64,000 nt of DNA from Streptomyces caeruleatus (lineage in GTDB: Bacteria > Actinomycetota > Actinomycetes > Streptomycetales > Streptomycetaceae): NCBI RefSeq assembly GCF_001514235.1, contig NZ_KQ948936.1, positions 1 to 64,000 of the forward strand, in the 5' to 3' direction. The notes below the pieces were generated by a model that was not told the origin of the DNA, made no database searches, and saw only the letters and a program-made list of their open reading frames with translations. Positions 1 through 64,000 of this stretch are shown piece after piece. Position numbers and translations under genes: made by a program. Each line of letters opens with the position of its first letter. Position 1 is the first letter of the stretch.

Positions 1-595
1 TGAGCACGGCATTCACCAGCACACAAACCCCACAGCCCAGCAACCCCCCGAACAGCAAGCCGAGGCCGGTGATGAACGTCCCGCGCCGCATGGGGCGACC
101 CGAGCGGCGGAAGGCTGCGCTCAGCGGGAAGAGGGCCACTCCGAACATGGTGACGGCGACGAACCAGACCTTGACGGCCTCGACGTAGAACGAGGTGACG
201 CTGCCGTGCCTGAAATACCCCGTGTCGTCGCCCACCACCTGGAACTCCTCACCCCGCACGGCGTCCTCACCGGGCTCGAAGTCCTCCACGTCGGAGCGAA
301 CCCTGCCGTCGTCGGAGCGGAAAGTGCCCGAGCATTCCACGTCGTCCCCGATGACGTCCTTGCCGCAACGCTCGACGGTGATCGTCCCTTGCGTACCGCC
401 GGACACCTTCCGCGGACCTTCCTCGTAACCCACCCCGACGAGAATCAGGCCGAAAAGCAGGGCCAGAACTCCCAGTGCTCCGGAGCCGATACGGCTGCCC
501 GCGCCCCGATGTCTCGCCGCAGCGAAGCCGGGGAAGCCGGCCCCTCCCGTTCCGGCCTTCCGCAGGTTCCGCCCACCGCTCGCATCCGTCTTCAA
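1..595 (-). CDS. membrane protein, C-terminus cut by the window edge (paralogue family A)
   Basis: The frame is open from a TTG at 595 to base 1, so the 3' end lies outside. The TTG is the only start codon after an in-frame stop further upstream, and GGGAG precedes it by about 11 bases. The product has a basic N-terminus, a membrane segment (ALGVLALLFGLILVGVGY), an extracytoplasmic loop containing GTITVERC and then CSGTF with SDDG, and at least two more hydrophobic segments. The same loop pattern G[TK][IL]TVxxC ... CxGT[FW]xSxDG occurs in the genes at 6975 and 7590, so three paralogues share the window. Function is unknown; the position suggests an ESX accessory membrane protein. It is divergent from the gene at 874. 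The TTG start is an inference. Confidence 0.72.
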   Translation of the reverse strand, partial: MKTDASGGRNLRKAGTGGAGFPGFAAARHRGAGSRIGSGALGVLALLFGLILVGVGYEEGPRKVSGGTQGTITVERCGKDVIGDDVECSGTFRSDDGRVRSDVEDFEPGEDAVRGEEFQVVGDDTGYFRHGSVTSFYVEAVKVWFVAVTMFGVALFPLSAAFRRSGRPMRRGTFITGLGLLFGGLLGCGVCVLVNAVL

Positions 596-873
596 CGCCG
601 TCCCGTTCTCCCACGTGGTGCGCGCACCGCCCCGCCTGACTCAGGAGATCTTGGCGAGGCCGGTTCATGCAGGTCAAGCCGGTCGACGTGGTCCAGCGGG
701 CCCCTCGCGGGCAAGGGCGTCGCCGTTCACGGCACACCTCCGACACCTCTACACGTCCGCCACGTTCCCCACCCCGGAAACCGCCCTTCACGCAGCCCGC
801 TCCGGCTCCGACGGCCCCCTCCTGATCTCACTGATAGCTTGCTGTTCCAGTCAGTTCACCCCGTGGGAATCCG

Positions 874-1629
874 ATGACTCAGCCGCCGTTCCAACCGCCC
901 CCGCCGCCTTCACAGCCACCACAGGCCCCCGACAACCCGTACAACCAGCCCTCTCCGCCACAGCAGGCGCCGGGATTCGGCCCTCCGCAGCCCCCGATGC
1001 AGCCGCCGATGCAGGCTCCGGGACAGCCCCCGATGCAGGCCCCCGGCCAACCGCCGATGCACCACGGAGCGCCGCCGGTGCCGGGACAGTCACCGATGCA
1101 GCCGATGTATCCCATGCAGCCGACGCCGCCGTTCCAGGCGCCCCCCTTCGGGCAGCGGCCGAACGCGAGCGGTCATCCGGTCGGGGCGGTCTTCCTCGGG
1201 TTCTTCGCCTCGGTCATCGTCTCGCTGCTCTACAGCGGTCTCATCCTGGCCACGTGGAAGGACCAGTCGGTCACCATGGCCAACACCCTCTACTTGGGCC
1301 ACGCGCTGCTCAACGGAGCGATTGTCGGCTGGCTGGTCGGCCTGGTGGGCCACCGGAGCACTGGCGCCCACATCTGGGGGGCCGTCATAGCCGCGCTCGG
1401 CACGTTCTTCGGCTACACCAATTCCATCGTGCTCGTCTTCGCCGACAGCGATGGAGGTGGTGCTGTGTGGGACCTGGTGAGGTACGAGCCCTTCTGGCCG
1501 GCCAAACTCTGGTGGACCGACGGAACCACGGACAAGGTGGACTGGTTCTCCCCGCTCGGCCTCGTACTCGCCGCGGCCGCCGCCTGGGGACTCGCCTATC
1601 TCATCGGCAGCAGGCGCCGCCAGGCATGA
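874..1629 (+). CDS. membrane protein with Pro/Gln/Met-rich N-terminal arm
   Basis: This 251-residue protein has a cytoplasmic low-complexity arm (about residues 1-95) built from repeated PPMQ and APGQ blocks, then about four hydrophobic segments (about 105-125, 140-158, 168-188 and 225-243) and a basic tail ending RRRQA. GGGAAT lies just upstream of the ATG. No enzyme motif is visible and I do not recognise a named family. Pro-rich arms attached to membrane domains recur in this ESX region (genes at 9452 and 25687), so a role in envelope or secretion assembly is a reasonable guess only. Confidence 0.78.
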   Translation: MTQPPFQPPPPPSQPPQAPDNPYNQPSPPQQAPGFGPPQPPMQPPMQAPGQPPMQAPGQPPMHHGAPPVPGQSPMQPMYPMQPTPPFQAPPFGQRPNASGHPVGAVFLGFFASVIVSLLYSGLILATWKDQSVTMANTLYLGHALLNGAIVGWLVGLVGHRSTGAHIWGAVIAALGTFFGYTNSIVLVFADSDGGGAVWDLVRYEPFWPAKLWWTDGTTDKVDWFSPLGLVLAAAAAWGLAYLIGSRRRQA

Positions 1630-1743
1630 CGTCTACGCCTACGTCCCTTTGACGTCTGTTCAGGTGCCGGTCCGGGCGACCACCGCCGGGTCCCCGGTCG
1701 GTAGCTGAGCTGGATCCCGGGGCCTGAGGCCGGCCGACCCGCC

Positions 1744-2145
1744 TCAGCGGAAGACAGGACTGTCGCCGACCCCCGCCAGCGCCACCCCGATGCAGGTGAC
1801 CATCATCGCCCACCGCGTGTGACCGATCCGGGCCAGCACAAAGCCCCAACCGCCGAGCGCCACGCCCACGGCATACGTCGCCACCCAGACACCGAGCGCG
1901 TCGCCCTGCCCGAGGCGTACGACGATCAGCACCAGGCAGGTGACGGCGACCAGCCCGGCGAACCCCGCGTACATCCCGCGCGCCTGCCGCGCCTCCCGCC
2001 GCCCCTCCTCCACGAGCTCCGACCGGCCCTGATCCTGGAACCCCGCCCGCAACTCGTCCGTGCTCGCACCGGAGGAGAGAGGGTGCCCGCCCGAGCCGCT
2101 CAACCCGCCCGACCTGTTCGCCGCGTTACCGCCATGCGTCGTCAT
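1744..2145 (-). CDS. small membrane protein
   Basis: A 133-residue protein with a Gly/Ser-rich, then charged, cytoplasmic N-terminus (about 1-58) and three hydrophobic segments at about 60-80, 85-105 and 108-128. Nothing resembling an active site is visible. It is downstream of and co-directional with the small membrane gene at 2197 and the WXG-like gene at 2503, so it probably ends that transcript, and it converges with the plus-strand gene at 874. No clear ribosome binding site precedes the ATG. Function is unknown. Confidence 0.65.
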   Translation of the reverse strand: MTTHGGNAANRSGGLSGSGGHPLSSGASTDELRAGFQDQGRSELVEEGRREARQARGMYAGFAGLVAVTCLVLIVVRLGQGDALGVWVATYAVGVALGGWGFVLARIGHTRWAMMVTCIGVALAGVGDSPVFR

Positions 2146-2196
2146 GGCAGCGGAGCCTATCGTTCGACGACCACCAGCGGGCGGCGGGCCGATCTC

Positions 2197-2481
2197 CTAC
2201 GAGCCCTCGAGATGCGCCAGTCCCAGCATCAACGGCAGGGAGACGAGGGCGAGTCCGAACGCGGTTGCCGACATGGCCGTACGGATTTCCCGCTTGGCGC
2301 GAATCCCAAGGTAAGCGGCGATCAGCGGGAGGACGGCACTCAACAGGAAGCTGAAACGCCAGCCACCATCCCCGACAAGGAAGATCATGAGTCCCCAGGA
2401 GGCCGGCACGGACGCGACGCTCAAATAGCACGACCGGGTGAGGAAGCGCTCCAGGTCATCGGTCCCGCCAAAGAAACTCAT
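2197..2481 (-). CDS. small membrane protein next to WXG-like substrate gene
   Basis: A 94-residue protein with a short charged N-terminus and three hydrophobic stretches (about 18-36, 42-60 and 70-88). GGGGTAAGG lies 4-10 bases before the ATG. It begins 21 bases after the stop of the WXG-like gene at 2503, so the two are probably co-transcribed. Each WXG-type gene cluster in this window is accompanied by small membrane proteins of unrelated sequence, which suggests a membrane partner or immunity-like role, but nothing in the sequence proves it. Confidence 0.72.
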   Translation of the reverse strand: MSFFGGTDDLERFLTRSCYLSVASVPASWGLMIFLVGDGGWRFSFLLSAVLPLIAAYLGIRAKREIRTAMSATAFGLALVSLPLMLGLAHLEGS

Positions 2482-2502
2482 CGATCCTTACCCCTTTGTC
2501 CG

Positions 2503-3633
2503 CTAAACGGCCCGGTGGTCGTAGCCACTCGTGCCCACCTCGGGAAATCCGTCCGCCGCCGAGAACCCGTTGATGGCCGCCGACGCGGCCAGAGCAATCG
2601 CGCTCAGCGCCATCGCGAACTTGTCGAACATCATGGCTGCCTCCGACCACATCTGCATGAGCCGGATGGCCTGTGCCGCGGCCAGCGCGAACATGCCCGC
2701 CGAGGCGACCTGTCCACCGACCGGGATCGCGTTGACAGCCCACGCCGCGGCGAGATTGACCATCCAGATGACGAGCAGGTCGCAGAACGACACCAGGAAC
2801 GACTTGAGGAATTCAGCAAGCTGAAAAGCCAACTGCGCGGCCTGTGCGTAACACTGGCGCAGGGATTCGAAGGTCTCCTTGATCTCGTCCAGCTTCTTGC
2901 TGAACTCGTCGAAGTACACGGTGGCGGCGTCGGCCGCGTTGCCGTTCCAGCTGAGACCGACGGTCTGGTTGCCCTTGCGCACATTGGTGGCCACCGCGTC
3001 ACAGAAGGACGCGAGATTGGCCCATACGTCGGCGCAGTCGTTGTACTTGTTCCAGTCCCCGAAGACCCAGTTCGTGCAGACGGCGAAGGGGTCGAAGTCG
3101 AAGAGCAGCTTGGACGCCTCCACGGCCATGGCCGAGGGGCTGCCAATGTCGAGCGCGGTGCCGAGCGTCTTCTGGACCGGGCTCATCTTGAACTCGTCCA
3201 CATGACCGGACGCGTACTTGACGATGGGGTTGTTGCTGTCCCCGTCCGGCGGCTTCAGCGTCTCGCCCGCGTCGCTGGCGTCCTTGAAGTCCTGCGGGTC
3301 TCCCCCGGAAGCACCGCCCGGCGCCTTGGAACCCGGATAGGTGGCGTCGAGCTTGGCCGCCTCGTCGTGGTCCGTCGCCCGGTAGTACTTGGCCGAGCCG
3401 GCCAGTTCCTTCGCGGAGGAGTCCAGCACGCCCCGGACTTTGCCCAGGGCCTTCTTGGCCTCGCTCACATACTGGTCGTGATCGCCCGCGACAAGGTCGT
3501 AGAGGTCCCCGCCGCCCTTCTCGATCTGCGCGTGCTGGCCGACGTACTCAACGGCCTTCTCACCGCTCTCCGCCGCACGTCCCACCAGCTTCGAGAAGCC
3601 GTCGAGTGCGTCGGGATTCACATCAAAGTCCAC
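2503..3633 (-). CDS. large WXG100-superfamily putative ESX substrate
   Basis: I chose GTG 3633 because GGGGGA sits 4 bases before it; an in-frame GTG at 3660 lacks such a site. The 376-residue product has an N-terminal helical module (about 1-95) containing YRATD (residues 84-88, a YxxxD export motif), a Gly/Pro linker, and a second helical hairpin centred on WNG (W229). Long hydrophobic helices follow (about 260-350), so it may insert into membranes. This is the layout of long WXG/LXG or PPE-like type VII substrates: two helical modules and a membrane-active tail. No enzymatic domain is recognised. The next gene upstream, at 3678, is a coiled-coil protein that could be its chaperone. Confidence 0.78.
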   Translation of the reverse strand: MDFDVNPDALDGFSKLVGRAAESGEKAVEYVGQHAQIEKGGGDLYDLVAGDHDQYVSEAKKALGKVRGVLDSSAKELAGSAKYYRATDHDEAAKLDATYPGSKAPGGASGGDPQDFKDASDAGETLKPPDGDSNNPIVKYASGHVDEFKMSPVQKTLGTALDIGSPSAMAVEASKLLFDFDPFAVCTNWVFGDWNKYNDCADVWANLASFCDAVATNVRKGNQTVGLSWNGNAADAATVYFDEFSKKLDEIKETFESLRQCYAQAAQLAFQLAEFLKSFLVSFCDLLVIWMVNLAAAWAVNAIPVGGQVASAGMFALAAAQAIRLMQMWSEAAMMFDKFAMALSAIALAASAAINGFSAADGFPEVGTSGYDHRAV

Positions 3634-3677
3634 AGTTCCCCCATCACCTGCCACGACCACTCGTGAGCGGCGTTCGC

Positions 3678-4106
3678 TCAGTACAAGGACCAGCCACGCC
3701 CGTCGTGACGCGACTTCGTGTCGGACCGGTTCTCGGACTCCGCGCGCCGCCGCTCTTCCTCGAGCTGTCGCCGCTGCTCCTCGAGCCGGTGCTCGCCGTC
3801 CGCGGCGAGCTCGTCCCGCTCACGGTCGGACATGGCGGCCCACTTCTCGGCCAGCGGAGCCGACTGCTGCACGGCCTCCTCGGCGTACGCCGACACATTG
3901 GCCGCCTCGCGCAGCCCCATGCGCCCGGAGAGGACCTCCTGGGCCATCTCCTTGAGCGCATTGCCGCCCAGCCCTGACGCGAGATGCTCCAGGGACTGCC
4001 GCAGGATCTTTGCCTGTGCGGGGTCCTGCTGGGTCATCTCCAGGAATTCGGAGTCGTCTACGCGCTTGTCGGAACTGTCACGGGCGCTGTCCAAGGGATA
4101 CCTCAT
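3678..4106 (-). CDS. hydrophilic helical protein with charged coiled coil
   Basis: A 142-residue, almost entirely helical and hydrophilic protein. Residues about 95-125 are a dense Glu/Arg coiled coil (EEQRRQLEEERRR). There is no signal peptide, membrane segment or WXG motif. It lies 44 bases upstream of the WXG-like gene at 2503 on the same strand. A helical protein beside an ESX substrate could be a partner or chaperone, but this is positional inference. The ribosome binding site is weak, so the start could differ. Confidence 0.68.
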   Translation of the reverse strand: MRYPLDSARDSSDKRVDDSEFLEMTQQDPAQAKILRQSLEHLASGLGGNALKEMAQEVLSGRMGLREAANVSAYAEEAVQQSAPLAEKWAAMSDRERDELAADGEHRLEEQRRQLEEERRRAESENRSDTKSRHDGRGWSLY

Positions 4107-4234
4107 CGGGAGGGTCGGCGTGTCTCGACCGGCGTGAACCTACCAACGCACTTGCGAACGCTTCAACACTCGGCCGGGGCGCGAACCGAGTCACCTATGC
4201 CCGTAATTCGGTAATTCGCTGAATTCCTGCCCGT

Positions 4235-4882
4235 TCAACGAGGAATCGGATCAAGGTGACTCAATCTGACCGGAAACACCGACGCCATCCGGCTCCAGCC
4301 CTGACCCCAGAAGTGGACTGAACACCACGAACCGTCAGCAAAACCGATCTCGTGGTCACCGCCCGCCACATCGCTCCGGTCTCGGATGTATGTCACATTG
4401 CGAAGTTCCGTGGCCCATCCCACCTCGACCGGGCCACGCACGCCGGTGAAGGAGCGGGCGCGGGAGACGTACACCAGCTGGAGGCGGCGGTCGGTGAGCT
4501 GAAGCATCACGGCCGTGCTGTTCCTGGTCCGGGGGACGACCGCGCGGGCCAAGTGGCCGGCCATGCTCTCCCAGCCGCCGTGGAAGGGCTCGCCCGGTCT
4601 GCTCGGCTTCTTCGGCTCACGCCACATGACCGCTTCGAAGAAGGCCTCGAACGGATTGCAGTTCATGGAGCACAGTCCCGCGATCCCGTTCACGGGGATC
4701 ATCAGCCAGCTGCCGAGCGTGCGGCGCTCGGATCGCAGAACGAGAGGGCGACGGAAGTAGCCGGGCCTCGGCGCCCTGCCGGCCAAGGAGACCGCGTGCT
4801 GACCAACCAGCACGTCCCCCGGCGGCACCATCGCTCTCGCCCTGTCCGCCGGCGTCTCCTGATCGCGGCCGGTCCTGCTCAC
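4235..4882 (-). CDS. conserved hypothetical protein, cytoplasmic
   Basis: GTG 4882 was chosen because GAGGGG precedes it by 9 bases; the open frame continues upstream but that part has poor codon character. The 215-residue product is soluble, rich in aromatic and basic residues, with a Cys pair in GLCSMNC near residue 100. Its second half alternates short beta-like stretches (VMLQLTDRRLQLVYV, YIRDRS, EIGFADGSWCSVHFW), which could be a PH-like or GRAM-like fold. No catalytic motif is evident. It lies downstream of a WXG-like gene set. Function is unknown. Confidence 0.6.
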   Translation of the reverse strand: MSRTGRDQETPADRARAMVPPGDVLVGQHAVSLAGRAPRPGYFRRPLVLRSERRTLGSWLMIPVNGIAGLCSMNCNPFEAFFEAVMWREPKKPSRPGEPFHGGWESMAGHLARAVVPRTRNSTAVMLQLTDRRLQLVYVSRARSFTGVRGPVEVGWATELRNVTYIRDRSDVAGGDHEIGFADGSWCSVHFWGQGWSRMASVFPVRLSHLDPIPR

Positions 4883-5019
4883 CGGAAGAGGCCCCTCACG
4901 CTGCACTTGATCATCGCCGTGAATGTAGCGCACGGGGTGTTGCTGTCGGCGTGTGGGGCTTTGCTCGTTGGGCGCGTGCCGGGGGAAGGGTGGCGGGGCG
5001 TGCCGGGTCGTGAACGCCC

Positions 5020-5331
5020 CTACGACGACGGCCTGTTGAACGTACTTCGACCGGTGCCGCGCACCGGGGCATCCCGCTCGGCGCGCCGGCAGCGGGTCGC
5101 TGTCGAGTCCAGTTCCGCCTGCTGCCGCACGTCCCACTCAGCGAACTTGGCCTCGGACTGCCGGCGTTCGGCGTACGTCTGGTCGTCGGCCGCCCGGCGG
5201 ATCTCGTGGATCCGCTGGAACACGGCCTCGGTGTAACGCGGCTCCTGGAGGGCGTCCTTGATGCCGACGTTCCCGCTCAGCACATCCTTCCTGCTGGCGG
5301 TCGGTGACAGGTGAAGCACCGCCGGGGTCAT
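5020..5331 (-). CDS. small charged protein coupled to WXG-like substrate gene
   Basis: The ATG at 5331 overlaps the stop of the gene at 5328 as ATGA, which argues for translational coupling and supports this start. The 103-residue product is hydrophilic, with a central helix rich in Glu, Arg and Gln (about 30-75) and a basic Ser/Arg-rich tail. No domain is recognised. Its coupling to a putative secreted WXG protein suggests a small helper or partner. The last 25 residues have weak coding character, so the true end may be debated. Confidence 0.55.
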   Translation of the reverse strand: MTPAVLHLSPTASRKDVLSGNVGIKDALQEPRYTEAVFQRIHEIRRAADDQTYAERRQSEAKFAEWDVRQQAELDSTATRCRRAERDAPVRGTGRSTFNRPSS

Positions 5332-6479
5332 CCGAACTCGTTTCGGGCCCAGTCGTCCGCGCCCCCGGAGGAACCCGCGGAACGGGAGGAACCCGAGCTC
5401 GCCGCGGAGGCGGCAGCCGTCGGCCTGCTGGGCGACTGCGTGGTGCCCGAGGAGCCGGAACCCGCCCCCGACGCGGTGGCCGCGGCCCCGTCGGACGCAG
5501 GCGTGCTCTGGGCGCCCTGTCCGGACAGCGCGTCGACGCCGTGCTGTACGCGGTCCCCGGCCGCCGTGGTGGCCCGCTCCGTCGCGGCGTCCACGGCGTT
5601 GTTCATGTGCGTCGCCGGATCCACGTAGTCGGCGAGCGTCGATCCCTCCCCGCCGGTGACCTCGTTCTTGAGGCCGTCCACGTACTCGCCGGCCGCGGTC
5701 TTGGCTACGTCCGCCGTCTCGCCGAGGTCGATGCCGGACCGTGCGTCGAAGTAGGTCTCGATGCTCTGCTGGCCGAGGTTCTGCGCCATTCCGACGGCGG
5801 CTTCCGTGGCCTTCTCCTTGGCCGCGTCGACCACCTTCTCCTGGACGAACTGCTTGCCCTGCTCCTTGAGTTGGTCCTTCGCGAACTGCTTGACCTTCTC
5901 CTTGGTGATCTTCTCGAGCTGCTCTTTGGCCATCTTCTTGACGGCGTCCATGGTGGCGTGCTCCATGGCCTTGGTGACCGCCTCCATGACCTCGCGCTTG
6001 AGCCGGTCCAGCAGCTCCCGGACGATCAGCCGGGTGGCCTGTGTCGCACCGAGCGCACCGAGCTCGGACAGTCCGAAGGTGAACGGAGCCGCCGCCTGGG
6101 CCGCGATGATCTCGATGGCCAGGGCGACGAGTTGGGCGATCACGGCCAGTTTCGCCGTGAGTACCGCCACCGCGGCCGCGTCGAAGGCGAAGGCGATGAC
6201 TTCGCAGGCGGTTTTCGCGTCCGGCAGATAACGGTCCTCGCCGTTGGCGCCCGTATAGGCACCCCAGTCCTTGCTGAATCCGTCGATCGCCGTGCCGAAG
6301 TTATGGGCGACAACGGTGCGGGCGAGACCCTCGCCCTCCCGCTGGATCTCTTCGAGTTCGTCACCGAAAGCCCGCCAGGTCTCGGCGACCTTGTGCAGCG
6401 CCTCCTCGTCGACCTCCGGCCAGGTATAGCCGAGGAGGTCCAGTACCCAGACAAGCTCACCGGGAAGTGTGAGCGACAT
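5328..6479 (-). CDS. WXG100-like/CpnT-N-like putative ESX-secreted protein
   Basis: A 383-residue protein. Residues 1-130 resemble the helical N-terminal domain found in long actinobacterial WXG-like proteins and the CpnT N-terminus (LGYTWPEVDEEAL, AETWRAFGDEL, then DWGAYTG at about 71-77). A hydrophobic helical stretch follows (about 95-150), then a highly charged Lys/Glu helix region (about 160-235) likely to form coiled coils, and a disordered Ser/Gly/Ala-rich C-terminus (about 300-383). There is no recognisable toxin domain at the C-terminus, where polymorphic ESX effectors often carry one. It lies 39 bases downstream of the WXG100 gene at 6519 and probably forms a substrate pair with it. 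Confidence 0.75.
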   Translation of the reverse strand: MSLTLPGELVWVLDLLGYTWPEVDEEALHKVAETWRAFGDELEEIQREGEGLARTVVAHNFGTAIDGFSKDWGAYTGANGEDRYLPDAKTACEVIAFAFDAAAVAVLTAKLAVIAQLVALAIEIIAAQAAAPFTFGLSELGALGATQATRLIVRELLDRLKREVMEAVTKAMEHATMDAVKKMAKEQLEKITKEKVKQFAKDQLKEQGKQFVQEKVVDAAKEKATEAAVGMAQNLGQQSIETYFDARSGIDLGETADVAKTAAGEYVDGLKNEVTGGEGSTLADYVDPATHMNNAVDAATERATTAAGDRVQHGVDALSGQGAQSTPASDGAAATASGAGSGSSGTTQSPSRPTAAASAASSGSSRSAGSSGGADDWARNEFG

Positions 6480-6518
6480 GCGAATAGCCCCCGAATTTAA
6501 TTGGAGTTGGCGGGTCGA

Positions 6519-6845
6519 TCAGAATTGGCCGGAGACCTTGTCCATCAGCCCGCTGTTCGCCGTATCCGAGGCGTCGTAAGTGCGCGCCATGCCCTCGAGG
6601 TTGCCCCCGATCTTCTTAACTCGTTCCGCGAGACTGTCCATCGATGTGAACATCCCGTCACGAATCGGCGTGTAGACCTGCCCGAAGACCTCCCCGAAGT
6701 CCGCGTCCGCCCAGGGCTCCCCCAGCGCTTCGAGAGCGTCCTGGAGCCGCTTGGACGCGGTCGAGAAATCACCCCCGAGATCGGTGAACTTCCCGCCCTG
6801 CCGCCGGAGTACATCCGTGTCCACGTTAAAGGTGTCGAACTCCAT
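6519..6845 (-). CDS. WXG100-family small secreted protein (WxD variant)
   Basis: A 108-residue helical hairpin of WXG100 length. The turn motif is W45-A-D47 rather than WXG. The C-terminal helix carries Y90-DAS-D94, a YxxxD type VII export motif. GGGGGAGAG lies just upstream of the ATG. It is first in a minus-strand set with the longer WXG-like gene at 5328 and the small gene at 5020, and is divergent from the membrane genes at 6975 and 7590. Long and short WXG proteins encoded side by side usually form heterodimers, so the product at 5328 is the likely partner. Confidence 0.82.
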   Translation of the reverse strand: MEFDTFNVDTDVLRRQGGKFTDLGGDFSTASKRLQDALEALGEPWADADFGEVFGQVYTPIRDGMFTSMDSLAERVKKIGGNLEGMARTYDASDTANSGLMDKVSGQF

Positions 6846-6974
6846 GGCTCTCCCCCGAACTCCCCTTGCCGTAGTTCATATTGGACGACAGACCGATACC
6901 TTAGACTCCTCGCGCACAGCCCTGCCAAACCCGCCAGTCAAGAGATCGTCAAGTTATTCAAGGGGACACCAAAA

Positions 6975-7556
6975 GTGGTGACTACACAGCCGCGTTACGG
7001 CAGCACGGGGAGTCCGTGGATGGGCCGACTCCTCGGATTGGGGCTGCTCCTCGTGGCCGCGCTCGTCGCCGCGGTGACCATTCCGGAACTGCGCAGTGAA
7101 CTCGCGGGTGACGGCACCGAAGGAACCCTCACGGTTTCTTCATGCGAAACACACACGAAGACCCACTACGGCACGCACAGGCGTTCTACGGAACTCAGGT
7201 TCAGCTGCACCGGAACCTGGAGCGCGCAGGACGGTAAAGGCACCTATGAAGACGTGGTGGTGGAAACGTCATCGCGTTTCGAAGCCGGGGCGAAAATCCC
7301 CGTGGTGCAAGTGGACGACACCTTCGAGCTGCCGCAGGACCGCGCCCCCGGCGACGACGCCGCGATCCTCGCGTTCTGCCTCTCCGTGCTGGCCGTCGGC
7401 ATCTTCTGCCTCCTGACCGGCTTCGGCGGCCGGGGCGGCCCCGGCCTCACGGCCTCCTGGCAGCGCCTCCCGGCCCGGACCGTCACCGGTCCGCTCCTCG
7501 GTGGCCTCTTCACGCTGGGCGCCCTGGCAGCACTGGTCTGCGCACTCGTCCTCTGA
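6975..7556 (+). CDS. membrane protein, paralogue family A
   Basis: GTG 6975 (or 6978) is the likely start, with AGGGGA at 6961-6966. The 193-residue protein has a membrane segment at about 18-37, an extracytoplasmic loop beginning GTLTVSSC with a second Cys in SCTGTW and SAQDG, then two more membrane segments (about 130-150 and 170-192). The loop pattern is shared with the genes at 7590 and at 1-595; the two conserved Cys could form a disulfide. Function is unknown. With the gene at 7590 it forms a tandem pair 33 bases apart, divergent from a WXG operon. Confidence 0.8.
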   Translation: MVTTQPRYGSTGSPWMGRLLGLGLLLVAALVAAVTIPELRSELAGDGTEGTLTVSSCETHTKTHYGTHRRSTELRFSCTGTWSAQDGKGTYEDVVVETSSRFEAGAKIPVVQVDDTFELPQDRAPGDDAAILAFCLSVLAVGIFCLLTGFGGRGGPGLTASWQRLPARTVTGPLLGGLFTLGALAALVCALVL

Positions 7557-7589
7557 CCGCTCCGTCCCCCTTTTCCTGAGGAACTCTCC

Positions 7590-8174
7590 ATGACACAAGT
7601 ACACGGGAACCCCGCGCCCAACGCCGCCGGCCCCGGCGACCGCACCGGCCTCGGCCGCCTCATCGGCGCCGGCCTGATCCTCGTAGGCCTCGTCCTCCTG
7701 GCCCTCGGCGCCTACCTCGGCCCCTACACCTACGCCACGGCCACGCCGGGCAAGCTCACCGTCGACACCTGCACGGTCGACTACAAGTACCGCTCCAGCA
7801 CGTCGAGCAGCTCACGGAAGAAGACGAAGACCCGTTGGTGCTACGGCACCTTCACGTCCGCCGACGGCTCCGTCAAGGACCTCAACGCCGAGCTCAAGAG
7901 CGATGCCCTGCACCAGCGCGGCTACGTCATCGAGGCCATCAAGACCGGCGACACCTCCTACCAGCTGGACCATGGCTGGGTCGGCGCCATCGCGGTGGGC
8001 TGCGCATGGTTCTTCGGCGCGCTGATCGCCCTCGCCATCGGCACCTTCGGCGCCGTGACGGGCTTCGTTGGCGGCGGGGCTTCTGCGCAGGGGTTGTTCC
8101 GGACCTGCCTGGTGCTGGTGGGGGTGGGGGTGGTTGGGCTTGTTGTGAGTTTGCTGGTGGTGTTCTTCGTGTGA
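7590..8174 (+). CDS. membrane protein, paralogue family A
   Basis: A 194-residue protein with GAGGA 7 bases before the ATG. Membrane segments lie at about 22-44, 128-150 and 168-192. Between the first two, the outer loop starts GKLTVDTC, contains a Ser/Lys-rich stretch and then WCYGTF with TSADG, matching the pattern of the upstream neighbour and the partial gene at the left edge. The three probably arose by duplication. A perfect 13-bp hairpin lies 30 bases after the stop. No enzymatic motif is visible. Confidence 0.82.
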   Translation: MTQVHGNPAPNAAGPGDRTGLGRLIGAGLILVGLVLLALGAYLGPYTYATATPGKLTVDTCTVDYKYRSSTSSSSRKKTKTRWCYGTFTSADGSVKDLNAELKSDALHQRGYVIEAIKTGDTSYQLDHGWVGAIAVGCAWFFGALIALAIGTFGAVTGFVGGGASAQGLFRTCLVLVGVGVVGLVVSLLVVFFV

Positions 8175-8203
8175 CGGGGAGTCCTGGCTTGTCCGCCGGG
8201 AAC

Positions 8204-8233
8204 AAGAGGCGCCGCGTAAACGCGGCGCCTCTT
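8204..8233. terminator. bidirectional hairpin terminator
   Basis: A perfect 13-bp inverted repeat (AAGAGGCGCCGCG) with a 4-base loop (TAAA), followed by TTGA. It lies between the convergent genes ending at 8174 and 8247 and can serve both strands. Confidence 0.85.
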
Positions 8234-8246
8234 TTGACGTGCGGGG

Positions 8247-9455
8247 TCAGGCGGGGAAGGGTCCCTGAGACTGCATCACGGGCGTCCGCTCTGGTGGCTT
8301 GCGCCGACCGGACCAGGCCAGCAGCACACCTCCTGCCAGGGACAGCAAGCCCACACCGGCGGCGACCAGGCCCGTCAGCCACACCTCCTGCTCCATCTCG
8401 GGATGTGTCGTCTTCGGAGTGCCGTCAGGCGTAGCCAGGTGCTCCTTGCCCTTGTACGCCACCGGTCCGGTCTCGTCCTTGGGCGGGGAGACGGCAGCCT
8501 TCACCGCCGCCTCCGCGTTGATCCTGCCGTAGCCGAGCAAGGCACTTCCGCCGCCCGCCGGACGGTGGGTGGTGGCGATGAGGACATCGTTAACCTGGGC
8601 GGGGGTGAGCTTCGGGTTCTTGGCCTTCATGAGTGCCACGACACCAGCGGCCAGCGCGCACGCCGGTGAGGTGCCGTTGCCCTGCTTGTAACCGCCGGTG
8701 TTGGTCGCGCTGATGATGTCGACGCCGGGTGCAGCCACGTCGTTGTAGGTGTGCACGGTGGAGAATTCGGCGCGCGTGCCATTCTGTTGGGTGGCGGCGA
8801 CAGCGATCACGCCCGCGTAACCGGCCGGGTACGAGGCGCCGTTGAGCACGTCGCCCGCGTTACCGGCAGATGCGAGCACAGGCACGCCCTGGCGGGCGGC
8901 ATAGGCCAAGGCGGCGGCCTCGTCTTCGGCATAGGAGCTGAACAGGTTGTCGCTGCCAAGCGACATCGTGATCACGTCGGCGCCATGCTCGACCGCGTAG
9001 TTGATGCCGTCCGCGATCGGGTTGTTGCCCTTCCTGAAGGACTCCTCAAGATCCTCCTGGGTGCGCTCTTCCTCGTGCTTGTCATCGATGACACGAACCG
9101 AGAGGATTTTTGCCCTCGGGGCCACCTTGAGGACGTCCGAGGCCATGGCGGTCCCGTGCTGCCCCCACTCCGAGTCGCCTGCCTTCAACCCGTCCTTGAA
9201 GTAGTCGGGCCCGGTGGTGACCTTGCCCTTGAGGGCGGGATGATCCGCGTACACACCGCTGTCGAGGACCGCGACCGTCACTCCGTCGCCCTGACTCAGC
9301 TGCTGGGCCGCGGACAGGCTGAGTGCCGCCCCCTCCCATCCGACCGGCGTGGTGGCTGCGCGCGCCGGCGCGGTGGCCAGTGTGCACAGCAGACCCGTGA
9401 GTGCGACCGCGGTAGAGGTCGCGCGTATGGTCCGGAACTTCACTGCGGGGCTCAC
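8247..9455 (-). CDS. mycP: mycosin (ESX-associated S8 serine protease), copy A
   Basis: A 402-residue subtilisin-family protease with a signal peptide (1-33), a catalytic domain (about 45-320) and a C-terminal membrane anchor (about 362-385) with a short cytoplasmic tail, the mycosin layout. Catalytic residues are visible: Asp in VAVLDSGV, His in WGQHGTAMA, the oxyanion Asn in SAGNAGD and Ser in NGTSPACA. Mycosins stabilise and process at the ESX membrane complex on the outer face of the membrane. It starts with a GTG overlapping the stop of the gene at 9452 (GTGA), so it is coupled to that membrane protein. It is one of three mycosins in the window; this one is not adjacent to eccB. Confidence 0.93.
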   Translation of the reverse strand: MSPAVKFRTIRATSTAVALTGLLCTLATAPARAATTPVGWEGAALSLSAAQQLSQGDGVTVAVLDSGVYADHPALKGKVTTGPDYFKDGLKAGDSEWGQHGTAMASDVLKVAPRAKILSVRVIDDKHEEERTQEDLEESFRKGNNPIADGINYAVEHGADVITMSLGSDNLFSSYAEDEAAALAYAARQGVPVLASAGNAGDVLNGASYPAGYAGVIAVAATQQNGTRAEFSTVHTYNDVAAPGVDIISATNTGGYKQGNGTSPACALAAGVVALMKAKNPKLTPAQVNDVLIATTHRPAGGGSALLGYGRINAEAAVKAAVSPPKDETGPVAYKGKEHLATPDGTPKTTHPEMEQEVWLTGLVAAGVGLLSLAGGVLLAWSGRRKPPERTPVMQSQGPFPA

Positions 9456-10420
9456 CTTTCAAGGTTCCCGAGATGGGTGTGGAAGGTCTCGCTGAGGGCG
9501 TTCGCCGCGTCCATCCAGGGCTTCCTGTCTTCCTCGTTCGCGCCGTAGTCGCCGAACTCGCCGGGCAGGTTGCCCGACGTCCGGCCGTTGACCGCGCCGG
9601 TCGTGACAGCGATGGCGTAGGGGAACGAGTCGCCTCCCAGGGCCTCTCCGCCCATGCCGTTGCGCCTGTTCCCCTGCCACTTCGCCGCGAGCGTGCCCGG
9701 CACCGCGAACGGCACCACGGCGGCATCAGGGACGTCCGCGTGTTCCTGGTCGTCGAAGTAGGCGCCCATCTCCTGGCCAGCGGCGCCCTCGGGCAGCACG
9801 ATGATCGCGACGGTGGCGACCATCTCACCGGTGAGATCCACATATGTGGCACGCAGAACGGCCGTACAGCCGAGCCGCTCCGCGGTCTCCTTGGTCTCCC
9901 CGCTCAGGCCCTCGGAGCACGAGGTGTCCTGGGAGATGCCCATACGGCTCCACTGTGCGACCTGCTTGTCTGCCGCGTCGTACTTGTAGTTGGGCGGTTC
10001 ACCGACGGTCGCCGGGAAGAGCCGGTCCGTGGACTCGTTGCGCCACAGCGTCGGCCCATAGGCGGAGTTGGGTATGGACTGCTGGCTGTTGCTGTACGCA
10101 TGAGCCGCCAGCGCGCCGCCACCGAGCATGCCGAGCACGCCGAACACAGTGAGCAGCCCTCCGATGACCTTCCGCGCAGTGCTGCCCCCGCCCGACGGGG
10201 GCACAGGCGCCCCCGGCATGGGGTTCCCTGGGACATGGCTCCCGGGTGCGGCGTACGCGCCGTACTGAGACGGCCCCGGTTGAGCCGGCGGCGGCCCCGG
10301 AGGCACCGCCGGGACGGGCGGCTGTACATGGCCTGCCCCCTGCCATTGCGGTTGCCAACCACTCTGCGGGGACGGCTGCCCATACGGACCACCGCTTCCC
10401 GGCGGCGTGGGATAAGACAT
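9452..10420 (-). CDS. membrane-anchored protein with Pro-rich cytoplasmic arm
   Basis: ATG 10420 is preceded by GAGAGGGAAG. The 322-residue product has a Pro/Gly/Gln-rich N-terminus (about 1-85), one membrane segment (about 90-115) and an exported domain of about 200 residues with two conserved-looking Cys (DTSCSEG and LGCTAVL) that may pair. No catalytic motif is recognised. It is coupled to the mycosin gene at 8247 by a 4-base overlap, so the two probably act together at the membrane. A Pro-rich arm, one membrane segment and an outer domain fit an ESX accessory or a substrate-recognition protein, as inference. Confidence 0.8.
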   Translation of the reverse strand: MSYPTPPGSGGPYGQPSPQSGWQPQWQGAGHVQPPVPAVPPGPPPAQPGPSQYGAYAAPGSHVPGNPMPGAPVPPSGGGSTARKVIGGLLTVFGVLGMLGGGALAAHAYSNSQQSIPNSAYGPTLWRNESTDRLFPATVGEPPNYKYDAADKQVAQWSRMGISQDTSCSEGLSGETKETAERLGCTAVLRATYVDLTGEMVATVAIIVLPEGAAGQEMGAYFDDQEHADVPDAAVVPFAVPGTLAAKWQGNRRNGMGGEALGGDSFPYAIAVTTGAVNGRTSGNLPGEFGDYGANEEDRKPWMDAANALSETFHTHLGNLER

Positions 10421-11066
10421 CGGTTCTTCCCTCTCACAGCTATCTGCGAGGGAGCACGATGGGTGGTCCGGCCTCTCGTGACAGAGCCCGCCTCTCGACT
10501 GACTCGCAACCCAGGTTGCCGTGAGGCTCAACTACAGCCACTCGCGCACCTTTCGGCGCCCCCGCTAGTCTGACGACAGCTTATGACCTTCGCAGACGCA
10601 ATGCGGGTCCCTTCCGTGGCGCTCGCATAACGATCTCACTGAAGGCTGATGCCCTGTGGGAGCAGATTCTGCTCTGCACGAGCGCCGTACCTACCTCGCA
10701 CGAAGTCGTGAATGTTTTGCGAACGCCTCGGCGAAGAGTCCGAGGTCTGATTGGACAACTTGTGGCGTCGGTAGCTGGAGCTGCACTTCTGCGTGACAGA
10801 GGGGTGTCGGTGCCATGCAGGCGGGCTTCAAGGGAGAGGCACGGGAGTTAGAAGTCGCAACCAGGGAACTCCACCGAAGCCAGACGAGATGCGACCGGCC
10901 TTGAACTACGGAAACGCCCTAAGACCACCCAGAGCAACGAATTCGACAACGACTACGGGGCCGTGGCCCCAATCGTTGCCGACTCGGCTGGTCCGACGAG
11001 ATGGCGCCCACAAGGACGAGGCGGGTGCTCGGCAGCCATCTCCAAGGTGGCTATACGGCACGAGAT
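10421..11066. other. intergenic, no convincing gene
   Basis: This 646-base gap between two minus-strand genes holds several open frames, none with Streptomyces-like codon use or a ribosome binding site. A short hairpin GGGGCC-GT-GGCCCC at 10957-10970 could terminate the transcript of the gene at 11067. The promoter for 9452-8247 should lie near 10430-10560. G+C looks lower than in the flanking genes. Confidence 0.5.
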
Positions 11067-12413
11067 TCAAGCTTCGCGAATCGTGCCCGTGGGCAAGTCG
11101 CTCCCGGGTGTGAGGCTTTCCACGTGCCGCTTCATCTGAAGTCCCGCACGTTTCCGCCCCATCAGAACTGCAAGTACGGACGCGGCAGCGAGAGCAGCGG
11201 TCGCGATGTCCCCAACGCCAAAGGTGATAAGGCCCAGGGCAACGATTCCGAGTAGGAGCGCCTTCAGAACAGTGGAATTGGCGCTTGCCTCCACGGGAGT
11301 GAGAGGGCGAAGAGCACGGGCTTCCCCCGCTGCAGGGAGTTCCTGGTCCGCTGGAACAAGTGCGCTCACCGGAAGGGCAACTGAAGCGTCCAGAGACTCT
11401 AGCCACCCGGCGACGTAACGTTGTCCGTCCAGAATCAGTACGGCATAGCCGACCGAATTCGCGTACGGCAGCTGCCGAGCGGGCCGTCTCCAGTAGACGT
11501 GGCCACGGACGCCCATGAGTCGCTGCGCCAGGGGCAGGGGGTCGACGATGTCATCCAGATAAAGATGCAGCTCACCGAACTCTGCACTCGTCAAGCGAAT
11601 GCGGGGCTTAAGATGCTTGGTCACCGATGCAGACGCCGGCCTCTCATCGAGGGCCACTCCCACTCCCGCGACAGAGACGGGCAGTGCGTGGAGAATGCCC
11701 TTCTGTCGCGAACGGTGAAGGCCGGCCACGGGATCCGAACGCCAGCGGCCGAACAGATTCATGAACCAGCAGAAAGCAAGGAAGCCCAGAGTCAAAAAGA
11801 TCGTCCAGAAGTCTACCCGCCCGCCAATCTTCTCCTCGAGCGACTGACGATCCCCGACAAATACCTCCAGGTCAGGCGACGAAGGAGCGAAGAGGACCCA
11901 GATCTCTTCCCCTGCCTTCGGTTTGTCGCTAGAAGTCAATTCCAGCTCGGTAGTTCGAGGCCCCTGGTTGAAAGGTACAGGTACCAGCACTGTGGAGGTG
12001 TAGTGCCCAGTGCGCTGACTGCTTACGTACTTCGAGGAGAGGACCTTCTCGATCTCGGTCGTACGCATCGCGGAACCCGCGTCAACGATCTCCCAGGCTG
12101 CAGGCGTTGGGGACAACGCTGCATAAGCCACCAGAAACGCGGGCACCACCCAGGACCAGGCCGCGAATCCTACCCACCCATTACGTTGCTCCACCCACCA
12201 GTGCTTGCCCCCCGTGGCCAGGTCATCGGTGGGGCGGCGGCGGAGCCAGAGGACTCCGCCGCCAGCGGCTACGGCCGCCACCGCGAGGCAGACGAGGATG
12301 TCCCACCTGGGTGGCCGAGTGGAGGGCTGAATCAGAACAGTGGTGACCGCGGCCACCATGCTGAGGCCCAGCACAGCCAACCAACGGACCAGTGTGCTGG
12401 ACCTAGTCATCAT
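11067..12413 (-). CDS. multi-spanning membrane protein coupled to WXG effector pair
   Basis: A 448-residue protein with about five membrane segments: two near the N-terminus (about 10-60), one at about 80-102, one at about 205-225 and a pair near 385-425, separated by soluble domains. The large middle domain (about 230-375) is mixed alpha/beta and contains FGELHLYLDD and WRRPARQLPYA. Its ATG overlaps the stop of the upstream WXG gene (ATGA), making it the last of a translationally coupled trio. A membrane protein coupled to a putative effector could be an immunity protein or a delivery partner. No named family is recognised. Confidence 0.8.
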   Translation of the reverse strand: MMTRSSTLVRWLAVLGLSMVAAVTTVLIQPSTRPPRWDILVCLAVAAVAAGGGVLWLRRRPTDDLATGGKHWWVEQRNGWVGFAAWSWVVPAFLVAYAALSPTPAAWEIVDAGSAMRTTEIEKVLSSKYVSSQRTGHYTSTVLVPVPFNQGPRTTELELTSSDKPKAGEEIWVLFAPSSPDLEVFVGDRQSLEEKIGGRVDFWTIFLTLGFLAFCWFMNLFGRWRSDPVAGLHRSRQKGILHALPVSVAGVGVALDERPASASVTKHLKPRIRLTSAEFGELHLYLDDIVDPLPLAQRLMGVRGHVYWRRPARQLPYANSVGYAVLILDGQRYVAGWLESLDASVALPVSALVPADQELPAAGEARALRPLTPVEASANSTVLKALLLGIVALGLITFGVGDIATAALAAASVLAVLMGRKRAGLQMKRHVESLTPGSDLPTGTIREA

Positions 12414-13573
12414 CCGAAATCTTCCTCAAGACTGCGTTGCTGACGGCCGAATGACGTCTTCGGCTCGTCTGCATTCTTTTGCTTACCACCCTCGTCGTCA
12501 CTGGCAGCTAGTTCTCCGCCTGCGCCTGCCGCCCCGGCGCCCACACCGCCAGCAGGCACTTCGATGGCGAAGTCGGGGTTCTGGCCTCGCTGCCCGTATC
12601 GTGACGCATCCCAACCTTCAGCAACAGGAATGGTGTCCCTGTAGTGTCCGGCACCGCCCACTGTCGCTCCGCCAAGTGCCCCACCTGCCGCATTGATCAG
12701 GGCATTCTTACCCCACTCGGGGTCCTCGTCTGTCGTGAGCGCGGTATGGCCATCCACAGCAAGTCCGCCGGCCACATTGCCGACAACCCCACCGGTGATG
12801 TTCTCAGTGAGGCCCTTGGCAAGATCACTCGGCGGGCTGGCCATGTCATCCATGATCTTTCCGGCCTTGCCCGCTGCCGCCGCGCCCGCAGGCGTGCCAA
12901 CGGCTGCGGCAAGTCCTCCCTGCCAGGTTGCTTCCCAGACCTTGGCTCCATCGACCTCCTGGCCGGAGAGACCGGCACCGAGCAGCGTTCCGCCCGTGTT
13001 TCCAGCCCAGTTGACGAAGAAGCTGGCAGCCAGCTTGGTCATCTTCCCGGCCTGTTGGTACGCACGGATTGCCGCCGCTATGCGCCGAAGTAGGGTACCG
13101 AGGCGGGCCGAAATTCGGATCGCTTGAGCAGCGAGTCGGGTGACATTCGCGGCCGCGGCACCACCAGCAACACCAAAGCTCACGAAGGACAAAGCCACGC
13201 CAACACCGATGGAGACACCAATTTCGGTGTAGATTGCGTGGATCTCGTCGTTGACGGTCTCGATCTCATCGGCCACCGCATCGAGCTGCTTGGCGATGTC
13301 GTCGTACTCTTCGACCCCCTGCTCGACCGCAACCTTGACCTTACGCCAATGCTCCCTGAAGGCTTCCGCAGCTTCCCCGCGCCAAGTGTGACCGACTGTG
13401 TCCTCGACGTTCTTGTCGAGCGCCTTGAGTAGCCCACCCGGGCCCGCCACGTCGTTCTTGAGCTGCCGCCAGGCCTTGGCCGCCTGCCTCAACTCATCCG
13501 GCCGACCACCGGGGTTAACGATCTCGAGGCCAAGTTCGACGAGCTCCTCTGCGCCCGACTCCTTGCCACTCAC
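12410..13573 (-). CDS. WXG100-domain protein with Gly-zipper membrane-active region
   Basis: A 387-residue protein. Residues about 25-115 form a WXG100 hairpin (W64-R-G66, then EAAEAF). A hydrophobic stretch follows (about 118-150), a basic amphipathic region, then a long Gly/Ala-rich zipper-like segment (about 180-300) containing TGGVVGNVAGG and NAAGGALGGATVGGAG, and a hydrophilic tail. This resembles actinobacterial WXG polymorphic effectors whose middle region inserts into membranes; no nuclease or ADP-ribosyltransferase motif is visible at the C-terminus. Its GTG start overlaps the stop of the small WXG-type gene upstream and its stop overlaps the membrane gene downstream. Confidence 0.82.
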   Translation of the reverse strand: MSGKESGAEELVELGLEIVNPGGRPDELRQAAKAWRQLKNDVAGPGGLLKALDKNVEDTVGHTWRGEAAEAFREHWRKVKVAVEQGVEEYDDIAKQLDAVADEIETVNDEIHAIYTEIGVSIGVGVALSFVSFGVAGGAAAANVTRLAAQAIRISARLGTLLRRIAAAIRAYQQAGKMTKLAASFFVNWAGNTGGTLLGAGLSGQEVDGAKVWEATWQGGLAAAVGTPAGAAAAGKAGKIMDDMASPPSDLAKGLTENITGGVVGNVAGGLAVDGHTALTTDEDPEWGKNALINAAGGALGGATVGGAGHYRDTIPVAEGWDASRYGQRGQNPDFAIEVPAGGVGAGAAGAGGELAASDDEGGKQKNADEPKTSFGRQQRSLEEDFG

Positions 13574-13905
13574 TTGTCACCCCCAGAGGCCTTGCCGAAG
13601 AGGACAGCAGTCTCGTCATCATTCACTTCGGTGCTCTTGTTGACCTTCCTGAGGGCGTCAGCAATAGCGTCCAGATGTTCGTGAACTGCCTTCATCGCAG
13701 AAGCTGCAGACGTCGAGTACTCGATGTAAGCGTTTCTAACCTCATCCGATTCCGTGAGAAGCCCGAAGCCATCGGAAATTGCTTCCTCGCCGGTCTCGTT
13801 CTCGAACTTCTTGAGATAGGCGCGCAGATCATATGCCTGGAGTTCAAAGTTCTTGGCAAGACTCCTGCCGGCCCCATCTGCGTAGTACGCCTCGTCGTCA
13901 GCCAT
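13570..13905 (-). CDS. small WXG100-superfamily partner protein
   Basis: A 111-residue, wholly helical acidic protein of WXG100 size without a clear WXG turn (the turn is near SDGFGL). GGGGAAG precedes the ATG by 5 bases. Its stop overlaps the GTG of the WXG effector at 12410, so the two are made in stoichiometric coupling and probably form a heterodimer for export. The C-terminus is Glu/Asp-rich. It lacks a good YxxxD/E motif, so the export signal may come from the partner. Confidence 0.75.
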   Translation of the reverse strand: MADDEAYYADGAGRSLAKNFELQAYDLRAYLKKFENETGEEAISDGFGLLTESDEVRNAYIEYSTSAASAMKAVHEHLDAIADALRKVNKSTEVNDDETAVLFGKASGGDK

Positions 13906-14334
13906 TTGCTTCCCCGTTCATGAACGACTCGTGAGCATCGACTGGTTGGCGTAAGTCACCTATTACCAGGGTGGCCGTCTCCCGAGCCTGGCGTGCCTTT
14001 GCTGATCCTGAAGTGAGTTTTGTCCTGTCTCTCACTTGCCCTTCAATCGGATTCCCCAAATACTCCCCCGTGACCTGACCTCCTGCGCGCCCTCTTTCAG
14101 CAACACTTCGCCCCCTTAACACCAGTAGGTTCTTGGCAGGAGCTTTACGCAATCGCAGTAGGTCCTGTCAGCACGTCAGGTGGCGCATCTCCCCGCTCGC
14201 CGCGCAGGTCTCGAGAGGGCAGCAGATGCGGCCATGATGATGTAGGGCAGATCCACCGGTCGCCTAGCGAACCGTCCCTGCCCCTGTCCGCTGACCTACT
14301 TACCCACCTGACCTGGCGCAAATGTGACGAGTCT
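13906..14334. other. intergenic, no convincing gene
   Basis: A 429-base gap upstream of the WXG trio, presumably carrying its promoter and the 3' region of the gene at 14335. One minus-strand frame (13898-14152) is open but has unbiased codons and ends across the ribosome binding site of 13570, so I do not call it. Confidence 0.5.
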
Positions 14335-14601
14335 CTACTGCCCTTGGTACGGAGGCGTCTGCTGAGCGTAGGGGTTGGGCTGCTGCGGAGACTGACCCGG
14401 GGGTGTTACGTATCCCTGATGGGGGGTCGCCAGATACTGCTGCTGGGGTGGGTAGCCCATGTTTTGCGGGTGAGTTCCAACACCAGGATTGTTCGGGCCG
14501 ACACTCGGGTTACGGCGGCTTCGCAGCACAGCGAAGACGACGACGGCACCAATTACGGCGCCGAGGCCGACGACGCCAACCACAAGGACAATGGCGCCCA
14601 T
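14335..14601 (-). CDS. small single-span protein homologous to a mycosin tail
   Basis: An 88-residue protein with one membrane segment (about 3-27), then a positive stop (RSRRN) and a Pro/Gln-rich cytoplasmic tail. The whole of it matches the C-terminal anchor and tail of the mycosin encoded at 14971, including RSRRN, MGYPPQ versus TGYPPQ, TPPGQSPQxPNPY and the final QGQ. It has its own GGGAGCG and ATG. It could be a remnant of a duplicated mycosin or a functional stand-alone anchor. The downstream end has no hairpin that I can see. Confidence 0.78.
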   Translation of the reverse strand: MGAIVLVVGVVGLGAVIGAVVVFAVLRSRRNPSVGPNNPGVGTHPQNMGYPPQQQYLATPHQGYVTPPGQSPQQPNPYAQQTPPYQGQ

Positions 14602-14637
14602 TAGGCAGGCGCTCCCTTCTCGTTCTTGGCTTCTAGG

Positions 14638-14946
14638 TCACTGCAAGATCGCGGCTGCGACGAAAAAGAGCAGCAGGGTCGCGGCATGAGTTGCCGCACC
14701 CCACCTTTTCAGAGCTCGACTGTCATTGCGGTATCCACGCAGCATGACCAAGAGACCCACATGCGTGCCGATCAAATTGAGCGCTGCCAGCCACAAAAGC
14801 GAGCCCGACATGACCGACGCAACAAAGAACAGCCAAGGGGTGAGGACTGCAAGGCCCAGCAAGATGGTGGTGAAGTGGCTCGCTGTGCGCGCTGTCATCT
14901 CATCGGCAGCGGATTGGGAATGCAGTTCTGGCAGTTCTGAGTCCAC
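14638..14946 (-). CDS. small membrane protein in mycosin operon
   Basis: A 102-residue protein starting at GTG 14946 with GGAGAACC just upstream. It has three hydrophobic segments (about 22-45, 48-68 and 82-101) and short loops. It sits between the mycosin gene at 14971 and its tail-like paralogue at 14335, with gaps of 24 and 36 bases, so all are likely co-transcribed. No motif suggests a function. Confidence 0.72.
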   Translation of the reverse strand: MDSELPELHSQSAADEMTARTASHFTTILLGLAVLTPWLFFVASVMSGSLLWLAALNLIGTHVGLLVMLRGYRNDSRALKRWGAATHAATLLLFFVAAAILQ

Positions 14947-14970
14947 AGGTTCTCCAAGGGGGAGTTACCT

Positions 14971-16347
14971 CTACTGCCCTTGGCGCGGAGGCTGTTGGGT
15001 GTAGGGGTTGGGGTGCTGCGGAGACTGTCCCGGAGGTGTGGGGTAGCCCTGATTGGGAGCTGTGTTGGGGTACCGCTGATAGCCCGTCGGGGGCTGAGGC
15101 GGGTATCCCGTGCCGTGGGGAGGAGTTCCGCCGCCGGAGCCGGGGCCACCGTTACCGCCGTTTCGGCGGCTGCGGATGACAGCGAAGAGGATGCCGATGA
15201 CGACCACGGCGCCTGCGATGCCGGCGATGAGAAGGATGCTGCCCGAGGAGGACTTCTTCTTTTTCTTGGCGGCCTGGCTCTTGCTGTCGTTGTCGTCGGA
15301 GGCGGCGCCTGAGTTCGTGGACGTGGACGGCGAGGACTGGGCTAGGGGGCCCTGCTTGGAGCCCTTGGGGATGTCCTTGGTCAGCGCCGCGTACGGGCGG
15401 ATGATGCCGTAGCCATACTTTTCGTCCGGTACTTTCTTGACGTCTTCGTCGAGGAACGTGGCTGATTTGATCAGGCGGTTGACGACCTGGCCTGCGGTGA
15501 GGTTCGGATACTTAGCTCGGACCAAGGCGGCAGTTGCAGAGACATAGGCGGTTGCGTCGGATACTCCGCTACCCTCAGCGTAACCGTTGGAATGGCTGGT
15601 ATCTGCTCTGGCAATATTTGCACCGGGAGCAGCAAGCGTCACTCCGGGACCGTAATTCGAATCCTTCCAAACGTTCAACGACTCATCAATAGCACCTACT
15701 GCTACTACGCCGGGAAGTTTGGCCGGATACTCCAGACCTTCGATTCCATCATTTCCTGTTCCTGACACAACAACGACATCATGTTGCAGTGCATACGCAA
15801 TTGCCTCGGCCCCCTTAGAGCCTGGCAAGGCGGTGGCGTCAGCAAAGGACAGATTGATCACATCTGCACCTTGATCAACCGCGTATCGGACTCCAGCCGC
15901 CCATTCCTCGTTAACGTAGTTCTCACTAACGGAATCAGCGACCTTGATTGGAAGGATCTGGGCCTTCGGCGCCAGTCCCATGACGCCTGCTGAACCGTTC
16001 GCGCCATGCCCGTGGCCGGCGATGATACTCGCCATGCCGGTGCCATGACCATCAGGGTCATCCTGAGGGCCTTCGCCGTTCGCCGTGAAGTTCTTGCCCT
16101 TCAGTACCTGGCCAGTCAGGTCAGGGTGATTGCCGTCCACTCCTGTATCGACGACTGCGACTGTGACACCTTGCCCCTGTGATTCTGTCCAGACCTTCTT
16201 GAAGTCGATGACGTCGATAACCCACTGCCTGTCGCGGATGTAATCCGCTGAAGCACTGGGAGCCGAAGTGAGGAGCAAGGCCCCCGTCAACGCCACGACG
16301 CCTGTCGTGGACCAGACTCGCTTGAAACCCAATTCCTTGCTCCTCAC
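14971..16347 (-). CDS. mycP: mycosin (ESX-associated S8 serine protease), copy B
   Basis: A 458-residue protease with signal peptide (1-34), S8 domain (about 45-320), a Ser/Lys-rich linker, a membrane anchor (about 378-398) and a Pro/Gln-rich cytoplasmic tail of about 60 residues. Catalytic Asp is in VAVVDTGVDGNHPD, His in DGHGTGMASI, oxyanion Asn in SGTGNDG. The Ser region reads GSGVSDATAYVSATAAL: the usual GTSxAxP is changed to GVSDATA, keeping Ser but losing Thr and Pro. The protease may be active with altered geometry. It lies downstream of the WXG genes at 16419 and 18025 and is the second of three mycosins. Confidence 0.92.
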   Translation of the reverse strand: MRSKELGFKRVWSTTGVVALTGALLLTSAPSASADYIRDRQWVIDVIDFKKVWTESQGQGVTVAVVDTGVDGNHPDLTGQVLKGKNFTANGEGPQDDPDGHGTGMASIIAGHGHGANGSAGVMGLAPKAQILPIKVADSVSENYVNEEWAAGVRYAVDQGADVINLSFADATALPGSKGAEAIAYALQHDVVVVSGTGNDGIEGLEYPAKLPGVVAVGAIDESLNVWKDSNYGPGVTLAAPGANIARADTSHSNGYAEGSGVSDATAYVSATAALVRAKYPNLTAGQVVNRLIKSATFLDEDVKKVPDEKYGYGIIRPYAALTKDIPKGSKQGPLAQSSPSTSTNSGAASDDNDSKSQAAKKKKKSSSGSILLIAGIAGAVVVIGILFAVIRSRRNGGNGGPGSGGGTPPHGTGYPPQPPTGYQRYPNTAPNQGYPTPPGQSPQHPNPYTQQPPRQGQ

Positions 16348-16418
16348 TCAGCCTTGGCTGGATCCGCCAGCCGTCTTACATGGGCAGTCGACGAGTTTCG
16401 TCCGGCCCGCTTACATGC

Positions 16419-17993
16419 TTACTCGATTGTCCGCGGTACGTTGCGGTTGCGGTCCTCTTCCGAGATCCAGGTCTCTTCATCCTCGACCAGGTAGTCGGGA
16501 CGGTCACCCCGGCTGTTCTCGTCCTCGGGCCGTCGACCGTTTCGACCTGCCATGCCGCCGGCTCCGCCTGCCATGGCGCCGCGCTGGGTTCCACCGCGGC
16601 TACCGTGCAAGCCTGCGCCGCCACCAGCGCCCTTGCCGGTAACACCCTTGGCCGCACCGACCACACCACCACGGGACTTCGCGAGCGCTCCACGACCGCT
16701 GGCACCAGCGCCGCCTCGACCGGCGGCGCCAGATCCGGCGCCGCCCATCCCACCCATACCGGCTCGACCTCCGGCACCGCGACCTGCTGCAGCAGCACCA
16801 CCAGCCAGGCCGCCCCGAGTTCCAGCGGCTCCGACACCGCCGCGTGCGGCAGCGCCACCTCCGAGACCGGAAACTCCGCCAGGGGCCAAGCCGCCTGGCC
16901 CCTGAGTTGCGCCGGTCCCGAGGCCTCCGCCACTGACGCCGACAGGGCCCGTGCCGGGGCCAGTTCCAGTCAGGCCTGGAGAGATGCTGTCCACCTTCGT
17001 TCGGGCTGCCGGGAGCTGAGAACCTCCCGTAATGCCGGCATCTCGGGGCACCGCAGGAGCAGGCTTGATGTTGGTGGTGGGACCGGCGCTCCAAGGCTTG
17101 TTGGCCGCGCGAGCCGTGCCCGGCCCTCCTGTCGAAGGGCTCGGCATTGTGATCGGCGGAGGCATCGTCACATCGCTGTTGGGGGGCTGGATGCCCTTTT
17201 CGCCGTCGCGTCCGCTCCCGCCGCCGCCGGGAGGTTCCTGCCTTAGGTTCTTCCCATAGACCCTGTAGTTGGCCGCCAGCTGCTCCATCACCGCCATGGC
17301 CTGCAGACGACGCTCCATGCCCAGCGACAGGTTCTTCTCGTTCGCCTCGGCAACGGTGCTAGCGCTGACGCCCGCAGCCAGGTCCTTGTGCGCCTGGGTG
17401 TCATCGCGGTTGTCGTTGTCATTCATTTTGTCGCCCGCGCTCTCCAGCTTGGACGGTTCATGAATGTCTGCCATCTTGGTCTTAGCGGCGTCGAGGTCCT
17501 TGCTGATCGCAAAGAGTTGCTCCGCCGTGAAGTTGGCGTGTGCCGCCCCGTTCCGAATCTCGACGTCGATTTCGCCCGCCCGACGCTCAAATGCTTCGGC
17601 TGCTGAGCCTTCCCAGTGTTTGCGGACTTCTTCGACAGCTTTCTTGAGCATCCCGGCGACGCTGTCGTTCGCGGAAACCTGGTCCACACCACCGGTCGCG
17701 CCGTCACCGTCGCCACCGGACAGGATGTTGTGGACCATTTTCCAGTGGGTTCCAACCTCCGAAATCTTTCCGGGCTGGGAATCCATGATCATCTTGCGCA
17801 GACCGTTGACCGAGTACTCAACGAACGGCGTCTCCCCGTTCTCGGTCGCGCGGTTGTAGGGCACGTTTTTGCGTGCGACCTTGTCGGACTCAACGAGGCG
17901 GTCATGGTCGTTCTTCTGCTCGGCCGCCTGTTCCGCCTTCTGCCTTTTGTCCTGCTCTTGTGCGTAGTGATAGGTGACAGATGCCTCGGACAT
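16419..17993 (-). CDS. long WXG100/PPE-like putative ESX substrate
   Basis: A 524-residue protein with GGGGAG before the ATG. Residues about 60-250 are helical, with the WXG turn W127-E-G129 followed by SAAEAF. Residues about 255-495 are a low-complexity Gly/Ala/Pro region with many GG and RG blocks. The last 25 residues are acidic and ordered-looking (DYLVEDEETW ... DRNRNVP). Y501-LVE-D505 fits the YxxxD type VII export motif, placed at the very C-terminus. An N-terminal helical module plus a Gly-rich body resembles EspB/PPE-type secreted proteins. Likely partner: the small helical protein at 18025, which is 31 bases upstream. Confidence 0.83.
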   Translation of the reverse strand: MSEASVTYHYAQEQDKRQKAEQAAEQKNDHDRLVESDKVARKNVPYNRATENGETPFVEYSVNGLRKMIMDSQPGKISEVGTHWKMVHNILSGGDGDGATGGVDQVSANDSVAGMLKKAVEEVRKHWEGSAAEAFERRAGEIDVEIRNGAAHANFTAEQLFAISKDLDAAKTKMADIHEPSKLESAGDKMNDNDNRDDTQAHKDLAAGVSASTVAEANEKNLSLGMERRLQAMAVMEQLAANYRVYGKNLRQEPPGGGGSGRDGEKGIQPPNSDVTMPPPITMPSPSTGGPGTARAANKPWSAGPTTNIKPAPAVPRDAGITGGSQLPAARTKVDSISPGLTGTGPGTGPVGVSGGGLGTGATQGPGGLAPGGVSGLGGGAAARGGVGAAGTRGGLAGGAAAAGRGAGGRAGMGGMGGAGSGAAGRGGAGASGRGALAKSRGGVVGAAKGVTGKGAGGGAGLHGSRGGTQRGAMAGGAGGMAGRNGRRPEDENSRGDRPDYLVEDEETWISEEDRNRNVPRTIE

Positions 17994-18024
17994 TCCCGGC
18001 TCCCCTCGTCAGTGCTTTCCGGAA

Positions 18025-18390
18025 CTAGCTCTGCGCCAGCCGACCCTTGGTAGAGCCGCCCGAGTCGCCCCCGACGCCCTTCTTGATCTCATGTTCCTCG
18101 TTGTTGTACCTGTCCCGGACCTTCGAGGTTTTCGTGCTGAAGTCGTCGATCAACTCGTGGAGGCTCTTGATGATGCCCTCGATCTTGGTCTTCATTTCGG
18201 TCGCAGCACCGTGGAGATTCTTGGCCTCCTGGAACATAACTTCGCCACCAGTCTGACCGAAGGCGTGTTCCGGAATTGCCGTGTCGTACTTCGACGTGTT
18301 GCCGGCCTTGTCCATGTCGTCCAACAACCGCCAGAGCTTCCGGATGACCTCATCCAGCTCGCTCAGATCAACCCGCATGCCGTTACTCAT
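18025..18390 (-). CDS. WXG100-superfamily small protein
   Basis: A 121-residue helical hairpin protein. The turn region is FGQTG (44-48) instead of WXG. The C-terminal helix carries Y95-NNE-E99, a YxxxE export motif, followed by a Gly/Lys-rich tail. It is encoded just upstream of the long WXG gene at 16419 and downstream of the core mycosin at 18446, and looks like the short half of a long/short ESX substrate pair. Confidence 0.75.
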   Translation of the reverse strand: MSNGMRVDLSELDEVIRKLWRLLDDMDKAGNTSKYDTAIPEHAFGQTGGEVMFQEAKNLHGAATEMKTKIEGIIKSLHELIDDFSTKTSKVRDRYNNEEHEIKKGVGGDSGGSTKGRLAQS

Positions 18391-18445
18391 ACCCCGTTGT
18401 CCTCTCCCCTGTTCCTCAAGTTGTCAGCACCCACTCGGTGCCCAA

Positions 18446-19936
18446 TCATCGCCCAAGCCCGCTGACGGACTGCCCGGATCCCGTAGACCGTCGCGACCGT
18501 CCGGTCGATGCACCTCGCCCGGCCGAACCACCCCGCCGACTACGCCAGTCCCGCACAGCAACCCCGCTCCCCGCAACCACAAGCGCCAGAGCAAGTCCCG
18601 TACCCAGCACATAAATAGCCACCCGGCGTTCGCGCTCCGCCTCGCTCTCGCCCATGGTCACCGCCATCGGGATGACCGCGCTTCCCCCGCCGGCCGCGAC
18701 GAGCGGATCCGGCTTCGGGGTCTCGCCCGGTGTCGATTCCTCCGACAGCGCGGCGACCGGGTCGACGACGCCCCAGCCGATGAAGGGGTTGGCCTCGCGG
18801 CCGGGGCGTTGGGCGGTTTCCTCGATGCGGGTGGCGATCTGGGCGGCGTCCCACTCCGGGTACTTCTGCTTCAGCAGGGCCGCGACCCCGGCGACGTACG
18901 GCGCCGCGAAGCTCGTGCCGTCGGCGGTGCACTGTCCGCCGCGGGGGACCGTGGAGACCATGCTGACGCCGGGTGCGGCGACGTCGACGAAGTCGCCGGC
19001 CTGTGAGAAGGGGGCGCGTTCGTCGTTGCGGTCGGAAGCTGCCACGGCCAGAACGCCGTCGTAGGCGGCGGGGTAGGTCTTCGCGAACTTGCCGTCGGCT
19101 CCGTCGTTGCCCGCGGCGGCGATAATGAGGGCGCCCTTGCGCACGGCGCTCTCCACGGCCGCCCGCAGCGTGTCGTCGTCCTGCTTGTTCTGGGTGTCCG
19201 ACGAGATGTTGATGATCTTCGCGCCGTCGGCGACCGCGTCCCCGATCGCGTCGGCCATGGTTCCCGCGTCGCCCTGGCCCTTCTCTCCCTCCCCACCCGT
19301 GTAGCGGTAGGACAGGATGTCCGCTTCCTTGGCGATGCCGACGAAGCCCGTGCCCTTGACCGGCCGGGCGGCGATGATGCCCGCCACCCGGGTGCCGTGC
19401 CCCTCGATGTCCTGGGTGCCGGAGCCCCCCGGGACGTAGGACCTGCCGCCGGACACCGCATCGGTCAGCTGCTTGTTGGACTTGTCGACACCCGTGTCGA
19501 TCACCGCGACCTTGACGTCCTTACCCGTCGCCTGTTCCCACAGCTGGTTCAGGAGGATCCGCTGCAGCGACCAGGGCGTGGACTTGATGACGTCGCCGCC
19601 GAAGACGCATTCCGAGCTGTCGGCCAGGCCGAAGCGGGCGTGGCCGCTGTCGGAGTCACCCGAGTCGGAGCGGCCGGAGGCGGAGTTGGCCGAGTCCGCG
19701 AGGCGGGTGGGAACCGCCGAGTCAGCCCGGGACGCCGGAAACGCCGGGGACGCCGGAACCACAGGTAGCGTCGGTTCCGCCACGGCCGGCGGCGCCGACG
19801 CGAGGCAGATCCCCGTCGCCGCGAGCACGCCGAAAGCCCGCTGCAGTGCGCGGGTTCCACCGTTGCGGCCGGCGCGGCTACGCGAGCGGGCCGTGCTGCC
19901 CACCACGTTCAGGCCCACCACGTTCAGGCCCCTCAT
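18446..19936 (-). CDS. mycP: core mycosin (ESX-associated S8 serine protease), copy C
   Basis: A mycosin of about 496 residues if ATG 19936 is the start; in-frame starts exist 15 bases inside and up to 20152, so the N-terminus is uncertain. A basic region and signal peptide precede PPAVAEP, then a Ser/Asp/Ala-rich spacer, and the S8 domain with Asp in VAVIDTGVDKSN, His in EGHGTRVAGI, Asn in AAAGNDG and a classical Ser motif DGTSFAAPYVAG. A membrane anchor (AIYVLGTGLALALVVAG) and an Arg/Ser/Gly-rich tail end the protein. It lies next to the WXG100 pair and eccB and is therefore the best candidate for the structural mycosin of this ESX complex. Confidence 0.92.
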   Translation of the reverse strand: MRGLNVVGLNVVGSTARSRSRAGRNGGTRALQRAFGVLAATGICLASAPPAVAEPTLPVVPASPAFPASRADSAVPTRLADSANSASGRSDSGDSDSGHARFGLADSSECVFGGDVIKSTPWSLQRILLNQLWEQATGKDVKVAVIDTGVDKSNKQLTDAVSGGRSYVPGGSGTQDIEGHGTRVAGIIAARPVKGTGFVGIAKEADILSYRYTGGEGEKGQGDAGTMADAIGDAVADGAKIINISSDTQNKQDDDTLRAAVESAVRKGALIIAAAGNDGADGKFAKTYPAAYDGVLAVAASDRNDERAPFSQAGDFVDVAAPGVSMVSTVPRGGQCTADGTSFAAPYVAGVAALLKQKYPEWDAAQIATRIEETAQRPGREANPFIGWGVVDPVAALSEESTPGETPKPDPLVAAGGGSAVIPMAVTMGESEAERERRVAIYVLGTGLALALVVAGSGVAVRDWRSRRGGSAGRGASTGRSRRSTGSGQSVSGLGR

Positions 19937-20179
19937 CTCTTCAGGCCCCCAGGGCTTCCTTGCTTCCTTCGAAGCTGGGTCATGTGTGTGTCGCGGGTGT
20001 TGCGACGTGTGTGAATGTTTGCGGAATTTGCTGTGTGCATCCCCGTAGAACCCCGTAGGGGATTCCCGCGGTTCCGCAGAAGCTGTGGAGGCCCCCGAAG
20101 CAGAGGACGGCCCAGCGGACGCTGTGGCGTCGGCTGGGCCGAATCTCTTCATCTCATGCCCCTTGGGCCCCCGACGGGC

Positions 20180-20464
20180 TCAGCTCCACGTACCGGCGTT
20201 GCTCTTCTCCGTGGCCTGGTAGTTCTCGGCAGCGCTCTGCAGCGCCGTCGAGATCTTCAGCAGGGTGGCGTGCAGGTCGGCAGCGGTCTTGTCCCACTCG
20301 CGCTGCTTGCGCTGGTAGCCCTCCTGCGCCTCACCCTCCCAGGTGCTGGCGACGCGCTTGACCGCGGCCTCGAGGTCGTCGAGCTGCTGCTTGATGCGGC
20401 CGGCGGTGGACTTCACGTCCGTGGACGCGTTGGTGATCGTTGCGTAATTGACGAGGATCGACAT
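20180..20464 (-). CDS. WXG100 protein of the core ESX pair (EsxA/EsxB type)
   Basis: A 94-residue WXG100 protein: two helices joined at W42-E-G44, and Y82-QAT-E86 as the YxxxE export motif near the end. The start is the second of two close ATGs (20464), since AAAGGG lies 7 bases before it; the first ATG abuts that site. It lies 132 bases downstream of the second WXG100 gene at 20597, and the two form the EsxA/EsxB-type heterodimer that in Streptomyces coelicolor is secreted and affects development (known from that species, inferred here). I cannot tell which is EsxA and which EsxB. Confidence 0.92.
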   Translation of the reverse strand: MSILVNYATITNASTDVKSTAGRIKQQLDDLEAAVKRVASTWEGEAQEGYQRKQREWDKTAADLHATLLKISTALQSAAENYQATEKSNAGTWS

Positions 20465-20596
20465 CGTCATTCCCTTTCAGGATGGAATCGAAGGAAGTCT
20501 GGGGGATCAGGACGATCCGAAGGACTCAGGAGCATCCAGCGAGGGCTGAAGCTCTCCCGGAACTCTCCCGGAGCTCTTCGGGCCGGTACGGCTCGA

Positions 20597-20908
20597 TCAG
20601 CCGAAGTCCGACATGATCTTGCTGATCTCGGCGTTCTGCTGCTCTTCCGACGCGGAGTAGTTGCTCCGCGTGGAGTCCACGGCTTCCTTGATGTCGTTGA
20701 GGATGTCGCTCATCCTCTTCGCGTCCTGGTTCCAACGATCCTGCAGCTGGCGGTAGGACTGGGCCGCCTGGCCCTTCCAGCCGCCGGCGATCTGGTCGAT
20801 CACGCCGTTGAGACGGCGGATCTCGCCCTGCAGCTGACCGTTCGCGGTGTTGATGTCGCCCGAGAGCTTGGTGAGTTCGTCCTCTGTTACCCGGAACTGG
20901 CCGGCCAT
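20597..20908 (-). CDS. WXG100 protein of the core ESX pair (EsxA/EsxB type)
   Basis: A 103-residue WXG100 protein: helix-turn-helix with W44-K-G46 and Y84-SAS-E88 as the YxxxE secretion signal, ending KIMSDFG. ATG 20908 is preceded by GGGGAAGG, and the longer upstream frame has no such site. It is first in the pair with the gene at 20180 and follows eccB at 21128 after a 219-base gap that probably holds the promoter for the pair, allowing higher expression than eccB. Confidence 0.93.
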   Translation of the reverse strand: MAGQFRVTEDELTKLSGDINTANGQLQGEIRRLNGVIDQIAGGWKGQAAQSYRQLQDRWNQDAKRMSDILNDIKEAVDSTRSNYSASEEQQNAEISKIMSDFG

Positions 20909-21127
20909 GATGAACCTTCCCCCATGTCGTCGTTGATCCGGGAAACCTGTACCGGTACCCGGACGAGTGCTTCGCACGCTTGAGCGCTGCAAACACTCTA
21001 TCGTCAGCCTGTCACTCAACCACAGGCAAGACCAATCAGTTACACGGCTCACACACTTGAGCGATCATCCTGTGACTCTCGCGCCGTCTTGCTCTCAAGT
21101 GCGTGCGCCCGTACGTCTGTTGGCGGC

Positions 21128-22723
21128 TCACTGACTCTGTTCCTGCGCGGCGCTGCCGGTGTCCAGAGTGGGCCCCTTCGGGATGAATGCCGCCCACGTC
21201 TGCGGCACGATCGCGGGCCTCGACACGTCCTCGTAGCCAAGTCGCGTACGCGCCTTGTCCGTTTCGCTGGCGTCGCCGCCGGAGGAGTCCGAAGCGCCCG
21301 AGGACGAGTCGCTGCCCGATCCCTTCGCCGCGCTGTCGTTGCTCTTCGGCAGCGAGTAGCGCAGGCCCGTGTCCGTCAGCAGGTACTGCCCGCCGCCGCC
21401 GGCCGCCGCACCGGTGATCTCCGTAAAGAGGAGGCCCGAGCCGGAGGAGACATAGGCGCTGAGCGAGTCGGCGATGACCCTCTTCGGGTACGCCGTCCCG
21501 GCCCAGGCGGCGAGTTGCGGCTTGTTGTCCTGGCCGATGGTGCCGTTGTAGACGCTGCACGAGGTGGTACGGGCCTCGCTGCTCGCCGTGGCTGCGGGGT
21601 TGGCCTGCTGCGGGACGGTCTGGGGCCAGCCCTGGGCCTGGTAGAAGCGGTTCGCCTCGCCGCGGTTGGCTGTGGTGATGGTCTGGGTGTCGACCTTGAT
21701 GTCGTCGATCGGGTTGGTGCCGTACGCCGTCTGGGCGGAGGGCGATGCCTTGAGCAGGGCGGCGACGAAGGGCGAGATGGCGGCGATCTGGTCCTTGAGG
21801 ACCACGTAGTACTGCTCACCCTGCGCGTCCGGCGCCTTGAGCACCCGTCCCACCGTGCTCGCCTCCGGGGGGAGCCCCTGGAGCGAGGTGGCCTCGCCGA
21901 CGGACGGCACCTTCGGGAAGTCGATGACGCCGCCTTCGTTGAAGGTGTGCAGCCACTCACGGCTCACCGGCTGCGGCTTGGCGTCCCGGCCGAAGACGGC
22001 AGACCGCAGTTGCACCATGGTGGCCGGGTCGAGACCCGCCTTGTCGCCCAGCAGGAACAGGTTGCCGTTGCCGTCGACCAGGAATTCCCGCCTGGTCTGG
22101 CTGTCGATCACGTACAGGGCCTCACGGTGGTCGACCTTGCCCGCGTTCTTGACCGACTTGGCGTCGTCGGAGTCGAAGACGAAGACGGCACGGTCGATAG
22201 CGTTGGCCGAACCCTCGACGGGGCGCTCGCACACCGCCCAGGTCTTCGCCTTCGCCGCGTCGTCCTTGGACGGCAGCCGGTCGGGGGCGTACGGAATGCC
22301 GATGGTCGCCCCATGCCGGATCCCGCTCTTGTCGATCTCCTTGCCGGGGACCTCCAGCACGCTGCCCTTGCCCTTGTCGAGCAGCAGCTTGGCGGAGGCG
22401 TAGTTGAGGACCGGGTGGAGGACCTTCTCCACCTTGCCGTCCTTGGGGTCCGGGTCGAGGACCACGTACCGCGTCGTCGAGTCGCTGTCGACGATGATGT
22501 ACTCGCCCGGGGTGTCCCAGCCCTTGGGCGCCGTGGGCTTGATCACGCCCCAGGCGATGAAGCCGATGACCAGCACCAGGCCCACACCGAGGCTGGGCAT
22601 CACCGTACGGATGGGACGCGGAGCGCCTTCCTCCGAGCCGCCCGGCGACGGCGCCAGGAACGCCGCGACGGTGCGCTTGCGAGCGAACGTGTAGGCGGCG
22701 AGCTCATCCCGACGCTTTGCCAT
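21128..22723 (-). CDS. eccB: EccB, ESX membrane-complex component
   Basis: A 531-residue type VII secretion core protein. The N-terminus MAKRRDELAAYTFARKR is typical of EccB; one membrane segment follows (about 40-62) and the remainder is a large extracytoplasmic domain with repeated beta-rich modules. Two Cys (WAVCERP and TTSCSVYNG) probably make the family disulfide. In mycobacteria EccB joins EccC, EccD and EccE in the inner-membrane hexamer and contacts the mycosin. The C-terminal 60 residues are Ser/Gly/Asp-rich before a final conserved-looking stretch. It is divergent from eccE and upstream of the WXG100 pair. Confidence 0.95.
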   Translation of the reverse strand: MAKRRDELAAYTFARKRTVAAFLAPSPGGSEEGAPRPIRTVMPSLGVGLVLVIGFIAWGVIKPTAPKGWDTPGEYIIVDSDSTTRYVVLDPDPKDGKVEKVLHPVLNYASAKLLLDKGKGSVLEVPGKEIDKSGIRHGATIGIPYAPDRLPSKDDAAKAKTWAVCERPVEGSANAIDRAVFVFDSDDAKSVKNAGKVDHREALYVIDSQTRREFLVDGNGNLFLLGDKAGLDPATMVQLRSAVFGRDAKPQPVSREWLHTFNEGGVIDFPKVPSVGEATSLQGLPPEASTVGRVLKAPDAQGEQYYVVLKDQIAAISPFVAALLKASPSAQTAYGTNPIDDIKVDTQTITTANRGEANRFYQAQGWPQTVPQQANPAATASSEARTTSCSVYNGTIGQDNKPQLAAWAGTAYPKRVIADSLSAYVSSGSGLLFTEITGAAAGGGGQYLLTDTGLRYSLPKSNDSAAKGSGSDSSSGASDSSGGDASETDKARTRLGYEDVSRPAIVPQTWAAFIPKGPTLDTGSAAQEQSQ

Positions 22724-23181
22724 GGTCCCCGTGTCTCCCGTTTGTGATGCTCGATCGTGTTGCGGTGTCCGACCGCGACCGTGATGTCCGACCGCGACCG
22801 CGACCGCGATGTCCGACTGCGACCGTGACGTCCGGCATTGTCCGGGCCCGCCGTACCGGCAGGCCGACGCGTCAGGCCGACTGGGCCGCGCAGGCCCCTA
22901 CTATGCCTTGCGCCGCCGGGCGACGATCCATCAGGTGTGCGGCCGCCCCCGCATCTTCACAGAGCTTCACCACAGCGCTCCACCACGCGGGGTCGGTCCA
23001 TGACAGGCTGACCACCTGGGTTTTGGGTGTCCCCTGTGTCGCCCGGTGTTCCGCAGCGGGTACCGTGAGCCACCCGTATGGATGTTGAGGGCCATCGGTG
23101 CCCCTGGCCCGTCGCCGGGATCTCGGACCTCTCGGACGCAGAGGATCCGGTCCGGCCCACGGCCACTACTTCGCGAAAGGG
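22724..23181. other. divergent intergenic region between eccB and eccE
   Basis: A 458-base region that must hold the promoters of eccB and eccE. It contains the tandem repeat at 22767-22829. No gene was found; open frames here lack ribosome binding sites and codon bias. Confidence 0.55.
22767..22829. repeat. 19-bp degenerate tandem repeat
   Basis: Three units beginning GTCCGACCGCGACCGTGAT. The middle one is expanded by an extra CGACCG, and the start of a fourth follows. It lies 44 bases upstream of the eccB ATG, between divergent promoters. Confidence 0.75.
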
Positions 23182-24519
23182 ATGTCCCGGGGGATGACCA
23201 GCGCTACGAGCACTCGGCGCGGACGCCGCGCACAGCAGCAACAGGGAGGTCCGGGCGGCGGCAGACGTGCGTCGGCCACTCCGGCCGCGCCCACCGCCGC
23301 GTCGCCGCGCACGCTGCCCCGCCCGGGCGGTCTGGGCCCGGTACGGCTCCAGCAGCTCATCCTGGTGGAACTGGCGGCGGCGGTCATGCTGGCCGCCTGG
23401 GCCGCCGACCAGTCCTGGCTGCTGGTCCCGGCCGGCATCGTGGCAGCCCTGCTGCTGCTCCTGGCGGTTCTGCGCCGGGGCCGCCGTCCGCTGCCCGAGT
23501 GGTACGAGACCTCGCGCGCGCTGAGGCAGCGCCGCCGCGACGCGAAGCAGCCCGTGCCGCCGGGGACGGACGCGATGCTGGCGCCGGTCGTGGAGTGCGA
23601 CCCGGCTCTGCGGACGTACTCCTTCGTCTCCCGTGACGACCGCTCGATCGGCATGATCGGCGACGGCTCCTTCCTGACCGCCGTCCTCTTCGTCCAGCCG
23701 GGGGACCAGCCACTGCGTCCCGCGGCCGCCGACCGGCAGCTGCCGCTGCGGCTGATCCAGGACGCCCTGGAGGTCGACGGGATCCGTCTCGCCTCCGTCC
23801 AGGTCGTGCAGCACACGCAGCCCGCGCCGGCGCCGCATCTGCCGCAGCAGTCGCTGGCCGCGCGGTCGTACGGCCCCCTGCAGGCGCAGGCCGGTTCGCC
23901 CGCGCTCCGCCTCACCTGGGTCGCCCTCAAGCTCGACCCGGAGCTGTGCCCGGAGGCGGTCAAGGCGCGCGGGGACGGCGTTCCCGGTGCGCAGCGCGCG
24001 CTGCTGCGGGTGGCGGACCAGCTGGCCAGCCGACTGGCCGGGGCCGGCTTCAAGGCGACCATCCTGGACGAGACCGAGCTGGTGCAGGCGCTGGCGACGT
24101 CCAGCTGTCTGAACCCGCGCGCCAACGCGCAGCACTCGCAGGACGGGCGGACGCCGCAGCGCCGTACGGTCGAGGCGGTCCGCACCTGGCGGGTCGACGA
24201 CCGGTGGCACACGACGTACTGGGTGTCCCGCTGGCCGCAGTTGGGCAGTGGCGGTGTGGCGCTGCCCGAGCTGGTGACGCGGTTCACCTCGCTGCCCGTG
24301 CTCGCGACGACGTTCAGCATGACCCTGAGCAAGGCCGGCAACCGGGGTGTCGCCCTCACCGGGCACGTCCGGGTCACCGCTCGCGGTGACAGCGAACTCG
24401 GCCAGGTGGGGCGTGAGTTGGAGCGGGCCGCGAGTGCCGCGAAGGTCGGCCTGGTCCGTCTCGACCGGGAACAGGTCCCCGGAGCCCTCGCCACTCTGCC
24501 GCTCGGAGGTACGCACTGA
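23182..24519 (+). CDS. eccE: EccE, ESX membrane-complex component
   Basis: A protein of about 445 residues. The start is either ATG 23182 or ATG 23194 (GAAAGG at 23175-23180 fits neither perfectly). A Gln/Gly/Arg-rich N-terminus is followed by two membrane segments (about 52-73 and 76-98), the motif RRPLPEWYE and a mixed alpha/beta cytoplasmic domain of about 330 residues. This is the EccE layout: two N-terminal membrane helices and one peripheral domain at the outside of the ESX complex. Its stop overlaps the ATG of the next gene (TGATG), so the two are coupled. Confidence 0.9.
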   Translation: MSRGMTSATSTRRGRRAQQQQGGPGGGRRASATPAAPTAASPRTLPRPGGLGPVRLQQLILVELAAAVMLAAWAADQSWLLVPAGIVAALLLLLAVLRRGRRPLPEWYETSRALRQRRRDAKQPVPPGTDAMLAPVVECDPALRTYSFVSRDDRSIGMIGDGSFLTAVLFVQPGDQPLRPAAADRQLPLRLIQDALEVDGIRLASVQVVQHTQPAPAPHLPQQSLAARSYGPLQAQAGSPALRLTWVALKLDPELCPEAVKARGDGVPGAQRALLRVADQLASRLAGAGFKATILDETELVQALATSSCLNPRANAQHSQDGRTPQRRTVEAVRTWRVDDRWHTTYWVSRWPQLGSGGVALPELVTRFTSLPVLATTFSMTLSKAGNRGVALTGHVRVTARGDSELGQVGRELERAASAAKVGLVRLDREQVPGALATLPLGGTH

Positions 24520-25361
24520 TGTCCCACCCCGCCTCGACCATGCCCCCGGGGCAGCAGGGCCGGGCCCCCGGGCGCACTCCGGCTCACGTGGCCTCGCCCA
24601 CCGACACCGGCATGATCCCGATCATCCGGCAGCCGGAGGCACCGCAGCAGCAACGGCGCATCTTCAGCCCGGGGTTCGGGCTGCGCGGACCGCGCCGCAA
24701 CCGCCATGTCGTCACCGTCGACGAGCTCGCGGCGATCAGCATGCCGATCGGTGACGACGGCGTACTGATCGGCACCGACCCTGAGTCGCAGCCCGCGGTG
24801 CTCGGCCTTTCCCGGCCGACCCCGTTCGACGTCGTGCTCGTGGGTGGTCTGTGGCTCGCCCAGGTGCTGGCGTTGCGGGCGGCCGCGACGGGTGCGCGCG
24901 TGGGTGTCGAGACCGGCCGTCCGCAGGCCTGGCAGCAGTTGGCCCAGGCGGCGGGCGGCGGCCAGCAGTGCGTCACGGTCTATCCGGTGGGCCGGGTCCC
25001 CGCGCAGGGGCCGTCGGTGTCGAGCCCGGTCGTGCTGATCCGGGACTGCGGCATCCGCCCGCCGCGCGGCCGGGTGACCTCGGTGCCGTGGCAGGCCGTG
25101 GTGACGGTGCTGCCGTTCGTCAGTGAGCACGCGCCGCGCTGGTTGTCCCAGGCCCATCTGGTGGGGATTCAGCGCATCTCGCCCTACGAGACCGAGGCCG
25201 TGCGCGACACGCTGGGGATCCCGGAGGAGCAACTCCAGCACCTGCCGACCCTTCACGACGGCGTCGCCCTGTGGTGCACTCGCAAGCATCAGAAGTTCGT
25301 CATGACCGAACCCACCGATGCGGAGACGGGGCTGCTCGGCGTGGCCCGTCGTATGGACTGA
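24519..25361 (+). CDS. conserved ESX-linked soluble protein of unknown function
   Basis: A 280-residue protein translationally coupled to eccE. After a disordered N-terminus (about 1-60) comes a Rossmann-like alpha/beta core: VLLIG-like strand (FDVVLVGGLWLAQVLALRAAATGARVGVETGR), a second half (VVLIRDCG, VVTVLPFV) and a C-terminal helical part. No P-loop or DEAD-type motif is present. I do not know a mycobacterial ESX counterpart. The eccE coupling, and the ATPase gene next downstream, suggest a cytosolic regulator or docking factor of the ESX machine. It could also be a degenerate version of an ATPase fold. Confidence 0.83.
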   Translation: MSHPASTMPPGQQGRAPGRTPAHVASPTDTGMIPIIRQPEAPQQQRRIFSPGFGLRGPRRNRHVVTVDELAAISMPIGDDGVLIGTDPESQPAVLGLSRPTPFDVVLVGGLWLAQVLALRAAATGARVGVETGRPQAWQQLAQAAGGGQQCVTVYPVGRVPAQGPSVSSPVVLIRDCGIRPPRGRVTSVPWQAVVTVLPFVSEHAPRWLSQAHLVGIQRISPYETEAVRDTLGIPEEQLQHLPTLHDGVALWCTRKHQKFVMTEPTDAETGLLGVARRMD

Positions 25362-25686
25362 GAGGTCGTCGTCCCGGGAGCGGGGCGCGAACGGGGCCTC
25401 GGCCACGTGGTGTTACGAGATTTCGGCCACGTGGGGTGACGAGGCCTCGGTCACAGGGTGTTGCGAAGGCTGGGCCGCAGGGCGCTCCGTACGCACCATG
25501 AGGCCCTTCCGTCCACACACCCGGGGCTATAGCGTCCGCCCCCATGGGGGCTTTTCCGTCCCGCCATGCGAGTGATTAGGCTTCTGGTGGTGCGGTGACG
25601 ATCGCAGTCGCGTGGGACTAGCCACTCGGTCCGCCCGGCCGCGACGACGACCAGCTCAGCAGCAGTGGCTGACCAGGAGGCAAGCA
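25362..25686. other. intergenic region with repeats upstream of the EspI-like gene
   Basis: A 325-base gap. It contains the 24-bp tandem array at 25396-25489 and an AT-richer patch (TTAGGCT near 25577) that could be a promoter -10 region for the gene at 25687. Nothing looks coding. Confidence 0.5.
25396..25489. repeat. 24-bp degenerate tandem repeat
   Basis: Units start at 25396, 25420, 25444 and (weakly) 25469. They read approximately GCCTCGGCCACGTGGTGTTA followed by CGAG, with a CCACGTGG palindrome in the first two copies. The array is outside any called gene. Confidence 0.7.
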
Positions 25687-28600
25687 GTGAACAGGGATCG
25701 GTCCGAGTACAACGGCGGGAGCCCTTCCTCGGACGGGGACGATCACGAGGTGGATCTCACCGGCGAGTTCGAAATCGTCTACACACCTCCCGCCTGGTAC
25801 GCCCAAAGTACGCAAAGTGGTTCCTCGTCCGGTGAACAGCAGGACGGCGGCCGGCCCACGCCGCCCCCACCGACCGGTTCGCCCGTCGGGTCGCCCACCG
25901 GGCCGCCAGGCGCCGCGCCCCAGGGCCCGGGACCGCACACTCCCCCGGCGCAGCCGCCCGCCCAGGGGGTGCCTCAGCAGCAGCCGGCACCGCCCGCGCA
26001 GGCCACCCCGCCCCAGGGCACGCCGAACGCCGGCCAGCAGAACCCCGGCACGGGTGGCTACGGCTTCCCGCAGCAGCAGTCCGCGCCGGGCGCGCCCGCG
26101 GCCGGTGGGTACGGCTATCCCCAGCAGCCGGCGCCCCAGCAGGGCCAGGACACGTCCGGCGGGTACGGCTATCCCCAGCAGGGCCAGAACACCTCGGGCG
26201 GCTTCGGCGTCCCGCAGCAGCACTCTCCTGCCCAGCCGCCGGCCGCCACCCCCCAACAGCACGCTCCCGCCCAGGCACCCGGTGCGCCGGGCGCCCCCGG
26301 CTTCCCCGTGCTGCGCCCCGTGGACCCGGACGCCCAGGCGGCCCCGGCCCCCACCGCCACCCCGGCGGCCGGGGTCCCGGCGCCGCCCGCGCCCGAACCG
26401 CCCGCCCCCGCACAGCCGGTGGCGGAGCCTGAGCCGGAGCTCAACCACGCCGCCGCCGACGCCGAGGCCGCCCGCCTGTTCGGCGACGACGACGAGGACG
26501 TGGAGCCGGAGGAGGAGCGCAACGACGAGGCGGAGTCGGCCGACTCCACCGGATCCGTCGCCGTGACGGACGGCACGGCAGGCATGGCAGGCGCGGAAGG
26601 CGGCGAGTCGGCCTCCGCCGCCCAGCCCCAGCCCCCGGCCGCCGCGGTGACGCCGGAGCCGGAGCCGGAAGGAGCCGCGGACGCGCAGTCCGCGCCCGTA
26701 CCCGCTGCCCCCACCGCTCCCGCCCAGCCGCCCGCGCCCGAGGGACAGCAGCCGCAGCCCCAGTCGACCGGACAGGTCCCGCTGCCGCCGCAGGCGCAGC
26801 CCGCCCCACCGGCACCGGAGCAGCCGCAGGTGCAGCCCCCCGTGCCGCCCCAGCCCCAGCCCCAGCCCCAGCCCCAGCCCCAGCAGGGTCTCCCTCCGCT
26901 GCCTCAGGGCTTCGCACCGGCCCACCCCGCCCAGGGAGCGCCGCAGCAGGCCGGGCAGCCCGACCCGCTGGCCGCCGCGGCCGCCGGCCAGGTCCCCGGT
27001 TACGGCTACCCCCACCAGGCTCCGGCGCAGCCGTACCCCGGTCAGCCCGCGCAACAGGCCCCGGCGCAGGGCGCGTTCGGCCTTGCCCAGCCGCAGCCCG
27101 GCTACCCGGCGCAGGGCGGACAGCCCGCGCCCGCCGACCCGCGCCAGGCGCACCAGCCCGGCGGGCCGCAGGCGGCCGGGTACGGCTACCCGCAGCAGGC
27201 ACCCCACCCGGGCCAGCCCCAGCCGCAGCCCCAGGCCGACGGGTACGGCTACCCGCCCCAGGCACCGCACCCCGGCCAGCCGCAGCCCGCTCAGCAGCAG
27301 CCGCAGCCCCAGCCGCACCCCGGCCAGCCCCAGCAGGGCCAGCCCCAGGCCGAGGGCTACGGCTACCCGCAGCCGCCGCAGCAGCCCGCGCAGCCCGGTT
27401 ACGGCTACCCGCCCCAGCAGGGCGGCTACGGCTACCCCCAGCAGCAGGCTCAGCAGCAGCCCGCCCCTCAACAGCAGCCGCCGGCCCAGCCCCAGCCGCA
27501 GGCGCCGCAGCAGCAACCCGCACCCCCGCAGAACCCGGCTGTCCCGCCCGCCGCCTACGGCAACCAGGGCCAGGGCAACCAGGGCTGGAGCGCCCCGCCC
27601 GGCCCCCAGGCCGGCCCCGGTGCACCCCAGCAGCAGCAAGCCGCGCCGGGAACTCCGCTCGGTTACAACGCCGCCGTGGAGCTGTCGTCCGACCGGCTGC
27701 TGCGCAACCAGCCCAAGGCCCGCAAGAACAACCAGGCCCCGTCCCGGTTCAAGCTCGGCGCCAAGAAGGAGGCGGCGGAGCGGGAGCGGAAGCTGGGTCT
27801 GATCCGTACGCCGGTGATGTCCTGCTACCGGATCGCGGTCATCAGCCTCAAGGGCGGCGTCGGCAAGACCACGACGACGATGGCGCTCGGCGCCACGCTC
27901 GCCAGCGAGCGCCAGGACAAGATCCTGGCGATCGACGCCAACCCGGACGCCGGCACGCTCGGCCGACGGGTGCGGCGCGAGACGGGTGCCACCATCCGTG
28001 ACCTGGTGCAGGCGATCCCGCAGCTGCACAGCTACATGGACATCCGCCGCTTCACCTCGCAGGCACCCTCGGGTCTCGAGATCATCGCCAACGACGTGGA
28101 CCCGGCGGTCTCCACCACCTTCAACGACGAGGACTACCGCAGCGCGCTCGACGTGCTCGGCAAGCAGTACCCGATCATCCTCACGGACTCGGGTACCGGT
28201 CTGCTCTACAGCGCGATGCGCGGAGTGCTGGACCTCGCCCACCAGTTGATCATCATCTCCACGCCCTCGGTCGACGGTGCGAGCAGCGCCTCGACGACGC
28301 TCGACTGGCTGTCGGCGAACGGCTTCGCCGATCTGGTCCAGCGGTCGATCACCGTGATCTCGGGTGTCCGTGAGACGGGCAAGATGATCAAGGTGGAGGA
28401 CATCGTCGCGCACTTCGAGACCCGTTGCCGCGGTGTCGTCGTGATCCCGTTCGACGAGCACCTCGCGGCGGGTGCCGAGGTGGACCTCGACATGATGCGT
28501 CCGAAGACGCGCGAGGCCTACTTCGACCTCGCCTCGGTGATCGCCGAGGACATCGCGCGCACCCAGCAGGGCTTCGGCAACCCGAACATGCAGTACCAGC

Positions 28601-28851
28601 AGCCGCAGCAGGGCTACCCGGAGCAGCAGGGGTACCCGGAGCAGCAGGGCTACCCGGCCCCGCAGCAGCAGCCCCAGCAGCCCTACCCCCAGCAGGGCGG
28701 CGCCCCGCAGCCGGGTCAGGGCTGGGGGCAGGCCCCGCAGCAGCCCGCGCCGGGCCAGGGCTGGCAGCAGCAGGCGCCGCCGCCCCAGGACCCGCAGCAG
28801 GGTCAGCAGCCCCAGCAGGGTTCCGTACCTCCCGGCTGGACGCAGCAGTAG
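25687..28851 (+). CDS. EspI-like ParA/MinD ATPase with giant Pro/Gln-rich arm
   Basis: GTG 25687 has a perfect AGGAGG 6 bases upstream. The product has 1,054 residues. Residues about 1-705 are disordered Pro/Gln/Ala sequence with many GYGYPQQ-type repeats. Residues about 715-960 are a SIMIBI ATPase of the ParA/MinD type with a deviant Walker [23 protein letters not shown] as the A'-type region and ILTDSGTG as the Walker B region. A second Pro/Gln tail with YPEQQG repeats ends the protein. The layout (Pro-rich arm plus P-loop ATPase beside ESX genes) matches mycobacterial EspI, a regulator of ESX-1. It probably acts in the cytosol on the ESX complex. It converges with ribF. Confidence 0.88.
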
Positions 28852-28866
28852 CGCGTGAGCGCGTGA

Positions 28867-28915
28867 ACCACGAAGGGCGGCCGGTGCCTTGGAGGCACCG
28901 GCCGCCCTTCGTGGT
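28867..28915. terminator. bidirectional terminator, 23-bp perfect stem
   Basis: A perfect 23-bp inverted repeat (28867-28889 with 28893-28915) and a 3-base loop, between the stops of the EspI-like gene (28851) and ribF (28927). There is no U-tract, as is usual in Streptomyces. Confidence 0.92.
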
Positions 28916-28926
28916 CGTAGGACCGG

Positions 28927-29898
28927 CTACTGCTTCTCGGGCGTCTCGGGCGTCTCGGCTGCCGCGATCAGCTCCCGGCAGCGCTTGACGTCCTCGGCCA
29001 TCTGCTCCAGCAGGGCGTCCAGGGACTCGAACTTCGCCTGGCCGCGGACGAAGGCGAGGAAGTCGACGGCGACATGCAGGCCGTACAGGTCCAGGCCCAC
29101 CCGGTCGATCGCGTACGCCTCGACCGTGCGCTCCGTGCCGTCGAACTGCGGGTTGGTGCCGACGGAGATCGCGGCCGGCATCGTCTCGCCCTGCGCGTGC
29201 AGCCAGCCGGCGTAGACGCCGTCGGCGGGGATGGCGGTGTGCGGGAGCGTCTCGACGTTGGCGGTGGGGAAGCCGAGCTCCCGGCCCCGCTGGGCTCCGC
29301 GTACGACGACGCCCTCGACGCGGTGCGGGCGGCCCAGGATCTCGGCGGCGCCCTCGACGTCGCCCTCGGCGACCAGGCGGCGGGTGAGAGTGGAGGAGAA
29401 GGGCTCGCCGCCGCCCGCGTCGCCGGTGACGTACAGGTCGACGACCTCGACCTCGTAGTCGTAGGTCTTGCCCTGTTCGGCGAGGAACTCGACGTTCCCC
29501 GCGGCCCGGTGGCCGAAGCGGAAGTTCGGGCCCTCGACGACCGCCTTGGCGTGCAGCTTGTCGACCAGGACCTTGACGACGAAGTCGGCCGGCGACAGCT
29601 TCGAGAACTCGGTCGTGAAGGGGAGGATCAGCACCGCGTCCACGCCCAGCTCGGCCATGAGGTCGGCGCGGCGGTGGTGCGGGGCGAGCAGCGGCGGGTG
29701 GCTGCCGGGGCGGACGACCTCGCTGGGGTGCGGGTCGAAGGTGACGACGACGGCGGGGACGCCCAGCTGCCGGGCGCGGTCGACGGCATGCCGGATGATC
29801 AGCTGGTGCCCGCGGTGGACTCCGTCGTAGGAACCGATGGTGACGACGCTGCGCCCCCAGTCCTGGGGGATGTCCTCCAAGCCACGCCAGCGCTGCAC
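28927..29898 (-). CDS. ribF: bifunctional riboflavin kinase/FAD synthetase
   Basis: A 323-residue enzyme that phosphorylates riboflavin to FMN and adenylates FMN to FAD. The N-terminal FAD synthetase domain (about 15-175) has the nucleotidyltransferase signature IGSYDGVHRGHQ and FDPHP. The C-terminal riboflavin kinase domain (about 190-310) has RGRELGFPTANV and a conserved GVYAGW stretch. GAGGAG lies upstream of the GTG. Gene order with truB, rbfA and infB is the usual actinobacterial one, except that the large gene at 30033 intervenes. FMN and FAD made here would also feed apbE-type flavinylation. Confidence 0.96.
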   Translation of the reverse strand: MQRWRGLEDIPQDWGRSVVTIGSYDGVHRGHQLIIRHAVDRARQLGVPAVVVTFDPHPSEVVRPGSHPPLLAPHHRRADLMAELGVDAVLILPFTTEFSKLSPADFVVKVLVDKLHAKAVVEGPNFRFGHRAAGNVEFLAEQGKTYDYEVEVVDLYVTGDAGGGEPFSSTLTRRLVAEGDVEGAAEILGRPHRVEGVVVRGAQRGRELGFPTANVETLPHTAIPADGVYAGWLHAQGETMPAAISVGTNPQFDGTERTVEAYAIDRVGLDLYGLHVAVDFLAFVRGQAKFESLDALLEQMAEDVKRCRELIAAAETPETPEKQ

Positions 29899-30032
29899 TG
29901 TGACCGCTCCTCGTCGAACCCGTGTCCGTGTTTGCCCGTACGCTCTTACGCAGGTCTAAGGGTGCCATGCCGGGCGGTCACGGCCCGCATCGGCATGGGT
30001 GCTGTGACCGGGTGCACGTACGGACGCGCCGC

Positions 30033-33000
30033 TCATGCGGGGACTCGGACGCCGGACAGGTTCTCGATCATCCTGCGGGTGCTCGGGCCCACCACCGCCG
30101 TCCACTCGTGCGGGGTCTCGGTCAGCCAACCGGCGACCCGTGCGGCGAAGCCCGGGACGTGGCGGCCCAGGTCGACCAGGCCGCGGTCGAAGCGGGCCGC
30201 GCCGTCCGGTGTGCGGACGAGCAGCAGGCCGGTGTGGTGGACGAGCTCGCGCAGGCCGTCGTCCGACCCGTCGCCGCGCCGCCGCACGGTGGCGTGCAGG
30301 AAGGCGTCGAGCACGGCGGGCGCGCGTTCGTGGGCGAGCAGGAAGTCCAGCAGCTCACGGCGCAGGGCGTGGGAGTCGGGAGTGCCGGGGGCGGCGAGTA
30401 CGACGGCGAGGGCGGCCCGCACCGGTTCCGTGCCCCTGCCCAGCAGGCCGGTGACCAGCGGCAGGAGGACGGCACGGACGCTCGGGCCCTGCTCCAGGCG
30501 CCGGCCGACGTACGCGGCGACGTCCGCGGCGTTCTCGGGGCGCCGCCGCACCGCCTCCGCGACGACACCGGCGACCCTGCGCGCGAGGCCGGGCGTGGTG
30601 CCGTCGGCGAGGGTGCGCAGCGCCTCTGCGGCGTTCGGTCGGCTGAGCCGGGCCTGGAAGGCTTCGAGGACCTGGTCGGGGTGGGTCGCCAGGGCGACGA
30701 TCAGGGCGTCCGGCGGGAACTGGGGGTCGTCGGCAGCGAAGTGCGCCAGGGCCTGCGGGAGATGGCAGGTTCGGGTACGGGGGTCCCGGACGAGGACGGC
30801 GAGCGCGCCGCCGTGCAGGGTGCAGTCGTCGGGGCGAGCGAGCAGGGCGAGGGCGGCGTAGCGCAGCGGCTCGCGGTCGGCCTCGGTGCTGGCATGGGGC
30901 GCGGCGCGCAGCCCGTACGCCACCGCCGCGACGCGCCGCCCGGGCCGTTCGTCGTGCGCCCAGCGGTCCACGGCCCGGCAGATCGCGGACGTCTCCTCCT
31001 CGGCCAGTACGGCGAGGAGTTCGTCGGCTCTGCGGTGCGCGCTGTCGACGAGGGTCTCGGTGAGGTCGTCGAGGGCGCCGTGGCGGTGGGTGTGGAGCAG
31101 CGCCTGGGCGGCGCGGGCGACGGTCGCGTGCGGGGTGGCGGGCAGCGGGCGGTCGTCGTCGAACCAGCGGGTGAGGTGGCGTTGTACGGCGGCGGGCTCG
31201 GCGGCGAGGAGCGTGGCGACGGCGTCCAGGTAGCGGGGCTGCCGGGAAGGACAGGGCTCCCCGGCGTCGGGTGTCTCGGTCGGCGGGCCGTCGGTGAGGA
31301 GGAGGCGGCGCAGCAGTTCGAGACGTTCACCGTCCGGCAAAGGCAGCGCGGTCCAGAAGCCCGGGTCGAACTCGCGGGGCGCGATGCCTTCGTGGCGTCG
31401 CCAGACCACGATCCGGTCGGTGAGGAGGCGCAGCACGTCCAGGTACGGCGTCGCGTCGGGAACGCGCAGCAGGGTCTCGGCGAGGAGCCGGGCGGCCCAC
31501 CAGGAGGTGCGATCGGCGTCCAGAGCGTCCATCAACTCATGCAGTCGCAGGGTGAGTTGGCGCGACCCCTGGTGGCGCGGGAGCAGCAGGAGAGCCTGGA
31601 CTACGGGTCCGATGCGGTGGTGCGGTACGGGGAGGGGGTGTGCGGCGTCGGGGTCGGTGCGGCGGCGGTGGACCAGGGCGTGCAGGGCCTCGTCCAGGTC
31701 GAGGTGCATGCCCTGGATCCAGTCGGCGAACTCCTCGTGGGCGAAGCGGTAGCCGTTGCCCGCGGGGACGAGGAGGCCTTCGGCGAGGACGGCGGAGGCC
31801 CAGCCGGAACCGCCGCCGAGCCTCGCGGGCGCCTGGCTCCACGGGAACACCGCCTCGAACGACGCCCGGTCCAGCTCTCCCTGGCCCGGCCCGAGGCTGC
31901 GCCGCGCGGCCTCGTGGACCTGACCGGAGACCTTGGCCGCGAGGCGGCGCACGGCGGTGCCGCGCAGGCCGTTCTGGACGGCGAGGCGGACGGCGATGCG
32001 CAGGCACATCAGGTCGAGGTGGGCGGAGAGGACGTCGTCGCGGTCGACGGGGGCGGTCGGGGCGTCGGGGAGGGCGGCGCGTACGTCGGACAGGAGGCGG
32101 AGGGTGAGGGGGTGGCTGGCATCAGGGCCGGTGAGGGCCCCTTCCGGGATGCCGTAGCGGGCGCGTGCCTGCCGTGCCTCGTCGGGGCTGAGGTCGTCGA
32201 GCGGTACGCAGGGCGGAAACCGGCCCGACGTCGCGTCCACGGCCGGCTCGGCGGGGCGGTACAGCAGCTCCTGCGGGAATTCGGCGCCGGCCCCCTCCCA
32301 GTACTCCGCCCGGCACGCCACCACCAGCCGCGCCCCCGTCACCCGCAGCCACTCCTCCGTACCCTCGGTCCACTCCGTGAGCCGGTGGGCCAGGACGGGC
32401 GGCATCTCCTCCGGGCCGTCCAGGAGGAGCAGCAGGGGGCGGCCGGTGGCTCGGGAGACGTCGGCCAGGCGTTCCGGGGTCGTGTCGCCGAGGGCTGCGG
32501 GGTCGACGCAGGCCGACGCCGCCACGATGCGGGCCGCCCTGGTCAGCGCCCGGCGCGCCGCGTCGGCCACGGAGGTGTCGTCGTCCTTCAGGTCGGCGCC
32601 GCGCAGCCACAGGGTGGGAGCCGGTTCCGGGCCATGGTGGCGGCGGGCGGCGAGCGCCGCGAGTTCCGTCGTACGGCCGCTGCCGGGGCGCCCGACGAGG
32701 CCCAGCACGGAGGCCCCGCTCAGGGTGAAGGAGCTGAACTCCCGTGCCGTGCAGTCCCGTTCGACCGGTGCCACCACTCCCCCGCCGCACGCGGGCGGAC
32801 CGTCCTGCCCGACCGACGTGGCCGTCAGCTCCAGTACGCCCGCCAGGTTGAGGTCGGCCCCGTAGGCCGGCACCGTCGCCGCGTTCTCGGCGAGCAGCTC
32901 GGCCAGCGGCCCGCCGGCCCGTGGGCTCAGCGGCACGGCGAGCACGGCGTCACGCCGGCCGGACCGCAGGGCCGTGCCGAGGACGGCCACGACAGCGCCG

Positions 33001-34232
33001 GTACCGGCGTCGAGCACGGGTCCCCCGGCCGCCCCGCCACCCAGCCGCAGCGCATCCCGACCGGCGGTGCCGATCGCCAACTCCAGCGCACCGTCGAGGA
33101 GAGGAGAGCGGCCCGGCACGGAGCAGGTCGCGGACACCGCGCCCAGCACCCGAGCCTCCCGCCACCCCCCGGCCGGGATCCGCACATACGCCCCGACCCC
33201 GACCCGCTCCCGCACACTCACCGGCAACGGACCCACGCCGAGCCCCTGAGCCCGTACGAGCGCCAGGCCCAGCTCCGGCAACGAGGTCACCTCGGCCGCG
33301 GGCACCACACAGCAACGCTCCCCGTCGGCCGCACGCAGGACCACCCGGTCCAGACCGTCGACGACCTCCTGGCCGGTGACGACCGTGCCGCGATGGTCGG
33401 CCACGAACCCGAGCCCCCGGGGCCGACCTGCCAGGTCATGAACACGCACCAGGTCCTCGTCACGGACCCGCACACCCAGGCCCGCACCGCCCGGACCATC
33501 CCCACCGCGACTCTCATCGCCCCCGTCCACAGGCTCACCGCTCCGGTGCCGGTGCCGGTCCCGGCCGTCGCCGTAAGACTGAGAACAACACGAGCGAGGA
33601 TCACCGCCACCCGCCTCGCCCCCGCCGAGGAACTCCGCGCCGGCCCAGGGCCCCGCCGCCTCCCCAAGATCCCAAAGCCTCGCACCGACCCCCGCCTGAG
33701 CCCCACCGCCCCCGCCGGCCACAGCCCAGGGACCGGCCACATCCCCCAACCCCCAAGGACACGCACCGCCACCCGCCTCAGCCCCACCAGGCCCGCCCAC
33801 CGCGCCCCAAGACGCCCCCGCGCCCCCCAAATCACGGCCTCGCCCACCGTCATCCCACTCGGCCCCACCAAGACCATCCGCCCCAGCCCAAGCCCCAGAC
33901 GCCTCCCCCAGACCCCGACTTGACGTGCCGCCGTCCCGCTCACCCCCACCAAGCCCGCCGACCGCGCCCCAAGGACCCGGCGCATCCCCCAACTCCCAAG
34001 GACACGCATCGGCATCCGCCTCAGCCCCACCAGGCCCGCCCACCGCGCCCCAAGGACCCGGCGCACCCCTCAGCCCCCCAGGACCGCCCCAACCGTCGTC
34101 CCGCGTGCCCCGCACGTCTCGGCCGCCCCGCCGGGCATCCCGCGTGCCCCAGGCCTCACCCGGTGTCTCCGCCGCCCACGTGTCGTCCGGCGTCCGGCGG
34201 TCGCCGGCCGCCTCCGGGCCTCGTCCCGCCAT
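30033..34232 (-). CDS. pseudo-trypsin/STAND-like NTPase fusion with 27-residue repeats
   Basis: ATG 34232 follows GGGAAGG by 7 bases, giving 1,399 residues. Residues about 58-210 are a tandem array of a 27-residue Gly/Trp/Ala-rich unit. Residues about 254-435 read like a chymotrypsin-fold protease, but TAAHV is TGQEV, the Asp motif is LGLALVR and GDSGGP is GAAGGP, so all three catalytic residues are missing. A NACHT/STAND-like NTPase follows: Walker A GRPGSGRTT (about 514; Lys to Arg), Walker B RPLLLLLDGPEE and a sensor-like RLVVACRAEYW. Residues about 700-1,399 are alpha-helical, Leu/Ala-rich, HEAT-like. There is no signal peptide. The protein could sense through the C-terminus and scaffold through the dead protease. 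It sits between truB and ribF. Confidence 0.85.
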   Translation of the reverse strand: MAGRGPEAAGDRRTPDDTWAAETPGEAWGTRDARRGGRDVRGTRDDGWGGPGGLRGAPGPWGAVGGPGGAEADADACPWELGDAPGPWGAVGGLGGGERDGGTSSRGLGEASGAWAGADGLGGAEWDDGGRGRDLGGAGASWGAVGGPGGAEAGGGACPWGLGDVAGPWAVAGGGGGAQAGVGARLWDLGEAAGPWAGAEFLGGGEAGGGDPRSCCSQSYGDGRDRHRHRSGEPVDGGDESRGGDGPGGAGLGVRVRDEDLVRVHDLAGRPRGLGFVADHRGTVVTGQEVVDGLDRVVLRAADGERCCVVPAAEVTSLPELGLALVRAQGLGVGPLPVSVRERVGVGAYVRIPAGGWREARVLGAVSATCSVPGRSPLLDGALELAIGTAGRDALRLGGGAAGGPVLDAGTGAVVAVLGTALRSGRRDAVLAVPLSPRAGGPLAELLAENAATVPAYGADLNLAGVLELTATSVGQDGPPACGGGVVAPVERDCTAREFSSFTLSGASVLGLVGRPGSGRTTELAALAARRHHGPEPAPTLWLRGADLKDDDTSVADAARRALTRAARIVAASACVDPAALGDTTPERLADVSRATGRPLLLLLDGPEEMPPVLAHRLTEWTEGTEEWLRVTGARLVVACRAEYWEGAGAEFPQELLYRPAEPAVDATSGRFPPCVPLDDLSPDEARQARARYGIPEGALTGPDASHPLTLRLLSDVRAALPDAPTAPVDRDDVLSAHLDLMCLRIAVRLAVQNGLRGTAVRRLAAKVSGQVHEAARRSLGPGQGELDRASFEAVFPWSQAPARLGGGSGWASAVLAEGLLVPAGNGYRFAHEEFADWIQGMHLDLDEALHALVHRRRTDPDAAHPLPVPHHRIGPVVQALLLLPRHQGSRQLTLRLHELMDALDADRTSWWAARLLAETLLRVPDATPYLDVLRLLTDRIVVWRRHEGIAPREFDPGFWTALPLPDGERLELLRRLLLTDGPPTETPDAGEPCPSRQPRYLDAVATLLAAEPAAVQRHLTRWFDDDRPLPATPHATVARAAQALLHTHRHGALDDLTETLVDSAHRRADELLAVLAEEETSAICRAVDRWAHDERPGRRVAAVAYGLRAAPHASTEADREPLRYAALALLARPDDCTLHGGALAVLVRDPRTRTCHLPQALAHFAADDPQFPPDALIVALATHPDQVLEAFQARLSRPNAAEALRTLADGTTPGLARRVAGVVAEAVRRRPENAADVAAYVGRRLEQGPSVRAVLLPLVTGLLGRGTEPVRAALAVVLAAPGTPDSHALRRELLDFLLAHERAPAVLDAFLHATVRRRGDGSDDGLRELVHHTGLLLVRTPDGAARFDRGLVDLGRHVPGFAARVAGWLTETPHEWTAVVGPSTRRMIENLSGVRVPA
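33600..34061 (-). repeat. 81-bp (27-codon) tandem array inside the STAND-like gene
   Basis: Five full units and a sixth partial one. The protein consensus is roughly xGPWGAVGGLGGAEA, then about seven variable residues, then xLGEA. The first, second and fourth units share near-identical DNA (for example 33949-33985 and 34030-34066, 81 bases apart), so amplification is recent. Unit length is a multiple of three and the frame stays open. Confidence 0.88.
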
Positions 34233-34436
34233 CGTCGAACCTTCCCGCCGTGCGCCCACACGCCCATACGCCTACGCCCTGTTTTTTCGACGGTAGGCGG
34301 GATGTGATCAGCGGGACAGATCGCTCAGCGAACGCGCCCCCTTCCGCTCCCTCGGTTCACTCCGAGCGCCTGCACAGACGGGTGAACAGGCGGGCGTCGT
34401 TGGATACACCCTAGGGGTGGGGGAACCGAGGGGGGA

Positions 34437-34478
34437 CCGTGGAGCGGCGGGCACGACCCCGTGACCGCCGCTCCACGG
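34437..34478 (-). terminator. hairpin terminator after truB
   Basis: A perfect 14-bp stem (CCGTGGAGCGGCGG with its complement) and a 14-base loop, 22 bases beyond the truB stop. The other direction faces the promoter region of the gene at 30033. Confidence 0.75.
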
Positions 34479-34499
34479 GCAGGCAACCGAAAGGGCGCC

Positions 34500-35405
34500 T
34501 CAGCCGAAGACGGCCAGGCTCTTCGCCTTGCCCTTGTGTTCCTCCACGAGCGCGAGGAGGCCGCCCTCGGGGCCGAAGACGGCGACGGACCCGGCGCCCG
34601 CGTACTCGTCGGGCATGTCGAGCCGGACCCCGTTGGTCAGCAGCCGGGCACGTCTGGCGGCCACGTCCCAACGCGGGAACGCGGCCGCGGCGGCCTCGGC
34701 GATCGGCATGACGGTCAGCTCCTGCTGGAGCTGCTCCAGGGTCCTCGCCGAGTCCAGCTTGTACGGGCCGACCCGGGTGCGGCGCAGCGCCGTGAGGTGG
34801 CCGCCGACGCCCAGGTCGGCGCCGAGGTCACGGGCGAGGGCACGGATGTACGTGCCGGAGGAGCAGACCACCGAGACGACCAGGTCGAGGACGGCGGTGC
34901 CGTCGTCGGCGACGGCGTCCCGGACGTCGTACACCGAGAACGACGAGACGGTGACCGGCCGCGCCGGGATCTCGAACTCCTCGCCCTCCCGCGCCCGCTT
35001 GTAGGAGCGCACCCCGTCGATCTTGATGGCGCTGACCTTGGACGGCACCTGCATGATGTCGCCGGACAGCTTGGCGATCCCGGCGTCGATGCCGTCGCGG
35101 GTGACCTTCGAGGCGTCGACCGACCCCGTGATCTCGCCCTCGGCGTCGTCGGTGACGGTGGTCTGGCCCAGGCGGATCGTGCCCAGGTACTCCTTCTCGG
35201 TCAGGGCCAGATGACCGAGGAGCTTGGTCGCCTTCTCGACGCCGAGGACGAGGACGCCCGTCGCCATGGGGTCGAGGGTGCCGGCATGCCCGACGCGCCG
35301 CGTACGCGCGATACCGCGCATCTTGGCGACCACGTCGTGCGAAGTGAAGCCCGACGGCTTGTCGACGATGACAAGGCCGTCGGGCGTGGTGTGCTTCTGC
35401 GTCAT
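34500..35405 (-). CDS. truB: tRNA pseudouridine-55 synthase
   Basis: A 301-residue TruB, which isomerises U55 of the T-loop in nearly all tRNAs. The catalytic Asp is in [14 protein letters not shown] (near residue 45). KxxR-type motifs [26 protein letters not shown] and the RNA-binding [15 protein letters not shown] are all present, and a PUA-like C-terminus ends the protein. Its ATG overlaps the rbfA stop (ATGA). A hairpin follows the stop. Confidence 0.97.
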
Positions 35406-35857
35406 TCCGCGGTGTCGCCGTCCGTCTCGTCCTCGGCGCCCGGCTTGCGGTACGGGTCCGCCTCACCGGCGTACTTGGCACCCGCGGACACCTCGCGCAC
35501 CTTCTCGTCGGACTGGCGCGCCTTGTCGAGGAGGTCGTCGATGGTCTTGGCGGTGTCGGGCAGCGCGTCGGCCACGAAGGTCAGCGTCGGGGTGAACTTC
35601 ACGCCCGCCGCCGCCCCGACCGCGGAGCGGAGCACGCCCTTGGCGCTCTCCAGTCCGGCTGCCGCGGCCGCCCGCTCCTCGTCGCCGCCGTACACCGTGT
35701 AGAAGACGGTCGCCTCCCGCAGGTCACCCGTGACCCGGGTGTCCGTGATGGTGACGTGTGAGCCGAGCCGCGGGTCCTTGATCCCGCGCAGCAGCTTCTG
35801 GGCCACCACCTCTCGGATGAGGTCCGCCAGCCTCTTGGCGCGCGCGTTGTCGGCCAC
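35402..35857 (-). CDS. rbfA: ribosome-binding factor A
   Basis: A 151-residue RbfA, the KH-fold factor needed for late 30S subunit maturation and 16S rRNA 5'-end processing. It shows the family pattern: basic N-terminal helix ([17 protein letters not shown]), [26 protein letters not shown], and [17 protein letters not shown]. An acidic extension follows. The GTG start is preceded by AAGGAG. It overlaps truB by 4 bases and follows DUF503. Confidence 0.96.
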
Positions 35858-35889
35858 TGGTCCGTCTCCTTAAGTACTTACTTGTTGCT

Positions 35890-36183
35890 TCAGTCTTCGT
35901 CGCTGTGGAGTCTGCGTCGAACCGAGAGCAGTTCCACCTCGGGCCGCCCGGCGACCAGCCGCTCACAGCGGTCCAGTACGTCGGTGAGGTGTCCCGTGTC
36001 CCCGGAGACCACCGCGAGCCCGATCTCGGCCCTGCGGTGGAGTTTCTGGTGCCCCGTCTCCGCCGCACTCACCGCGTACTTGCGCTGGAGTTCGGCCACG
36101 ATGGGACGGACGAGAGAGCGCTTCTCCTTCAGCGAGTGCACGTCACCGAGGAGCAGGTCGAAGGACAGAGTCCCCACATACAT
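35890..36183 (-). CDS. DUF503 family protein
   Basis: A 97-residue protein of the DUF503/YlxP-like family, which commonly sits between infB and rbfA. The start MYVGTLSFDLLLGDVHSLKEKRS is the conserved N-terminus; longer upstream frames lack conservation. The family has a ferredoxin-like fold, and its role is unclear, perhaps tied to ribosome function by its constant neighbourhood. No good ribosome binding site is seen, so coupling or leader-poor initiation is possible. Confidence 0.9.
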   Translation of the reverse strand: MYVGTLSFDLLLGDVHSLKEKRSLVRPIVAELQRKYAVSAAETGHQKLHRRAEIGLAVVSGDTGHLTDVLDRCERLVAGRPEVELLSVRRRLHSDED

Positions 36184-36368
36184 GTATGCAACCGGTTCAC
36201 CCGCCGGCCCGGGATCGATGGCCCCGCCGGCTGATCGGGCAGGGACATCAGAACGGTACATCGAAGGGGGTGAGCCGATCGACGGATATTACGCACCGCT
36301 GACCGAGGGCCAAACGGCGCGCCGGCCGACGGAACCGAAGTCCCGCCGGCCGGCACCAACCGTGGCTG

Positions 36369-39300
36369 TTACGCCCGCGGCTTCTCGCGCATCTCGTAGG
36401 TCGCGATGACGTCGTCGACCTTGATGTCGTTGAAGTTGCCGAGGTTGATACCGCCCTCGAACCCTTCGCGGATCTCGGTGACGTCGTCCTTGAAGCGACG
36501 CAGACCCTCGATGTTGAGGCTCTCCGCGATGACCTTGCCGTCGCGGATGAGGCGCGCCTTGGTGTTGCGCTTGACCTCGCCGGAGCGGATGAGAACACCC
36601 GCGATGTTGCCCAGCTTGGACGACTTGAAGACCTCGCGGATCTCCGCCGTACCGAGCTCGACCTCTTCGTACTCCGGCTTGAGCATGCCCTTGAGGGCCG
36701 CCTCGATCTCCTCGATCGCCTGGTAGATGACCGAGTAGTACCGGACGTCCACGCCCTCGCGCTCCGCCATCTGCTGCGCACGGCCGGCTGCCCGGACGTT
36801 GAAGCCGATGACGATGGCGTCGGAGCCCATGGCCAGGTCGATGTCGGACTCCGTGACCGCACCGACACCACGGTGCAGGACGCGGATGTCGACCTCTTCG
36901 CCGACGTCCAGCTGGAGCAGCGAGGACTCGAGGGCCTCGACGGAACCGGAAGCGTCACCCTTGATGATCAGGTTCAGCTGCTGGATCTCGCCGGCCTTGA
37001 GCACCTTGTCCAGGTCCTCCAGCGACACGCGGCGCGTGCGCTTCGCGAAGGCCGCGTTGCGCTCGCGAGCGGCACGCTTCTCGGCGATCTGACGGGCCGT
37101 ACGGTCCTCGTCGACCACCAGGAAGTTGTCGCCCGCGCCCGGGACGTTGGTCAGGCCCAGGACCTGGACCGGCGTCGAGGGGCCGGCCTCGGCCACGCTG
37201 TTGCCGTTGTCGTCGTGCATCGCCCGGACTCGGCCGTACGCGTCGCCGACCACCATGGTGTCGCCGACCCGCAGCGTGCCTCGCTGGACGAGGACCGTCG
37301 CCACGGCACCGCGGCCGCGGTCGAGACGGGACTCGATCGAGATGCCCTGCGCGTCCTGGTGCGGGTTGGCCCGCAGGTCGAGCGAGGCGTCTGCCGTGAG
37401 GATCACGGCCTCCAGCAGGGAGTCGATGTGCAGCCCCTGCTTGGCGGAGATGTCGACGAACATGGTGTCGCCGCCGTACTCCTCGGCCACCAGGCCGTAC
37501 TCGGTCAGCTGACCGCGCACCTTGGTCGGGTCGGCACCCTCGACGTCGATCTTGTTGACGGCGACGACGATCGGGACCTCGGCGGCCTTGGCGTGGTTGA
37601 GCGCCTCGACCGTCTGCGGCATGACGCCGTCGTTGGCGGCGACGACGAGGATCGCGATGTCCGTCGACCGCGCACCACGGGCACGCATGGCGGTGAACGC
37701 CTCGTGACCCGGGGTGTCGATGAAGGTGATCTTGCGCTCTTCTTCGTTGACCTCGGTCGCGACCTGGTAGGCACCGATGTGCTGGGTGATGCCGCCGGCC
37801 TCGCCCGCGATGACGTTCGTCTTGCGGATGGCGTCGAGGAGCCGGGTCTTACCGTGGTCGACGTGACCCATGACGGTGACGACCGGCGGGCGGACCACCA
37901 GGTCCTCCTCGTCGCCCTCGTCCTCGCCGAACTCGATGTCGAAGGACTCGAGCAGCTCGCGGTCCTCCTCCTCCGGGCTGACGATCTGAACCGTGTAGTT
38001 CATCTCGTCGGCGAGGAGCTGGAGCGTCTCGTCGGAGACGGACTGCGTGGCCGTGACCATCTCGCCGAGGTTCATCATGACCGCGACGAGCGACGCCGGG
38101 TTGGCGTTGATCTTCTCCGCGAAGTCGGTGAGCGAGGCACCACGCGACAGGCGAACGGTCTCGCCGTTGCCGCGAGGCAGCATCACGCCGCCGACCGACG
38201 GGGCCTGCATGGCCTCGTACTCCTGGCGCCTCTGCCGCTTCGACTTACGGCCACGACGCGCGGGACCGCCGGGACGACCGAAGGCGCCCTGCGTGCCACC
38301 ACGACCGCCCGGACCACCGGGACGACCGCCGAAGCCGGGACGGCCACCGCCGCCACCGCCGGGACCACCCGGACGGCCGGCGAAACCGCCGCCACCGCCA
38401 CCGGGACCACCGGGACGACCGGCGAAACCGCCACCGCCGCCGCCACCGGGACGACCGGCGAAGCCGCCGCCGCCACCCGGACGACCGCCGCCGCCACCGG
38501 GACGACCGCCGCCACCGGGACCACGGCCACCGGGGCCACCGCCGCCGGGACGCGGGCCGGCAGCAGGACGCTGCGGCATCATGCCGGGGTTCGGACGCGG
38601 ACCACCGGGGCCGCCACCGGGACGCGGGCCGCCGCCCTGCGGACGGGGCATGCCGCCCGGGGTGGGACGCGCGCCGCCCGGAGCCTGCGGACGAGGACCG
38701 CCCGCGGCGCCCTGGGGACGGGGACCGCCCTGGCCCTGCGGACGCGGAGCGCCGCCGGGGGCACCGGGGCCGCCCTGGCCACCGGGACGCGGGGCGCCGC
38801 CCGGACGGGGCGCCTGCGGGCGCGCCATGCCGGTGGAGCCACCAGAGGTGAACGGGTTGTTGCCCGGACGGGGACCGGCCGGACGGGCACCGGGACGCTG
38901 GGCGCCGCCACCCGGACGCGGAGCGCCGGGACGGTCGCCGCGGTCACCACGGCCCTGGCCGCCCTGGCCGGGACCACCCGGACGCGGGGCGCCGGGACGC
39001 GGAGCCTGGCCGCCCGGACGCGGAGCACCCGGACGCGGGCCGGAGCCCTGGCCCTGGCCCTGGGAGGCGGCCGGAGCGGCGGGAGCCGCCGGGGGCGCCG
39101 TGAACTCGGGCGTGGTCGGAGCCGGGGACGCCGGGGCGGGCCGCGGCGCGGGCTTCGGGCCCGGGGTGGGACGGGGGCCGGGAGCGGCCGGCGCGGCGGG
39201 AGCCGCGGGCTTCTCGGCGGCGGCCGGCTTGGGGGCCGGCGGGCGCGGGGCGGCCGGACGGGCAGCCTGCGCCGGAGAGGGGGCTGCCGGCTTGGCCGGG

Positions 39301-39497
39301 GCAGCCTTGCGAGCGGGGGCGGACTTGCCGCCTCCGTTGCCCTGCTGGAGGGCGTCCGTCAGCTTACGGACGACGGGCGCTTCGATGGTCGAAGACGCCG
39401 AACGGACGAATTCACCGAGTTCTTGGAGCTTGGCCATGACGACCTTGCTCTCAACCCCGAACTCCTTGGCGAGTTCGTATACCCGGACCTTAGCCAC
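36369..39497 (-). CDS. infB: translation initiation factor IF-2
   Basis: A 1,042-residue IF-2. The N-terminus ([25 protein letters not shown]) is the IF2_N helical domain. Residues about 60-420 are a Streptomyces-type Pro/Ala/Gly/Arg-rich disordered insertion with RPGGPGG repeats. The second IF2_N-like module (about 450-520) precedes the G domain, with G1 GHVDHGKT near residue 542, G3 DTPGHE and G4 NKID. C-terminal domains II-IV end with [14 protein letters not shown]. It recruits fMet-tRNA to the 30S P site. AAAGGAG precedes the GTG start. Confidence 0.97.
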
Positions 39498-39643
39498 TTC
39501 GCTCCTTTTAGGTCCGGTTGCGTCCGGACCGTCGCTACTTCATGGGCGTACTCATCGCGTGCTCATCGAGTGCTCATCGCAATCTCGACCTACTTCCAAC
39601 TCGCGGGGTACCAGGGCCGCACGGGGGTTCCGTGCGACGCGTC

Positions 39644-39940
39644 TTACGGTGTTGCCTGCTCGGCAACTGTTGTCTGCTCGACGTACTGGCGCAACGCCTT
39701 TGTGTCGAGCGCTCCCGGGGCGCGCAACGCCCGCGTGAACGCCCGGCGGCGCACCGCCTGGTCGAGACAGACCAGTGCGGGGTGTACATACGCACCCCGG
39801 CCGGGCAGCGTACCGCGAGGATCAGGGACGCACTCGTCCTTGATCGCCACGATCCGCAGCAGATCAGCCTTGGCCGCTCGCTCCCGGCACCCCACACAGG
39901 TGCGTTCAGGGCATGCGCGGACGCGTGTCCGGCCAGACAC
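39644..39940 (-). CDS. ylxR: YlxR/DUF448 RNA-binding protein
   Basis: A 98-residue small basic protein with the YlxR signature: ERTCVGCRERAAKADLLRIV and GRGAYVHPALVCLDQAVRRRAF. The fold is RNA-binding-like and the gene is conserved between nusA and infB. YlxR has been described as a nucleoid- or RNase P-associated regulator in firmicutes; here only the family and position are certain. Confidence 0.93.
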   Translation of the reverse strand: MSGRTRVRACPERTCVGCRERAAKADLLRIVAIKDECVPDPRGTLPGRGAYVHPALVCLDQAVRRRAFTRALRAPGALDTKALRQYVEQTTVAEQATP

Positions 39941-40042
39941 TCCTAAGTCTACCTCCCCGTACCGACCTCACCCCTTTGGGGCAGGCTTCGAACAGTTGCC
40001 GGGCCATAACCTGACGTGATCTAAGCGACCTGCGGCTTGGAT

Positions 40043-41029
40043 CTATTCCCCGGGCTGCTCGGTGTCCGGGCGGATGTCGATCCGCCAGCCGGTGAGCCGG
40101 GCGGCAAGCCGGGCATTCTGCCCTTCCTTGCCGATGGCCAGCGACAGCTGGTAGTCGGGCACGGTCACCCGGGCGGAGCGGGCCGCCATGTCCACGACCT
40201 CCACCTTGGAGACGCGGGCCGGCGACAGCGCGTTCGCCACCATCTCGGCCGGGTCGTCCGACCAGTCGACGATGTCGATCTTCTCGCCGTTCAGCTCGCC
40301 CATGACATTGCGCACGCGGCCGCCCATCGGGCCGATGCAGGCGCCCTTGGCGTTCAGACCGCTGCGGGTGGACCGTACGGCGATCTTCGTGCGGTGGCCG
40401 GCCTCGCGGGCGATGGCGGCGATCTCGACGGACCCGTCGGCGATCTCCGGCACCTCCAGCGCGAAGAGCTTCTTCACGAGGTTGGGGTGCGTGCGCGAGA
40501 GGGTCACGGACGGGCCGCGGACGCCCTTCGCCACTCGTACGACGTACGAGCGAAGCCGCATGCCGTGCGGGTACGTCTCGCCCGGCACCTGCTCCTGCAC
40601 CGGCAGGATGGCCTCCAGCTTGCCGATGTCCACGAGCACGTTCTTCGGGTCGCGGCCCTGCTGGACCACACCGGTGACGATGTCGCCCTCACGGCCGGCG
40701 TACTCGCCGAGCGTCGCGTCGTCCTCGGCGTCGCGCAGCCGCTGCAGGATGACCTGCTTGGCGGTGGTGGCGGCGATACGGCCGAAGCCGGACGGGGTGT
40801 CGTCGAACTCGCGGGCCTCCTGGCCCTCCTCCAGATCCTCGGGATCCTCCTTCGCCCACACGGTCACATGGCCGGTCTCCCGGTTCAGCTCCACGCGCGC
40901 GTGGCGGCGGCTTCCCTCGGTGCGGTGGTAGGCGATGAGGAGGGCCGACTCGATCGCCTCGACCAGCAGGGGGAAGGAGATCTCCTTCTCCCGTACCAAG
41001 CCCCGCAGGGCACTCATGTCGATGTCCAC
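40043..41029 (-). CDS. nusA: transcription termination/antitermination factor NusA
   Basis: A 328-residue NusA of the short actinobacterial type: N-terminal RNA polymerase-binding domain (about 1-110), S1 domain ([13 protein letters not shown] ... about 110-180) and two KH domains ([19 protein letters not shown] and [21 protein letters not shown]). It lacks the C-terminal acidic repeats of E. coli NusA, as expected. The GTG start lies 2 bases after the rimP stop with GAGGAGG inside the rimP end, so it is coupled. Confidence 0.96.
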
Positions 41030-41031
41030 GG

Positions 41032-41538
41032 CTACGCCTCCTCTTCCTTCTCGTTCTTGCTGTCCTTGCGGTTGAACTCGACCTGCACGCGCGCCTTGTC
41101 GATCTCCGGGAAACCGAGTCTGCGGCTGGTGGGCTTGCGGCCCTTCACTCCGGGCACTTCGAGGTCGAGTCCGTCGTCGTCGACCTTCAGGATCCGCGCC
41201 ACCAGCTCCCCGCCCTCGGCGAGTTGGAACTTCACCAGCCGGTCGACGGCACGTACGTAGTGGCGGTGCTCGGTGAGGGCGCGCTCCGCGCCCGGGGTAC
41301 CCACTTCGAGGGTGTACTCGCCCTCGCCCATCGCGTCCGTCTCGTCGAGCTTCGCCGAGAGCGCGCGGCTGACATCGGCGATCCGGTCCAGGTCGGCACC
41401 GGTGTCGGAGTCGACGACAACGCGGAGCACACGCTTGCGTCCGACGGAGTCCACTGCGAGCTCTTCGAGATCCAGGCCCTGGGAGCTGACGAGCGGCTCC
41501 AGTAGTTCTCGCAGCCTCTCGCTCTGGGTGGTGCTCAT
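41032..41538 (-). CDS. rimP: ribosome maturation factor RimP
   Basis: A 168-residue RimP, required for early 30S assembly. It has the two-domain pattern: [37 protein letters not shown] and the conserved [17 protein letters not shown], with an SH3-like C-terminal half. ATG 41538 is preceded by GAGGAG. It is the first gene of the nusA operon and divergent from the lipoprotein gene at 41749. Confidence 0.94.
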
Positions 41539-41748
41539 CCGGGTGACTCCTCGGCCGCGTGTGCTGTTGTGGGATGGGTCGCGTGTCTGGTCAAAGGGTA
41601 TCCGGTCGCAAGGGCTGTTGCCGTCCACCTGCGCGCGGACGGTGCCGATGAGTGGTGCCGTCGGCTCACGCGGGTACGGTGATCACGGGCCTGTTCGACC
41701 CGCTGTTCCCGTAACCGCTTTCGTACGAGTTCCCCGAGGACGTCTGCC

Positions 41749-42300
41749 GTGCCGTACCCCTCGCCGCCGCGCTCCCCCTCGGGGCCGCGCAGAAGAACCC
41801 TGCTCGCCTCGGCCGCGGGCGCCGCGCTGCTGGTGGGCTGCTCCTCCGGGTCCGAGGACTCGGACGGCGGCACCAGCGGCAGTCCGTCACTCGCCGAGCG
41901 GGCACGCGCGCGTGCGGCCCGGGACAGCGAGGGTCTGGTCGCGCGGTACGACGCCGTGCTCGGCGTCCATCCGGGGCTGGCGGCGCTGGTGGTGCCGTTG
42001 CGGACGGAGGCCGTACGGCATGTGGAGGCATTCGGCGGGGGGTCCTCGGGACCTTCGGCGTCCTCGGAACCCTCGGCCTCCGCTCCCTCCGGAAAGGCGT
42101 CGCCGTCGGCCTCTCCTTCGGCCGCCGTGCCCGGGGACGAGCGGGACGCGCTGGCCGAGCTGGCCGCCGCCGAACGGGCGCTCGCGGACCGCCGGGCGAA
42201 GGCGCTGCTCGACCTGCCGGGTGAACTGGCGCGGCTGCTGGCCTCCGTGGCGGCGGCCGGGGCGGCGCACGCGTATCTGCTGACGGAGGGGGCCAAGTGA
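41749..42300 (+). CDS. putative lipoprotein
   Basis: A 183-residue protein with an Arg-rich N-terminus (GPRRRTLLASAAGAALLVGC) that looks like a lipoprotein signal with lipobox LLVGC; the Arg cluster may permit Tat export. The mature part is helical, Ala/Glu/Arg-rich, with a Ser/Pro linker at about 105-125. GAGGA precedes the GTG. It overlaps the next gene by 4 bases (GTGA), a ferritin-like protein, and this pair is common in Streptomyces beside rimP. Function is unknown. Confidence 0.82.
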   Translation: MPYPSPPRSPSGPRRRTLLASAAGAALLVGCSSGSEDSDGGTSGSPSLAERARARAARDSEGLVARYDAVLGVHPGLAALVVPLRTEAVRHVEAFGGGSSGPSASSEPSASAPSGKASPSASPSAAVPGDERDALAELAAAERALADRRAKALLDLPGELARLLASVAAAGAAHAYLLTEGAK

Positions 42301-42773
42301 GCGAGACGGACAAGGGCGGCGAAAAGGAGCAACTGAAGGCCCTTCAGGCGGCGCTCGCCGCCGAGCACGCGGCGGTGTACGGGTACGGCGTCGTCGGCGG
42401 CCGGATCCGTGCGGAGCAGCGCTCGGAGGCACGGGCGGCCTATGACGCGCACCGGGCGCGGCGGGACGCGCTGGCGCGCGAGGTGCGTGACCTGGGCGCC
42501 GAACCGGTCGCCGCGAGCGCCGCGTACGCGCTGCCGTTCCCGGTGCCGGACTCGGCGGCGGCCGTGCGGTTCGCGGCCGGCCTGGAGGACCGGGTGGCCG
42601 GGGTGTACTCCGACCTGGTGCGGGCAGCCGGGGGTCAGCTGCGGGGTACGGCCGCCGAGGCGCTGCGGGAGGCGGCGGTGCGGGCGGTGCGCTGGCGGGG
42701 CGAGAGCGTAGCCTTCCCTGGGCTCGCCGAGCGGGCGGGCACCGCGTCGGCATCACCGGCGCCCACCGCCTGA
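42297..42773 (+). CDS. ferritin-like domain protein (DUF4439)
   Basis: A 158-residue four-helix bundle protein of the DUF4439/ferritin-like type. AAEHAAVYGYGVVG near the start carries the Glu and His spacing typical of these bundles, and the second half has AAGLEDRVAGVYSDLVRAA. It is translated from a GTG overlapping the lipoprotein stop. Metal binding is possible but a full diiron ligand set is not obvious. Predicted cytoplasmic. Confidence 0.85.
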   Translation: MSETDKGGEKEQLKALQAALAAEHAAVYGYGVVGGRIRAEQRSEARAAYDAHRARRDALAREVRDLGAEPVAASAAYALPFPVPDSAAAVRFAAGLEDRVAGVYSDLVRAAGGQLRGTAAEALREAAVRAVRWRGESVAFPGLAERAGTASASPAPTA

Positions 42774-42817
42774 CGCCGACCGGCCGGCGAACACGTACGG
42801 GAAGGGACGACTCGCGC

Positions 42818-43717
42818 ATGGCTTTCGAACCGCCGCAGCGTCTGGTCAGGGCGCTCGGTGAAACGGCGCCGGACGGTGACGACTGGTTGGAGAAGCTGCC
42901 GGAGACGGCCCACCAGGCCGTCACGCTACGCGAGTTGACCGTTGAGCGGGTGCAGGTGCCGGGCGGGCGCAGCAGCCTGGTGGTCCTGGTACGGCGGGCG
43001 GACGGCACCCCTGCCGTGCTGAAGCTGGCCCCGCCCCGGGCGCGTCCGGAGAGTGAGCGGGCGGCGCTGGCGCACTGGGGTGGGGTGGGCGCCGTGCAAC
43101 TGCTCGACGGGCCTGCGGTCGAGGGTGTGCTGTTGCTGGAGCGGCTGCATCCGGATGTGTCGGTGCGGTCGTTGCCGGAGGCGAAGGCGTTGCTGGAGGC
43201 GGCGGGGACGTTGCGGCGGCTGTGGGTGGAGCCGCCTGGTGACCATCCGTTCGAGACCGTCGCCGGGCGGACGGGGCGGCAGGCCGAGGCGATGCGGGCG
43301 ACCGCGTCGGGCTTCGGCGAGGTGGCGGTGCTGGTGGATGCCGCTCTCGCCGCCCGGGAGGAACTGCTGGCCGCGCCGCCCGAGGTGCGGTTGCTGCACG
43401 GGACGTTTCGGCAGAGCAAGGTGTTGGCCGGGGAGCGGATGCCGTGGCTCGCGGTGGGGCCGGATCCGGTGGTGGGTGAGAGTGCGTTCGATCTGGCTCG
43501 GTTGGTGCGGGATCGGGTGGAGGATCTCATCGCCTCGCCTTCGGGGGCGGCGATCACGCGGCGGCGGGTGAAGCGGCTTGCGGAGTCGTTGGACGTGGAT
43601 CAGGAGCGGTTGCGGGGGTGGACGTTGTTCCGGGCCGTGGAGTCGGGGGTGCGGGCGCTCCGGGTGGGGCGGCCGAAGGACGGGGAACTGTTGTTGGAGT
43701 TTGCCGGGTGGCTTTGA
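42818..43717 (+). CDS. APH(6)/hydroxyurea-type kinase homologue with degraded catalytic loop
   Basis: A 299-residue protein matching the aminoglycoside/hydroxyurea phosphotransferase family: N-lobe VVLVRRADGTPAVLKLAPPRARPESERAAL with the ATP-binding Lys, and the C-lobe order HGxxxxxxVL, then W-L-A-x-x-P-x-P-V-V-G-E-x-A-F-D-L. However, the catalytic loop is HGTFRQSKVL instead of HGDxxxxNVL, and the metal site reads AVGPDPVVGE where IDPKPVVGE is usual. The catalytic Asp, the Asn and the metal Asp are therefore replaced. Probably a pseudokinase or a binding protein rather than a resistance enzyme. Its end overlaps, in antisense, the run-on end of the ferredoxin gene. Confidence 0.85.
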   Translation: MAFEPPQRLVRALGETAPDGDDWLEKLPETAHQAVTLRELTVERVQVPGGRSSLVVLVRRADGTPAVLKLAPPRARPESERAALAHWGGVGAVQLLDGPAVEGVLLLERLHPDVSVRSLPEAKALLEAAGTLRRLWVEPPGDHPFETVAGRTGRQAEAMRATASGFGEVAVLVDAALAAREELLAAPPEVRLLHGTFRQSKVLAGERMPWLAVGPDPVVGESAFDLARLVRDRVEDLIASPSGAAITRRRVKRLAESLDVDQERLRGWTLFRAVESGVRALRVGRPKDGELLLEFAGWL

Positions 43718-43991
43718 GGGGTGACGGCTGCTTTGCGGACTGCGGGTGCGTTGTGGCTGGTCGCGCAGTTCCCCGCGCCCCTTGGGTAGGCCGCCTCGCC
43801 GTTAGTTTCAGAGCTAGGACGGGACAGTCTGCTGCTGCTCTGCGGGCTCGTTTGACGGTTCCCGTGGGAATCGGTGATCCGCCCGTCAGCGGGTAGCCCC
43901 ACTCGTCCGGCGTGATGTGGTCCGGGAGGAGTTCCGCGCACAGGCCGTGAGCCTCGCAGGATGTCCAGTCGATGGCGATGTGCTGGTCCAT
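43554..43991 (-). CDS. [3Fe-4S]-type ferredoxin with abnormal C-terminal run-on
   Basis: Residues 1-64 are a complete small ferredoxin: C12, C18 and C56 followed by Pro in [11 protein letters not shown] ... DCPVLAL. The family normally stops just after this. Here the frame stays open for about 80 more Pro/Thr/Arg-rich residues, crossing the dispersed repeat at 43753-43786 and overlapping the convergent gene at 42818 by 164 bases. The extension is probably not selected; the original stop was lost. AGGAG precedes the ATG, which lies 1 base after the NuoF-like stop. It probably passes electrons between the flavoprotein and the membrane reductase. Confidence 0.72.
43753..43786. repeat. dispersed intergenic repeat, copy 1
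   Basis: GTGGCTGGTCGCGCAGTTCC followed by CCGCGCCCCTTGGG. The same core occurs at 49285-49318 and inverted at 50590-50620. Confidence 0.85.
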
Positions 43992-43992
43992 T

Positions 43993-45204
43993 TCAGGTCT
44001 CCTGGGGTACGGGCAGCAAGGGCGTGCGGTCGGGCGCGGTGCAGAATCCGCTCGCGTGGGCGTCGAGTTCGGCCGCGAAGGTCGTGAGCGCGCTGCGGAC
44101 CAGGCGGACCGTGCCGTCGGGGTGGTGGCAGGCGCCGCGGCCCTCGACGAGGCCGGCCCAGCGGGCGACGTCGGTGCGGGTGGAGCCCTGGGGGCCGGGG
44201 TTGGCAAGGGTGGTGAAGGCGGCGGCGATGCGGGGCAGGCCGTTGAGGCAGGGGCCGCACTGGCCGGCCGACTGCAGGGCCAGGTAGCGCAGGACACGGG
44301 CGGTTTCGGTGAGGCCGCAGCGGTCGGCAGGGAGAGCGGCGAGGACGCCCGCTCCCAAGGACGCCGAGTCCAGTGTCAGTTGGGTCGCCTCGGTCGCCGG
44401 GACCCAGGTGCCGTGGTAGCCGCCCAGCAGGACGGCCGACATGCCGTCCAGGGGCAGCAGGCGGTGCAGGGGGAGGCCGAACGGGGCCTCCGTCACCCGG
44501 GGTTCGCGTCCCGGTACATGCACGGTGCACAGCGCGCTGCCGGGCTGGGACGGGGGTGCCCGCGGTGCGGAACCAGTCGGGGCCGTAGCGGGCGATCAGG
44601 GCGAGGTGGGCCAGGGTCTCGACGTTCTGGACCAGGGTCGGGGCGCGGTGGGCGCCGCGTTCGCGGACCGGTGGGTTCTGGTACGTGGGGAGGGCGGGGC
44701 CCCGGAGACGTACCGGGCAAGGGCCGAGGACTCGCCGGACAGGGACCGTTTGGGCAGGCGGACGACCCGGACGGGGACGGGGTCGCCCTGCCGTTGGGCG
44801 AGGGCCGACTCCAGGTAGGACGCGCCGTCCTCCACCGCCAGATGGGCCTCGCCCGCGCCGGCCGCCGCGGCGGCCGACTGCACGCCGTCCAGGACGAGAT
44901 GGGGCGTCAGGCGGAGCAGCGTGCGGTCGTTGCGGCTGGCGGGCTCGCCCTCGGCGCCGTTGGCCACGACGACGGGCGTACGGCCGGTGCGCCGGCCCGC
45001 CTCGGCCACCGACAGCAGCTTGCGGTGGACCGGGAAGGCCGCTCCCCCGCGCCCGGTGAGGCCGGACTCGGCGACGGTGCGCAGGAACGCGGTGGGTCGG
45101 TGTGCGGGAGGGGGCCGTAGCGCTGCTCGTGGGTGCGGAGGTCGGCCGGGGTGCCGCCGGGGGCGAGCAGCCGCGGGGACATGTGGACCGGCGGTCAGGG
45201 TCAC
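43993..45204 (-). pseudogene. NuoF-like NADH/flavin oxidoreductase subunit, frame interrupted
   Basis: Pieces in three frames together make one protein resembling the 51-kDa NADH dehydrogenase subunit. GTG 45204 overlaps the upstream stop. SPRLLAPGG ... QRYGPLPH is read in one frame (about 45180-45095), then [11 protein letters not shown] (FMN/NAD site) and [16 protein letters not shown] in the first frame, then LPTYQNPP ... [22 protein letters not shown] in a third frame (about 44700-44555), and last the C-terminus with a GQCGPCLNG iron-sulfur motif back in the first frame. Two compensated excursions mean four indels. The first frame alone meets a stop at 44596. Either decay or sequencing indels. 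It would oxidise NAD(P)H for the ferredoxin and the membrane reductase. Confidence 0.8.
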
Positions 45205-45785
45205 GGTCGGGCTCCTTCGGCCGGGCGGAGCAGGGCGGCGGGGGTGCGGCGGGCGGCTCGGGCGGAGTGGGCGAGGCGGAGACCGGAGGCGGTGACGACG
45301 GCGGCCACGCAGGCGACGGTCAGCCAGGTCATCCAGTCGGTGCCGGTGTCCGTGCCGATACCGACGCCGTGGATCAGGGCGAGCGGCCAGGAGGCGTACG
45401 CCAGCCAGTGCACGGCCCGCCAGGCGCGGTGGCCGAGGCGTTCCCGCAGGAGGCTGGTGACCAGGACCGCGAGCATCAGGTCGAGGGCGACCGTGCCGAG
45501 GCCGAGCCACCGGGGCTGGTAGTCGGAGACGAAGGGGACGAGGACCGTCGACGGCGGTGATGTCGACGTAGCCGTCGAACACGGCGAACCCGACGTGCAG
45601 CGCCAGGAACGCGGTGGCCGAGAGGGACAGGGCGCGGTGGAGGGAGACGGTGCCGAAGCGGGGCAGCCCGGGGAGGCGGGCGCGCAGGCGTACGGCGATG
45701 CCGAGGAGGCTCGACGGCCCGTGAAGAGGACCAGGCAGACGGCGCCGGTGGCTCTGTTGGCGTACCAGAGGGTCTCGGAGGTCAT
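45201..45785 (-). CDS. ferric-reductase-like transmembrane protein, with frame excursion
   Basis: The frame is open for 194 codons from ATG 45785, which overlaps the apbE stop. The ends are good membrane sequence ([36 protein letters not shown] ... [26 protein letters not shown], with His residues suited to haem). But between about 45720 and 45545 the natural sequence ([20 protein letters not shown] ... [16 protein letters not shown]) lies in another frame. A missing G in the run at about 45728 and an extra base near 45545 would explain it. In the intact form it is a ferric-reductase-like haem membrane protein that takes electrons across the membrane. Confidence 0.8.
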
Positions 45786-46801
45786 GCGGCCACCTCCAAC
45801 TCGGGAGCTGCCTGCGTCGGCCAGCCCGGCGTCGTGACCACCACGCCGTCCTGACGCACCAACCGCGCCGGCAGCCCGCGCATGGTCAGCCACTGTGCCG
45901 AGCCCGCCCCCTTCACCAGCGCCGCCGTACTGGCCGCGTTGGCGTCGGCGCAGGTGGCCGCCGCGACGGTGACCGTGCGCCAGGGTGAGCGGACGGGCAG
46001 GCCGGTGCGCGGGTCGACGATGTGGTGGAGGGCGTGGCCGCCGCGGCGCCAGGTGCGGGCGGACGTGCCCGAGGTCGCGAGGCCTCCGCCGTGCAGGCCG
46101 ACCGTGGCGTACGGCCCCTGCGGGGGTGTCTCGTCGACCGGGCCCGTGACGTCCTGGACGCGGATCTGCCAGCCGCCTGCCGGTGGTTCGCCGGCGACGG
46201 CCGTGTCGCCGCCGAGGCTCACGAGCACGCCGCAGTCGGCCGTGTCAGCGAGCAGCGCGGCTGCCCGGTCGGCCACCCACGCCTTGGCCGTGGCACCCAG
46301 GTCCAGGCGGACGCCGGCCGGGACGGTCACCGTGCCGCCGGCGCGGTCCAGCCGCACCTGACGCCAACCGGAGGCGCGCCGCACCGGGCGGTCGTCCTCG
46401 CGGACCAGCGTGAAGTCGCGGTCGTAGCCGATCGCATCCATCGCCGAGCCGACCGTGGGATCGACGGCGCCGTCCGTCGCCTCGGCCGCGCGCAGGGCGA
46501 CCGCGAGGGCCTCGGCGAGCAGGGGGCTGACCCGGACCGGGCGGCCCGCCGCGGCGTTGAGGGCGGTGAGTTCGGAGTCGGCGCGGAAGCGGCTGCAGGC
46601 GGCGTCGACCTCGGCCAGGTGCCGGGCCAGGAGCAGGTTGCAGGACTCCAGCAGGACCGGGTCGGTGACGACGAGCCGGACGCTCGTGCCGAGGGCACGC
46701 CAGTCGGCGGCGGCCGCGAGCGTGATCGCCGCCGTGGCGGCCGCCGTGCGCCGCGCTCCTCTGCGGACCGCTGCCGCGGCCCCCCGTTCTCTGGTACGCA
46801 A
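45782..46801 (-). CDS. apbE: FAD:protein FMN transferase (ApbE)
   Basis: A 339-residue ApbE-type flavin transferase that attaches FMN to Thr or Ser of exported flavoproteins. Family motifs: CSRFRADSELTALN, a DLGATAKAWVADRA segment for nucleotide binding, VSLGGDTAV and HHIVDPRTGLPV with the metal-site region. The start is a TTG preceded by GGAGGGGA. The N-terminus is basic then Ala-rich, possibly an uncleaved signal. No FMN-binding-domain substrate protein is encoded nearby, which is unusual for this operon type. It is the first gene of the redox operon. Confidence 0.92.
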   Translation of the reverse strand: MRTRERGAAAAVRRGARRTAAATAAITLAAAADWRALGTSVRLVVTDPVLLESCNLLLARHLAEVDAACSRFRADSELTALNAAAGRPVRVSPLLAEALAVALRAAEATDGAVDPTVGSAMDAIGYDRDFTLVREDDRPVRRASGWRQVRLDRAGGTVTVPAGVRLDLGATAKAWVADRAAALLADTADCGVLVSLGGDTAVAGEPPAGGWQIRVQDVTGPVDETPPQGPYATVGLHGGGLATSGTSARTWRRGGHALHHIVDPRTGLPVRSPWRTVTVAAATCADANAASTAALVKGAGSAQWLTMRGLPARLVRQDGVVVTTPGWPTQAAPELEVAA

Positions 46802-46911
46802 GACCGTTCCCCTCCCTAGTGACGCTCTGTCACGTCCTACGGTCGGGGAACGGCCTGAGAGAAAGCTGTGAGGTGCCTTTGGGCGCCCGGAGAGGTTTCT
46901 GAGGACTTCCT

Positions 46912-48615
46912 TTACGCGGTCAGGCGGGCGATGGCCTCGTCCACGGTCAGCTCCTCGCGCTCACCGGTCCTGCGGTCCTTGAGCTCGACGACACCCTCGG
47001 CCGCGCGCCGCCCGGCCACCAGGATCTTCGGTACGCCGATCAGCTCCGAGTCCGTGAACTTCACGCCCGGCGACACGCCCGCCCGGTCGTCGCACAGGAC
47101 GCGCAGGCCGGCCGCGGACAGCTTCTCGGAGACGTCGAGGGCGAGTTCGGTCTGGAGGGCCTTGCCGGCGGCGACCACATGGACGTCGGCCGGGGCGACC
47201 TCGGCGGGCCAGCACAGGCCCTTGTCGTCGGCGGTCTGCTCGGCGAGGGCCGCGACGGCTCGGGAGACGCCGACGCCGTAGGAGCCCATGGTGACGCGGA
47301 CCGGCTTGCCGTTCTGGCCGAGGACGTCGAGCTTGAGGGCGTCGGCGTACTTGCGGCCCAGCTGGAAGATGTGGCCGATCTCGATGGCACGGTCGAGCTT
47401 GAGGCCGGTGCCGCACTTCGGGCAGGGGTCGCCCTCCTGGACGACCACGACGTCGACGTACTCGCCGACCTCGAAGTCACGGCCCGCGACGACGTGCTTG
47501 GCGTGCATGCCCTCCTTGTTGGCACCGGTGATCCAGGAGGTGCCGGGGGCCACGCGCGGGTCGGCGATGTACTTGACCTTCTCGCCGAGGCCCTGCGGTC
47601 CGACGTAGCCGCGGACGAGGTCGGGGCGGCCCGCGAAGTCCGCCTCGGTGACCATCTCGACGACGGCCGGGGCGAAGTGCGCCTCGACCTTGTCCATGTC
47701 GACCTCGCGGTCGCCCGGGACACCGACGGCGACGATCTCGCCGTCGACCTTGACGAGGAGGTTCTTGAGGGTCGCGGAGGCCGGGACGCCGAGGTGCGCG
47801 GCCAGGGTCTCGATGGTCGGGGTGTCGGGCGTCGGGATCTCTTCGAGGGCGGCCACGCCGTCGGCGTCCACCGGCTTCAGCTCGTAGGAGATCGCCTCGG
47901 TGTTGGCGGCGAAGTCGCAGTTCGGGCAGTCGGCGAAGGTGTCCTCGCCGGCGCCGGCCGGGGCGAGGAACTCCTCCGACTTGGAGCCGCCCATGGCGCC
48001 GGCGGTGGCGGCGCAGATGCGGTAGTCGAGGCCGAGGCGCGCGAAGATCTTCTGGTACGCCTCGCGGTGCAGGGCGTAGGACTTCGCGAGGCCCTCGTCC
48101 TCGGTGTCGAAGGAGTAGGAGTCCTTCATCAGGAACTCGCGGCCGCGCAGGATGCCGGCCCGGGGGCGGGCCTCGTCACGGTACTTGTGCTGGATCTGGT
48201 AGAGGATGACCGGCAGGTCCTTGTAGGAGGACGCCTGGTCCTTCACCAGCAGGGTGAAGATCTCCTCGTGGGTCGGGCCGAGCAGGTAGTCGCCGCCCTT
48301 GCGGTCCTTGAGCCGGAACAGCTCCTGGCCGTACTCGTCCCAGCGGCCCGTCGCGTCGTACGGCTCACGCGGCAGCAGCGCGGGGAGCAGCACCTCCTGG
48401 GCGCCGATGGCGTCCATCTCCTCGCGGACGATGCGCTCGACGTTGGCGAGGACCCGCTTGCCGAGGGGCAGCCACGACCAGATGCCGGCCGCCGTGCGGC
48501 GGACGTAGCCGGCGCGGACGAGCAGCTTGTGGCTGAGGACCTCGGCGTCCGCCGGGTCGTCGCGCAGCGTCTTCGCCATCAACTGGGACATGCGCTGGAC
48601 CGGTGCGTTCGCCAT
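46912..48615 (-). CDS. proS: prolyl-tRNA synthetase
   Basis: A 567-residue class II synthetase of the bacterial type with an editing domain. Motif 1 surrounds [21 protein letters not shown], motif 2 includes [31 protein letters not shown], and motif 3 is [15 protein letters not shown]. The insertion domain spans about 225-390 ([20 protein letters not shown]). The anticodon-binding domain is at the C-terminus. GGAG precedes the ATG. Gene order with the GNAT genes and ispG is conserved in actinobacteria. Confidence 0.97.
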
Positions 48616-48703
48616 GGTTCTCGTACTCCTGCTGGTTTGGGTTATGGCAGGAGGTTAGCCGGGGGGTACGGGGCGGTGGAAATCGATTGGCGGCCGCCTG
48701 CCC

Positions 48704-49234
48704 CTACCGGCGGCGGAGCGGGAGCGGGGCGCCCATCACGGCGTAGGGCTTGGGGGCGCTGGGGAACAGGACCTGGCGGGCGAGGTCCTGGTAGCCGAGG
48801 GAGCGGTAGAGGCCGCGGGCCGGGCTCTCGATGTCGATCGCGGAGAGGATCGAGCGGGGTTCGGCGGCGCCGTCCGTGATCGTGGTGATGAGGGAACGGC
48901 CCACGCCGCGGTTCTGGTACTGCGGGAGGACGTGGAGTTCCGTGATGACGAAGGAGTCGTCGAGCCAGTCGTCGTAGCCCTGGGCCCGGAGGTAGGGCTC
49001 CACGACGGTGGACCACCAGTGGGTGCGGTCGTTGGGCATGCCGTAGACGAACCCGACGAGGCGCTCCGCTGTGGTGGCGCCGAGGGCCCTTGCTCCCGGG
49101 TAGGTCATGTGGCGCAGGACGATCTGGCGCCGTACCGCCACCTCGTCCGGTCCCAGGCCGAAAGCGACGGCTTGGACTGCGAGGGCCTCGTCGACGTGGG
49201 CTGATAGATCGAGGGGGCCGATGACGAGGTCCAT
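48704..49234 (-). CDS. GNAT-family acetyltransferase
   Basis: A 176-residue single-domain GNAT protein. Acetyl-CoA binding motif A is ITELHVLPQYQNRGVGRSLI (about residues 97-116), with a family-typical IESPARGLYRSLGYQ near the end. The substrate cannot be told. It is co-directional with and upstream of proS. Confidence 0.88.
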   Translation of the reverse strand: MDLVIGPLDLSAHVDEALAVQAVAFGLGPDEVAVRRQIVLRHMTYPGARALGATTAERLVGFVYGMPNDRTHWWSTVVEPYLRAQGYDDWLDDSFVITELHVLPQYQNRGVGRSLITTITDGAAEPRSILSAIDIESPARGLYRSLGYQDLARQVLFPSAPKPYAVMGAPLPLRRR

Positions 49235-49284
49235 GCGGGGACTCTACAGGGGGGTTTCGGTTGTCTGCCGGGTGCCGGCTGTTC

Positions 49285-49318
49285 GTGGTTGCTCGCGCAG
49301 TTCCCCGCGCCCCTCGGG
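49285..49318. repeat. dispersed intergenic repeat, copy 2
   Basis: GTGGTTGCTCGCGCAGTTCC followed by CCGCGCCCCTCGGG, in the same orientation as copy 1, in the 117-base gap between the two GNAT genes. Confidence 0.85.
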
Positions 49319-49351
49319 CCGATTCCCGTACGCCCCTTGAAAGGACAGGGC

Positions 49352-50200
49352 CTAGAACAGCACGCTCATGAAGGCGCCGACCTCCTGGAAGCCCACCCTC
49401 TGATACGTCCTTCTCGCCGCCGTGTTGAAGTCGTTGACGTACAGGCTCACCACCGGGGCGACGTCCGCCAGGGCGTAGCGCAGTACGGCCGCCATCCCGG
49501 GGGCCGCGAGGCCCTGGCCGCGGTACTCGGGAGCCACCCACACGCCCTGGATCTGGCAGGCCCTGTCCGTCGCGGCGCCGATCTCCGCCTTGAAGACGAC
49601 CTTGCCGTCCTGGTCGAGACGGGCGAATGAGCGGCCCGAGCCGACGAGTTCGGCGACGCGGGCCTGGTAGAGGAGGCCTCCGTCCCCCGCGAGCGGCGAT
49701 ACGCCGACCTCCTCGGTGAACATCGCCACGCACGCCGGCATGATCGTCTCCATCTCGTCCTTGCGGATACGGCGGACGTACGGATCCGGGGAGATGTCGG
49801 CCGGCATGTGGTCGGTGACCATGAGGGGCTGGTGGGCGCGCACCTCGCGGGCCGGGCCCCAGGTGGGTTCCAGCAGGCGCCACAGCTGGGCGGTGGCGTC
49901 GGCGGGGCCGACGATGGAGGAGCAGCGGCGGCCGGCCCGTCGGGCGCGGTCGGCGAAGGCGCGCACGGCTCGGGGGCCCGCGCAGATCGGGACGAGGTTG
50001 GCGCCCGCGTAGCACAGGGAGGTCAGCATGCCGCCCTCGTACCAGCCCCACATCTCGCCGCCGAGGCGCCATGGGTCGAGGCCGGCGATCTGGACCCGCG
50101 AGGTCACGAAGGCGTTCGCGACCGGCTCGCTGTCGAGGATGGCGAGCGCGGCGTCCAGGTCGCTCGGTTCGAGGACCCGGGAGGTGGTCTGGGTCAACAC
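49352..50200 (-). CDS. GNAT-family acetyltransferase, two-domain (DUF4081/GNAT)
   Basis: GTG 50200 gives 282 residues starting MLTQTTSRVLEPSDLDAAL; an ATG further up has no conserved N-terminus. The first half (about 1-130) is a degenerate GNAT-like domain (GGEMWGWYEGGMLTSLCYAGANLVPI). The second carries the acetyl-CoA motif VWVAPEYRGQGLAAPGM and a final YVNDFNTAARRTYQRVGFQ. Mycobacteria have an equivalent next to ispG (gcpE). The substrate is unknown. Confidence 0.9.
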   Translation of the reverse strand: MLTQTTSRVLEPSDLDAALAILDSEPVANAFVTSRVQIAGLDPWRLGGEMWGWYEGGMLTSLCYAGANLVPICAGPRAVRAFADRARRAGRRCSSIVGPADATAQLWRLLEPTWGPAREVRAHQPLMVTDHMPADISPDPYVRRIRKDEMETIMPACVAMFTEEVGVSPLAGDGGLLYQARVAELVGSGRSFARLDQDGKVVFKAEIGAATDRACQIQGVWVAPEYRGQGLAAPGMAAVLRYALADVAPVVSLYVNDFNTAARRTYQRVGFQEVGAFMSVLF

Positions 50201-50366
50201 GTACGGGGGCCTCACGCTGGGGTTCTGCTGGTCCCCGCACTGTACCTGCGGAAGCTGAGCCGTGCCGCCCTGTGGAGGTTGGCCGGTGTTCAGGAGGTGA
50301 CGGTGGGCCACGGTGCCGCCCCTGGGGGCTGCCGCCCCCAGCCCCCCGCTGTCGGCCCTCCGGGCC

Positions 50367-50580
50367 TCGTCCTCAAACGCCGGACAGGCTGAAAGTGCCT
50401 GGGCCGGCTGTAGCCCTCTGCGGGCGGGTGGGGGCTACTAGGGACTGCAGTGACTCGTCCCCAAACGCCGGACGGGCGGGAGGTACCTGGGCCGGCCATA
50501 ACCCTCCGCGGGTAGGTGGGGGCTAAGGACGGCGGTGACTCGTCCTCGAACGCCGGACGGGCTGGAAATGCCTGGGGCGG
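50367..50580. repeat. 85-88-bp imperfect tandem repeat
   Basis: Units start TCGTCCTCAAACGCCGGACA at 50367, 50455 and 50540 (88 and 85 bases apart). They share the pattern of a CCTGGGCCGG block, a CCCTCYGCGGG block and a GGTGGGGGCTA block. The third unit is cut off by the hairpin at 50571. Confidence 0.85.
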
Positions 50581-50589
50581 AGCCCCAGG

Positions 50590-50620
50590 AGGGGCGCGGG
50601 GAACTGCGCGACCAGCCCCC
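50590..50620. repeat. dispersed intergenic repeat, copy 3 (inverted)
   Basis: AGGGGCGCGGGGAACTGCGC followed by GACCAGCCCCC: the reverse complement of the element at 43753 and 49285, joined here to a CCTGGGGC hairpin. Confidence 0.85.
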
Positions 50621-50708
50621 ACCGGGCCCGCACCCGAGGAACGACCCCGGGGTCGAAGGGGCGGAGCCCCTGGGGATGGGACGGGTAGGGGCGGCGGGGG
50701 CGAGAACC

Positions 50709-51866
<1,158 letters not shown>

Positions 51867-51996
51867 GTGCTGTGCAACCCCAAGTCGTGGATCAAGGTCC
51901 GGTCCCGTCAGCGGCGTCAGCAGCGGGCTCCAGGCTTCGAGATTACGGCACCGAGCCTCACCCCAGCACATCACGGCCCGTAAACCCACTCAATGG

Positions 51997-52031
51997 AAGA
52001 CGGCCCGGGACAGATGATCCCGGGCCGTCTT
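51997..52031 (-). terminator. hairpin terminator after the site-2 protease gene
   Basis: A perfect 14-bp stem (AAGACGGCCCGGGA with complement) and a 7-base loop, 14 bases beyond the stop at 52045. Confidence 0.85.
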
Positions 52032-52044
52032 GAACGCCGTGTGT

Positions 52045-53349
52045 CTAGGAGATTCTGACCGGGTTGACGACGTCCGCGACGAGTACGAGAAGCGTGAAGC
52101 AGACGAAGATTCCCGCCACCACGTACGCCACCGGCATCAGCTTCGCCACATCGAACGGACCAGGGTCCGGGCGGCGCAGCACCTTCGCCATGTTGCGCCG
52201 CAGCGACTCCCACAGCGCGCCCGCGATATGGCCGCCGTCGAGCGGGAGCAGCGGGAGCATGTTGAAGAGGAACAGGGAGAGGTTGAAGCCGGCCAGGAGG
52301 AAGACGAAGGTGGCCAGCTGCTGGGACGCCGGGATGTCGAGTGTCGCGATCTCGCCGCTGACTCTCGCCGCGCCGACGATGCCCATCGGGGAGTCCGGCT
52401 CGCGCGGGCCGTCGCCGAAGGCCGCGTCCCACAGGGCGGGGATCTTGGAGGGCAGGGCCACGAGGGAGTCGACGGCCTCGCCGACCCGGTCGGTCATCCA
52501 GGTCACCGAGTCGCCGAAGTCCTGTTTGACGACGCCGGTGGCGGCGCTGAAGCCGAGGAAGCCGGCCTGGACGTAGTCGTCCTTGACGTACGCCCCGCTG
52601 GCGTCCTTCTTCACGACCCAGTTGGTGGCGATCTTCGCGTGCAGGGTGACTTCCTCGCCCTTGCGGTCGACGACGATCGGGACGTCCTTGCCGGCGCTCG
52701 CGCGGATGAGGTCGGAGAGGGAGTTCCAGTCCTCGGTCCGTACCCCGCCGAAGGAGACGATCTTGTCGCCGGCCTTCATGCCCGCGGCCGCGGCCGGGGA
52801 CTTCGCGTCGGACGCCTTGCAGTCGTCGCGGTTCTCCTTCTGGTCGATGACGCACTGGGAGACCGAGCTGACGGTGGTCGTCTGCTGCTGGATGCCGAAG
52901 CCCATCAGCACGGTGAGGAACAGGCCGACCGCGAGGACGAGGTTCATGAAGGGGCCCGCGAACATCACGATGACCCGCTTCCACGGCTTGCGCGTGTAGA
53001 AGAGGCGGGTCTCGTCACCCGGCTTGAGCTCCTCGAACGCCGCCGAGCGGGCGTCCTCGATCATGCCGCGCCAGGGTGAGGTCGAGCGGGCTTCGAGGCG
53101 GCCGTCGGGGCCCGGCGGGAACATGCCGATCATGCGGATGTAGCCGCCGAACGGGATCGCCTTGATGCCGTACTCGGTGTCGCCCTTCTTCCGCGACCAG
53201 ATGGTCGGGCCGAAGCCGACCATGTACTGCGGCACGCGGATGCCGAACAGCTTGGCCGTGGACAGGTGGCCCAGCTCGTGCCAGGCGATCGAGGCGAGCA
53301 GCCCGACCGCGAACAGCACTATGCCGAGGATGAACATCAGGGTCGTCAT
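52045..53349 (-). CDS. site-2 (RseP/Rip1-type) intramembrane metalloprotease
   Basis: A 434-residue S2P-family protease. The first membrane segment has the zinc motif HELGH (in [17 protein letters not shown]). A PDZ domain lies at about 175-270 ([24 protein letters not shown]), and the second catalytic motif is the LPLDGGHI near the C-terminus, with its Asp as third ligand. It cuts anti-sigma factors or other membrane proteins in regulated intramembrane proteolysis. GGAGG precedes ATG 53349, which overlaps the dxr stop. Mycobacterial Rip1 has the same neighbours, dxr and ispG. Confidence 0.95.
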
Positions 53350-54602
53350 GCACGGGCCTCCGCCGTGTGTGCCGCCAGTTCCTGTGCCCGCCTGCGGGCC
53401 CAGGTCTCCGCTTCGAGGACGTCCGCGACGGTCAGAGAAGTTCCCGCGTCCGGGGTGCCGTGCTCCTCCACCACCCGGGTGACGGTCTCCATGATCCCGT
53501 TGAACGGCAGTGCGCCGGCCCGGAAGGCCTCCACGCACTCCTCGTTGGCCGCATTGAACACCGCCGGGGCCGTGCCCGCGAGCTGCCCCACGTGGCGCGC
53601 CAGGTTGACCGACGGGAACGCGTCGTTGTCGAGGGGGAAGAACTCCCAGGTCGACGCCTTGCTCCAGTCGAACGTGGGCGCGGCGTCGGGAATGCGTTCG
53701 GGCCAGCCGAGGCCGATGGCGATCGGCCCGCGCATGTCGGGGGGCGTCGCCTGGGCGATCGTGGATCCGTCCGTGAACTCAACCATCGAGTGAACATACG
53801 ACTGGGGATGCACGACCACCTCAATGCGGTCGAAGGAAATGTCGTAGAGCAGGTGCGCCTCGATGACCTCCAGGCCCTTGTTGACCAGGGTCGCGGAGTT
53901 GATCGTGATGACCGGGCCCATGGCCCAGGTGGGGTGCGCGAGGGCGTCCTCGACGGTCACCTGGGCCAGGTCCGCCTTGGTACGGCCGCGGAAAGGGCCG
54001 CCGGAGGCGGTCACCACCAGCTTGCGGACGTCCGCGCGCGTGCCGGACGCCAGGGCCTGGAACAGGGCGGCGTGCTCGGAGTCGACCGGGATGATCTGCC
54101 CGGGCTTGGCGAGCGCCTTGACCAGCGGGCCGCCGACGATCAGGGACTCCTTGTTGGCGAGCGCGAGGGTCCGGCCGGCCTCCAGGGCGGCGAGGGTGGG
54201 CGCGAGTCCGATGGAGCCGGTGATGCCGTTCAGGACGGTGTGGCAGTCGGAGGCGGCGACCTGGGTGGCGGCCTCGGGGCCGGCCAGGATCTCGGGGAGC
54301 GGCTCCCCCGTGCCGTACTGGGCGGCCAGCGCCTCGCGCAGTGCCGGGACGACGTCCTCACGGGCGACCGCGACGGTCCGCGCCCTCAGCCGGTACGCCT
54401 GCTCGGCGAGGAGGGCGACCCGGCCGCCGTTGGCGGACAGGGCGGTGACCCGGAACCGGTCGGGGTTGCGCAGCACTAGGTCGATGGCCTGGGTGCCGAT
54501 CGAGCCGGTGGAGCCGAGGATCACCACGTCCTTGGGGCCGTCGCCCGCTACAGGGTCGTAGACGAGGTGGGGGTCGGCGAGTGGGGCTGGACTGTCGCTC
54601 AT
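53346..54602 (-). CDS. dxr: 1-deoxy-D-xylulose-5-phosphate reductoisomerase
   Basis: A 418-residue DXR, second step of the MEP isoprenoid pathway. NADPH-binding motif [14 protein letters not shown] at about 30, NKESLIVGG, the metal site [13 protein letters not shown] with Asp/Glu ligands, GGPFRGR, and [27 protein letters not shown]. Start ATG 54602 follows a G-run. It overlaps the protease gene at its 3' end. Confidence 0.97.
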
Positions 54603-54708
54603 CCCCCCATTGTGGCCGGAACGGCTGACGGGGAGCGCAGGGCGTCCCCATCGAGCGGGTAACAGGATGGTGAGGGGGCGCTGCGGGCAGTGACCCCTCA
54701 CCAGGGCG

Positions 54709-56643
54709 TCACCTGATCGGGCGGTGCACGTTGTCCCGTTCGCTCGGGCCCGGGGTGGCGTCCGCGATCCACGGGGCGCCGTCGTCCGACGGGTCGACGA
54801 TGCCCTGCTCCAGCCACTCGTACGTGCCCGACATCACGCCCTTGACGACCTTGCGGTCGAGGTCGTCGGTGTTGGACCACAGGCGGCCGAAGAGTTCCTC
54901 GATCCGCAGCCGGGACTGGCGGCAGAAGGCGTCGGCGAGCTGGTAGGCCTCGCGGCCGTGGTCGCCCTGGGTGCGCAGGTGCTCGGCGCGGACGCAGGCC
55001 GCGCTCATGGCGAAGAGCTCGGCGCCGATGTCGACGACCCGGCCGAGGAAGCCCTGCTTGGTCTCCATGCGGCCCTGCCAGCGGGACATGGCGTAGAAGG
55101 TGGAGCGGGCGAGCTTGCGGGAGGTGCGTTCGACGTAGCGCAGGTGCGGGGAGAGGTCGACGCCCTGCTTGAACTCGCCGTACGCGTACGGCAGTTGCCC
55201 CTGGCCGGCGACGAGCTTCGGCAGCCACTTGGCGTAGAAGACACCGGCGCCCGCGCCCGCCTTCGCCTTGTCCTGGAGGGACTTGTCGGGGTCGATGAGG
55301 TCGCCGGCGACCGAGAGGTGGGCGTCGACGGCCTCGCGGGCGATCAGCAGGTGCATGATCTCCGTCGAGCCCTCGAAGATGCGGTTGATGCGCAGGTCGC
55401 GCAGGACCTGTTCGGCGGCGACCGGGCGCTCACCGCGGGCCCGTAGTGACTCGGCGGTCTCGAAGCCGCGGCCGCCGCGGATCTGGACCAGGTCGTCGGC
55501 GATCGTCCAGGCCATCTCGGAGGCGTAGAGCTTGGCGAGGGCGCCTTCGATGCGGATGTCGTTGCGGTCCTCGTCGGCCATCTGCGAGGCGAGGTCGGTC
55601 ACGGCCTCCAGCGCGAAGGTGGTGGCGGCGATGAAGGAGATCTTCGCGCCGACCGCCTCGTGGTGGGCGAGCGGCTTGCCCCACTGCTCACGGGCCGCCG
55701 ACCACTCGCGGGCGATCTTCAGGCACCACTTGCCGGCCGCCACACAGGACGCGGGGAGGGAGAGCCGTCCGGTGTTCAGCGTCGTCAGTGCGATCTTCAG
55801 GCCCGCGCCCTCGGGGCCGATGCGGTTCGCCGCCGGGACGCGGACCTGGTGGAAGCGGGTGACGCCGTTCTCGATGCCGCGCAGGCCCATGAAGGCGTTG
55901 CGGTTCTCGACGGTGATGCCGGGCGAGTTGGTCTCCACGACGAAGGCCGTGATGCCGCCCTTGTGGCCCTCGGACTTCGGCACCCGGGCCATGACGACCA
56001 GCAGGTCGGCGACCACGCCGTTGGTCGTCCACAGCTTGACCCCGTCGAGGACGTAGTCGTCGCCGTCGGGTACGGCGGAGGTGGCGAGGCGGGCCGGGTC
56101 GGAGCCCACGTCCGGCTCGGTGAGGAGGAAGGCGCTGATGTCGGTGCGGGCGCAGCGCGGCAGGAAGGTCTCCTTCTGCTCCTGCGTGCCGAACAACTTC
56201 AGCGGCTGCGGTACGCCGATCGACTGATGGGCGGAGAGCAGCACGCCGATCGCGGGGGACGCCGAGCCGGCCAGCGCGAGGGCCTTGTTGTAGTAGACCT
56301 GGCCGAGGCCGAGCCCGCCGTACTTGGTGTCGATCTTCATGCCGAAGGCGCCGAGCTCCTTGAGCCCGTCGATCACGTCGTCGGGGATGCGGGCCTCGCG
56401 CTCGATGAGGGCGCCGTCGACCTTGGTCTCGACGAAGTCGCGCAGTTTGGCGAGGAACTCCTCGCCGCGCTGGGCGGCCTCGTCGGTGGGCATGGGGTGG
56501 GGGTGGATGAGGTCGAGGCGGAAGCGGCCGAGGAACAGTTCCTTGGCGAAGCTGGGCTTGCGCCATTCCTGCTGCCGGGCCGCCTCCGCCACCTGGCGCG
56601 CCTCACGCTCAGTGACAGTGGGCTTCGTGGGTGCTGCGGACAT
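54709..56643 (-). CDS. acyl-CoA dehydrogenase, VLCAD-like long form
   Basis: A 644-residue flavoprotein (FAD, electron to ETF) catalysing alpha,beta-dehydrogenation of acyl-CoA. The acyl-CoA dehydrogenase domain spans about 60-440 with FLLTEPDVGSDPARL, LDGVKLWTTNG and EGSTEIMHLL, where the catalytic Glu region lies (INRIFEGSTEI). A C-terminal helical extension of about 200 residues is like that of VLCAD/ACAD9-type enzymes. ATG 56643 is preceded by GAGG 8 bases up; an in-frame GTG 9 bases earlier is an alternative. Substrate chain length is not visible. Confidence 0.93.
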   Translation of the reverse strand: MSAAPTKPTVTEREARQVAEAARQQEWRKPSFAKELFLGRFRLDLIHPHPMPTDEAAQRGEEFLAKLRDFVETKVDGALIEREARIPDDVIDGLKELGAFGMKIDTKYGGLGLGQVYYNKALALAGSASPAIGVLLSAHQSIGVPQPLKLFGTQEQKETFLPRCARTDISAFLLTEPDVGSDPARLATSAVPDGDDYVLDGVKLWTTNGVVADLLVVMARVPKSEGHKGGITAFVVETNSPGITVENRNAFMGLRGIENGVTRFHQVRVPAANRIGPEGAGLKIALTTLNTGRLSLPASCVAAGKWCLKIAREWSAAREQWGKPLAHHEAVGAKISFIAATTFALEAVTDLASQMADEDRNDIRIEGALAKLYASEMAWTIADDLVQIRGGRGFETAESLRARGERPVAAEQVLRDLRINRIFEGSTEIMHLLIAREAVDAHLSVAGDLIDPDKSLQDKAKAGAGAGVFYAKWLPKLVAGQGQLPYAYGEFKQGVDLSPHLRYVERTSRKLARSTFYAMSRWQGRMETKQGFLGRVVDIGAELFAMSAACVRAEHLRTQGDHGREAYQLADAFCRQSRLRIEELFGRLWSNTDDLDRKVVKGVMSGTYEWLEQGIVDPSDDGAPWIADATPGPSERDNVHRPIR

Positions 56644-56858
56644 GAGGCTCACCTCGTCGCGAATCGGGATCTTGGGCCGTTTGGTTACCGACGGGTGCTA
56701 CCCGATCGTATGTACCCGATTACGGGCGACCCCACCACCCTGCGCGCGTCCGTTCAGCCGATGGGGCGCAAAGTGGTGTGCGCGGTGGGCCGACACGGCC
56801 TACCGTTCACGCCCACGACGGTGACGTAGTACTCCGCGGCCCGGTTCGAAAATCGGAG

Positions 56859-56872
56859 TCGAAGCGCTTCGA
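56859..56872. promoter_or_regulatory. LacI-family operator O1
   Basis: A perfect 14-bp palindrome TCGAAGCGCTTCGA. The central CG-rich GAAGCGCTTC is typical of actinobacterial LacI-family sites. Confidence 0.75.
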
Positions 56873-56949
56873 CAACCTATGGACACCCATCCGCGGTGGA
56901 GCTACTGTCGAACCATCCTCACACCCACCCCTGTACGCAGCGCGCACTG

Positions 56950-56962
56950 TCGAAGCGCTTCA
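56950..56962. promoter_or_regulatory. LacI-family operator O2
   Basis: TCGAAGCGCTTCA, the same 10-bp core as O1, 91 bases away centre to centre and 19 bases before the lacI start. Two sites at this spacing allow looping and autorepression. Confidence 0.75.
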
Positions 56963-56980
56963 CAAAGCTTGGAGAGCTGG

Positions 56981-58000
56981 ATGGTCACCCTCGCCGAGGT
57001 CGCCCAGCACGCCGGAGTCTCGGCGAGCACGGTGAGTTATGTCCTCAGCGGCAAGCGGTCCATCTCCGGGGCCACCCGGCAGCGGGTCGAGCAGAGCATC
57101 CGCGAGCTCGGCTACCACCCGAACGCGGGCGCCCGCGCCCTGGCCAGCAGCAAGTCGAACATCATCGCGCTGATGATCCCGCTGCGCACCGACATGTACG
57201 TGCCGGTGATGATGGAGATCGCCATAGCCGTGGCCACCACGGCCCGGACGCACGGCTACGACGTCCTGCTGCTGACCGGCGAGGAGGGCCCCGACGCCGT
57301 GCGCCGCGTCACCGGCAGCGGGCTGGCCGACGCGATGATCCTCATGGACGTCCAGCTGGACGACGAGCGGCTGCCGCTGCTGCGCGGGACCGACCAACCG
57401 TCCGTGCTCATCGGGCTGCCCGCCGACACCACCGGGCTGACCTGCGTCGACCTCGACTTCAAGGCGACCGGCGCGCTGTGTGTGGAGCATCTGGCGATGC
57501 TGGGGCACCGCGATATCGCCGTCATAGGCGAGGCCCCCGCCGTCTACGAGCGGCACACCGGTTTCGCCGAGCGCACGCTCGACGGACTGCGGCTGCGCTC
57601 CCAGGAGCTGGGGATGCGGCTGCTGCACCGGCCGTGCGAGGGCGGGTACGACGCGATGGCCGTCACCCTCGCCCGCGTCCTCGACGAGCGCCCGGGCACC
57701 ACCGGGTTCGTCGTGCAGAACGAGTCGGCGGTCGAGCCGCTGCTCGCCCTGCTGCGCCAGCAGGGCCGTGCCGTGCCCGAGGACGTGTCGGTGGTCGCCG
57801 TCTGCCCCGACCAGGTCGCCGTCCAGGCCTCGGTGCGGCTGACGTCCGTCTCCATTCCCGCGCAGGAGATGGGCCGGCACGCGGTGGAGCAGCTGGTCGC
57901 CAAGCTCGATGGCCGCGGGAGCGACGAAGTCGTGCTGATCGCACCCGAGTTGACGATCCGGGCGAGCACGGGCCCGGCGCCGTCCACCACCCACCACTGA
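56981..58000 (+). CDS. LacI-family transcriptional regulator
   Basis: A 339-residue LacI/GalR regulator. The helix-turn-helix is at 2-22 (TLAEVAQHAGVSASTVSYVLSG) and the hinge helix NAGARALASSKSN follows. The periplasmic-binding-protein-like ligand domain spans about 60-325. GGAGAG precedes ATG 56981. Operators O1 and O2 lie upstream, so autoregulation is likely. The GH31 gene starts 90 bases after its stop and is probably co-regulated, so the inducer is likely a sugar released from hemicellulose or a related glycan. Confidence 0.93.
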   Translation: MVTLAEVAQHAGVSASTVSYVLSGKRSISGATRQRVEQSIRELGYHPNAGARALASSKSNIIALMIPLRTDMYVPVMMEIAIAVATTARTHGYDVLLLTGEEGPDAVRRVTGSGLADAMILMDVQLDDERLPLLRGTDQPSVLIGLPADTTGLTCVDLDFKATGALCVEHLAMLGHRDIAVIGEAPAVYERHTGFAERTLDGLRLRSQELGMRLLHRPCEGGYDAMAVTLARVLDERPGTTGFVVQNESAVEPLLALLRQQGRAVPEDVSVVAVCPDQVAVQASVRLTSVSIPAQEMGRHAVEQLVAKLDGRGSDEVVLIAPELTIRASTGPAPSTTHH

Positions 58001-58090
58001 CGTCCCGCGAACGCCCCCGCACCGCCACCTCACCGTGCCCCTCCCGGGCACTCCCCTGTCTGCACCCGCTGCCCTCTTCAGGAGCGCCAC

Positions 58091-60142
58091 GTGAATCAGC
58101 CTGCCGAAAACCAGCCCCAGCCAGGCACGGTCAGCCTCGCGCAGTCCTCCCCGACCGTCGGCACGTTCCGTGAGCGGGACGGCGCGCTGGAGTGGAGCGG
58201 CCGTCAGGAGACCCTGCGTGTCGAGCCGTGGGGGCCGGACGCGGTCCGGGTGCGTGCCCGGCTCGGCGGTCCGGTCCTCGACGGGCTGCCCGGCGCGCTG
58301 CTGGAGTCCGCCCCGGTGACCGAGTCCGCCGTGAAGATCGAGGACGGGCTGGGGGTGCTGACCGTCGGCGCGCTGACCGTCCAGGTCGACGCCGAGGGCC
58401 TGATCCGGTTCCTGCGCACCGAGGACGGCACGGAGGTGCTCGCCGAGGAGCGCGCCCACTTCTGGTGGCCGGGCCCGCGGCTCTACACCGCCGTCGGCAA
58501 CGGCTACCACCGTCTGGAGCAGCGCTTCGCCGCCTACGACGACGAGAAGCTGTACGGCCTCGGCCAGCACCAGCACGGACGGTTCGACCAGAAGGGCCTG
58601 GTGCTGGACCTGGTCCAGCGCAACGCCGAGGTCGGCATCCCGGTCCTGGCCTCCAGCCGCGGCTACACCCTGCTGTGGAACAACCCGGCGATCGGCCGCG
58701 TGGAGCTGGCGCACAACGGCACCCGGTGGGTCGCCGACTCCGCCCGGCAGATCGACTACTGGATCACCGCGGGCACCCCGGCCGACGGCCAGCGCCGCTA
58801 CAGCGCGGTGACGGGCCGTACGCCGATGCTGCCGGAGTGGGCCGCCGGTTTCTGGCAGTGCAAGCTGCGCTACCGCACGCAGGACGAACTCCTCGAAGTG
58901 GCACGGGAGTACAAGCGCCGCGGGCTGCCCATCGACGTCATCGTCTGCGACTTCTTCCACTGGACCCACCTGGGCGAGTGGAAGTTCGACCCGAAGGAGT
59001 GGCCGGACCCGGCGGCGATGGTGCGCGAGCTGGACGAGCTCGGCATCAAGCTGGTCGTGTCCGTCTGGCCGTCGGTCTCCCCGCTCTCCGAGAACCACCC
59101 GGTCATGGAACAGCGCGGGTACTTCATCGGCACCCAGTACGGCCCGATGGCGCACGCGGACTGGCCCGACAAGGAGGTGGCCTCCACGGTCCAGGTGGCG
59201 TTCTACGACGCCACCAACCCCGAGGCCCGTGAGTTCGTGTGGTCGAAGGTCAAGCAGAACTACCTCGACCAGTACGGCATCACGGCGTTCTGGCTGGACG
59301 CCTGCGAGCCGGAGCTGAAGCCGGGCTTCCAGGAGAACCTGCGCTACTGGACGGGTCCGGGCCTGGAGGTCGGCAACATCTACCCGGCGGAGAACGCCCG
59401 CACCTTCTACGAGGGCCTGCGCGCGTCCGGCGAGGAGGAGATCGTCACCCTCAACCGCTCGGCCTGGGCGGGCAGCCAGCGCTACGGCGCCGCCCTGTGG
59501 TCCGGCGACATCGGCACCGACTTCCTGACGCTGCGCCGCCAGATCGCGGCCGGCCTCAACACCGCGCTGTCCGGGATCCCCTGGTGGAACACCGACATCG
59601 GCGGCTTCCACGGAGGCGACCCGGACGACCCGGCGTACCGCGAGGTGATGGTCCGCTGGTTCCAGTTCGGCGCCCTGTCCCCGCTGATGCGTCTGCACGG
59701 CTTCCGCGACCCGGGCATGCCGCTCGGCCCGGACATGACGGGCGGTCCGAACGAGGTGTGGTCGTACGGCGAGGAGGCCGGCGCGATCCTGGAGCGGTAC
59801 CTGCGGCTGCGCGAGCGCCTGAAGCCGTACGTCCTTCAGGTCATGCGCGAGGCCCACGACGAGGGGCTGCCGGTGATGCGGCCGCTGTTCCTGGAGTTCC
59901 CCGAGGACGAGGCGGCGTGGGCGGTCGACGACGCGTACCTGTTCGGCCGGGACCTGCTGGTCGCGCCGGTCCTCACGGCCGGGGCGACGACCTGGACGAC
60001 GTATCTTCCGGCCGGGGCGCGCTGGACGGACGCGTGGACGGGTGAGACGTACGAGGGCGGTGCGACCGTGACGGTCGACGCCCCGCTGGACCGCATCCCG
60101 CTGTTTCTGCGGGACGGGGCACGGCTGCCCGTAGCGGAGTAG
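58091..60142 (+). CDS. glycoside hydrolase family 31 (alpha-xylosidase or alpha-glucosidase)
   Basis: A 683-residue intracellular (no signal peptide) GH31 enzyme. The N-terminal beta domain is about 1-210. In the TIM barrel the nucleophile Asp is in FWLDACEPE and the acid/base Asp in WSGDIGTDF. Further conserved stretches are LWNNPAIGRVEL, PWWNTDIGGFHGG and ALSPLMRLHGF. The substrate preference cannot be fixed by eye; the Trp-rich DFFHWTHLGEWKFDP stretch and neighbouring GH12/GH95 genes favour alpha-xylosidase. It follows the LacI gene and is likely repressed by it. Confidence 0.93.
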   Translation: MNQPAENQPQPGTVSLAQSSPTVGTFRERDGALEWSGRQETLRVEPWGPDAVRVRARLGGPVLDGLPGALLESAPVTESAVKIEDGLGVLTVGALTVQVDAEGLIRFLRTEDGTEVLAEERAHFWWPGPRLYTAVGNGYHRLEQRFAAYDDEKLYGLGQHQHGRFDQKGLVLDLVQRNAEVGIPVLASSRGYTLLWNNPAIGRVELAHNGTRWVADSARQIDYWITAGTPADGQRRYSAVTGRTPMLPEWAAGFWQCKLRYRTQDELLEVAREYKRRGLPIDVIVCDFFHWTHLGEWKFDPKEWPDPAAMVRELDELGIKLVVSVWPSVSPLSENHPVMEQRGYFIGTQYGPMAHADWPDKEVASTVQVAFYDATNPEAREFVWSKVKQNYLDQYGITAFWLDACEPELKPGFQENLRYWTGPGLEVGNIYPAENARTFYEGLRASGEEEIVTLNRSAWAGSQRYGAALWSGDIGTDFLTLRRQIAAGLNTALSGIPWWNTDIGGFHGGDPDDPAYREVMVRWFQFGALSPLMRLHGFRDPGMPLGPDMTGGPNEVWSYGEEAGAILERYLRLRERLKPYVLQVMREAHDEGLPVMRPLFLEFPEDEAAWAVDDAYLFGRDLLVAPVLTAGATTWTTYLPAGARWTDAWTGETYEGGATVTVDAPLDRIPLFLRDGARLPVAE

Positions 60143-60150
60143 CCGTGTCG

Positions 60151-60193
60151 GAGGGGATGGCCGGACGGTGGAGGTCTTCCGGCCATCCTCTTC
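60151..60193 (+). terminator. hairpin terminator after GH31 gene
   Basis: An 11-bp perfect core (GGATGGCCGGA with TCCGGCCATCC), extended by G-T pairs, loop of 12 bases, starting 8 bases after the stop. Confidence 0.7.
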
Positions 60194-60250
60194 GCATGTT
60201 CGGCCAACTTGCGCTCTGTGTCGGCGAGTTCGCCGGGTTAGATTCCCTGG

Positions 60251-61438
60251 GTGTCCTCGACTCCCCTTCCCCTCGCCCTCGCCAATCTGCTGGTGCGCCC
60301 GGCCTTCGGCTCGCGGCGCGATCCCGACCGGGTCTTCGACCGGATCGCCGCGGCGGCCGGGGAGGCGCCCGGAGACCGGCGGTTCGTCGACGACTTCCGG
60401 TCGCTGCTGGGCTGGTGGGCGAAGGCGGACCGGCTGACCCCGGTCGGCTGGCAGTCGGCTCAGGTGCATGTGCGGCGGCATCTCACCAACCGGGCCCGGG
60501 TGCTCAGGCTGATCGCCGAGCGTCCGGAGATCGAGCGGGAGCCGATCGAGAGGCCGGTGTTCGTGGTGGGTCTGCCGCGTACGGCGACCACCGTCACCCA
60601 CGCCGTCCTGTCGCTCTCGGAGGAGCATCGCAGCCCGCTGCTGTGGGAACTGCTGGCGCCCGACCTGGAGTTGCCGCCCCGGCAGCGACGGAAGGCGATC
60701 ACGGCCGGGCGTCGGATGGCCCAGGGCACCGACCTGTTCGCACCGCGCTTCCGTGACATCCACGCGATGGCGGCCGAGGGCCCGGAGGAGTGCACGTTCG
60801 CGCTGCCGCACGCCCTGATGCCGTTCTCGCAGGCCTGGATCCCGGAGTACCGGGACTGGCACCGCGAGCGGGATTTCGTCCCCGACTACCGGTACCTGAA
60901 GCAGGTCTACCAGGTCCTCCAGTACGGCCGGCCGCGCCGCCGCTGGATGCTGAAGTCGCCGATGCACCTGGAGAACCTGGACGCGCTGCTCACGGTGTTC
61001 CCCGACGCCACGATCGTGTGGTGCCACCGCGACCCGGTCACCGCCGTGGCGTCCTTCTGCAGCCTGATCGAGCACGGCATGGCCGTCAGCACCCGGCCCC
61101 TCGACCTGGCCGGCATCGGCGCCACCTGGCTCGACCTGCTGAGCCGCGCCATGACACGCGGTCTGGCCGCCCGGGCAGCCATCCCGCCGGAGCAACTGGT
61201 GGACGCCCCGTACTCCTGGCTCGGCTCCGACCCGGCCTCCGGCGCCCCCAAGCTCTACGCGGCCGTCGGTGCCCGCTGGACCGACTCCGAGGCCGCCCGC
61301 CTCCCGGACGCCGTCGCCCGCCCCAAGGGCACCCGCCGCCACACCTACGACCTGACCCGCTACGCCCTGGACCGGGCCGAGGTGGAATCCGCCTTCGCGG
61401 ACTACAACGCGCTGAGGGCCGAGGTCGACCGCGCCTGA
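60251..61438 (+). CDS. sulfotransferase family protein
   Basis: A 395-residue PAPS-dependent sulfotransferase-like protein. The 5'-phosphosulfate-binding loop is GLPRTATT in PVFVVGLPRTATTVTHA (about residues 100-115), and the 3'-phosphate-binding stretch is probably KSPMHLENLDALL, followed by FPDATIVWCHRDPV. Members of this branch act on lipids or unknown small molecules; the true acceptor is unknown. The GTG start has no strong ribosome binding site. It is convergent with the GH12 gene; the 3' end of the gene is part of a duplication. Confidence 0.85.
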   Translation: MSSTPLPLALANLLVRPAFGSRRDPDRVFDRIAAAAGEAPGDRRFVDDFRSLLGWWAKADRLTPVGWQSAQVHVRRHLTNRARVLRLIAERPEIEREPIERPVFVVGLPRTATTVTHAVLSLSEEHRSPLLWELLAPDLELPPRQRRKAITAGRRMAQGTDLFAPRFRDIHAMAAEGPEECTFALPHALMPFSQAWIPEYRDWHRERDFVPDYRYLKQVYQVLQYGRPRRRWMLKSPMHLENLDALLTVFPDATIVWCHRDPVTAVASFCSLIEHGMAVSTRPLDLAGIGATWLDLLSRAMTRGLAARAAIPPEQLVDAPYSWLGSDPASGAPKLYAAVGARWTDSEAARLPDAVARPKGTRRHTYDLTRYALDRAEVESAFADYNALRAEVDRA

Positions 61439-61488
61439 GGAGAACGACAGAGACGGACCGGTCCCCGGCCCCGAGGACACTCAGCTGC
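61414..61488. repeat. direct repeat, copy 1
   Basis: GAGGGCCGAGGTCGACCGCG and onward to TCAGCTG. It covers the last codons of the sulfotransferase gene and a minus-strand TGA at 61481-61483. The second copy is at 61603-61682. Confidence 0.82.
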
Positions 61489-61602
61489 CACCGGCCGTCG
61501 AGTCGCTGGTGTTGCGGAAGGCCAAGGCGGTGCGGACGACGCGGTCACCGGCGCCCGCGGAGACCGACTGCGGAAATCCACCGTCACCGACCACAACCAG
61601 AC

Positions 61603-61682
61603 GAGGGCCGGAGCCGACCGCGCCTGACAGGAACGACAGACACGGACCGGCCCCGGCCCCGGCCCCGAGGACGTGTCAGCTG
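61603..61682. repeat. direct repeat, copy 2
   Basis: GAGGGCCGGAGCCGACCGCG and onward to TCAGCTG, about 85% identical to copy 1, with an added GCCCCG expansion. Copy 2 includes the GH12 stop codon; offset from copy 1 is 189-195 bases. Confidence 0.82.
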
Positions 61683-62389
61683 CTGCTGACCGTCAGGTTG
61701 TTGGTGGTGAAGTCCAGGCCGCCGGAGGACGAGGTGATCTCGTAGCCGAACTGGACGTCACCGATGGTCTCGTTGCTGGACATCCAGCCCTTGCCGGTGA
61801 TCCAGGTGAGGATCGGCTTGATGTTCACGGTGCCGGAGGTGGAGTCGGACGTGCGCAGGAACGAGAAGACCTCGTTGGCGCCGTTGGTGCCCTTGTAGAC
61901 GGTCCAGGTGTGGCCGCCGAGGGTGACGTTGCCCTGGGAGGTGCCGAGCGGGCCGACGGCGCCGTTGTAGTTGACCCAGAGCATGATCTCGTAGTCGTAG
62001 TCGGTGTCCCAGATGTCGTACGACGTGTTGTACGCGCCGGACGACGGGACGGTGACGTTGTAGCTGCTGGTGAGCGAGCCGAGGGAGGCGATCGTCTTGT
62101 TGATCACCTTCTTGGAGTCGGGGTAGGACTTGATGCCGCCAGTGTTGGGGTGGTTGGCCCAGACACCCCAGTTGGTACCGGAGTTGGCCCATATGCACTG
62201 GCTGCCGGCGCCGGAGCCCCAGATGTTGTTGTAGAGCGTGTACCCGTTGAGGCTGGTGTTGCCCCACTGGTCGCAGGAGTTCCAGACCGCGGCCGAGGCG
62301 GGGGCGGAGGCCAGTCCGACGACGGCGCCGACGGCCATCGCCGGGGCCAGCGCGGCCGTGGTGATCTTGCGCAGTGCGCTCTTTGCCAT
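61676..62389 (-). CDS. secreted glycoside hydrolase family 12 (endoglucanase/xyloglucanase)
   Basis: A 237-residue protein; ATG 62389 is chosen because AAAGGGA lies 5 bases upstream. A signal peptide (about 1-34, ending ASAPASA) is followed by the GH12 jelly roll: SCDQWGNTSLNGYTLYNNIWG, the nucleophile Glu in YEIMLWVNY, GHTWTVYKG and the acid/base Glu in QFGYEITSSSGG. The Cys pair in NSCDQ and SQCIW probably forms the N-terminal disulfide. No cellulose-binding module. GH12 enzymes cut beta-1,4-glucan or xyloglucan outside the cell. It lies 48 bases downstream of the GH95-like gene. Confidence 0.93.
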   Translation of the reverse strand: MAKSALRKITTAALAPAMAVGAVVGLASAPASAAVWNSCDQWGNTSLNGYTLYNNIWGSGAGSQCIWANSGTNWGVWANHPNTGGIKSYPDSKKVINKTIASLGSLTSSYNVTVPSSGAYNTSYDIWDTDYDYEIMLWVNYNGAVGPLGTSQGNVTLGGHTWTVYKGTNGANEVFSFLRTSDSTSGTVNIKPILTWITGKGWMSSNETIGDVQFGYEITSSSGGLDFTTNNLTVSSS

Positions 62390-62437
62390 GGTGTCCCTTT
62401 CCATGGGTGGGGGGAAATGCGGGGGATGTGCGGGGAG

Positions 62438-64000
62438 CTACCACGCCCCCAGACTGAGGACGTGGTCTTCTCCGGCGACGAGGTCGAGCGGCTGTGCGGT
62501 GCTGTCGCCGTCGCCGTCGTCGGAAGAAGTCCGGAGTTCGACGCGGACGGTGCGGGACGGCTTCAGGACCGCCGTCGCGCCGTCGCGCGTCCAGGTCAGG
62601 TCGACCTCCGCGCCGAACCGGGTGCGGACGCCCAGGAGGCTGCCCTCCCGGAGGGTGGGGGGAAGGGCGGGCAGCAGGACCAGTCGGTCCGGGGTCGACT
62701 GCACGAGCATCTCGATCAGTACGGCGGGCAGGGTGTGCGCGGCGTCCGCGTTGTAGACATCGCGGTTCGGGTAGTGGGCGCTCATCAGGGAGGCGTGGAA
62801 GAAGTCGCCGCCCAGGACCTGGTCGAGGGCGTGGGCGACCCGGCCGGCGTCCCTGAGGCGGGCCGCGATGAGGGCGTGGTGGAGGTGGCCGTGCGCGGAG
62901 TCGTTCTCGGCGCCGCGCAGTTCGAGGGCACGATGGGCGGCCGTCGCGAGGTCGGGGGTGTCGTACGGGGTGATCTCGTCGAGCGGCCAGACGCCGTAGA
63001 GGTGGCTGAGGTGGCGGTGGTCGTAGGCGTCCTCCAGGCCGGGCCAGGCCCATTCGGCGAGGGCGCCGTCGGCGTTGATCCGGTGCGGTGGGAGGCGGTC
63101 GGCTAGGGCGCGCCAGCGGGCGGCGTCCGGGGTGTCCGGGTGATGGTCGGCGGCGGTGAGCAGTGCGTGCCGGGCCGCCGAGAGGTCCATGGCGGCGTTG
63201 ATCGTGGCCCAGCTCGCGTTGGCCGGTCGGTTCTCGGGTGAGTAGGAGGGGACGACGACCACATGGCCGTCGTCGTCGGTCCGGGTGAGGAAGTCCTCGT
63301 AGAACAGCGCCACTTCGGCGAGGGCGGCGGCGGTGCGCGGGTCGCGGGTGCCCTGGGTCTCGTCGTGGTCGACGAGTGGCTTGAGCAGCCAGTCGGCGCC
63401 CGCGGTCCACAGGTGCAGGGGGTATTCGCGGCTGAAGTGGTACGAGTGTCCCGACTCGCCGTCGGTGTGGGCGGGCGCCACCACGCCCCGGGTGCCGAAG
63501 ACAGCGCGGGCGTTGTCGCGCCAGTCGGGCAGCTGGCGTTGGACGAGCGCGGCGTGGGCCTCGGTGACCTCGGGCAGGGCGGCGGCCGCGGCGGAGGCGG
63601 TCTGCAGGTTGAGGTTGGCGTCGTTGGTGAACGCGCCCGACCAGGCGGTGTCCCAGTCGCCGGTCCACAGGCCGGTCAGCCGGGGCGGGAGGAGGCCGCT
63701 GGCGGACAGCAGGTGGTAGCGGCCGGCCGCGAAGAGCCGCTCCAGCAGGGCGGCGGCACCCGGGCGCTTCAGCAACTCCGAGCCGGACAGGGCGCGTTCG
63801 GCCGGGTCGGCGGCGAGGTCGAGGGTGACGCGCTCGTAGGCGGTGCCGTGGAGGGCGACATGGCGGGCGAGGAGTTCGTCGTACTCCGTGGCCGCCAGGT
63901 CGCGCAGGGCGCGGCTCTCCGCGGTCACGTCGAGTTCGCCGGTGTGCCGTCGGACCCGGGTGAGGAGCAGGACGGAGCGGGCGTGCTCGATGTGCGCACC
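62438..64000 (-). CDS. GH95-like glycoside hydrolase, N-terminus cut by the window edge
   Basis: The frame is open from 64000 to the stop at 62438, so the N-terminal part lies outside. At least 520 residues are present: an (alpha/alpha)6-barrel with GLWTGDWDTAW-GAFTNDANLNLQ, SYSPENRP (catalytic Glu candidate in SPEN) and DHRHLSHLYGVWP with the candidate catalytic base, then NAHTLPAVLIEMLVQS-like sequence and the C-terminal beta domain. This matches the alpha-1,2-L-fucosidase/galactosidase family GH95 but with altered Asn motifs, so the sugar is uncertain. It precedes the GH12 gene and is likely co-transcribed. Confidence 0.85.
   Translation of the reverse strand, partial: GAHIEHARSVLLLTRVRRHTGELDVTAESRALRDLAATEYDELLARHVALHGTAYERVTLDLAADPAERALSGSELLKRPGAAALLERLFAAGRYHLLSASGLLPPRLTGLWTGDWDTAWSGAFTNDANLNLQTASAAAAALPEVTEAHAALVQRQLPDWRDNARAVFGTRGVVAPAHTDGESGHSYHFSREYPLHLWTAGADWLLKPLVDHDETQGTRDPRTAAALAEVALFYEDFLTRTDDDGHVVVVPSYSPENRPANASWATINAAMDLSAARHALLTAADHHPDTPDAARWRALADRLPPHRINADGALAEWAWPGLEDAYDHRHLSHLYGVWPLDEITPYDTPDLATAAHRALELRGAENDSAHGHLHHALIAARLRDAGRVAHALDQVLGGDFFHASLMSAHYPNRDVYNADAAHTLPAVLIEMLVQSTPDRLVLLPALPPTLREGSLLGVRTRFGAEVDLTWTRDGATAVLKPSRTVRVELRTSSDDGDGDSTAQPLDLVAGEDHVLSLGAW

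What the first reader, a model, noticed from the sequence alone, without database searches (positions are those of the whole stretch)
24519..25361. Uncharacterised ESX-linked protein coupled to eccE
It is translated with eccE through a TGATG overlap and precedes the EspI-like ATPase. The Rossmann-like core without a P-loop suggests a degenerate nucleotide-binding or docking protein. No mycobacterial counterpart is known to me, so it may be a Streptomyces-specific component.
Basis: partly seen in the sequence, partly recalled or inferred. Interest (0 to 1): 0.55.

Follow-up and report, generated by a model that had tools for sequence, protein, structure and literature searches.

The report
Split dead VirB4-like half of EccE
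This small gene encodes the detached tail of a known part of a bacterial protein-export machine, and together the two look like a dead version of a motor from the DNA-transfer (conjugation) machines, which would link the two kinds of machine.

Summary
The ORF at 24519-25361(+) is real: 280 aa, coding composition, dN/dS 0.03-0.31, and overlapping stop/start with eccE in 105 of 110 related loci. It is not Streptomyces-specific. Its mycobacterial counterpart is EccE's own C-terminal domain: tblastn hits fall on annotated eccE genes of ESX plasmids, and single ORFs carry EccE plus this domain in three separate clades. It follows EccE wherever it occurs and is missing from relatives lacking EccE. 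ESX-3/ESX-5-type EccE lacks it. A structure model matches HerA/FtsK-superfamily ATPases, VirB4 best (Z 15.7), yet none of 117 sequences has a Walker A motif. The EccE model itself matches, besides EccE3/EccE5, only the VirB4/TrwK N-terminal domain (Z 17.6; next unrelated 8.8). Profile comparison ties EccE to the SCO6880 family (99.3%) and this protein to the intact VirB4-like ATPase encoded next to SCO6880 genes (91%). Best reading: EccE plus this protein is a two-gene, catalytically dead VirB4-type subunit of the type VII system. Its role (non-catalytic scaffold on EccE, perhaps a dock for EspI/SCO5717-type ATPases) is inferred. Caveat: the structure model is moderate (pLDDT 59; core about 75).

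The parts
24519..25361 (+). The protein in question (P0001, 280 aa): EccE C-terminal-domain protein, P-loop-less VirB4/HerA-type NTPase fold
23098..24519 (+). eccE; its core matches the VirB4 N-terminal domain (start codon as called by the ORF tool; the first ~80 aa are modelled as disordered)
   Evidence: TIGR03923 201 bits; AF2 model and fold searches; hhalign to SCO6880 family
24517..24521 (+). TGATG stop/start overlap between eccE and the ORF
24519..24698 (+). N-terminal tail, residues 1-60, low confidence in the model and poorly conserved
24837..24872 (+). Residues 107-118 (LVGGLWLAQVLA): the place of the Walker A loop in VirB4-like relatives; no GxxxxGK[ST] in 117 of 117 sequences
   Evidence: position by model and weak N-half profile alignment
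25029..25052 (+). Residues 171-178 (VVLIRDCG): strand at the Walker B position; D176 and G178 in 117 of 117 sequences, no acidic residue after D176 in the six residue types tallied
25128..25358 (+). C-terminal block, about residues 204-280, homologous by profile to the C-terminal block of the SCO6880-partner VirB4-like ATPases
25612..28851 (+). SCO5717-family MinD-like ATPase (EspI-like) with a long Pro/Gln-rich N-terminal region; candidate partner
   Evidence: downstream in 92 of 110 loci
21128..22723 (-). eccB (context)
   Evidence: TIGR03919 167 bits, PF05108
20180..21052 (-). two WXG100 genes, EsxA/EsxB type (20180-20470 and 20597-21052; context)
   Evidence: TIGR03930 73 and 74 bits
18446..20152 (-). 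mycosin (context); a second mycosin lies at 14971-16347(-)
   Evidence: TIGR03921 335 and 292 bits

Best explanation
The protein is the C-terminal domain of the type VII component EccE carried on its own gene. EccE plus this domain has the build of VirB4, the second ATPase of type IV secretion systems: two N-terminal membrane helices, the VirB4 N-terminal domain (EccE), then the VirB4 RecA-like ATPase domain (this protein), here without Walker A and without a usual Walker B and so very probably unable to hydrolyse ATP. The two proteins are translated together from overlapping genes and very probably bind each other. The most likely job is structural: the dead ATPase-fold module sits on the cytosolic face of EccE at the rim of the translocon, where it organises neighbouring subunits or the moving ATPase domains of EccC, and in many systems offers a docking site for the EspI/SCO5717-type MinD ATPase. 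Shown here: gene coupling, fusions, fold matches, profile homology, motif loss. Inferred: binding, position, docking and function.
For: (1) Coupling: EccE directly upstream in 110 of 110 loci; overlapping stop/start in 105 of 110. (2) Co-occurrence: 61 genomes, 42 with both, 17 with neither. (3) Fusion: EccE and this domain in one ORF in Mycolicibacterium crocinum (578 aa) and in five order-mates, L112, L113, L114, L118, L119, in two f34 genomes and on ESX plasmids; on a 40-row tree split/fused needs 3 changes. (4) Fold of this protein: VirB4 4ag5 Z 15.7 over 194 aa, HerA 13.7, TrwK/VirB4 13.3, FtsK 12.1, EccC 11.6. (5) Fold of EccE: EccE3 Z 18.4, TrwK/VirB4 residues 12-379 Z 17.6 over 255 aa, EccE5 16.2, next unrelated 8.8; of 18 Foldseek hits at E<=1e-3, 4 are EccE chains and 14 TrwK/VirB4. 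(6) Profiles: EccE vs SCO6880 family 99.3%, E 2.9e-20; this domain vs the SCO6880-partner ATPase 91.0%, E 1.1e-6; the 24 pairings of different families other than these and the same-family/duplicate ones gave at most 0.8%, 42 decoys at most 0.8%. (7) That partner ATPase is AAA_10/VirB4-like and its only PDB relative is the same VirB4 4ag5; it follows the SCO6880 gene in 19 of 20 loci. (8) Walker A in 0 of 117. (9) A MinD-like ATPase lies within about 10 kb of 16 of 32 EccE genes with a fused tail but 0 of 30 tail-less ones in the same family.
Against: The model of this protein is moderate (mean pLDDT 59.1, pTM 0.60; the other four models 38-45) and rests on Streptomyces-type sequences of 57-94% identity only. 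Sequence homology to VirB4-like ATPases is firm only for the last ~77 residues; the N-terminal half alone gave 11.2% (decoys up to 1.1%). Mycobacterial fused domains are shorter and diverge in the second half. The MinD link is partial: 16 of 32 in f6, 0 of 2 in f34 and 0 of 5 in the split f18/f26/f43 loci, and rows share loci and ancestry. ESX-3 and ESX-5 work without the domain, so it is not needed for type VII secretion as such. No complex was modelled.
Confidence: 0.72

Rival explanations
1. It is a Streptomyces-specific accessory or docking protein that merely shares the eccE operon, unrelated to EccE or VirB4.
For: Separate gene in all Streptomyces seen; no family in Pfam or NCBIfam.
Against: Fused to EccE in three clades; tblastn hits on annotated mycobacterial eccE; VirB4-like fold and profile match.
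Confidence: 0.05
2. It is a degenerate EccC/FtsK-type (VirD4-like) ATPase domain, a lost or duplicated piece of EccC rather than a VirB4 relic.
For: EssC, EccC and FtsK chains are among the fold matches (EssC 5fv0 Z 12.4, EccC 4nh0 Z 11.6, FtsK 12.1).
Against: VirB4 4ag5 scores clearly higher (Z 15.7); the sequence hits outside the family are VirB4-like (L125); it sits after EccE, whose own fold is the VirB4 N-terminal domain, as the ATPase sits after SCO6880.
Confidence: 0.12
3. It still binds a ligand (nucleotide by another mode, or another small molecule) and acts as a switch that signals energy state to EccE/EccC or to the SCO5717 ATPase.
For: R120, G125, W138, D176 and G178 are invariant in alignment A1, which suggests a conserved site rather than a bare scaffold; D176 and G178 in 117 of 117.
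Against: No Walker A in 117 sequences; conserved residues may serve binding to EccE instead.
Confidence: 0.18

Closest known systems
EccE C-terminal domain of plasmid-borne, ESX-1-type and ESX-2-type EccE (e.g. pRAW WP_050674727.1, pHP17a WP_023870333.1, M. crocinum plasmid eccE)
   Same: Same domain, directly after the EccE core; profile A3 and tblastn hits
   Different: Fused to EccE and shorter; here a separate overlapping gene with a longer C-terminal half
VirB4 / TrwK (type IV secretion ATPase)
   Same: EccE model matches TrwK residues 12-379 (Z 17.6); this protein matches the VirB4 ATPase domain (Z 15.7)
   Different: Two genes, no Walker A, sits in a type VII locus, 9-15% identity
SCO6880-family protein plus adjacent VirB4-like ATPase (cmd / SCO6878-6881 / SLP2 transfer type clusters)
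   Same: Same two-gene layout; EccE vs SCO6880 99.3%, this protein vs the ATPase 91%
   Different: The partner ATPase keeps its P-loop (GESGNGKS etc.); not in ESX loci
EccE3 / EccE5 of ESX-3 / ESX-5 (6umm, 7b9f)
   Same: Same core as the window's EccE (Z 18.4, 16.2)
   Different: Core only: the C-terminal domain is missing (tails 0-49 aa in 30 f6 places)
EccE3-like domain fused to a VirB4-like ATPase in CoCoNuT type III-A operons (PMC11090510, passages read)
   Same: Published precedent for an EccE3-like fold next to a VirB4-like ATPase domain in one protein
   Different: A defence context, not type VII; the paper passages do not say that EccE is the VirB4 N-terminal domain

Membership tests
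EccE C-terminal domain | Lies directly after the EccE core, same strand, fused or next ORF | tested here: met
   110 of 110 loci; in the class survey 58 of 60 hits of 26 bits or more
EccE C-terminal domain | Sequence homology to the fused domain | tested here: met
VirB4 (functional type IV ATPase) | VirB4 N-terminal domain fold (in the partner, EccE) | tested here: met
   TrwK Z 17.6, 255 aa
VirB4 (functional type IV ATPase) | RecA/HerA-like C-terminal ATPase fold | tested here: met
   VirB4 4ag5 Z 15.7 over 194 aa (moderate model)
VirB4 (functional type IV ATPase) | Walker A and B motifs | tested here: not met
   Walker A 0 of 117; D176 is kept but the next residue is C/A/L/M/S/T
VirB4 (functional type IV ATPase) | Sits in a type IV secretion locus | tested here: not met
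   Neighbours are eccB, WXG100 genes, mycosins and a SCO5717-type ATPase
SCO6880 family (for EccE) | NF042935 score of 60 bits or more | tested here: not met
   46.6 bits; so a homologue (99.3%), not a member by the curated cut-off
EccC/FtsK ATPase domain | Closest fold and sequence relative | tested here: inconclusive
   Lower Z than VirB4; no tree of ATPase domains was made

The most novel reading that the evidence does not exclude
EccE, whose role in type VII secretion is unexplained and whose fold was described as weakly glycosyltransferase-like, is a VirB4 homologue, and this gene is its detached, dead ATPase half. Type VII systems of actinobacteria would then contain relatives of both type IV ATPases: EccC (VirD4/FtsK-like, active) and EccE plus this protein (VirB4-like, pseudo-ATPase), the ATPase half being kept separate in Streptomyces, fused three times, and discarded in ESX-3 and ESX-5.
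Probability: 0.75. Interest if true: 0.85.

Novelty: new variant of a known kind. Interest (0 to 1): 0.72.

Why it matters
EccE is a core ESX subunit with no known activity; the ESX-3 paper calls its fold weakly glycosyltransferase-like without a nucleotide pocket (PMC6986878, passages read). If EccE is a VirB4 N-terminal domain and this gene its dead ATPase half, the origin of the type VII machine, its relation to type IV conjugation machines, and what EccE does become testable with the large VirB4 literature. It also predicts that ESX-1/ESX-2-type EccE of mycobacteria carries an overlooked pseudo-ATPase domain that ESX-3/ESX-5 structures could not show.

Tried and rejected
Rejected: the 'Streptomyces-only' reading. 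Rejected as chance: short PDB profile hits of A1 to adenosylhomocysteinase and UDP-GlcNAc 2-epimerase (best E 0.048). The N-terminal half alone gives no firm profile match to the VirB4-like ATPases (11.2%). A universal EspI/SCO5717 partnership is not supported: 16 of 32 fused f6 places, 0 of 2 f34, 0 of 5 split f18/f26/f43; farther flanks (18 regions) added EspI-like ORFs in 3 regions (G333, G120, and G181, whose ORF had already found) of the 9 that extend ESX-1-type loci, and none in the 9 beside CTD-less loci.

Rows dropped before counts: I kept 100 EccE rows of 50 bits or more and left out 31 weaker rows; I kept 63 rows and left out 39, all of 25.0 bits or less. Three of the 63 score under 25 bits and were kept because they lie beside EccE. 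Most of the 39 hit only profile positions 147-219 in ORFs of about 475 aa; the one I opened is a VirB4-like ATPase. The split/fused tree uses 40 picked rows, one of them CTD-less. In the MinD count two pairs of places (L201, L205) share one ATPase, and several regions end at contig ends. The hhalign set had 28 pairings; EccE-SCO6880, the two CTD-ATPase and the CTDall-CTDstrep pairings are the positives, the other 24 the controls.

Literature: EccE with VirB4, 9 papers, passages read in 8, the ninth (PMC7042406) not read; EccE with TrwK, 0 papers; broader search listing only. SCO5718: 2 papers in the listing, not read. The library holds open-licence papers only, so a prior report elsewhere is possible. 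That this gene corresponds to S. coelicolor SCO5718, that M. tuberculosis ESX-1 and ESX-2 loci carry Rv3876 and Rv3888c, and the EccE lengths of M. tuberculosis are recalled, not tested.

Full report
What is there. The ORF 24519-25361(+) encodes 280 aa. Its codon composition is that of a Streptomyces gene (GC by codon position 0.74/0.53/0.90) and it is under purifying selection (NG86 dN/dS 0.03-0.31 in 8 of 8 pairs). eccE (TIGR03923 201 bits) ends in the TGATG that starts it. eccB, two WXG100 genes and two mycosins lie nearby on the other strand; a SCO5717-family MinD-like ATPase follows. No Pfam or NCBIfam model matches.

Coupling. In 110 related loci (30 from the genome search with the window's own among them, 80 from genome contigs, the best 80 of 166; the two sets overlap in part) EccE lies directly upstream in 110 of 110, with overlapping stop and start in 105 of 110 (73 by 1 nt, 32 by 4 nt). 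The SCO5717-type ATPase is found within 4.5 kb downstream in 92 of 110 (short loci and divergence may explain misses). Of 61 genomes, 42 have both EccE and this protein, 17 neither, 2 one only. Of those two, G047's eccE runs off a contig end; G050 was not opened. The absences are informative: 9 same-genus genomes lack both.

Not Streptomyces-specific. tblastn against plasmids hits 30 records: one Streptomyces and 29 mycobacterial, of which 27 hits lie in genes annotated eccE and 2 in hypothetical proteins (E 1e-4 to 0.8). The C-terminal 173 aa of the M. crocinum plasmid EccE hit 41 records, 36 over at least 80% of the query; of the 30 listed, 28 lie on eccE and 2 on hypothetical proteins. Open reading frames of about 485-578 aa hold EccE core plus this domain in M. 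crocinum and five order-mates. In a class survey (296 genomes) the domain profile gives 60 hits of 26 bits or more, of which 58 start directly downstream of an EccE match on the same strand (gaps -14 to 588 bp; dropped rows are told under Tried and rejected). The other two are G152, an EccE fusion whose core only a broader EccE profile detects (E 5.7e-10), and a contig-edge fragment. Among 73 EccE places read out, the tail after the EccE core is either 0-49 aa (39) or 129-264 aa (34). The tail-less ones include 30 from the mycobacterial family f6 (ESX-3/ESX-5-like) and loci where the domain is a separate gene. EccE5 of the PDB aligns to the fused protein only up to the domain's start.

Fold. 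AlphaFold2 gives mean pLDDT 59.1 (the core about 75; the other four models 38-45). Foldseek and VIA-align place it in the HerA/FtsK superfamily: VirB4 4ag5 Z 15.7 (3.4 A, 194 aa), HerA 13.7, TrwK/VirB4 13.3, TcpA 12.6, FtsK 12.1, EccC 11.6. The Walker A motif is absent from 117 of 117 sequences and the Walker B strand ends in D-C/A/L/M/S/T-G.

EccE itself. The EccE model (mean pLDDT 67.6, five models 59-68) finds 18 PDB chains at E<=1e-3: 4 EccE3/EccE5 chains and 14 TrwK/VirB4 chains. VIA-align: EccE3 Z 18.4, TrwK residues 12-379 Z 17.6 (3.6 A, 255 aa), EccE5 16.2, then Z 8.8 for unrelated flavoenzymes. EccE also matches the NCBIfam SCO6880 family below its cut-off (46.6 of 60 bits). Profile-profile comparison raises this to 99.3%, E 2.9e-20, over nearly the whole length (74-472 against 8-484).

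The matching pair. SCO6880-family genes occur in 40 of 41 relatives. In 19 of 20 loci opened, a P-loop ATPase gene follows directly; the rule found none in L177. One such ATPase scores as AAA_10, CD1110-type VirB4-like and TraC, and its only PDB relative at E<=1 is VirB4 4ag5. The window protein's profile matches these ATPases at 91.0%, E 1.1e-6, over the last ~77 residues; 24 control pairings gave at most 0.8%, 21 decoys of these ATPases at most 0.5% and 21 of SCO6880 at most 0.8%. The N-terminal half alone gave 11.2% (31 decoys at most 1.1%). So eccE plus this gene mirrors SCO6880 plus VirB4-like ATPase, with the ATPase half dead. Work on the related cmd cluster of S. coelicolor calls CmdB VirB4-like, notes kinship to SLP2 transfer genes and to SCO6878/6880/6881, and reports delayed sporulation in null mutants (PMC2782261, passages read).

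Evolution. On a 40-row tree rooted with SCO6880 proteins (EccE branch 100/99), split versus fused needs 3 changes; fusions lie in f6, f34 and part of f3. Because the outgroup pairs are also separate genes, separate is the likelier ancestral state, with three fusions and a loss within f6; this is inference. Repeated fusion is a classic sign that two proteins work in one complex.

Mechanism (inferred). EccE sits at the rim of ESX-5 bound to EccD, and in one state the EccC ATPase domains lie along EccD and EccE (PMC8131196, passages read). A dead VirB4 ATPase module on EccE would be placed to shape that arrangement. A MinD-like ATPase was found within about 10 kb of 16 of 32 EccE places with a fused tail in f6 and of 0 of 30 without (Fisher 2.7e-6, but places are not independent), and follows this gene in Streptomyces, so docking of EspI/SCO5717-type ATPases is a reasonable second role, not a universal one.

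Known or new. The CoCoNuT paper reports an EccE3-like domain fused to a VirB4-like ATPase in defence operons (PMC11090510, passages read), the nearest precedent. In the other seven of eight EccE-and-VirB4 papers whose passages I read, none states that EccE is a VirB4 homologue; EccE with TrwK finds no paper.

Noticed in passing
G000 (own genome), L175-L178: The window's genome holds five SCO6880-family matches; at least three of the four opened are followed by an intact P-loop VirB4-like ATPase, so it carries several type IV-like gene pairs of unknown role.
   Followed up: partly
25612-28851: The SCO5717-type ATPase has a roughly 700-aa Pro/Gln-rich region before its MinD-like domain; related loci vary strongly in that region.
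   Followed up: no
16419-17993 and 18025-18390 (-): Two genes between the two mycosins have no Pfam or NCBIfam match: a 524-aa protein with a Gly/Ala-rich C-terminal half and a 121-aa protein that looks WXG100-like by size; possible substrates.
   Followed up: no
L112, L114, L119 (order-mates, f3 g3): In these fusions the EccE part is reduced: it seems to lack the C-terminal half of the EccE core.
   Followed up: partly
L136, L137, L202, L203 (f6): ESX-1-type EccE has a shorter tail (129-134 aa) with a clear PIGSAGVLVGE start of the same domain, mostly missed by the profile.
   Followed up: partly
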